Shown here one piece after another: positions 1 through 32,862 of a DNA stretch of 32,862 nt. A model generated the notes under the pieces. That model did not search any database and was not told where the DNA came from. It saw only the letters and a program-made list of their open reading frames with translations. The position numbers and the translations under genes are program-made. Location: NCBI GenBank assembly GCA_016201215.1, contig JACQDH010000213.1, positions 1-32,862 of the forward strand, read 5' to 3'. Positions within the stretch are counted from its first letter, which is position 1. Each line of letters starts with the position of its first letter. This DNA comes from Acidobacteriota bacterium (GTDB lineage Bacteria; Acidobacteriota; Terriglobia; Acidiferrales; UBA7541).

Positions 1-176
1 GGCTGCTTCCTCCTCGCCGCCGAAGGAATGCACACGTGAGGTCGCACATGGCCCGGAGCACACCCCAACCCTCTTTCAACAGAAACGCTGGACACTGCCG
101 GTTTTTGTTGCAGCTTCCGACCTGCTGGGGCGTGTGCTAACATCGCAGTGTGGCCAGTGCCCGCCGGAGCTCTTGG

Positions 177-1235
177 ATGCCGACCGCCACGATGAAGGCC
201 CTCCGCAAGATGCGTCCCGAACAAGGCGCGCAGCTCGAGGCCGTAGCCATCCCCAACATCGGGCCTGCCGATGTACTGGTGCGCGTCCGGGCCGCCTCGA
301 TTTGCGGCACCGACCTGCACATCTACGCGTGGGACAAGTGGTCGGCCTCGCGCATCAAGCCGCCGATGACCTTCGGCCACGAATTCTGCGGCACGGTCGA
401 GCGCGTCGGCGAGGCAGTGGAAGGCGTGGCCCCGGGCGATTTCGTCAGCGCGGAGATGCATGTCAACTGCGGCCACTGCCACCAGTGCCGCAACGGCCAG
501 CCGCACGTCTGCCAGAACCTGAAAATCATCGGCATTGATCAGGACGGCTGCTTCGCCGAGTTCGTGTGCATTCCCGGTCGCAACATCTGGAAGATTGACC
601 CCGCCATCCACGAGCACTACGCCGCAGTACTGGACCCGCTGGGCAATGCGGTGCATACCGTACTGGCCGGCCCCATCGCCGGGCAGACGGTCGCGGTGAC
701 GGGCTGCGGTCCGATCGGACTGATGGCCATTGCCGTGGCGAAAGCCTGTGGCTGCGCGGGGCTGTTTGCCACCGAGGTGAACCCGCACCGTCGGGCGCTG
801 GCGCTGAAGATGGGCGCGGACGAGGCACTCGATCCTCTGGCGACCGACGTGGTCGGGCGGGTGCGCGCAGCCACCGGCGGTACCGGTGTGGACGTGCTGC
901 TGGAGATGAGCGGCCACCCGGATGCGATTCACCAGGGTTTCCAGATGCTTCGCGCGGGCGGCCGCGCCTCGCTGCTCGGCGTGTCCTCGCAGCCGGTGAC
1001 GTTTGACCTGGTCGCCGACATCATCTTCAAGGGCGCCACCGTGCAGGGCATCTATGGCCGCAAAATGTTTGAGACTTGGGTGCAAATGACTGCGCTGCTC
1101 AAGGCCGGGCGGCTGAATCTCGAGCCGCTGTTTTCCGAGCGCCTGGGGCTCGACCGCTTCACCGACGCGTTTTCGATGTTACAGGGCGGCCAGGCAGGGA
1201 AGATCCTCTTCTATCCGAACGGTGTCCAGCGCTGA
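177..1235 (+). CDS. tdh: L-threonine 3-dehydrogenase (zinc-dependent MDR family)
   Basis: This enzyme oxidises L-threonine to 2-amino-3-ketobutyrate with NAD+, the first step of threonine breakdown to glycine and acetyl-CoA in the cytoplasm. The catalytic-zinc residues are visible: Cys43 in SICGTD and His68-Glu69 in the GHEF motif. The structural-zinc cysteine cluster NCGHCHQCRNGQPHVC follows, then a Rossmann NAD-binding region with GCGPIGLMA, and IYGRKMFETW near the end, which is typical of Tdh. The length of 352 aa fits the family (about 341-350). I chose the ATG at 177 because GGAG at 166-169 lies 7 nt upstream. The ATG at 192, which starts MKALRKM, aligns best with the family N-terminus and is the alternative. 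The kbl gene downstream catalyses the next step, so the pair forms the classic threonine-degradation unit, here separated by about 200 bp that hold a repeat. Confidence 0.94.
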   Translation: MPTATMKALRKMRPEQGAQLEAVAIPNIGPADVLVRVRAASICGTDLHIYAWDKWSASRIKPPMTFGHEFCGTVERVGEAVEGVAPGDFVSAEMHVNCGHCHQCRNGQPHVCQNLKIIGIDQDGCFAEFVCIPGRNIWKIDPAIHEHYAAVLDPLGNAVHTVLAGPIAGQTVAVTGCGPIGLMAIAVAKACGCAGLFATEVNPHRRALALKMGADEALDPLATDVVGRVRAATGGTGVDVLLEMSGHPDAIHQGFQMLRAGGRASLLGVSSQPVTFDLVADIIFKGATVQGIYGRKMFETWVQMTALLKAGRLNLEPLFSERLGLDRFTDAFSMLQGGQAGKILFYPNGVQR

Positions 1236-1272
1236 ACGCGCGCCGTGCTTCGCCGGCAACCATGGCCAGTGC

Positions 1273-1400
1273 TGTCATCCTGGAAAAGTTCTGTCATCCC
1301 GAGCGAAGCGAGGGATCTTTCAGCGGGATTCCTCGCGGAGTTTATCCTGAGCCCTTCGCTTGCGCTCAGGACAAGCTTCGTGGAGGGCTCGCCATGACCG
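1273..1400. repeat. Intergenic 'HPERSE'-type repeat element between tdh and kbl
   Basis: This stretch carries TGTCATCC twice (1273 and 1292), then CCGAGCGAAGCGAGGGATCT (1298-1317). Next comes a short hairpin, CCTGAGC (1346-1352) paired with GCTCAGG (1364-1370), and the element ends near GGCTCGCCATGACC. Translated, it gives the spurious peptide strings CHPERSEGS and PEPFACAQDKL, which I recall as hallmarks of dispersed intergenic repeats in soil Acidobacteria and other metagenome assemblies. It is probably not coding. It sits in the only sizeable gap between two functionally linked genes. Its boundaries are approximate. Confidence 0.6.
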
Positions 1401-1439
1401 GCGCGTTCTTAGATTCCTTGCATGATGTGGGGAGGAAGC

Positions 1440-2639
1440 ATGACCACGGCCACGCGTAATCCGCTCTCTTACCTTCACAACCAGATCGAAGACTTGAAGG
1501 CCAAGGGCCTCCACTTCCGCCTGCGCGTGCTCGAAACCGAGCAGAGGCCGGTGGCCAGCTTCGACGGCAAAGAGGTGATCAATCTCAGCTCGAACAACTA
1601 CCTGGGCCTGACCACGCACCGCGGCCTGCGCAAGGCGGCGCTGGAAGCCATCCGCAAGTGGGGTGTAGGTTCGGGCGCGGTGCGCACCATCGCCGGCACG
1701 ATGCAGATCCACATGGAGCTCGAAGAGCAGATCGCGCGCTTCAAGAACACCGAAGCGTGCGTCGTCTTCCAGTCCGGCTTCACCGCCAACGCGGGCACGG
1801 TGGCCGCCATCCTGGGCAAGGACGACCTGATCATCTCCGATGAGCTGAACCACGCCTCCATCATCGACGGCTGCCGGCTCTCCAAGGCCACGATAAGAAT
1901 CTTCAAGCACAAAGACGTTGCCGATGGCGAGCGCATTTGCAAGGAGACCGAAAACTGGGCCGGTCGCAAGCTGCTGATCACCGACGGCGTGTTTTCTATG
2001 GATGGCGACATCGCGCCGCTGCCGCAGCTCTGCGACCTGGCCGAGAAGTACAACTGCATCATGATGGTGGACGACGCGCACGCCTCGGGCGTGCTCGGCC
2101 GCGGGGGTCGCGGCACCGTGGACCATCTCGGCTGCCACGGCCGCGTGGACATCCAGGTCGGCACGCTCAGCAAGGCCATTGGCGCGATGGGCGGCTACGT
2201 CTGCGGCTCGCGCGAGTTGATCGATTGGCTCTACCATCGCGGGCGGCCGTTCCTCTTCTCCACCTCGCACCCGCCCTCGATCACCGCCACCTGCCAGGCC
2301 GCCTTTGCCCTGCTCGATTCGCCCGAGGGCGAGCGGCTCATCAAGAAGCTCTGGGCCAACACCAAGTTCTTCAAGCGGCGGCTAAAACAACTCGGCTTCA
2401 GCACCGGTGCTAGCGAGACGCCCATCACGCCGATCCACGTGGGCGAGGCTGCTAAAGCGTTCGAATTCTCCCGGCGACTGTTTGAGGCCGGCGTCTATGC
2501 CCCGGCGGTGGGCTACCCTACGGTCGCGGAAGGCAAGGCGCGCCTCCGCGCCATCGTGACTGCCACGCACAAACGCGCGGAGCTGGAGTGTGCGGCCCAG
2601 ATCCTGGCCGAGGTGGGGAAGAGCCTAGGCATCGTCTAG
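1440..2639 (+). CDS. kbl: Glycine C-acetyltransferase (2-amino-3-ketobutyrate CoA ligase)
   Basis: This PLP enzyme cleaves 2-amino-3-ketobutyrate with CoA to glycine and acetyl-CoA, completing the threonine route begun by Tdh. It belongs to the alpha-oxoamine synthase family. Visible hallmarks are the substrate/PLP region NLSSNNYLGL near residue 45, GSGAVRTIAGT, the DDAHASG motif that contacts PLP, and TLSKAIGAMGG, in which Lys245 should form the Schiff base. The 399-aa length matches the family (about 398). The ATG at 1440 is preceded by GGAGG at 1431-1435. An in-frame ATG at 1422 lies inside the leader and has no such site. The stop codon is TAG. A terminator-like hairpin follows about 70 nt downstream. 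Confidence 0.95.
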   Translation: MTTATRNPLSYLHNQIEDLKAKGLHFRLRVLETEQRPVASFDGKEVINLSSNNYLGLTTHRGLRKAALEAIRKWGVGSGAVRTIAGTMQIHMELEEQIARFKNTEACVVFQSGFTANAGTVAAILGKDDLIISDELNHASIIDGCRLSKATIRIFKHKDVADGERICKETENWAGRKLLITDGVFSMDGDIAPLPQLCDLAEKYNCIMMVDDAHASGVLGRGGRGTVDHLGCHGRVDIQVGTLSKAIGAMGGYVCGSRELIDWLYHRGRPFLFSTSHPPSITATCQAAFALLDSPEGERLIKKLWANTKFFKRRLKQLGFSTGASETPITPIHVGEAAKAFEFSRRLFEAGVYAPAVGYPTVAEGKARLRAIVTATHKRAELECAAQILAEVGKSLGIV

Positions 2640-2708
2640 AGGGGCCTTTATGGCCTTACAGGGCGCCTTGGGAGCGTCTTTGGGAGTCCGCCCTATCAGA
2701 AGAGGCCA

Positions 2709-2735
2709 ACCGGGGAGGGTACTCCCGGTAGTTTC
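2709..2735 (+). terminator. Probable terminator of kbl
   Basis: ACCGGGGAG (2709-2717) pairs with CTCCCGGT (2722-2729) with one bulged G and a GGTA loop. The stem is followed by the T-containing AGTTTCTCC. It lies about 70 nt after the kbl stop. The T-tract is weak, so confidence is moderate. Confidence 0.4.
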
Positions 2736-3355
2736 TCCTCACTTCGTCACCTCTTGCTCCTAGCTGTTCCCCCGTCCTGGTGCCCCCACCTGACTATTCT
2801 GCTCAAAACAAATGCATTAAGGCCTTGGCGCGGTGCTTGCTCCTTTGGAAGAGCGTCCAGAGTAAGGGATAGCAGACTGCGCTCACTTGTACGCGCCCAC
2901 AAATGGCCCTGCCTATTCAGGAGAGCGGTCGCCGAGGGGCCAATTTCACCGCGCTGGGTCGGGACGGGATGCCGCGTTGTCCGCCAACAGGCCGGTTTCT
3001 TAGCCGATCGGAGTCGGCCAGTGCGAAAGCGGTGACGCCCGGATCGTCGAGGCGGCTTTGGACACGGATACGAGCACCGGGATGGTTCCACGAGTCCGTG
3101 ACCAACGGGTTTATCCGTTGGACTTCTTGGCGGCGAGAGCATAGCCTGTGAGATGCGAGCCTGTATTGCCCTCAGGGGTCGTAGAGGCCTCTCGTGGGGT
3201 CCGAACCAAGCTCAGGAATCTGACAAGAAAAAGAAACTGCGCTCGGCAACCTCGTTTCGCTGCGCGGGCCGCTCTTCAAGACGTCCCCGAATCCGACCCT
3301 TGCCGCAAGCAAGGTGCGCAAGCGTTCCTAACCCAATCTGCTGCACGCAAAAACC

Positions 3356-3396
3356 TCGGGCCGGGGCGGAGTAGTTGCCTCGGCCCGAATCTTTTT
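3356..3396. terminator. Bidirectional terminator-like hairpin upstream of the lipoprotein gene
   Basis: TCGGGCCG (3356-3363) pairs perfectly with CGGCCCGA (3381-3388). On the plus strand the stem is followed by ATCTTTTTC. On the minus strand it is followed by GGTTTTTGCG. T-runs on both sides suggest termination in both directions. No gene ends just before it on either strand. Confidence 0.55.
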
Positions 3397-3630
3397 CATC
3401 GGTGATTGGTTGCAACCCTTCACGGCTGCCCGCGCTCTCCGATTCGTTTTCGTGCGCGGAATCGCGGCGGCCTGAGATTCGAGTAAGCCCCGCAAATTTT
3501 TCCACCCACGAGCGTGAAAATGCGTTAGCCTGATTGGGCGCGGGGTCCCTTTTTTCGGCGGCAACCCTTGGCCGAGGAGTTGTATCCCATAGGCGGTCGC
3601 GTCGAAATTGTCTCAGGGGGAGCGTGGGAA

Positions 3631-5037
3631 ATGTGCGGGTCTCGCCTGCTAACCTCTCTTTTCTTGCTGAGTCTTGCCTGGATCGCCGGGTGCAGCGGCG
3701 GGGGTCAATTCCAGACGCCGCCGCCTCCGCCGCCGGGGTCAGCCCCGGTCAGCCTGACGATGACCGATACGCCGCCGGTGGGCGTGACCGTGCTGTCGTT
3801 TCAGATTCCCGTGACGGGAGCAGTGCTCAATCCGGGCAGCGTCTCGCTCGTCAACACGCCCACGACGATTGATTTCAAGCGCCTGGAGACCGAGAACGCA
3901 TACCTGAGCACAACGAACGTCCCCGCGGGCACCTACAGCGGCCTGACTCTCAGCCTGGGCAATCCGATCCTGACCTTCAAGAACGACACCGGCGCAGCCA
4001 TCGCAGCTTGCCCGAACACGCAGGTCTGCCAGGTCACGCCCTCGCCGCCCGTTCTGACCAACCTGATCCTGACCCCCGCGCCGCTTTTCCCGTTCACCGT
4101 CAGCCCCGACACGCCAGCGGGATTCCAGGTGGACATCAACATCAACAACGTCCTGACCACCACGATGTCACTGGACTTTACCGCGCCGGGAGCGGTGACG
4201 CTCACCGCGCTGCCCTCGGTGCCGCCTACGGGGCAATTCACGGCGATTGAAGACCTGATCGGCCAAGTCACCGCCAAGGACGCCGTCAACAGCCAGTTCA
4301 CCCTGCAGACTTCTCTGGGGCCGCTGGTGGTCAAGGTAGACAGCAACACTCTCTTTCAAGACTTCCTCGATGGCGGGTGCTCTTCGGCGAATTTCGCGTG
4401 CGTGCTGGTGGACCAGATTGTCGGAGTCGATGCCGTGTTGCTGGGCAGCGGGACGCTGCGGGCCAAGCGGGTCGAACTGAAGGATAGCAACGTCAGCGAG
4501 CCCGAAGTCGAAGGCGTGATCTTCGCGGTGGATAGCGGCTCGCAATTCCGCATGGTGGTCAGCGAGGTGGTCCCGGGCGTCAGCGGGCTCAGCGTGGGCA
4601 TCGTAGCCACCGTCGTCGTCAGTCCCACCACCAGCTTCAACATCGACAACGAGGGTCAGAACACCGGCAGCTTCGCCTTCAACTCCTCGAACGACCTACT
4701 GGTGGGCCAGGAGGTCCAGGTGAAGCGGCTCTCCACCTCTTTGGGCACGACGCTCAATGCGGGCCGGGTGCGCCTGCGCGCGTCGCGATTTACCCCGAAA
4801 ATCGCCTCCATCAATGCGCCGATCCTGACCTTCACGGTCAACACTCTCCCAGCACTGTTCACCGTCGCGGGGATCGCCACCGTCACGGTGCAGACCTCGG
4901 CGCAAACCCAGTTTGCCGGAAACGCCAGCAGCTTTAGCCAACTTGCCGTGGGCAACACGGTTTCGCTCCGCGGCCAGCTTTTCCGCAACGGGGCGAATCC
5001 GCCCGTGCTGGTGACGAGCAAAGTCCTCAAGCGCTGA
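3631..5037 (+). CDS. DUF4382/DUF5666-type secreted lipoprotein
   Basis: This is a 468-aa predicted lipoprotein. Residues 1-20 form a signal peptide, and the lipobox I18-A19-G20-C21 gives the lipidated Cys21. A proline-rich linker with PPPPPP follows. The next part resembles DUF4382: it begins VSLTMTDTPPVGV and has the VPAGTYSGLTLSL motif typical of that fold. From about residue 210 there are repeated beta-rich segments with GQVTAKD, VEGVIFAVD and VGNTVSLRG patterns, like DUF5666 modules. The role of these domains is unknown, and surface or outer-membrane beta-sandwich structure is inferred. The ATG at 3631 was chosen because it begins the signal peptide and has GGGGGAG at 3616-3622. An upstream in-frame start at 3568 would bury the signal peptide. 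Terminator-like hairpins on both sides make it look monocistronic. Confidence 0.8.
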   Translation: MCGSRLLTSLFLLSLAWIAGCSGGGQFQTPPPPPPGSAPVSLTMTDTPPVGVTVLSFQIPVTGAVLNPGSVSLVNTPTTIDFKRLETENAYLSTTNVPAGTYSGLTLSLGNPILTFKNDTGAAIAACPNTQVCQVTPSPPVLTNLILTPAPLFPFTVSPDTPAGFQVDININNVLTTTMSLDFTAPGAVTLTALPSVPPTGQFTAIEDLIGQVTAKDAVNSQFTLQTSLGPLVVKVDSNTLFQDFLDGGCSSANFACVLVDQIVGVDAVLLGSGTLRAKRVELKDSNVSEPEVEGVIFAVDSGSQFRMVVSEVVPGVSGLSVGIVATVVVSPTTSFNIDNEGQNTGSFAFNSSNDLLVGQEVQVKRLSTSLGTTLNAGRVRLRASRFTPKIASINAPILTFTVNTLPALFTVAGIATVTVQTSAQTQFAGNASSFSQLAVGNTVSLRGQLFRNGANPPVLVTSKVLKR

Positions 5038-5075
5038 GCACGTTCGTGGCGCCCGCGTCGCCTGCTAAGAAATTC

Positions 5076-5107
5076 GGGCCGGGGCAATTAGACTGCCCCG
5101 GCCCTTT
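5076..5107. terminator. Strong terminator between convergent genes
   Basis: GGGCCGGGGCA (5076-5086) pairs perfectly over 11 bp with TGCCCCGGCCC (5094-5104), leaving a 7-nt loop. It is followed by TTTGGG on the plus strand and by GAATTTCTT on the minus strand. It lies between the stops of the lipoprotein (5037, plus) and the anti-sigma gene (5122, minus), so it can serve both. Confidence 0.75.
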
Positions 5108-5121
5108 GGGTTCGGGATTAA

Positions 5122-6420
5122 CTAGAGCGCTGGCGCCTGCGCGGGAGCCATCGCCTGCTGGCGCGCACCCCGGTAAATGGCCAGGGTCAAGGCCCCCAGC
5201 CCCCAGAGAAGGACCGCGAGCCAGACGAACCAGCCAAGGAACGGGATCACTCCAAGCACGCGAATCACAAGCAATCCCAGCGCTAAGCGAGCAATGACTT
5301 CGCCGGTTCCCGCGGAGGGGCCAAGCAATTGCTCGCCGAGCCAGGTCCCGACGAACACTTGTGAAGCGTAGAGGGCGGGCGCAAAAAGCATCAAGACAAC
5401 GAGCCCTCCGGCCAGCCCGATGACAAGCAGAAGCACCGAAACACACGCCAGAATTAGCGCGCTAACCGCGGCGATGCTGCCCACGGCGAACGACATCCCG
5501 TAGCGACGGCTGGATCGCACCACGTCGGCGAAAAATCCCGGAACCAGCGAGGCAATCAGCACCCCAAAGAGGAATGCAACACCCCATCGCAGGGCCAGCC
5601 CGATATAGAAGCGAGGCTTGGTGTAATCCGGGCGATGGCTGACGATCTTGACCTCGAGCGGGCTGGCGAGCTTGGCCTGGGGCGACACCTCGGGCTGGCG
5701 CGCTCCCTGGTAAGTGGCCTTGCCGGCGATCTCCGCGCTCGGGCCGATCGTTAGGCGGTCGCTCGCCACCCGCGCGTTTCCGCCAATGAATCCGTTCAGC
5801 ACGCTCTTGCCGATAAAGCCGAGCAGATCGCGGTTCATTCGGCCATCGAGCGAGGCGTCGCCCGCGAACAATATCATCCCGCCGCCCGCCCGCGACTTGG
5901 AATCAAACTCGACGCTTCCCGCGAAGGCGGTCACGTTTTTCGCCACCGGGCCCGTGAGCGTGAGCATATTGGCGAAAGCGCGTACATTACCATCCACCTG
6001 GCCGTTAATGCGCACCATCTGCGAAAAGCTGATCACATCGCCGGTAATATGCCCGTTGATGGTCAGGCTTTGGCAGAAGACGATCAGGTCGCCGTCCACG
6101 GTGCCGTCAATGCGTGCCGTGCCCGCGGCCACGATTAAATCGTTGTGGACCGTTTGCCCGACGGGCAGCGTGTAGACGTGCACGTGTTTGGTCTCCGCTG
6201 CGCCTGCTGACGGCGGCAGAGCGAGCGCCGCCAGGAACGTACCCAGCACCTCTTCTTCCACCAGCGCCTGCGTGAGCAGGCGGGATTCGCGCTCGAGCGC
6301 GCGCAGCAGTGCGCGGCATTCCGCGCAGCTCTCAGCGTGCGCCGAAAGTTCCAGCGCCCGCGGGCGCTCCAATTGCCCCTCGAGATAGAGCAGGCAGGTC
6401 ATTTCATCGAAGTGGGTCAT
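5122..6420 (-). CDS. Zinc-finger anti-sigma factor fused to bactofilin-like and multi-pass membrane domains
   Basis: This 432-aa protein is the likely partner of the ECF sigma factor encoded just upstream. Residues 1-40 form an anti-sigma zinc-finger domain with the H28-x3-C32-x2-C35 motif (zf-HC2 type). Roughly residues 85-235 are short repeated beta-strands of the DGDLIVF, GDVISFS and GNVRAFA kind, as in polymer-forming (bactofilin-like) beta-helices. From about residue 265 to 420 there are several hydrophobic stretches consistent with four or more membrane helices, and the tail is short and Ala/Pro-rich. The start ATG overlaps the sigma stop in an ATGA, which implies translational coupling. 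I infer that the membrane part anchors the protein, while the beta-helix may sense or polymerise. What signal it detects is unknown. The stop is TAG. Confidence 0.82.
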   Translation of the reverse strand: MTHFDEMTCLLYLEGQLERPRALELSAHAESCAECRALLRALERESRLLTQALVEEEVLGTFLAALALPPSAGAAETKHVHVYTLPVGQTVHNDLIVAAGTARIDGTVDGDLIVFCQSLTINGHITGDVISFSQMVRINGQVDGNVRAFANMLTLTGPVAKNVTAFAGSVEFDSKSRAGGGMILFAGDASLDGRMNRDLLGFIGKSVLNGFIGGNARVASDRLTIGPSAEIAGKATYQGARQPEVSPQAKLASPLEVKIVSHRPDYTKPRFYIGLALRWGVAFLFGVLIASLVPGFFADVVRSSRRYGMSFAVGSIAAVSALILACVSVLLLVIGLAGGLVVLMLFAPALYASQVFVGTWLGEQLLGPSAGTGEVIARLALGLLVIRVLGVIPFLGWFVWLAVLLWGLGALTLAIYRGARQQAMAPAQAPAL

Positions 6421-7028
6421 GGGCTCCCTCCTGCGGCGCGTCCCGCAGCGCCGCGCTGGCCCAGCGCTTCGCGCAACTGATGGCGAGCGCGCAGCAGCAC
6501 CACGCCGACAAAGGCGCGGCGCACGCCCAGAGAGTCAGCAATTTCGTCGTAACTCATGTCCGCGTGGTAGCGCAGCACCAGCGCCATGCGCGCCCGCGCG
6601 GGCAGGCTGGCCAGCGCCCGGCGCACTTCCTGGCTGGTGCGCTGCTCGACCAGACGCTCGAGCTGGCTGGGATCGGGATGCTCGAGCGGCAGGTCTTCCA
6701 CGTCGCTGGTTTCGAGGTCCTGCCGGATGCGCCGCCGGCGCAGGATGTCCCAGCAGTGGTTGGTGGCCACCTTGTAGAGCCAGGCACTGAACGGCCGGCT
6801 GGGGTCGTACTGGTCGAGCCTTGCCCGCACCTTCAAGAAAATCTCCATGGTGGCGTCCTCGGCGTCTTCGCGCGAGGGCAATGCCCGGCGGCAGAAGCGG
6901 AAGATGGCCGCGGCGTACTGGCGGTAGAGCTCTCCCCAGGCGTCGGAATTCCCACTCCGGGCCCGGGAGATCGCGTCGGAGATCTCGGCGGCGCTCATCC
7001 CTTCCGGCCGTTTCCGTGCATCCACCAT
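6417..7028 (-). CDS. ECF-family RNA polymerase sigma factor
   Basis: This 203-aa protein has the two-domain layout of group 4 (ECF) sigma factors. Region 2 lies at about residues 29-100, including AWGELYRQY, DAEDATMEIFLKV and the -10-recognition helix WLYKVATNHCWDILRRR. Region 4 lies at about 140-190, with LPARARMALVLRYHADMSYDEIADSLGV forming the helix-turn-helix that reads the -35 box. It directs polymerase to a regulon that cannot be deduced from this window. The gene overlaps the anti-sigma gene by 4 nt, the usual pairing, so its activity is probably held in check by that membrane protein. The ATG at 7028 gives the family length. Longer in-frame starts up to 7163 have no ribosome binding site or family similarity, and the ATG of MSAAEI, 30 nt downstream, is the alternative. 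Confidence 0.9.
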   Translation of the reverse strand: MVDARKRPEGMSAAEISDAISRARSGNSDAWGELYRQYAAAIFRFCRRALPSREDAEDATMEIFLKVRARLDQYDPSRPFSAWLYKVATNHCWDILRRRRIRQDLETSDVEDLPLEHPDPSQLERLVEQRTSQEVRRALASLPARARMALVLRYHADMSYDEIADSLGVRRAFVGVVLLRARHQLREALGQRGAAGRAAGGSP

Positions 7029-7200
7029 GTGATACGCACCGCCTAGGAAAGAACTTACACCCAAATTAATGGGAGGCAGAGACAAAGCATTCCTGCCCTC
7101 GCTGTGGTTTCGCCTGGATGAAACTTCGCCTTGCCAAAGCAGGGTCCCTTTGGGGGAAAACACTTTAGCAGGGTTGGCTTCGGGAGGGGAGCAGGATTGG

Positions 7201-7240
7201 ATAGAGAGAGGCCGACCCTCGTGGGCCGGCCTCTCTCTAT
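7201..7240 (-). terminator. Perfect 14-bp hairpin after the TonB-dependent receptor
   Basis: ATAGAGAGAGGCCG (7201-7214) pairs perfectly with CGGCCTCTCTCTAT (7227-7240). The 12-nt loop can itself form a small CCC/GGG pairing. It lies 20 nt beyond the receptor's natural stop codon at 7260. It has no clear T-tract on either strand, so it may be a terminator or a 3'-end stabilising structure. Confidence 0.5.
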
Positions 7241-7259
7241 AGGTTCTACTCGATGCGTT

Positions 7260-10200
7260 TTAGAACATCACTTTCAGTGCGAGCTGGATGCCGCGCGGCC
7301 CCCCACCGCCCAGGAAGGGATACCCGATGCCCACGTCTCCAGTCGTCGAAAGTGCAAGGCTGCCGATGCTGCGGCCGCTTGCACTGATTCCATTCTGCGC
7401 TGCATCTGCGATGAAAAGCGGCAGGTATGGGTTGGAGAAGTTGGGATGGTTGGGCAAATTGTAAAACTCGACGAAGTTAGGTCGAGAAACTGGTTGGGGT
7501 CGCCACGGTTGTACCGGATGGGACCGGGCACGTCGGGCCGCCCGAAGAACTCTCCGCTGCCGTCGTAGTCACCTTGAAAATTGTAGTTGAGGTGAAAGGG
7601 CTGACCTGATTGGAGCGTGAGCACGCCGTTGACACCCCAGCCATCGGTTAACCTCGACCAACTCCCCTTTCTCTTCGGGAACTCATAAATAAAGTTCCAC
7701 ACCAGCCGCTGCCGGACGTCAAAGTTTGAGTTGCCCTTCTCCAGATTCGGACGAAGGCTGTCGTTCGGCTGGGCCGCATTGGGCACGAAGTCTTCGCCGT
7801 CGCTGGCGTCATCAATGGAATGCGACCAGACATAGTTTAGGGTCGAGTCGAGCCCGTGCCACCCGCGCATGCGGAAGCTCACCTGCAATGCCTGGTAATT
7901 CGAGTTGGCTGAGGATTCCTGCTGGTTGATGTAGAAGAATGCAGTGTTGGGCCGAGGTACGCCGCCGCTAGAGCTGCAGTCGCAGGCGAGGTCTGCGGCC
8001 CTGATGGCTGCTTGGCTCGGCTGATTGATGTCGCGGAAGCGAAAGAGCTTATGTCCATTCGAGCCCACGTAGCCGACTTGCAGCATAGCGTGGCCCCCGA
8101 TCTGCTGCTGGATGTTCAAGTTGTAGTTTTGCATGTAAGGCGTGCGGATATTCCGGTCCACGGCGAATAGATCACCATTGTTTGCGAACCCGCCGAAAAC
8201 AGGCGCCGTCGTGGCTAGAGGACCTGCGTTGGCGCTGCCGGATGTGATGATGAAGGCGGCAGCGCCTGTGGGATTGTAGGCCGGCCCCGGGTCGAACCCG
8301 CTGTTAAACGGCAGGTGGCCCATAAAGAAATCCTGGGAGAAGGCGTCGTAGAACAGGCCATAGCCGGCCCGAATCACCGTGCGGCCCTTCCCTGTCACGT
8401 CCCAGGCCACGCTCACGCGGGGAGCAAAGTTGTTGTAGTCCGGCTCGTAGAGCTCGTTCACCGGCCGCAGCCCGTTCGTGAAATCGAAGTTGCTGAACAG
8501 GTTGCGCTTCTCGTGCACGACACCGTAGTAGTCCCAGCGCGCACCGAGGTTGAGTGTAAGTCGCCGCGTCCACCGGATGCTATCCTGTAGGTAGAACCCA
8601 TGATTGTTCTCGAAGGTGTTACGGTTGGAATTCCCCTTTGCCTGGCTGCCCCCACCTGGGTTGCCAGCAAGGAAATCGGAAAGCGAGTCGAAGCTCAGCT
8701 TGCCGCGAAAGTTGGTGTCGAGGACTTGCGCGATTGAAGTCCGCCGAAACTCATAGCCAAACTTCACATCGTGGCGGCCAAACTTCCAGGAAAAGTTGTC
8801 GATGAAGTGCCAGTTCGTATCCACGCGGTTGCGCGGTGTGGTTTTGCTGGCGCCAAGTTGTGCAAACCCGCTTACAGCAATTACCGGCAGCCCGAAGTCC
8901 CTGGATCCGACTCCAGTGTTCAGCCCGATGGAGTTGGGATCGAAGTTCTGGTCCTCAGGAAAGAATCCTTCAGCGAAGCGGTTCCAGCCGAATCGCGCTT
9001 CGTTCACTTTAGTGGGCGAGATCAGGGACACATACGAGATGGACACGAGTTGGACGCGCGTCGGCGTAAAGGTGTTGAATCCGGGAAGGATTCCTCCGCC
9101 GACGAGAGCCAGAGGAAAACTCTGATCACTGTCCCCAAAGTAATAGCGGCCGGTTAGCAGATGATCCCGGCTGAAGTTATGGTCGATCTTGGCGATGACG
9201 CTATCCACGCGGTTCCGGAAAGGAGTACTCGTCGCGAGGTTTGGACCCTCGGGACATCCTGCGTCACGGGCAGCAGAGGCTGGCTGGATATTCCTATTCG
9301 GGGCGGGCCAGGGATTGCGTGTCAGCAGCCCAGCAATCACCGGATTGCTTGCCCCACCGTCGAAAGCAATCTGTGCGGGGGTGGGTACGCACGCCAGGCT
9401 GGCCTGAGCTCCCGATTCGCGCAAGCCCTCATAGTCGGCGAAGAAGAACGTCTTATCGCGAATGATTGGTCCGCCAAAAAAACCACCGAATTGATTGTTG
9501 TGAAACGGGTTCTGAGGTTGCGTCTTGTCATTGAAAAAGTTGCGCGCGTCGAGCGCGTTGTTGCGGAAGTACTCAAACGCGGTGCCGTGGAAATCGTTCG
9601 TGCCGCTCTTGGTGACGATATTGATGACCGCACCGGCGTTGCGTCCGTACTCGGCCTCGTAGTTGGAGAGCACTCGGAGTTCTGCAACAGCCTCCACGGG
9701 CAGAATCGTGGCGGGCGTCCCGAACACCCCGGCCTCGTTGATGGCCGGGTCATTGCGGTAGCCGTCGTTCATGTCCGTGCCGTCGAGCAGGAAATTGTTG
9801 GAGCGACCGCGAGCACCATTCATGGAGAAGACGCCGAATGAACCCGGTGAATCGGTGATCTGGTCCGGAGAGCCGGTAATGCCCGGCACCATGTAGATCA
9901 GCTTCTGATAGTCACGGCCATTGACTGGCAGATTGAGCGCCTGGGACGCTTCAATAGTTCCACCCATTAAATTGGTTGTGGTTTCGACCAGCGGCAATGT
10001 CTCCGCCGACACTTCAATCCGTTGCGCCACGTCACCCGGTTGCAGGGTGACATCGACGCGCCGCTCGCCAGCCACGTCCACACGCACCCCCGTCGTGACC
10101 ACGGTCCGGAAGTTGGCCTTCTCCACGGTCACGGTGTAGTTCCCGATAGGAAGTTCAGGTACGGCATAGCTGCCATCGTCGGTGGTTTGCGCTTCGCGCG

Positions 10201-10393
10201 TCAGGCCCGTATCCGCGTTGCGAACGATGACCTTGGCACCGGGTACCACGCCGCCGCTTTTATCGGTGACCGTGCCGAGAATCGTCCCGCGGAAGGTTTG
10301 CGCGTTTCCGGGGAGACAAACGAGCGCCATCAACACCAGCAGCACGGACACCCGTGCGGCCCACACGTGTATCGCTCGAGCCGACGTGTTCAT
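7260..10393 (-). CDS. TonB-dependent receptor, Oar-like, with a frame break near the C-terminus
   Basis: This is a large outer-membrane receptor. A signal peptide ending near NAQ (about residue 31) is followed by a carboxypeptidase-regulatory-like beta-sandwich (GTVTDKSGGVVPGAKV). Next come a TonB plug with MNGARGRSNNFLLDGTDMND and VTKSGTNDFHGTAFEYFRN, and a long beta-barrel. Acidobacteria carry many such receptors, and the substrate cannot be told. The start at 10393 has AGGAG 6 nt upstream and a good sigma-70 promoter at 10515-10543. Near 7472-7485 the reading frame breaks. The upstream frame runs on into unrelated residues and stops at 7274. The downstream frame carries the family's real end, NLPNHPNFSNP through GGGGPRGIQLALKVMF, with the terminal Phe expected of a barrel protein, and stops at 7260. 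About 65 residues usually present between the two motifs also seem missing. Confidence 0.85.
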
Positions 10394-10514
10394 CGTGGTC
10401 TCCTTTTCGATGACAGGACAAGAATGGTCGCAGGAGGTGCGGGCCGAACGTTCCACGAGCGCTCCGCATCCCCTCGGGCGTAGCACCCCATGGCTTTTCC
10501 TCAGACTCCGTGTA

Positions 10515-10543
10515 CATATATGCGAATCCCCGGCCGGCGTCAA
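10515..10543 (-). promoter_or_regulatory. Sigma-70-like promoter of the TonB-dependent receptor
   Basis: On the minus strand TTGACG (10543-10538) and TATATG (10520-10515) are separated by exactly 17 nt. The -35 box matches consensus at 5 of 6 positions and the -10 box at 4 of 6. Transcription would start near 10508, leaving a leader of about 115 nt before the ATG at 10393. Confidence 0.55.
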
Positions 10544-10651
10544 GCAAGGGCTCCCGAATTGCCTGACGCCTTTGAGCCGGCCTCAGTCGAGAGGGCTTGG
10601 CCTTGCTTAGGGGCCTAGGATGGGCTTTGGCATTGGGCGCCGCACTTCTTC

Positions 10652-10680
10652 TTGGACAGGCGCCTGAGGTACAGTGTTAG
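10652..10680 (+). promoter_or_regulatory. Candidate promoter of der
   Basis: TTGGAC (10652-10657) and TGTTAG (10675-10680) are 17 nt apart and end 25 nt before the der ATG. The -10 box is weak (3 of 6 matches), so this is tentative. It would give a leader of about 20 nt. Confidence 0.3.
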
Positions 10681-10705
10681 GTTTGCCCAGGATGGATCAG
10701 TCGCA

Positions 10706-12163
10706 ATGAGTGAGAAACTGCCATCGGTGGTGATTGTCGGGCGGCCCAACGTGGGCAAGTCCACGCTGTGCAACCGCCTGACCGGCAGCCGGCGCTCGAT
10801 CGTCACCAACGAGCCCGGCATCACGCGGGACCGCATCCATGGCACCGCTACTTGGGAGGGCCGCACCTTCGAGGTGGTGGACACCGGCGGCTTGCTGCCG
10901 GACGACAAGGCGGAGATCCCGCGGGAAATCCTCCGCCAGGCGCAGGTAGCCATCGCTGCCGCCGACCAACTCGTGCTGGTGGTGGACGCCCGCGCCGGGA
11001 TGACGCCCCTCGACGCCGACCTCGCCCGGCTGCTCCGCAGGACGGGCAAGCGGCTTGCCATCGCCGCGAACAAAGTGGACACGCCGGCGCAGAGCGCGCT
11101 GGCCGCGCCGTTTTACGAGCTGGCCAACGACGTCTATCCCCTGTCCGCCGAACATGGCTTCGGAATCGAAGAGTTGCTCGACGCCGTGACGCGCGAATTT
11201 CCTTCTGCGGAAGCTGCGGGCGAGGAAGCCGCGGCGGCCGAAGGCGTGGTCCAGGTGGCCATCATCGGTCGGCCCAACGTGGGCAAATCCACGCTGCTGA
11301 ACCGGCTGGTGGGCGCCGAACGCGCGATTGTTGCGCGCGAGCCGGGCACAACGCGCGATTCCGTGGACACCTTTCTGCATCGCGGGGAGAAAGCCTATCG
11401 CTTCATTGATACGGCCGGCATCCGCCGGAAAGGCAAGACGAAACTCGTCGCCGAAAAGCTGAGCGTGATCATGGCGCGCAAGAGCCTGGAACGCGCCGAC
11501 GTGACCCTGCTGGTGGCGGACGCCGAGCAGGGCGTCACTGCGGGCGACGCCACCATCGCCGGCTACGCCGAGCAATCGGGTCGCTCGGTGATCATCGTGA
11601 TGAACAAATGGGACCTGGCGCTCGAGGCAGCCAGGAAAGAGGCGGAGCGCGAAGCGATGCGCAGTGCACCTCTGCGTCGCCGCGGCACCAGGGCGGGGAA
11701 GTCTGCGCCCGGCAAGGAGACGAGCGCGAAAGTGGATCCGGGCCGATTGCTCGCGGACTATGAGCGCATCGTGCGTGCGCGGTTCAAGTTCCTCGACTAT
11801 GCCCCCGTCATTTTTCTCTCCGCATTCACCGGCGAGCGCGTCAACAATCTCTACGCGTTGATTGACCGCGTGGCCGCCGCGCGCCGGCAGCGCATCCCCA
11901 CGGGCGAGCTGAACCGCTGGCTCGCCGCAGTGGACCTCGAGCGCGGCACCTCGCCCGCCGCCCGCAGAATCAAGATCTTCTACATCACCCAGGCGTCCAC
12001 TTCGCCGCCCACCTTCATTCTGTTCACCAACCAGACCCAGCGGCTGCACTTCAGTTACGAGCGCTTCCTCGAAAATCAGCTCCGCGCTCGCTTCGATTTC
12101 ACCGGCACGCCGATTCGCTTCCTCCAGCGCCTGAAAGAGAAGCGCAGCCCGGGGCGCCGCTAG
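10706..12163 (+). CDS. der: Ribosome biogenesis GTPase Der (EngA)
   Basis: Der is an essential GTPase with two tandem G domains that acts in maturation of the 50S ribosomal subunit. Domain 1 begins with the P-loop GRPNVGKS at residues 12-19, followed by DTGG and NKVD. Domain 2 begins with a second GRPNVGKS at about residue 188, followed by DTAGIRRKGK and NKWD (300-303). The C-terminal KH-like domain contains KIFYITQAS and FILFTNQ. At 485 aa it is somewhat long. The excess is a basic, charged insertion of about 35 residues after NKWD (roughly residues 305-350), including RRRGTRAGKSAPGK, which may be an extra RNA-contacting segment. The ATG at 10706 starts MSEKLPSVVIVGRPN as in the family. No strong Shine-Dalgarno lies in front of it. 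The stop is TAG. Confidence 0.95.
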   Translation: MSEKLPSVVIVGRPNVGKSTLCNRLTGSRRSIVTNEPGITRDRIHGTATWEGRTFEVVDTGGLLPDDKAEIPREILRQAQVAIAAADQLVLVVDARAGMTPLDADLARLLRRTGKRLAIAANKVDTPAQSALAAPFYELANDVYPLSAEHGFGIEELLDAVTREFPSAEAAGEEAAAAEGVVQVAIIGRPNVGKSTLLNRLVGAERAIVAREPGTTRDSVDTFLHRGEKAYRFIDTAGIRRKGKTKLVAEKLSVIMARKSLERADVTLLVADAEQGVTAGDATIAGYAEQSGRSVIIVMNKWDLALEAARKEAEREAMRSAPLRRRGTRAGKSAPGKETSAKVDPGRLLADYERIVRARFKFLDYAPVIFLSAFTGERVNNLYALIDRVAAARRQRIPTGELNRWLAAVDLERGTSPAARRIKIFYITQASTSPPTFILFTNQTQRLHFSYERFLENQLRARFDFTGTPIRFLQRLKEKRSPGRR

Positions 12164-12298
12164 GGGGCCGGAGACGCCACTGGCACGCGGCCACGCCCCG
12201 GGTTTATGATGCCTCCGCCTGGCCTTCCGGGAAGGAATCCGGCGATGCCCGCGCGGGCACGTTGACACCCGGAGAAATCGGCATAGGATAGGGACGGA

Positions 12299-12691
12299 AT
12301 GCCAGGCAGCGGCCAGCACGCCTCGGAAATCCCCGACAAGGATCTCTTCCGCATCGGCGAAGTCAGCCGGCTCACGGGCACAAAGGCCTTCGTCCTGCGC
12401 TTCTGGGAGACGGAGTTTCCCATGTTGCAGCCCGTGAAAAGCCCCAAGGGCCACCGGCTCTACCGTCGCCAGGACATCGAGACCGTGCTCCAGATCAGGC
12501 GCCTGCTTTACGACGAAGGTTTTACGATTGCCGGCGCCCGGCGCCACCTGCGCGAGCACAACGGCCAAGGCGTCGAGACCGCTGCCGTGCAGGCCCCGCG
12601 GGAAGCGGCCGCACATTCCATCAACCGCAAGGTGTTGCTCGACCTGCGGGACGCTCTCCGGGCATTCTTGACGCTGCTCGAACGCAGGTGA
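12299..12691 (+). CDS. Small MerR-family transcriptional regulator
   Basis: This 130-aa protein has an N-terminal winged helix of the MerR type. [24 protein letters not shown] covers roughly residues 17-41 and includes the DNA-reading helix. [35 protein letters not shown] follows, the wing and dimerisation start common to MerR proteins. The short C-terminal part has no cysteines and no obvious effector domain. Small regulators of this kind are, as I recall, often found near ihfA, a tRNA-Pro and surE in several phyla, and here it precedes tRNA-Pro and surE. Its target genes are unknown. A purine-rich AGGATAGGGACGGA lies immediately before the ATG. Confidence 0.88.
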
Positions 12692-12734
12692 TAGCCTAGT
12701 TGCTGCTCAGTTCGGACGTGGTGCCGTGTAGCGC

Positions 12735-12774
12735 GTCGCGACGGGTCGGGAAGGTCGCTGCTGGTGACCCGCGA
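12735..12774. other. Hairpin between merR and tRNA-Pro
   Basis: GTCGCGACGGGTC (12735-12747) can pair with GACCCGCGAC (12765-12774), with a bulge. It may end merR transcription, but there is no T-tract. It could equally be chance in GC-rich DNA. Confidence 0.25.
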
Positions 12775-12802
12775 CCGCCCAGAGAAGCAGTCGGGATACG
12801 GT

Positions 12803-12879
12803 CGGGACGTGGCGCAGCCTGGTAGCGCGCACGCTTGGGGTGCGTGAGGTCGCTGGTTCGAATCCAGTCGTCCCGACCA
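12803..12879 (+). tRNA. tRNA-Pro (anticodon GGG)
   Basis: This folds as a complete cloverleaf. The acceptor stem CGGGACG (12803-12809) pairs with CGTCCCG. The D-stem is GCGC/GCGC and the anticodon stem is CACGC/GCGTG. The loop TTGGGGT places anticodon GGG at 12837-12839. The variable loop is AGGTC, the T-arm is GCTGG TTCGAAT CCAGT, and A73 is followed by an encoded CCA. It reads CCC and CCU proline codons. All stems pair, with one G-T in the T-stem. Confidence 0.97.
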
Positions 12880-12969
12880 TTTTTCTCCTTTGGACACGCC
12901 CGAGGTAGCATCGCACTGCCAGCCCCCGGCGGAAGGCGGTACACTGATCCTTTCTGCAGAACCGTGCAA

Positions 12970-13731
12970 ATGGCGCACATCCTGATCACTAACGACGACG
13001 GCATCTACGCCGAGGGCCTGCGGGCCCTGGTTGAAGCCTTGCAGGGCTTCGGCACACTGAGCGTGGTGGCGCCCAGCCACGAGCGCAGCGCCTCCGCGCA
13101 ATCCCTCACACTCCGCCAGCCGATTTTCTGGGAGAAGGTGGCCGAGCGGGAATGGGCCGTCGAGGGCACGCCGACCGATGCCATGATCCTGGCGCTGAAC
13201 AAGCTGGTGCCCGAGCGGCCCGACTTGGTTATTTCCGGGATCAACCGCGGCGGGAACCTGGGCGAAAACGTCTTCTATTCCGGCACGGTAGGCGCGGCCA
13301 TGGAAGCCACCATCAACCACGTGCCGGCGTTCGCCATCTCCGTCGCCCACCGCGGGAAGGGTTTCCGCTACGGCGAGGCGGCGCAGTTTGCGCGCGGCCT
13401 GGCGCAACTCATCTTGAAGGAAGGGTCGCCGCAGGGCATCGTGCTGAACGTCAACGTGCCGCTGGACTGGAAGGGCGGGGTGCGGTTCACGCGGCAGTCG
13501 CAAAAGGTCACGCGCAACGTGCTGCAGGAGGGCGTGGACCCGCGCGGGCGCACCTACTTCTGGCTGCACGAGCAGCAGGTGACCGACGGGATCGAGCCCG
13601 ACACCGACTACGCCGCCGTCCATGACGGCGCGATTTCCATCACGCCCATCGAGCTCGACCGCACGCACGCCACTTCACTCAACCACCTCTCCCACTGGAC
13701 CGCGGCGCTCGAGGCCCTCCACAAGCGCTAG
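12970..13731 (+). CDS. surE: 5'/3'-nucleotidase SurE
   Basis: SurE removes phosphate from 5'- and 3'-nucleoside monophosphates and is linked to stationary-phase survival. The 253-aa protein opens with HILITNDDGIYAEGL, in which Asp9 and Asp10 bind the divalent metal. It continues with VVAPSHERSASAQSLT, containing the metal-binding serine, and with SGINRGGNLGENVFYSGTVGAAMEA, the family's signature active-site region. The length is typical (about 250). The ATG at 12970 begins MAHILITNDDG as in the family. The convergent gene ends only 16 bp after the TAG stop, leaving no room for a separate terminator. Confidence 0.95.
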   Translation: MAHILITNDDGIYAEGLRALVEALQGFGTLSVVAPSHERSASAQSLTLRQPIFWEKVAEREWAVEGTPTDAMILALNKLVPERPDLVISGINRGGNLGENVFYSGTVGAAMEATINHVPAFAISVAHRGKGFRYGEAAQFARGLAQLILKEGSPQGIVLNVNVPLDWKGGVRFTRQSQKVTRNVLQEGVDPRGRTYFWLHEQQVTDGIEPDTDYAAVHDGAISITPIELDRTHATSLNHLSHWTAALEALHKR

Positions 13732-13747
13732 TGCGCGGACTCCCCGA

Positions 13748-16700
13748 TCAGCGAGAATTGCCCGGCGGCGTGACTCCCACCTGGGGGATGTTCTCCCTTC
13801 GCATTAAGTCGTTGAGGGCAGGCAAATCCTTGGCCACGATTTCACTCCAACGCGCGAGATGCCCATCGAGTTGGCGGCTGAACTCCTCGAACAGGTCATA
13901 GCAGGCCCGCGTGGGAGCGGTATCCGCACTATCCACCGCACTCTGCAGGTAAGCGAGCTTGCTATTGAGCTTGGTCGGGTAGTTTAGTTCGTCTTCCGAG
14001 GCCTTGGTCTTTACCTGGATCATCTCATCCTCGACCGGGGTCATTTTCTTGTCCAGTTCCTCGGCGGCGGCCAGGACGTTCTTGGCGCCGGGGTCGCGGG
14101 CCAGGCGCTTGCGCAGGGCTTGGAGCTGGGAGCGGACGTCGCGGATCTGCAGAATGGCGTCGTTCATCTGCGACTGGAGGTCGCGGAGCCTGGTCATCAG
14201 CTCGAACTGCTTCTCCAGGTCCGCGCGTGACGTCGTGACGCGCGGGTCGAGTTTGATCTCGACCGGCACATGCCAGGATTTGCCCGCGACCATAAGCTTT
14301 AGCTGGTAGGTGCCGGGCAGCGCGAGCGCACCGAGCGGCCGGCCTTCGTCGTAGATGGCGCCCGGGAGTTTGGTCGGCGGCTCGTGGCGCAGGTCCCAGG
14401 CGAACCGGTTCATGCCGGCCTCCGCAGGGAGACGCTCGATGGGCCGGGTCTCGTCGGGGAATTCCTGCGGCGGCAGAACGTCTGGGGTCTCGCGGCTGCT
14501 GAACTTGCGGATGGTCTTGCCCGCGCTGTCCAGAATCTCCATGGTGATTTCGTCCTTGGGCGCTGACTTCAGGTAATAGGAAAGTATTGCCCCGGCGGGC
14601 GGGTTTTCTCCCAGCGGGCGGCCGCGCAAGGGCGTGTGACCGATGCGCGTCCGGTAGGTGAGCCGCGGCGCGTACAGATACACTTCGGCGGCCATCGTCG
14701 GGTCAAGCTGGCGCAGCGGAGTGATGTCGTCGAGAATCCAGAACGAGCGGCCGTGCGTGGCCAGCACCAGGTCGTCGTCCTTCACCACAAGGTCATGGAT
14801 GGGCGTGCTCGGCAGGTTCAGTTGCAGCGGCTGCCAGTGCGCGCCGTCGTCAAGGGAGGTGAAGACGCCCGTTTCCGTTCCGGCGTAGAGCAATCCCTTG
14901 CGCTTGGGGTCTTCGCGCACCGCGTGGACGTAAGAATTCTCGGGGAGGCCCGCGGTGACCTTGGTCCAGGACTTGCCGAAGTCGTGAGTGCGGAAAATGT
15001 ACGGCCGGAAGTCATCCATCTTGTGCCGGTCCACCGCCACGTAGGCGGTAGCGGCATCCTGCGGCGAGGCATCGATCAGGCTGACCATGCTCCACTCGGG
15101 CATTTCCCTCGGCGTGATGTTGGTCCAGGTCTTGCCCGCGTCGCGGGTCAGGTGGATCAGGCCGTCGTCGGTGCCGACCCAGATCAGATCCTTCTGCACG
15201 GGCGATTCGGCCACGCTGAAGATGACATCGAAGTATTCAACGCTGGCGTTGTCCTTAGTGATGGGCCCGCCGGAGGGTTGCTGCTTGCTCTTGTCGTTGC
15301 GAGTCAGATCCGGGCTGATGACCTCCCAGCTCATGCCGCCGTTGGTGGTCTTGAACAGCACTTGCGCGGCAAAATAGAGCACGCGGGGATCGTGCGGCGA
15401 GATGACGATTGGTTCGGTCCAGGTGAAGCGGTATTTCAGGTTCGCGGCGCCGTGGCCGTCGGTATTGTCGGGCCAGGGCTGGATATTCTGCGCCTGCCCG
15501 GTGCGCTTGTCGAACCGGGTGATGTAACCGAAGTAGGAGCCCGCATAGACGATGTCCGGGTCGCTGGGATCAGGAGCGATGTAGCCGCTCTCACCACCGC
15601 CGATGGGATTCCAGTCCGCGCGATCAATCACGCCGCGTTCCCCAAGGCTGGCGATGGCCACCGTCGAGTTATCCTGCTGCGCTCCGTAAACGTAGTACGG
15701 GAAGCGGTTGTCGGTGCTGACGTGGTAGAACTGCGCGGTGGGCTGGTTGTCCTGCCGCGTCCAGGATTTTCCGCCGTCCACGGTGATCGTGGCGCCGCCG
15801 TCGTTGGCGTTGATCATGCGCTGCGGGTTGTTGGGATCGATCCACAGGCCGTGGTGGTCGCCGTGCGGCGCCAGGATCGTCGTGAACTTGTGCCCCCCGT
15901 CGGTGGAGCGAAACATCCCCGTATTCAGCACGTACACGGTGTCCACATTCTTGGGGTCGGCGAAGACGTGGGTGAAGTACCAGGCGCGCTGGCGGAACCG
16001 GTGGTCATCGTTGACGCGCGTCCACTTCACGCCGCCATCGTCGGAGCGGTAGAGCCCGCCTTCCTCGGCCTCGATCAATGCGTAGATGCGGTTGGAGTCC
16101 GCCCCGGAGACCGCCACGCCGATGCGGCCCAACAGGCCTTTGGGCAGCCCGTTGCCCTCCAGGCGCTTCCACGTGGTTCCGCCGTCGCTCGAGCGGTAGA
16201 GACCACTGCCCGGCCCGCCGCTGGTCAGGCCCCACGGCGTGCGGCCGGCCTCCCACAGCGCAGCAAGAAGCACGTGTGGGTTTGACGGATCGAATGTGAT
16301 GTCAATTCCGCCGGTCTTGTCGTCTCGGTACAAGACTTTTTCCCAGCTCTTGCCGCCGTCGGTCGTGCGGAAGATGCCGCGCTCCGCATTAGGACCGTAG
16401 GCGTGGCCCAGCGCGGCCACAAAGACAGTGTCCGGGTTGCGAGGATGGACGATCACACGGCCGATGTGCCGGGTATCGCGCAGGCCGATGTTCTTCCAGG
16501 TCTTGCCGTCGTCGGTGGACTTATAGACCCCGTCGCCGAAGGAGATGTTGCCGCGAATGCAGGCCTCGCCCGTGCCGGCGTAGATCACGTTCGGGTCGGA
16601 TTCGGCAACAGCGATGCTGCCGATCGAGGAAACTGCCTCGGAGTCGAACAACGGCTGCCAGCTCGAGCCGACGTCGGTCGTCTTCCAGACGCCGCCGGCC

Positions 16701-16912
16701 ACCGCGCCAAAATAATAGACGTTGGGATCGCCCGGCACACCGGCAACGGCCAGCGCGCGTCCTCCGTGATAGGGGCCGATCGAACGCCATTTCATTCCCT
16801 TGAATAAGTTTTGATCGTACTGCTGCGCAGCGGCCGGGCTGCCGGGCAACAATCCCGCCAGCAGAGCGGCGACGATTGCCAAGCTCAAAATGAATTGTCT
16901 TGCGTGGGTCAC
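13748..16912 (-). CDS. Secreted Asp-box (sortilin/BNR-type) beta-propeller protein
   Basis: This 1054-aa secreted protein is of the kind often labelled 'glycosyl hydrolase' or 'VPS10/BNR repeat' in Acidobacteria. A signal peptide at residues 1-30 ends in SPAAAQQ. About eleven Asp-boxes of the S/T-x-D-x-G-x-T-W type follow, for example TTDVGSSW, STDDGKTW, TTDGGKSW, SSDGGTTW and THDFGKSW. These indicate one or two beta-propellers spanning about residues 40-740. A beta-sandwich stretch follows, then a charged helical C-terminus (about 920-1040) likely to form a coiled coil. I see no catalytic residues that would prove glycosidase activity, so the function is unknown. The GTG at 16912 was chosen because GGAGG sits 7 nt upstream. 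A TTG at 16942 would extend it without support. Confidence 0.85.
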   Translation of the reverse strand: MTHARQFILSLAIVAALLAGLLPGSPAAAQQYDQNLFKGMKWRSIGPYHGGRALAVAGVPGDPNVYYFGAVAGGVWKTTDVGSSWQPLFDSEAVSSIGSIAVAESDPNVIYAGTGEACIRGNISFGDGVYKSTDDGKTWKNIGLRDTRHIGRVIVHPRNPDTVFVAALGHAYGPNAERGIFRTTDGGKSWEKVLYRDDKTGGIDITFDPSNPHVLLAALWEAGRTPWGLTSGGPGSGLYRSSDGGTTWKRLEGNGLPKGLLGRIGVAVSGADSNRIYALIEAEEGGLYRSDDGGVKWTRVNDDHRFRQRAWYFTHVFADPKNVDTVYVLNTGMFRSTDGGHKFTTILAPHGDHHGLWIDPNNPQRMINANDGGATITVDGGKSWTRQDNQPTAQFYHVSTDNRFPYYVYGAQQDNSTVAIASLGERGVIDRADWNPIGGGESGYIAPDPSDPDIVYAGSYFGYITRFDKRTGQAQNIQPWPDNTDGHGAANLKYRFTWTEPIVISPHDPRVLYFAAQVLFKTTNGGMSWEVISPDLTRNDKSKQQPSGGPITKDNASVEYFDVIFSVAESPVQKDLIWVGTDDGLIHLTRDAGKTWTNITPREMPEWSMVSLIDASPQDAATAYVAVDRHKMDDFRPYIFRTHDFGKSWTKVTAGLPENSYVHAVREDPKRKGLLYAGTETGVFTSLDDGAHWQPLQLNLPSTPIHDLVVKDDDLVLATHGRSFWILDDITPLRQLDPTMAAEVYLYAPRLTYRTRIGHTPLRGRPLGENPPAGAILSYYLKSAPKDEITMEILDSAGKTIRKFSSRETPDVLPPQEFPDETRPIERLPAEAGMNRFAWDLRHEPPTKLPGAIYDEGRPLGALALPGTYQLKLMVAGKSWHVPVEIKLDPRVTTSRADLEKQFELMTRLRDLQSQMNDAILQIRDVRSQLQALRKRLARDPGAKNVLAAAEELDKKMTPVEDEMIQVKTKASEDELNYPTKLNSKLAYLQSAVDSADTAPTRACYDLFEEFSRQLDGHLARWSEIVAKDLPALNDLMRRENIPQVGVTPPGNSR

Positions 16913-17304
16913 AGGGACACCTCCGGTCAGATGAGAACGCAAATCCTACTTTTCCGCCGCCGGGAGTTGAAGCACTTTCTTTAGAACGGCTGGGGCTGCA
17001 GGAGTAGCACCGACGCGTGAGCGCAGCGCTAAGGGCGCGGCTTGCTGCGTCGGAAGCCTGCCGGGGCAAGTCCTCGGCGGGGAAGAACTTGCCCGGCAGC
17101 AGTGGGCGGGGTAATCTGGAGCACAGTTTCAAGATATCGAAACTCTGCGCCATTCGCCCCGCCCTCTGCGGCAGAACACACTATTCCGGCTTGCGGTGTC
17201 CTTTGATGACCTGCTTCCCGCGGCCGGAAGTTGTTTTCAGAAAACAGCTTGCCGGGGGCATACCGGCGAAACTGAGTGGCACCTCGGTTGCCCCAGCATT
17301 CCCC
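16913..17304. other. Divergent intergenic region with a strong hairpin upstream of arsR
   Basis: This region lies between the divergently transcribed Asp-box gene and the ArsR operon and should hold both promoters. The main feature is a long hairpin: CTGCCGGGGCAAGT (17058-17071) pairs with ACTTGCCCGGCAG (17087-17099) over 13 bp with one bulged G and a 15-nt loop. There is also TTTC-N8-GAAA around a GATATC core at 17127-17142, a possible but weak operator half-site arrangement. No T-run follows the hairpin. I could not assign -35/-10 boxes with confidence. Confidence 0.45.
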
Positions 17305-17718
17305 ATGAGCGCAACAACCGAAAAAGTGTCACTCCAACCCCAAGAGAAACAACGCGAAATGCTGTACCGCCTGCAGGCGGAAATCTGCCGCGTGCTCGGC
17401 CACCCCCGGCGACTGGCGATCCTGGACCTGCTGGCTGACGAAGAGAAATCCACCGCCCAACTGCTGCGCGCGCTGGGCGTCAGTAAGGTCAACCTCTCGC
17501 AGCACCTATCCGTGATGAGGCATGTCGGATTGGTCGTTTCGCGCCAGCAGGGCCGGCAGACCTTCCACCGGCTGGCTTTCCCCGAGATCAAGGATGCCTG
17601 CCGGCTGACGCGTGAAGTCCTCGCGGTGCGCCTCCAGCAGACCACGCGCCTGGCCAGGGCACTCCACTCCACTACTTCTCCCGCCGGCGGGAGCGCAGGC
17701 GGACGGAAAGGATTGTGA
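17305..17718 (+). CDS. ArsR-family winged-helix regulator of the efflux operon
   Basis: This 137-aa ArsR/SmtB-type repressor heads the operon and probably controls it. Helix 1 and the start of the fold are seen in ICRVLGHPRRLAILDLL (about 27-43). The helix-turn-helix is TAQLLRALGVSKVNLSQHLSVMRHVGLV (about 50-77) and the wing is SRQQGRQTFHRL. It has only two cysteines, Cys28 in the first helix and Cys99 in DACRLTREVL of the last helix. The classic metal motif ELCVCDL is absent, and the cysteine positions differ from those of the sulfide sensors BigR/SqrR/YgaV as I recall them. A redox or thiol switch using Cys28 and Cys99 is possible but inferred. The start is uncertain: the ATG at 17305 has no clear ribosome binding site, and the ATG at 17359 is an alternative. 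tolC begins 8 nt after the stop. Confidence 0.85.
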   Translation: MSATTEKVSLQPQEKQREMLYRLQAEICRVLGHPRRLAILDLLADEEKSTAQLLRALGVSKVNLSQHLSVMRHVGLVVSRQQGRQTFHRLAFPEIKDACRLTREVLAVRLQQTTRLARALHSTTSPAGGSAGGRKGL

Positions 17719-17726
17719 GAAGAACG

Positions 17727-19151
17727 ATGAACAGGCGAGGCCGTTTCTGGTTGAGTGTGGTTCTTCTGTTGGCTTGTGCCTCGGTGGTGCGGGGCCAATC
17801 GGTCCGGGAAACGCGCGCTGAGGCGCGCGAAGGGCTGACGCTTGCGCAGGCCGTGCAACTGGCCCTGGAGAAGAACCCCGCGCTGCGCGCGGTCGAGGAC
17901 GAAGCCAGCGCCGCGCGCGCCCGCGTCGGGCAGGCGCAGGCGGGTTGGTATCCGCGCATAGACTTCGCGCAGGGCTTCACCCGGGGGAACAATCCGGTGT
18001 ACGTCTTCGGGACACTGCTCACGCAGCGCCGCTTCACCGCAGCCAATTTCGCGCTCTCCAGCTTGAACGCACCCAGGCCGCTGGACAATTTTCAATCGCG
18101 CCTCGACGGGCAGATGCTGCTGTTTGATTCGGGTCGCACGCTGCTGCGCGCGCGCGGCGCGCGGCGCAGAGCCACTGCGGCGGATTACCAGACGGAGCAG
18201 GCCCGGCAGGACCTGATCCTGAACGTCGTGCGCGCCTACTATGGCGTGACGGTAGCGCGGGAAAATCTGGCCGCGGCGCGCGAGGCGCTGCGCGCTGCGG
18301 AGGCGAACGAACGGCGCGCGCGCACGCTCGAGAAGGCGGGGCTGGTGGTGGCTTCCGACCGCCTGAGCGCCCAAGTGTTTCGCGCGCAGATGAAGGATCG
18401 CGCCATCCGGGCGGAAAACGGGCTGGAGCTGGCGCGGATGGTGCTGGCCCGCGAACTGGGCCTCGGACCAGGCGAGCTTCGCGAGCCAGCCGAGACTCTG
18501 GCGGAGCCTCTTGCGCCGGCGAAGACACTCGCCGAGTGGGAGCAGGCCGCACTGGCCAGCCGGCCGGAGCTGCGCGCCGCGGAGATGCAGCACGAGGCAG
18601 CGGCCAGTGGGCGGCAATTGGCCAAGGCGGAGTTCGGTCCGAAGCTCGGGCTCTTTGCAGACTTTGAGCGCGACGCGTTGACCCTCGGGGGGTCATCGGG
18701 CACGAACTGGACCGCCGGAGCGCGGCTGGAGTTCAACCTCTTCGCGGGCGGGGCCGACCGCTATCGCCTGGCAGAGGCGCAGGCACGTGAGCGGCAGGCC
18801 GGCCATCAACTCGAATGGTTCCGCTCGGGCGTTCGGCTGGAGGTGCGGCAGGCTTACCTCGACACCGTGGCTGCGGTCGAGCGTGCGGCGGCGGCCCGCG
18901 AAGCGGTGGAGCAGGCGCGCGAAAGCCTGCACATCATCCAGAACCGCTACGAGACCGGGCTGACCACGCTGACCGAACTGCTACGCGCGCAGACGGCGCA
19001 ACTCGAAGCGCGCACCGGCTATCTGGCCGCCCTGCAGGACTGGCAGGTGGCCCGCGCGCAACTGGAACGCGCCGCGGGCGGGCTGACGGTGGACTCGGAG
19101 CTCATCCGCCAGTCTGTCACGAGCGGAGGGGAGGGCGGGGAGGCAAGATGA
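17727..19151 (+). CDS. TolC-family outer-membrane efflux protein
   Basis: This 474-aa outer-membrane channel is the exit duct of a tripartite RND pump. The signal peptide at residues 1-24 ends near VRGQ. Two TolC repeats follow, each with long alanine- and glutamate-rich helices. The first begins LTLAQAVQLALEKNPALRAVEDE, the family's opening motif. The second ends with the characteristic ARESLHIIQNRYETGLTTLTELLRAQTAQLEARTGYL. LEFNLFAGG marks a membrane strand. The length is normal. The ATG at 17727 has AGAAG just upstream, and a GTG at 17715 would overlap the arsR stop. The TGA stop overlaps the ATG of the adaptor gene in an ATGA, so expression is translationally coupled. Confidence 0.92.
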   Translation: MNRRGRFWLSVVLLLACASVVRGQSVRETRAEAREGLTLAQAVQLALEKNPALRAVEDEASAARARVGQAQAGWYPRIDFAQGFTRGNNPVYVFGTLLTQRRFTAANFALSSLNAPRPLDNFQSRLDGQMLLFDSGRTLLRARGARRRATAADYQTEQARQDLILNVVRAYYGVTVARENLAAAREALRAAEANERRARTLEKAGLVVASDRLSAQVFRAQMKDRAIRAENGLELARMVLARELGLGPGELREPAETLAEPLAPAKTLAEWEQAALASRPELRAAEMQHEAAASGRQLAKAEFGPKLGLFADFERDALTLGGSSGTNWTAGARLEFNLFAGGADRYRLAEAQARERQAGHQLEWFRSGVRLEVRQAYLDTVAAVERAAAAREAVEQARESLHIIQNRYETGLTTLTELLRAQTAQLEARTGYLAALQDWQVARAQLERAAGGLTVDSELIRQSVTSGGEGGEAR

Positions 19152-20347
19152 AAATCGCTAAACAGAGCTGGGAAGATCTCGGCATCGCTCTGGCCGTGAG
19201 GCTTCTGGGTTTTCTCTTGGCGCTCGTGCTGGCCGGCTGCGGCGGCTCCCCGGGAACTCGGCCGCAAGCTGTGGAGACGGTGCGCGGCGTGCGCGTCGAG
19301 ACGCTACGCTGGGAGAACGTGCCCGACGAAATCGAAGCGCCTGGAAGCGTCGCCGCCGCGGCCACGGCGCAGGTCGCTGCCCGGGCAATGGGCACGGTGA
19401 CGCAAGTGGCCGTGCACGAGGGCGACCGCGTGAAGCGCGGGCAACTGCTGGTTCTGCTGGACGAACGCGAGCTCGCTGCGCGGCGCAACGCCGCCCGTGC
19501 GGCGCTCGAGGAAGCCGCAGCGGCCCGCGAAGAGGCCACACGCGCGGTTGCTGCGGCCCAGGCGCAGGCGGATGTGGCCAGCAAGACTTACGAACGGTTC
19601 GTCTTTCTGCGCGATCAGAAATCGGTCAGCCCGCAGGAGTTCGATGAAGTCGAAGCGAAGCACCGCGCCGCGCTGGCCGGGCTCGAACAGGCTAAGGCGC
19701 GCCGGCAGCAGGCCGAAGCCGCACACACGCGCGCCGAAGCCGAAGTGCGCGCCGCCGAGGCGGTGGCGGGTTATGCGCGAGTGGTCGCGCCGTTCGATGG
19801 AGTCGTGGTCCGGCGGATGGTGGAGACCGGCTCGATGGTAGCGCCCGGGGTGCCGCTGCTGATCGTCGAGAATACGTCGCGCTACCGGATGGAGGTCAGC
19901 GTCCCGGCGTCAGCGGCAAGCGAGGCGACACGCCTGCGCAAGGGTACTTCAGCGCGCGTGCGCTTGGATGCGTTACCGGGCCGTGAGCTTGCAGGCAAGG
20001 TGGTCGAACTCGAAGCCGGCGCCGACCCGGCCTCGCAGACCCTGCGCGTTCGGATCGAACTGCCGCACGATGCGGGTGTGCGTTCGGGCTGGTTCGGGCG
20101 GGCGTGGTTCCGGCGGGGCGAGCGGCGCGCGCTGGTGGTGCCGCGGAGCGCGGTGGTCGAACGAGGTCAACTGCGCGGCGTCTACGCGGTGGATGCCGGC
20201 CAGGTGGCGCGCTGGCGCCTGGTGACGCCCGGCGCGAGCCTCGCCGAGCGGGTGGAGATCCTTTCCGGGCTCAGTGAGGGCGAGCGGTATGTGACCGATC
20301 CCGGCGGCCAGGAACTCGATGGTAAGAAAGTGGAGGCGGGGCGTTGA
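19148..20347 (+). CDS. RND efflux periplasmic adaptor (membrane-fusion lipoprotein)
   Basis: This 399-aa adaptor links the inner-membrane RND permease to TolC. It is a lipoprotein: the N-terminal helix ends in the lipobox L28-A29-G30-C31, so Cys31 should be lipidated. The lipoyl half-motifs are visible as GTVTQVAVHEGDRVKRGQLL and YARVVAPFDGVVVRRMVETGSMV. They flank a long alanine/glutamate-rich alpha-hairpin (about 120-205) that contacts TolC. A beta-barrel and membrane-proximal domain complete it. GGGGAGG lies just before the ATG at 19148, which overlaps the tolC stop by 4 nt. The stop TGA overlaps the TTG start of the RND permease, continuing the coupling. The substrate cannot be read from the adaptor. 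Confidence 0.93.
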   Translation: MKIAKQSWEDLGIALAVRLLGFLLALVLAGCGGSPGTRPQAVETVRGVRVETLRWENVPDEIEAPGSVAAAATAQVAARAMGTVTQVAVHEGDRVKRGQLLVLLDERELAARRNAARAALEEAAAAREEATRAVAAAQAQADVASKTYERFVFLRDQKSVSPQEFDEVEAKHRAALAGLEQAKARRQQAEAAHTRAEAEVRAAEAVAGYARVVAPFDGVVVRRMVETGSMVAPGVPLLIVENTSRYRMEVSVPASAASEATRLRKGTSARVRLDALPGRELAGKVVELEAGADPASQTLRVRIELPHDAGVRSGWFGRAWFRRGERRALVVPRSAVVERGQLRGVYAVDAGQVARWRLVTPGASLAERVEILSGLSEGERYVTDPGGQELDGKKVEAGR

Positions 20348-21357
20348 AGCAGGGGCTGGCAGGAAGAATAGCGCAGGCGTTCATTGACTCGCAACTGACG
20401 CCGCTGATCATCATCGCGGCCTTGCTGCTGGGTTTGTTCAGCGTTGTGGAGACGCCGCGCGAGGAAGAGCCGCAGATTGTCGTCCCCGTGCTGGACGTTT
20501 TCGTCTCCATGCCCGGGGCGTCGGCGCGCGAGGTCGAGCAGCGCGTCACCGTCCCCATGGAGAAGCTGCTGCGGGAGGTGCCGGGCGTCGAATACCTGTA
20601 TTCGATCAGCCAGCCGGGCGGGGCGCTGGTCATCGTGCGGTTCTACGTGCGTGTGAGGGAAGAAGACGCCATCATCCTCACCTACAACAAAATGTACTCG
20701 AACTTTGACCGCATCCCGCCGGGAGTCTCACAACCGCTCATCAAGGTGCGCTCGATTGACGATGTGCCCGTGCTCGCGTTGACCCTCTGGGGGCGCGGAT
20801 ACGACGGCTTCGCGTTGCGCCGCATCGCCGGCGAACTCGAGCAGGCAGTCAAGCAGGTGGACGATGTTTCGGAGACCACGCTCGTCGGCGGGCAGCGCCG
20901 GCAACTCCGCGTGACGCTCGATCCGCAGCGGCTTGCCTCTTGTCACACTAGCCCCGCGGCCATCGCGCAGGCTTTCCACGTGTCGAATCGCCGCAGCGCC
21001 GCGGGTTCGTTTGCGCAGGGTAACCAGGAGTTCGCCGTGGAGGCCGGGCGGTTCTTCACCAGCGCGGAGGAAGCGCGGCGGCTGGTCGTCGGCGTTGCCG
21101 CTGGCCGGCCGACCTACTTGGGCGATGTTGCGGAGGTAGCGGACGGACCCGAGGAGCCGGCGAGCTACGTTTTCTTCGGGCCGGGTGGCGCGGCCGCCAA
21201 GGCGGAGCCGGGGGATGGCCCCGCGGTCACGCTCACGGTGGCCAAGTGGAAGAGCACCAACGCCACGATTGTCGCACAACGGGTCCTAGAAAAGGTCGAA
21301 GCGCTGCGTGGCTACGCCATCCCGCGCGACGTCGAAATCACTGTGACGCGCAACTAG
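20344..21357 (+). CDS. RND efflux permease, N-terminal fragment (ends at an in-frame TAG)
   Basis: This is the first 337 residues of an AcrB/HAE-like RND permease. The first membrane helix is at about residues 17-35 (LIIIAALLLGLFSVVETPREEEPQI). The first half of the porter domain follows, with MPGASAREVEQRVTVPMEKLL and IPPGVSQPLIKVRSIDDVPVLALTL, typical of the family. The fragment stops after VTVTRN at TAG 21355-21357. The next codons in the same frame read [15 protein letters not shown] and continue into the second membrane helix. Relatives as I recall them have Tyr (RNYGETA) at this position, so a single base change of TAC or TAT to TAG explains the break. The TTG start at 20344 overlaps the adaptor's TGA. 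Alone, this piece has one membrane helix and should not transport. Confidence 0.88.
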   Translation: MKQGLAGRIAQAFIDSQLTPLIIIAALLLGLFSVVETPREEEPQIVVPVLDVFVSMPGASAREVEQRVTVPMEKLLREVPGVEYLYSISQPGGALVIVRFYVRVREEDAIILTYNKMYSNFDRIPPGVSQPLIKVRSIDDVPVLALTLWGRGYDGFALRRIAGELEQAVKQVDDVSETTLVGGQRRQLRVTLDPQRLASCHTSPAAIAQAFHVSNRRSAAGSFAQGNQEFAVEAGRFFTSAEEARRLVVGVAAGRPTYLGDVAEVADGPEEPASYVFFGPGGAAAKAEPGDGPAVTLTVAKWKSTNATIVAQRVLEKVEALRGYAIPRDVEITVTRN

Positions 21358-21420
21358 GGCGAGACGGCCAAGCACAAATCCGACGAGCTGCTAAGACACC
21401 TGTCGATTGCCACGCTTTCG

Positions 21421-23519
<2,099 letters not shown>

Positions 23520-23523
<4 letters not shown>

Positions 23524-23723
23524 CCGTAGAACGCGCATTGCGACTCATCGCGGGGGCTTTTGTTCTGGCCTCGCTGGCGCTGGGAACCTGGGTGAACCCC
23601 AAGTGGTACTGGTTCACTGCGTTCGTGGGCGCCAACCTGCTCCAGTCGGGCTTCACCAACTGGTGCCCGATGATGACGTTCCTGCGCAAGCTCGGCCTCG
23701 GCGCCAGGCAGCAGAGCGCCTGA
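23520..23723 (+). CDS. DUF2892 (YgaP-type transmembrane domain) small membrane protein
   Basis: This 67-aa inner-membrane protein matches the DUF2892 pattern: [19 protein letters not shown] forms helix 1, then [23 protein letters not shown] forms helix 2 and ends in the conserved Cys-Pro, followed by LRKLGLG. In E. coli the same domain forms the membrane anchor of the rhodanese YgaP, which is controlled by the ArsR protein YgaV in response to sulfide. Here the rhodanese part is absent and the protein is the last cistron of an ArsR-led efflux operon. The start ATG overlaps the RND stop by 4 nt. Its role is unknown; a link to thiol or sulfide chemistry is inferred from the domain and the regulator type. 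Confidence 0.85.
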
Positions 23724-23969
23724 GCGGCTCACTCGACGTCATTCGCGCAACAACAGGTTGCTTCTGTCCCCACGGCGGGCGCAGCTCAAATCCAGTGTCG
23801 TTCCATGTCCGCCGAAGGCGGGGTTCCAATCGGAGCCAAGTCCGCCGCTCGAGCCCCCATTCTCTGCTTGCACAACAGCACCGAGAGACGGTCACTTCCA
23901 GATGTTGCCACATGTTAGTATCCGCGCTGTGGCCGCCGCCGAGCACGTCTAAAGCAGTAGAGGTTCGAG

Positions 23970-25064
23970 ATGGAACGAGCGCACGCACTTGATCCCGCCC
24001 TCGCGAATCGCTTCAAGAGTCTTGCACGGATCATCGGAAACACGCCCCTTCTTGGGGTCGAATTCCGATTTCGCGGAGAGGAGCGGGTGATCTATGCCAA
24101 GTCTGAACAGATCAACATGACCGGAAGTATCAAGGACCGGATGGCACTCTACATTCTCCAGAGGGCCTATGCAGATGGACAGATCCGCGCCGGCGACACC
24201 ATCGTGGAAGCGACGAGCGGAAACACGGGCATCTCTTTCGCTTCGCTGGGCCGCGCGCTCGGTCATCCCGTTACCGTCTTCATGCCCGACTGGATGAGCC
24301 GGGAAAGGTCAGACCTCATCCGGAGCATGGGCGCCTCGATCGTGCCCGTGGGCCGAGCGCAAGGCGGCTTTCTCGGCAGCATCCGCATGGCGGAAGAGTT
24401 TGCCGCGCGGAAGAAGAATGTCTTTTCGCCCTGCCAGTTCTCGAACGCCGCGAATGTGGAGGCGCATGAGAGCACAACAGGACCGGAGCTCTGGTGGCAA
24501 CTGCAGTCCAACTCGTTAGTGCCCGATGCCTTCGTCGCCGGTGTGGGCACAGGAGGAACGATCATGGGCGTTGGGCGCTTCCTCCGCTCGCGCAATCCGC
24601 GAGTTCACATCCACCCCGTGGAACCTGCGGAATCCCCCACACTCTCGACCGGCCACAAGCTCGGTGAGCACAGAATCCAAGGGATCTCCGACGAATTTGT
24701 TCCCTCCATCGTCAAACTGGACGAACTGGACGAGGTGGTCGGCGTCTCCGACGGCGACGCCATCTTGATGGCCCAGAAACTTGCCGCTGCGCTCGGACTT
24801 GCTGTAGGGATCTCCTCAGGAGCCAACTTTATCGGCGCTCTCAAGGTCCAGAACGACCTGGGCCGAGACGCCGTCGTAGCGACTGTCTTCCCCGATGACA
24901 ACAAGAAATACCTCAGCACAGATCTCCTCCGCGAGGAACCCGTCCAGGACGGCTATCTTACGCCGGCGGTCGAGTTCTCGGGGTTCCACGCCTTCAAACG
25001 CGTGTGTCATACGTGCTGTGAGCTATCCGAATGCACACAACGGCTGGGACCAGGCGCCATTTGA
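23970..25064 (+). CDS. Cysteine-synthase-family PLP enzyme with Cys-rich tail
   Basis: This 364-aa fold-type II PLP enzyme resembles CysK/CysM, which make cysteine from O-acetylserine or related substrates and sulfide. It shows [10 protein letters not shown] with the PLP-binding Lys55, the substrate loop TSGNTG (82-87), the phosphate-binding [12 protein letters not shown] near 197-208, and ISSGAN. The usual CysK is about 310-320 aa. The extra part is a C-terminal tail of about 40 residues carrying Cys346, Cys349, Cys350 and Cys355 (C-x2-CC-x4-C), which could bind a metal or react with persulfide. The exact substrate is not assigned. TAGAGG sits 6 nt before the ATG at 23970. The gene follows the DUF2892/RND operon after 246 bp, so it may have its own promoter. 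Confidence 0.86.
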
Positions 25065-25423
25065 TGGTTCCACACGCGCTGAACGCGCGTCGTGTTTCGG
25101 ACCCGGCTGCAGAATCGCTGCCGCCCTGTATTCTGTTCTGAGGACAGAAGAATCATCAATATAGCGTTCTGGCGCTGGTCTCCGGAACCCAGGGTCAGAG
25201 GCTTCTCCCTCTGAGGTGCAAGATGGATTCAGCGGCTTTCGGGCTCAAGGCCAGCAGCTTCCCTACCCCAGGGTCCCGGCCCTCGTGTTCCCTTACGCAT
25301 AGTGCGCTAATCTCTTTCGAATGCCCGCTCTGAGTTGTAGCAGCGGCCTTCGGGTCACCATGCAGGGCGGGCAGAAGCACACTGCCACAGGCTCCACAGG
25401 GAAAGGACACAGGCGCCGAGGAT
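25065..25423. other. Intergenic region with small hairpins
   Basis: No gene was found in this stretch. It holds an ACGCGC/GCGCGT-rich motif at 25073-25090, a 6-bp hairpin TTCTGT/ACAGAA (25131-25149), and a 7-bp hairpin TCAGAGG/CCTCTGA (25195-25214). None has a T-tract, though the first two could mark the end of the cysteine-synthase transcript. The promoter of the downstream flavoenzyme should lie in the second half, but I could not define it. Confidence 0.4.
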
Positions 25424-26707
25424 ATGAAGCTTGACCGTCGCGGATTTGTGAAGTACTTGGTGGCGGCCGGCGGCGCTGCCAGTTCCGCGGCGCGATCCCT
25501 CGAGAAGCTTGCGAGAGCTCCCGCGGGCCAGGCAGCACCGGGAGCGCCTGCAATGAGCACGGGCAAGACCTATGACGTGGCCGTCATCGGCGCTGGAGTT
25601 TTCGGCGCGTGGATCGCCTACCACCTCGAGCGGACGGGGCGGAAGGTTGCGCTGCTCGATGCCTACGGACCCGCCAACAGCCGCGCGAGTTCCGCCGGGG
25701 AGTCGCGGATCATCCGCATGGGCTACGGCCCGGACGAGATTTACACGCGCTGGGCCATGCGCTCGCTGCGGCTCTGGCAGGAGTTCTTCGGTCGCGCCGG
25801 GCGACCGCTGTTTTACAAGACCGGCGTGCTGTGGCTGGCCGGCGCCGATGACCGCCAGGCTCGCACCACGCTCGAAACGCTCACCAAGCTCGGCGTGCGC
25901 TCTGAGCGGCTGGAGCGCGCGGAACTCGAGAAACGCTTTTCGCAATTTGCGCTGGGCGCAGTGCGCTGGGGTCTTTTCGAGCCGGACAGCGGGGCGCTGA
26001 TGGCGCGACGCGCCGTGCAGGCCGTGGTCGAAGAAGCCGTCCTGAACGGCGTCGAATATCTCACCGAGGCCGTGGCGACGCCCCGGGGCAAAGGGCGGCT
26101 GGCCGCGATCACGACAAAGAGCGGCGCATCGGTCAGCGCGGGGGTTTTCGTCTTCGCCTGCGGGCCGTGGCTCGGCAAGGTTTTCTCGGATCTACTCGGC
26201 GAGCGTATTTTTCCCACCCGGCAAGAGGTCTTCTTCTTTGGCGTGCCCGCGGGCGACCGGAAATTTGCGCCGCCGGCCATGCCCACCTGGATTGCTGACG
26301 CCGATGAGATGTACGGCATCCCGGATCTGGAGAATCGCGGCTTCAAGATCGCGCTCGATCGCCACGGCCCGCCGTTCGATCCTGATACCGGTCGGCGGGT
26401 GGTCACGGCCGAAGGCGTCGCGGCCATGCGCAAGTATGTGGCCGAGCGGTTTCCCGCGCTGAAGGGCGCGCCGGTGGTGGAGACGCGCGTCTGCCAGTAC
26501 GAAAATACTTCCCATGGCGATTTCCTGATTGACCGGCACCCCGCGTTCGAGAATGTCTGGCTGGTGGGCGGTGGCTCGGGCCACGGCTTCAAGCATGGCC
26601 CGGCGCTCGGCGAGTATGTGGCCGCGCGCGTCACCGAAGGAGGCCTAGTCGAAAAGCGATTCACCCTGGCCACCAAGGCCAGGGTTCAGAAGCGCGCAGT
26701 GTTCTAA
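25424..26707 (+). CDS. Tat-exported, sarcosine-oxidase-like FAD-dependent amine oxidase
   Basis: This 427-aa flavoenzyme belongs to the DAO family, closest in motif to monomeric sarcosine oxidase and N-methyltryptophan oxidase, which oxidise secondary amines to imines with release of H2O2. The FAD-binding Rossmann motif GAGVFG is at 56-61. Near the C-terminus VCQYENTSHGDFLIDRHP includes Cys357, aligned with the cysteine that binds FAD covalently in sarcosine oxidase. GGGSGHGFKHGPALGE then matches the family's closing motif. The N-terminus has a twin-arginine pattern, DRRGFVKYLVAAGG (4-17), suggesting export of the folded holoenzyme, which is unusual because characterised relatives are cytoplasmic. 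The hydrophobic core is short, and an internal Met44 start would give a cytoplasmic form. The substrate is unknown. Confidence 0.84.
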   Translation: MKLDRRGFVKYLVAAGGAASSAARSLEKLARAPAGQAAPGAPAMSTGKTYDVAVIGAGVFGAWIAYHLERTGRKVALLDAYGPANSRASSAGESRIIRMGYGPDEIYTRWAMRSLRLWQEFFGRAGRPLFYKTGVLWLAGADDRQARTTLETLTKLGVRSERLERAELEKRFSQFALGAVRWGLFEPDSGALMARRAVQAVVEEAVLNGVEYLTEAVATPRGKGRLAAITTKSGASVSAGVFVFACGPWLGKVFSDLLGERIFPTRQEVFFFGVPAGDRKFAPPAMPTWIADADEMYGIPDLENRGFKIALDRHGPPFDPDTGRRVVTAEGVAAMRKYVAERFPALKGAPVVETRVCQYENTSHGDFLIDRHPAFENVWLVGGGSGHGFKHGPALGEYVAARVTEGGLVEKRFTLATKARVQKRAVF

Positions 26708-26798
26708 GCGCGCAGCGGCACGTTTCCCGCTAGGAAGAGCGAGCTTTGGAAGGAAATGGTCGGGGCGAGAGGTGTGCTACGCAAGAACTCCATCTGGG

Positions 26799-27914
26799 TC
26801 ATGCCGCAAGTTTCTCCAGTTGGTATTCGTGATGCAGTCCTCCCAGAATTGAACGCTTTCTGATGCAGAAGCCTCCGGACCGATTGTGTCCGTTAGCGCC
26901 CAGTGGCATACGCAACTCCGGCGGAGGATCAGGAATCCCTGGGCCGAGGCTCAAATGCGGCCGGCCGGTGGTGTAATGAACCAACCACTCTCGAAGCAGC
27001 GTGCGGAGATGTCGTTCGCCAACTGGAAGGAACCAATCCAGGCATTCTCGCCCCAGGCTGCCGATCAGCCTTTCACAATGGGCATTGGCCTTCGGCGCGC
27101 CAACCGGAGTCTTGAGGACTTCAACTCCCATCGCTTCTATACTTCGGTCCAACTCTTCCGAGAAAATTCCCGATCGGTGATGGATCAGCCAGCGGTAGCC
27201 ATGATCGCTCGGGATAGCCTCTCGGAGCTGTTGAACAGTCCACGAAGCGGTGGGATGGGCCGTGGCATTGATATGAAGCAGCTTGCGGGTCCCGATTTCC
27301 ATCACCACGAAAACGTAGAGGATGCGAAAACCGACGGTGATGGCAACGGCGAAGTCGCAAGCGAGCATCGCCCTGGCATGATTCCGCACGAAAGTCATCC
27401 AGCGCTGAGAGGAAGGACCACTCGTCGGCCTTAGGTCGTCAGGCCAGTAGTTCCGTACGGTCCGTGGCGAGACGGAGATGCCAAGCTTAAGGGACAGCTC
27501 GGTTGCCACCCTCGCTTGGCCCCAAGTTGGATTCTCGCGCACCATCTCTGCGATCAGGGCGCGGAGGTTCTTCGGCGCACGCGGGCGCCCTCCTCGAGAT
27601 TTCGAGCGCCAGAAGAGCTGAAAGGCTCGCCGGTGCCACCCAATTAGGGTTTCCGGCTTCACGACCACCAAAGCATTCCGCCAGTCGAACTAACGAGACC
27701 AAAGGACCAACGCGAGCCGTGCGGCATCGGTCAGCCGGTGCGGCTTGATCTTCCGTTCTCCGTAGAACACCAGCTGTTTCCTCAGGAAGAGATTCTCCGC
27801 CATCCAGGCAGCGCGCGAACGGAAGAGGTGCCGACCTTGCCGAATGATGTCCACCACGAGGCCAGTGCCAATGCAAAGAAAATGGATGAGAGAGAAGGAT
27901 CGCTTGCGAGTCAT
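26799..27914 (-). mobile_element. Decayed insertion-sequence transposase (integrase-core/DDE family)
   Basis: Read from 27914 to 26799, this is a full-length but broken transposase of about 371 codons. The N-terminal part (27914-27690) has AENLFLRKQL and LTDAARLALVLWSR and then hits an in-frame TAG. The frame continues with FDWRNALVVVKPETLIGWHRR. Relatives as I recall them have Trp (SRWFDWR) there, so TGG to TAG fits. The larger part (27671-26799) contains the helix-turn-helix region and the integrase core: first Asp in ACDF, last Glu in HCERLIGSLGRECLDW, and the family end LGGLHHEYQLEKLAA. The second catalytic Asp, normally IHDR, is His here (codon at 27177-27179), so the element could not transpose even with readthrough. 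I could not define terminal inverted repeats. It sits where the sequence turns more accessory in character. Confidence 0.88.
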
Positions 27915-28081
27915 GAACCCAATTCTACAGGTGGCTGGCCCGGACCCGCGGGGATCAGTTGTGGAAAAAACTCCAAGAAGGGCAAACCCTCAAGTCTAAA
28001 TTCCCCATGGACTTACACTGCGGGTGAGGTTTTTTGCGTAGCACAGCCATGATCGTCTTACGGAGGCTTGCGCAATAGGTT

Positions 28082-28306
28082 CTAGGACTTCGCCCGTATG
28101 TGGATTGCGTTCAACGCGAAAGTCGCGCCTGCGATCAATGCCGCGTCGACAGCGGTGGCCGGCGTGTCGAATGCGCCGGCGTCGAACCATTCCTTCAGCT
28201 GCAGCACCACAAAGGCGACCACTGCCGCCTTGCCGGTACGGATGAATACATCAGCCCATCCAGCGGGGACATCGATGCTAAGCCACTTCTTGAAACTCTT
28301 CATCAT
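28082..28306 (-). CDS. Small two-helix membrane protein of unknown function
   Basis: This 74-aa protein starts MMKSFKKWLSIDVPAGW and has two hydrophobic helices: about residues 22-42 (FIRTGKAAVVAFVVLQL) and 50-68 (TAVDAALIAGATFALNAI). The composition and the GAGG at 7 nt before the ATG support a real gene. It begins only 10 nt after the lipoprotein gene's stop, so the two are probably co-transcribed. I do not recognise a named family with confidence; similar short proteins seem to occur in Proteobacteria, which hints at transfer but is only an impression. Confidence 0.68.
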   Translation of the reverse strand: MMKSFKKWLSIDVPAGWADVFIRTGKAAVVAFVVLQLKEWFDAGAFDTPATAVDAALIAGATFALNAIHIRAKS

Positions 28307-28316
28307 TCTTCGTCCT

Positions 28317-29003
28317 CTATTTCTTTACGACCGCCTCGGAGGGCGGCTTCTCTAGAAACTGTGCGGGGCTCAGCAGGAACTGGTCGAAGCCGACCCCTTC
28401 CATACCCGCCTGCAAGCGTACGGTGACCTCGCCGCTCGTCCGGAAGTAGATCAGAGGCTCGGACGATTTGGGGTCTGCGAATGCGCACCCCACCCACGTC
28501 CAGCCCTCGCGCGCCGGCCCCCGCGCGGTCAGGTAACTCCCCGTGCCCGGCTTGAAGACCTCCTTGTTTGCCTTGTCGACCGCGTCCGAGAATTGCACCC
28601 AAAGGATGTTCGCCTGCGACTTGCCCTTCGGCGCTCCCACCTTCATGTGAATCCAGCAACGGTAGGGGACGCCGCGTTGAACCTCTACCTTGAAGGCCAC
28701 ATTGGGATCGTTCTCGGGAGGAGGGTCCAACTGGTCCCCGTTGTTGGGAGTTCCGACCATCCTGCCCCCGGGCGAGGCCGGGGCGTTCCAAAAGTCGAAC
28801 TCGGATAGGGCGCTCTTCGGCAGGTCGGACGCGTAGACGACGACCTCGCGCGGGGCAGCTTCCGGCTTCTTGCGCTGGGTCACGGCGACCACGGCACTGT
28901 TCGCGGGCCCGGGCGGTGGGCCGGTTTCTTTGCAGCCCCCCACCAGGCCATAAGAACCCCAAAGGAGACTTATCCCTGCAAGCATCTGCATTCGTCTAGT
29001 CAT
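28317..29003 (-). CDS. Lipoprotein with carbohydrate-binding-like beta-sandwich
   Basis: This 228-aa predicted lipoprotein has a signal peptide ending in the lipobox V21-G22-G23-C24. After a proline-rich linker, roughly residues 50-215 look like a CBM/malectin-type beta-sandwich. VVYASDLPKSALSEFDFW begins the domain, VPYRCWIHMKV and EGWTWVGCAF form its middle, and GEVTVRLQAGMEGVGFDQFLL is the usual last strand pair. Such domains bind sugars or decorate secreted enzymes, but no enzyme is fused here, so the ligand is unknown. GAGG lies 7 nt before the ATG at 29003. The small membrane-protein gene follows after 10 nt. The ABC exporter genes lie upstream on the same strand after 265 bp with no clear terminator. 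Confidence 0.75.
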   Translation of the reverse strand: MTRRMQMLAGISLLWGSYGLVGGCKETGPPPGPANSAVVAVTQRKKPEAAPREVVVYASDLPKSALSEFDFWNAPASPGGRMVGTPNNGDQLDPPPENDPNVAFKVEVQRGVPYRCWIHMKVGAPKGKSQANILWVQFSDAVDKANKEVFKPGTGSYLTARGPAREGWTWVGCAFADPKSSEPLIYFRTSGEVTVRLQAGMEGVGFDQFLLSPAQFLEKPPSEAVVKK

Positions 29004-29268
29004 TTCGAATCCTCAAGCATTATTCAGTAATCTAATCGGAATTGAGTCCGAAACACAACGGGTGCTCTATCTCATGATCGGCGAAAGCCGTTCCCGTGCC
29101 CCGCGCAAGACAAGCGCTGCACCAAAGGTTTTGCCTTCATATCGCTTGAGATGCTGAAAATGGTCGATGAGCATATGGCCGTTGCGCGTCGCAACCCCCT
29201 CCCTAGATTCAGAGAAGAACTATTTCTTTTAACTCAACTCTAGTGTGGGACAGCTTCCAGCGTGTTCA

Positions 29269-31701
29269 CTAGGAACCACCCGGGTCGATTTTCCGGCGCC
29301 GGTGCCGGTGTACAAGGAATATGACCAGCCCCAGCACGATGGGCCCTCCAATCGCATATGGAAGCACGCCTCGGGGATTGAGTCTGGTAAACGGCGTCAC
29401 CGTCAGGTGGATGCCCGAACTGGCAACAGGCTGGCTGGTGGCCTCCGGGCCGCCGGGCGCGGGGATGACGACCATGTACACCATAAAGTTGCCATCCAGA
29501 ATCGCATTGACCCTCCAGGAATGAGTAACGGCCTGGCCTGGGGCTAGAGACTCCAGGTATTGTGTCCGCTGGGGCGACCAGTCTTCTGGATCGACCGGAT
29601 CTCCCGACCCTTTGAGATTGATGATGTTCATCGCCAGGATTAAAGGGGGAGACGCCTCGGTACCATTGTTGGTCACCAACGTATTGTAGAGAATCGGGGT
29701 TCCCGCCTTCACCACCTTGGTGTCCAGGTCGATCGATATCTGCAGGGATGGTCGTTCAGGGCTCTTCAACGCCGCTTGCTCTTCCTGAGGCGCCGCTTTT
29801 TGAGCCATGGCTGGAGCGGTACCTAGGAAACCCACGAGGCAGGCGATCACTGAAAACCCTACCAGACGGCGCCAATACAACCCGATCCTGCTCGCTTTTC
29901 CCGCCTCAAGGCGGAGACCTGGACTGGCATACCAGAAAAGCAGCGCGAAGACGAGGATGGCGAACACAAAGGGCGACAAAAGCCAGGGCCCGGTCCTGGC
30001 CAGAGGCCGATTATTCACGAGCATCCCGGCAAGAAAAACCCGGGGGGCCCCCATCGGGTTCACCCATTGGAAAAACTGTCCCACAGCTCCGGCCTGGGCA
30101 CTCCCGGGTAATTGTGTCGGAAGGAGGAAAAGGAGGTAGAGGCACAGGCTCACGAACATGCTGGTCTTGTTTGTGTTGCACCAGAAACCCACGAACATCC
30201 CCAGTGCGGTGAAGGCTGGCGTGAGTGCGCTCCCTAATACGCCACCCCAGAGCACAGCCTGCCCAAAAACTGCATCGCCCTGGGACAGCACTTTCATGTA
30301 GGGGATGGTAATCGCCAGGGCCACGGGCCAGGGTGAAATGGCGGCGAAGAACTTGCCGACCACAATCTGTCTGCGACTCGTCGGCGTCAGCAGGAGCCCT
30401 TCGAGGGTTGCTCGTTCCCGCTCGCCACTGAGGCTATCCGCGCCGATGATTACGCCCACGAATACGCTGGCAACTATGGCAGCCTTGAGCATCTCATACA
30501 CCATTTCCTGCGGAGGAATCAGACTCAGGACACTGTCTCTTGCCATCACATACGAGTAGATTCCCAGCAGGATGGTGTAGATAAGGGTAAGGTAAAGCGC
30601 CCTCCCTCCGATCCATAGGTCGCGGAGCTCCCTTCTGAACACGAGCCACCACGTGGGCGACGCTGACCCCGACGGCTCCACCCGACTGTCGTTCACGCGT
30701 TGTTTGTCGCTCATTTGATGAGCCTCCGCCGTTGGGTGAGGTAACACATCTTGTGGCCGGCCGCCTTCGGGCTCACTAGGGTCCTCGCGCAAGACTGGCC
30801 GAGGCACTGACAAGCTGAAGACACGGCGCCAGCGGGCCCAATACGACTGGAACTTCCTTGCCGTTTCCGCGTCAAGGCGGAGACTTGGACCGGCATACAT
30901 GAAAAGCAGGACAAGGACAAGGACGGCAAACAAGACGGGCGTCGTATGCCAGAACCAAAGCCCGGCCGGAGGCAGATTATTCACGAGAACCTTAAAAAGG
31001 AACCGGGAGGTGGCCGCCATTGGGTTCACCCACTGATTCAACTCCGCCCTAAACCACTGTTCAGCCGTTCTCTGGATCTTGGCAGGCCCGAGCATCAATT
31101 TTGTCGGGAGGAGCAAGAGGAGGTAGAGACACAGGCTTACCAACATGCTCATCTTGTTTGTGTTGGACCAAATACTCACGAGCATCCCCAAGCCAGCAAA
31201 GGCTGGGGCCAGCAGGCTCCCCAACAGGACACCCCAGAGCACAGCCTGCCCGAAAACCGCATCGCCTTTGGAGAGCACCGCCCAGTAGGGAATGGCAATC
31301 GCCAGGGCCACGGGCCAGGGCGAAACGGCGGCGAGGAACTTGCCGACCAGAATCTGTCTGCGACTCGTCGGCGTTAGAAGGAGGCTTTCGAGCGTTGCTC
31401 GCTCCCGCTCGCCACTGACGCTATCTGCACCGATGATCAGGCTTATGAACAGGCCGACGGCGATGGAGGCCTTCACCATCTCCAACACCATTTCCCTCAG
31501 GGGCATCAGGTTCACTTCAGCGTTGCTGGCGAGTAGGTACGAATAGATTCCCAGCAGAACGCTGTAGATGAGGATGAGGTGCAGCGCTTTTCCTCCGACC
31601 CATAGGTCGCGGAGTTCTCTTGAGAACATGACCCACCACGTGGGCGGCGCTGACCCCGACGGCTCCACCTGCCCGTCGTTCACATTTTGTTTGCCGCTCA
31701 T
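29269..31701 (-). CDS. Fused tandem ABC-2 permease with C-terminal extracytoplasmic domain
   Basis: This 810-aa ORF contains two homologous ABC-2 permease copies, residues 1-~298 and 330-~610, each with about six membrane helices. They share GADS-SGERERATLE-LLLTPTSRRQI and WPVALAI-IPY stretches. Residues ~302-329 between them do not belong to a permease: they are a shifted reading of DNA homologous to the 3' end of the upstream ATPase gene. Copy 1 breaks off after FSLSV, where copy 2 continues into a hydrophobic, signal-peptide-like segment ending APAMAQ (~634), then a beta-sandwich domain (ISIDLDTKVVKAGTPILYN) and a final helix with a basic tail. Copy 2 keeps its own ATG (30714) with GGAGG 8 nt upstream, so it may also be translated alone. 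The start overlaps the ATPase stop (ATGA). The substrate is unknown. Confidence 0.85.
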   Translation of the reverse strand: MSGKQNVNDGQVEPSGSAPPTWWVMFSRELRDLWVGGKALHLILIYSVLLGIYSYLLASNAEVNLMPLREMVLEMVKASIAVGLFISLIIGADSVSGERERATLESLLLTPTSRRQILVGKFLAAVSPWPVALAIAIPYWAVLSKGDAVFGQAVLWGVLLGSLLAPAFAGLGMLVSIWSNTNKMSMLVSLCLYLLLLLPTKLMLGPAKIQRTAEQWFRAELNQWVNPMAATSRFLFKVLVNNLPPAGLWFWHTTPVLFAVLVLVLLFMYAGPSLRLDAETARKFQSYWARWRRVFSLSVPRPVLREDPSEPEGGRPQDVLPHPTAEAHQMSDKQRVNDSRVEPSGSASPTWWLVFRRELRDLWIGGRALYLTLIYTILLGIYSYVMARDSVLSLIPPQEMVYEMLKAAIVASVFVGVIIGADSLSGERERATLEGLLLTPTSRRQIVVGKFFAAISPWPVALAITIPYMKVLSQGDAVFGQAVLWGGVLGSALTPAFTALGMFVGFWCNTNKTSMFVSLCLYLLFLLPTQLPGSAQAGAVGQFFQWVNPMGAPRVFLAGMLVNNRPLARTGPWLLSPFVFAILVFALLFWYASPGLRLEAGKASRIGLYWRRLVGFSVIACLVGFLGTAPAMAQKAAPQEEQAALKSPERPSLQISIDLDTKVVKAGTPILYNTLVTNNGTEASPPLILAMNIINLKGSGDPVDPEDWSPQRTQYLESLAPGQAVTHSWRVNAILDGNFMVYMVVIPAPGGPEATSQPVASSGIHLTVTPFTRLNPRGVLPYAIGGPIVLGLVIFLVHRHRRRKIDPGGS
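30711..30779 (-). repeat. Fossil of an ATPase gene 3' end inside the permease ORF
   Basis: This segment matches the end of the ATPase gene at about 31698-31765. Both contain CAAGATGT after a GGCGGCCG stretch, and both end in ATCAAATGAGCG at the permease start. In another frame it reads QRRRLIK followed by a stop, parallel to TERVIK-stop of the intact ATPase. One extra base relative to the intact copy removes the stop from the fused frame. It shows that an ATPase-permease unit was once duplicated and that most of the second ATPase was lost. Confidence 0.75.
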
Positions 31702-32705
31702 TTGATTACCCGCTCGGTGACTTGAAGGAAGACATCTTGTAATCGGCCGCCCGCGGCCTCGAAACCCAGAATGGGGATTTCGCAGCGGATCAGGGCCTCC
31801 AGGATTCTGTTGTTGATGTGATTGTCCCCCGATGAGGTCCCGTTAGCCGCGTCCACGAGCTCCACCCGCAGCCAACCCGCCATCCCGTCTGCCGGACTTG
31901 CTCTCATAATGTTCGGCGCCCCTTCTAGTACTCGCTGCGCTTCTGCAACCGACGGCGACGGGACGCGGATCCGGATGACATTTCGCTCAGCTCGCCCAAT
32001 GACTTCGTTCACTGATCCTGACGCAACGACCTCACCCGAGTTCAGGATGACCACGTCGTCGCAAGAACCTTCGATCTCCGACAGGAGGTGGCTACACAAA
32101 ACTACGCCGGCGTTTCGCTCTCGGGCAATCTGCCGCACCAGCCCAAGCAGCTCCTGCTGACCCCGCGGATCCAGGCCCAAGGTCGGTTCGTCTAGGAAAA
32201 CGACCACAGGATCGTTCACGAGAGCGCGCGCGATTCCTAGTCTTTGCCGCATCCCGTGACTATAGGTACCAATCAGAGATTTTGCTCTTTGCTGCAGACC
32301 CACTGTTTCGAGGAGCGCCAGACCGTTTGTTCTGGCTGCAGCAGCTGTTCGCCCGTAGAGCTGACCGAAGAAAGTCAAGTACTCGATTCCCGTGCTTTGC
32401 TTGGGCAGCCCGAAGCCCTCCGGGAGAACCCCGATCCTGCGGCGAATTTTCTCAGGGTATTGGCAACTGATACCGTCCACCACGAAGTGGCCCGCATCGG
32501 CCTCTAAAATTGTCGTCAGAATTCGGATTGAAGTCGTTTTCCCTGCTCCGTTGGGACCAAGGAAGCCCAGGATACGTCCGGCCTTCAAGGAGAACGATAA
32601 TCCCCGTAGCGCCGATCTCGGCCCATAGGACTTTCGCAGGTCTTTGGCCAACAATACTGGAGGCAGGCAGCGCGGTGCCTCAGAATCATTGCTTTGAATC
32701 ATCAT
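31698..32705 (-). CDS. ABC-2 exporter ATP-binding protein
   Basis: This 335-aa ATPase powers the permease encoded directly downstream. The Walker A motif GPNGAGKT is at residues 50-57. The Q-loop region lies near VLPEGFGL, the signature is YSHGMRQRLGIARAL, Walker B is VVFLDEPTLGLDP, and the switch His is in CSHLLSEIE. The YSHGM form of the signature is typical of ABC-2 (DrrA/CcmA-like) exporters. A C-terminal regulatory part of about 100 residues ends GGRLQDVFLQVTERVIK. The ATG at 32705 has AGGAG 8 nt upstream. Longer in-frame starts toward the window edge have no support. The stop overlaps the permease start in an ATGA, so the two are translationally coupled. Confidence 0.93.
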   Translation of the reverse strand: MMIQSNDSEAPRCLPPVLLAKDLRKSYGPRSALRGLSFSLKAGRILGFLGPNGAGKTTSIRILTTILEADAGHFVVDGISCQYPEKIRRRIGVLPEGFGLPKQSTGIEYLTFFGQLYGRTAAAARTNGLALLETVGLQQRAKSLIGTYSHGMRQRLGIARALVNDPVVVFLDEPTLGLDPRGQQELLGLVRQIARERNAGVVLCSHLLSEIEGSCDDVVILNSGEVVASGSVNEVIGRAERNVIRIRVPSPSVAEAQRVLEGAPNIMRASPADGMAGWLRVELVDAANGTSSGDNHINNRILEALIRCEIPILGFEAAGGRLQDVFLQVTERVIK

Positions 32706-32862
32706 GTGCAAATCTCCTTTTGCCCTGCGCGCTTCCCGAACGGGGACGCCATTCTCGGTTGCGACGCGATTCCCAAGCGAAGTTCCAACGCGTTCTTCTC
32801 GCTCCAATGTTAATCGGCCTCCACGCTTCGCAGATCGCCTCGAGGGTCTCCCTAACCGATTC

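Follow-up and report, generated by a model that had tools for sequence, protein, structure and literature searches.

A PrsW-like site-1 protease acts on RsiW, the anti-sigma factor of sigmaW in the Bacillaceae, and the sigmaW promoter consensus is of the TGAAA-N-CGTA type. RsiW (PDB 5wuq/5wur) combines a zinc anti-sigma domain, one membrane helix and a bactofilin-like ectodomain whose beta part is very short. For RsiV, signal peptidase is described as the site-1 protease, acting after lysozyme binding at a conserved A-x-A site that follows the membrane helix; the RsiV ectodomains are DUF4163 and DUF3298 (PMC4183432, in part). RsiP is also cut by signal peptidase (PMC8844934, in part). In class I anti-sigma domains, helix 4 binds domain 2 of the sigma factor and is held to set specificity (PMC7406223, in part). 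Bactofilins form polymers that typically sit on the inner face of the membrane; their domain comprises about 110 residues, and about 3.2% of bacterial homologs have predicted N-terminal membrane helices (PMC12448750, in part). We found no description of a bactofilin/anti-sigma fusion, nor of a bactofilin-like RsiW ectodomain, in the open-licence literature (most subscription papers and preprints fall outside this scope).

The gene studied here lies in a 32,862-nucleotide stretch of DNA (the window) from the metagenome-assembled genome (MAG; GCA_016201215.1) of a soil bacterium of the Acidobacteriota. The family to which it belongs shares with RsiW the zinc anti-sigma domain, a membrane helix and the bactofilin-like ectodomain, and its sigma promoter is of the same TGAAA-N-CGTA type as that of sigmaW. 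It differs in layout: the window protein is modelled with four or five C-terminal membrane helices and a same-genus relative with three N-terminal ones, whereas RsiW has a single membrane helix and lacks a C-terminal membrane domain. With RsiV and RsiP the family shares an A-x-A site directly behind the membrane helix that precedes the ectodomain (A-G-A in the window protein). Neither RsiV nor RsiP has a known beta-helix, and the cleavage demonstrated there is predicted in the family. The family profile also reaches RsiW-like Geobacillus proteins (L102-L105) at E 8e-14 to 5e-15, with the same order of parts. One of these matches RsiW in the PDB at E 2.2e-21, and its ectodomain is weakly bactofilin-like (PF04519 at E 1e-4, 22.9 bits, below the cut-off):

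5611-6219 of L103 (Geobacillus), plus strand: RsiW relative with a short bactofilin-like ectodomain

Results and discussion

Architecture of the window gene

The gene and its parts are as follows, in window coordinates.

5122..6420, minus strand: anti-sigma gene, an ORF of 432 amino acids with an ATG start, comprising zinc finger, beta-helix and membrane domain, with an internal gap compared with relatives
6250..6420, minus strand: ChrR-like zinc anti-sigma domain, three-helix part only (residues 1-57; H3, H28, C32, C35)
6249..6250, minus strand: gap junction, residues 57/58, where 106 additional codons stand in the relative of the same genus (G001 = L002/L031)
6199..6249, minus strand: remnant of a signal-peptide-like helix (residues 58-74), ending in Ala-Gly-Ala (residues 72-74)
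5638..6198, minus strand: bactofilin-like beta-helix (residues 75-261), about 11 turns of 17-18 residues, assigned from PF04519, the model and structure matches
5149..5616, minus strand: C-terminal membrane domain (residues 269-424) of four or five membrane helices

The zinc domain gave two matches, both below cut-off: Pfam zf-HC2 at residues 11-36 (E 0.015, 15.9 bits; cut-off 22.2 bits) and the NCBIfam ChrR-type anti-sigma model at residues 3-65 (E 2.6e-4, 20.9 bits, far below its cut-off of 124.5). The probable zinc ligands H3, H28, C32 and C35 do not vary in alignments of 24 and 43 sequences. They include the Hx3Cx2C motif of class I (ASDI) anti-sigma factors (H28-x3-C32-x2-C35, plus H3), and the three-helix bundle of that class is present in the model (helices 6-13, 19-31 and 33-54). 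Counting against the assignment, a profile of the zinc domain, run against the PDB, picked up anti-sigma structures at no better than E 0.08-0.34. The Pfam Bactofilin domain (PF04519) matched residues 97-163 at E 4.1e-7 with 30.6 bits, above its 27.9-bit cut-off. The model of the whole window protein (mean pLDDT 89.1, pTM 0.60) shows three N-terminal helices, a beta-helix at about residues 75-261 and helices at 269-424. An ECF sigma gene overlaps the start of the anti-sigma gene. An earlier note, made from the DNA sequence, had read the product as an anti-sigma zinc finger fused to a bactofilin-like beta-helix and a multi-pass membrane part, with a paired sigma factor. These assignments were borne out, and we regard it as confirmed that the 432-residue gene is real, has these three parts and is coupled to an ECF sigma gene. 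From its sequence the zinc domain would be expected to bind and inhibit that sigma factor.

Structure comparison with VIA-align paired the beta-helix with the right-handed beta-helices of EtpA, HxuA, HMW1 and hemopexin-binding protein (Z 17.3-18.2, rmsd 2.0-2.9), and with left-handed beta-helices too, at an rmsd near 11. No bactofilin stood among the best 50 matches listed, which excludes nothing; a Foldseek search against the PDB gave no match at E <= 0.001. A sequence comparison of the window protein with the PDB gave Bactofilin A as the top match, though only at E 0.19. Common to the window protein and bactofilins are the PF04519 sequence signature and a beta-helix. The window beta-helix is longer, about 190 residues compared with the canonical 110 or so (PMC12448750, in part). 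The setting also differs: bactofilins are compact domains with unstructured tails, whereas membrane helices flank both ends of the window beta-helix, and the beta-helix of the family is predicted to lie outside. The same MAG holds four stronger PF04519 matches of bactofilin size (E 2.5e-26 to 1.1e-22; the window protein scored E 1.0e-5 in that search).

Distribution of the family

Matches to the window protein were found in 64 of 101 genomes of relatives and in 75 of 95 genomes of the order, its own genome included in both counts. The other 20 genomes of the order, which include all five of genus g13 (90-97% complete), have no match, a point against the explanation proposed below. Across the phylum, 14 of 297 sampled genomes match, own included, with at most four candidates scored per genome; among the other 13, the match covers the whole protein in three, all of one family, and the sensor half only in ten. 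When named genomes were first scanned using only the window protein as query, no relative was found. The named loci were found partly through a motif inside the block that the window gene lacks (see below) and are thus biased towards having it, whereas the searches with the window protein as query are free of this bias. Nearly all of the 54 close named loci (L031-L084) come from records titled as Acidobacteriota, Terriglobia or Candidatus Acidiferrales/Acidiferrum MAGs. L063 and L066, titled Bacillota and Betaproteobacteria, carry Acidobacteriota-type copies and are probably mislabelled bins. Pieces of all three parts are held by 49 of the 54; at contig ends, L080-L082 lack the front and L083-L084 the back. 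Among the 49, L077 is cut by the contig end, and L058 and L079 have broken frames. Alignments for folding and for counts used 42 of the 49, leaving out L051, L057, L058, L059, L074, L077 and L079.

A block missing from the window copy

The count is confined to relatives in which both halves match on a single contig; all 64 of these have 104-133 extra residues between the zinc finger and the beta-helix (47/47 gene pairs, then 17/17 further pairs, with the window protein as query). The match covers residues 1-57, breaks, and resumes over about 58-430. Compared with the same-genus relative, the window gene has lost that protein's residues 58-163, 106 codons, in frame. The block is found in every one of the 51 named ORFs with a zinc finger, a sample chosen in part for having it, and a more distant family of the phylum has three genomes whose match is continuous through the block. 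We are almost certain that it is absent from the assembled window copy. A hidden second copy in the same MAG (80.55% complete, 268 contigs) was considered and rejected, as a search up to E 10 found no match to the block elsewhere.

The gap sits inside the contig, not at its edge. The frame is open throughout, with no frameshift or stop, and no direct repeat was found at the junction in the remaining sequence (window 6100-6420); we therefore rejected repeat-mediated loss. The same-genus DNA is too diverged to reveal the ancestral ends of the gap. Of the 65 conserved columns outside the block, 62 are retained in the window copy, and seven of 42 relatives retain a smaller share. The copy shows no sign of decay, so a recent real deletion and an assembly fault look alike in the sequence.

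The block contains two predicted membrane helices, a basic loop, a probable fourth anti-sigma helix and the start of the third membrane helix. A VPARL-like stretch (consensus VPARL), conserved in the relatives, modelled with low confidence and absent from the window copy, probably occupies the position that helix 4 has in class I anti-sigma domains. In front of its beta-helix the window copy has kept residues 1-57 and a 17-residue piece of the third helix, which includes the A-G-A site; the beta-helix itself and the C-terminal helices are also retained. The earlier note had found no strong helix between zinc finger and beta-helix. This holds for the window copy: the best 19-residue stretch, 57-75, averages 1.26 in hydropathy, lower than in any other of the 43 sequences (1.64 to 2.82). 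On these comparisons the missing membrane helix is peculiar to the window copy and not a family trait, and the topology puzzle that the note had raised is explained by the internal gap, real or assembled. Sigma binding and membrane insertion of this copy should both be weaker. As the complete helices that are missing are even in number, the layout with zinc domain inside and beta-helix outside may persist through the short remnant.

Topology of the family

The model of the same-genus protein, built with 42 sequences, has a mean pLDDT of 83.8 and a pTM of 0.55. Three helices (75-105, 122-153 and 157-171) precede its beta-helix (180-366), and six (376-399, 401-410, 414-436, 439-472, 478-496 and 502-525) follow it. 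Two points count against the model here: confidence in the block is low (across residues 51-180 the block means of pLDDT run at about 36-65), and the hydrophobicity of the first membrane helix is no more than moderate, with a family mean of 1.28. The charge distribution is pronounced, with a mean of 4.19 Lys/Arg in the loop before the third helix versus 0.33 in the loop after the first (42 sequences); all 42 have at least two in the former. Judged from its sequence, the third helix is built like a signal peptide, with a basic start, a hydrophobic core, often a proline, and then A-x-A followed by [AGST]-[ED]. At the cleavage-like site, position -1 is Ala in 42 of 43 sequences, -3 is Ala in 39 of 43 and +2 is Glu or Asp in all 43. 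The complete motif occurs in 37 of 43, the departures in the other six counting against it. Position -1 is one of only two alignment columns with Ala in at least 42 of the 43.

Since the zinc finger is placed inside and three helices, an odd number, precede the beta-helix, the models make it very probable that the beta-helix of the family lies outside the inner membrane. The earlier note had suggested that it may be cytoplasmic and, if polymerising as bactofilins do, might couple sigma release to envelope assembly or shape. As a topology for the family, a cytoplasmic bactofilin-like polymer is rejected by prediction, given the loop charges, the helix count and the signal-peptide-like end. A membrane helix ahead of the repeats, which the note had named as evidence against its own reading, is found in the relatives, three such helices being present in the same-genus model. 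For the window copy alone a cytoplasmic beta-helix keeps a low probability.

Sigma gene, promoter and neighbours

6417..7028, minus strand: cognate ECF sigma gene, 203 amino acids from the ATG at 7028 (or from an in-frame ATG ten codons on), with an ATGA overlap with the anti-sigma gene
7032..7059, minus strand: conserved promoter-like site of autoregulatory type, TGTAAGTT-N13-TGCGTAT, directly before the sigma gene
3568..5037, plus strand: DUF4382/DUF5666 protein gene, convergent conserved neighbour (Pfam, locus comparison)
7274-10543, minus strand: carboxypeptidase-regulatory/TonB-dependent outer-membrane barrel gene, upstream of the sigma gene

The best NCBIfam model for the sigma factor is that of the general ECF superfamily; SigE and SigW come next, below their cut-offs. 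The sigma gene is directly upstream of the anti-sigma gene in 48 of 49 named loci and 283 bases off in L076. Gapped words of the type TGAAA-N18-CGTA occur in up to 23 of 50 regions upstream of sigma genes (the 49 loci and the window), versus at most five in five crude shuffles of two-base pieces, a contrast that is not a probability because the regions are related. Strict forms of the promoter are present in 25 regions and relaxed forms in 14 more, including the window; 11 have neither. The combined pattern matches 27 times in the 593,097 bases of the 54 loci, always at known sites just before sigma. In the 3.29 Mb MAG it matches once, at the window sigma gene, and the reversed control gave none. 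As the pattern is confined to sites before sigma, the sequences point to autoregulation and, as far as the strict pattern goes, to a small regulon; genes with looser sites would escape it. About four bases separate the -10 element from the first sigma ATG (window 6998-7059, minus strand), which would allow a leaderless transcript or a translation start at the second in-frame ATG.

Neighbours were counted in 45 of the 49 loci. The DUF4382/DUF5666 gene is convergent to the anti-sigma gene in 29 of the 45, at 17-627 bases. It was considered as a regulon member and rejected, the relaxed motif lying on the gene's strand in two of 29 regions, which is not convincing. A relative of the barrel gene is upstream in 18 of 45 loci, in 14 of these oriented like sigma.

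Proposed mechanism and origin

The best explanation, to which we assign as a whole a probability of roughly 0.6, is that these proteins are membrane anti-sigma factors of Acidobacteriota with a beta-helix sensor outside. It builds on features read directly from sequence (the domains, the relatives' extra block, the conserved site, the sigma adjacency and the promoter-like motif) and adds to them a putative topology, sigma binding, cleavage, signal and autoregulation. In full-length members, the cytoplasmic ChrR-like zinc domain and the short fourth helix (VPARL) would hold the ECF sigma factor. Two membrane helices and the signal-peptide-like third would lead to the outside beta-helix, behind which another four or five membrane helices would come. 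The beta-helix module would sense the envelope or a ligand; type I signal peptidase would thereby gain access to the A-x-A site, which would lie just beyond the membrane, and a site-2 protease would then free the zinc domain. The released sigma factor would amplify itself through the conserved promoter of its own gene. Candidates for both proteases exist in the MAG: there are three matches to S26 signal peptidases, and three ORFs match the M50 site-2 proteases. That the signal peptidase site is actually used as a switch is a tentative proposal with less than an even chance.

Proteins without the zinc finger also occur, in which an apparent signal peptide is followed by the same beta-helix and the same membrane domain (L085-L096, L099, L115 and L119). 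The records are titled Chloroflexi, Anaerolineales, Acidimicrobiia, Symbiobacteriaceae and Halovenus, among others. Their signal peptides were judged by eye and are not clear in L092 and L093. They align with the family from the signal-peptide-like helix on (profile positions 151-165 onward) and differ from it in having neither the zinc finger nor the added N-terminal membrane helices. Because such stand-alone proteins exist, the sensor half looks, on sequence, like a pre-existing exported membrane protein taken over whole, signal peptidase site included. We consider rather unlikely a more specific version, in which the exported sensor was joined behind an anti-sigma factor and the conserved GAFWKGW membrane block covers the sensor's signal peptide, now internal, until a change or assembly of the beta-helix lets it be cut and sigma be released, with signal peptidase as switch or divider. 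In a separate observation, a Myxococcales ORF (L100, from 4396, plus strand) ends in the same beta-helix and membrane domain and lies beside another beta-helix protein; its front may contain a different anti-sigma-like region and has no Pfam match.

The signal-peptide-like end may also be no switch. Constitutive cutting would yield a zinc-finger/three-helix protein plus a sensor protein of its own, the two communicating by contact; alternatively, the end would stay uncut while another, PrsW-like site-1 protease acts. The site resembles ordinary signal peptide ends and the sensor half is also found as stand-alone proteins. The A-x-A site may be left over from the origin of the module, or may be cut right after insertion or never. 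Nevertheless, the relatives read have both halves in a single gene; this speaks for a common function, though not for an uncut joining. We give the no-switch alternative somewhat less than an even chance.

For the window copy itself, the gap may be an assembly or population artefact of the MAG, the organism carrying an ordinary full-length gene. This has a substantial probability, though clearly below one half. The window copy is the sole block-less one among those with both halves on one contig, the MAG is incomplete and fragmented, the conserved columns are largely kept and conserved neighbours flank the gene on both sides; the gap is, however, exactly in frame and contig-internal, and the junction lacks a direct repeat. 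If the deletion is real, the beta-helix might be cytoplasmic in this copy, or the protein might insert wrongly. The remaining helix is the weakest of the 43, acidic residues precede it in place of the basic loop, and it is modelled at pLDDT <50. Nevertheless, the ancestral sidedness is unchanged when complete helices go in an even number, the A-G-A end followed by A-E and 11 hydrophobic residues are still there, and an inside beta-helix would presumably force the C-terminal helices to invert; we find this outcome improbable. Slightly less so, but still doubtful, is that the window allele is a broken anti-sigma factor whose sigma runs free. It has lost the stretch at the position of helix 4, the helix that binds sigma domain 2 (PMC7406223, in part), but the three-helix part, zinc ligands, promoter and sigma gene are all intact, in a gene with neither stop nor frameshift.

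Conclusions

If the reading of the family as membrane anti-sigma factors with an outside beta-helix sensor and a signal peptidase step is true, the signal-peptidase-controlled sigma release of RsiV and RsiP in Bacillus would extend to the Acidobacteriota and to a beta-helix sensor. The bactofilin-like fold would gain an envelope-sensing role beyond the cytoplasm. For the short RsiW ectodomain, the comparison also suggests a reading that can be tested.
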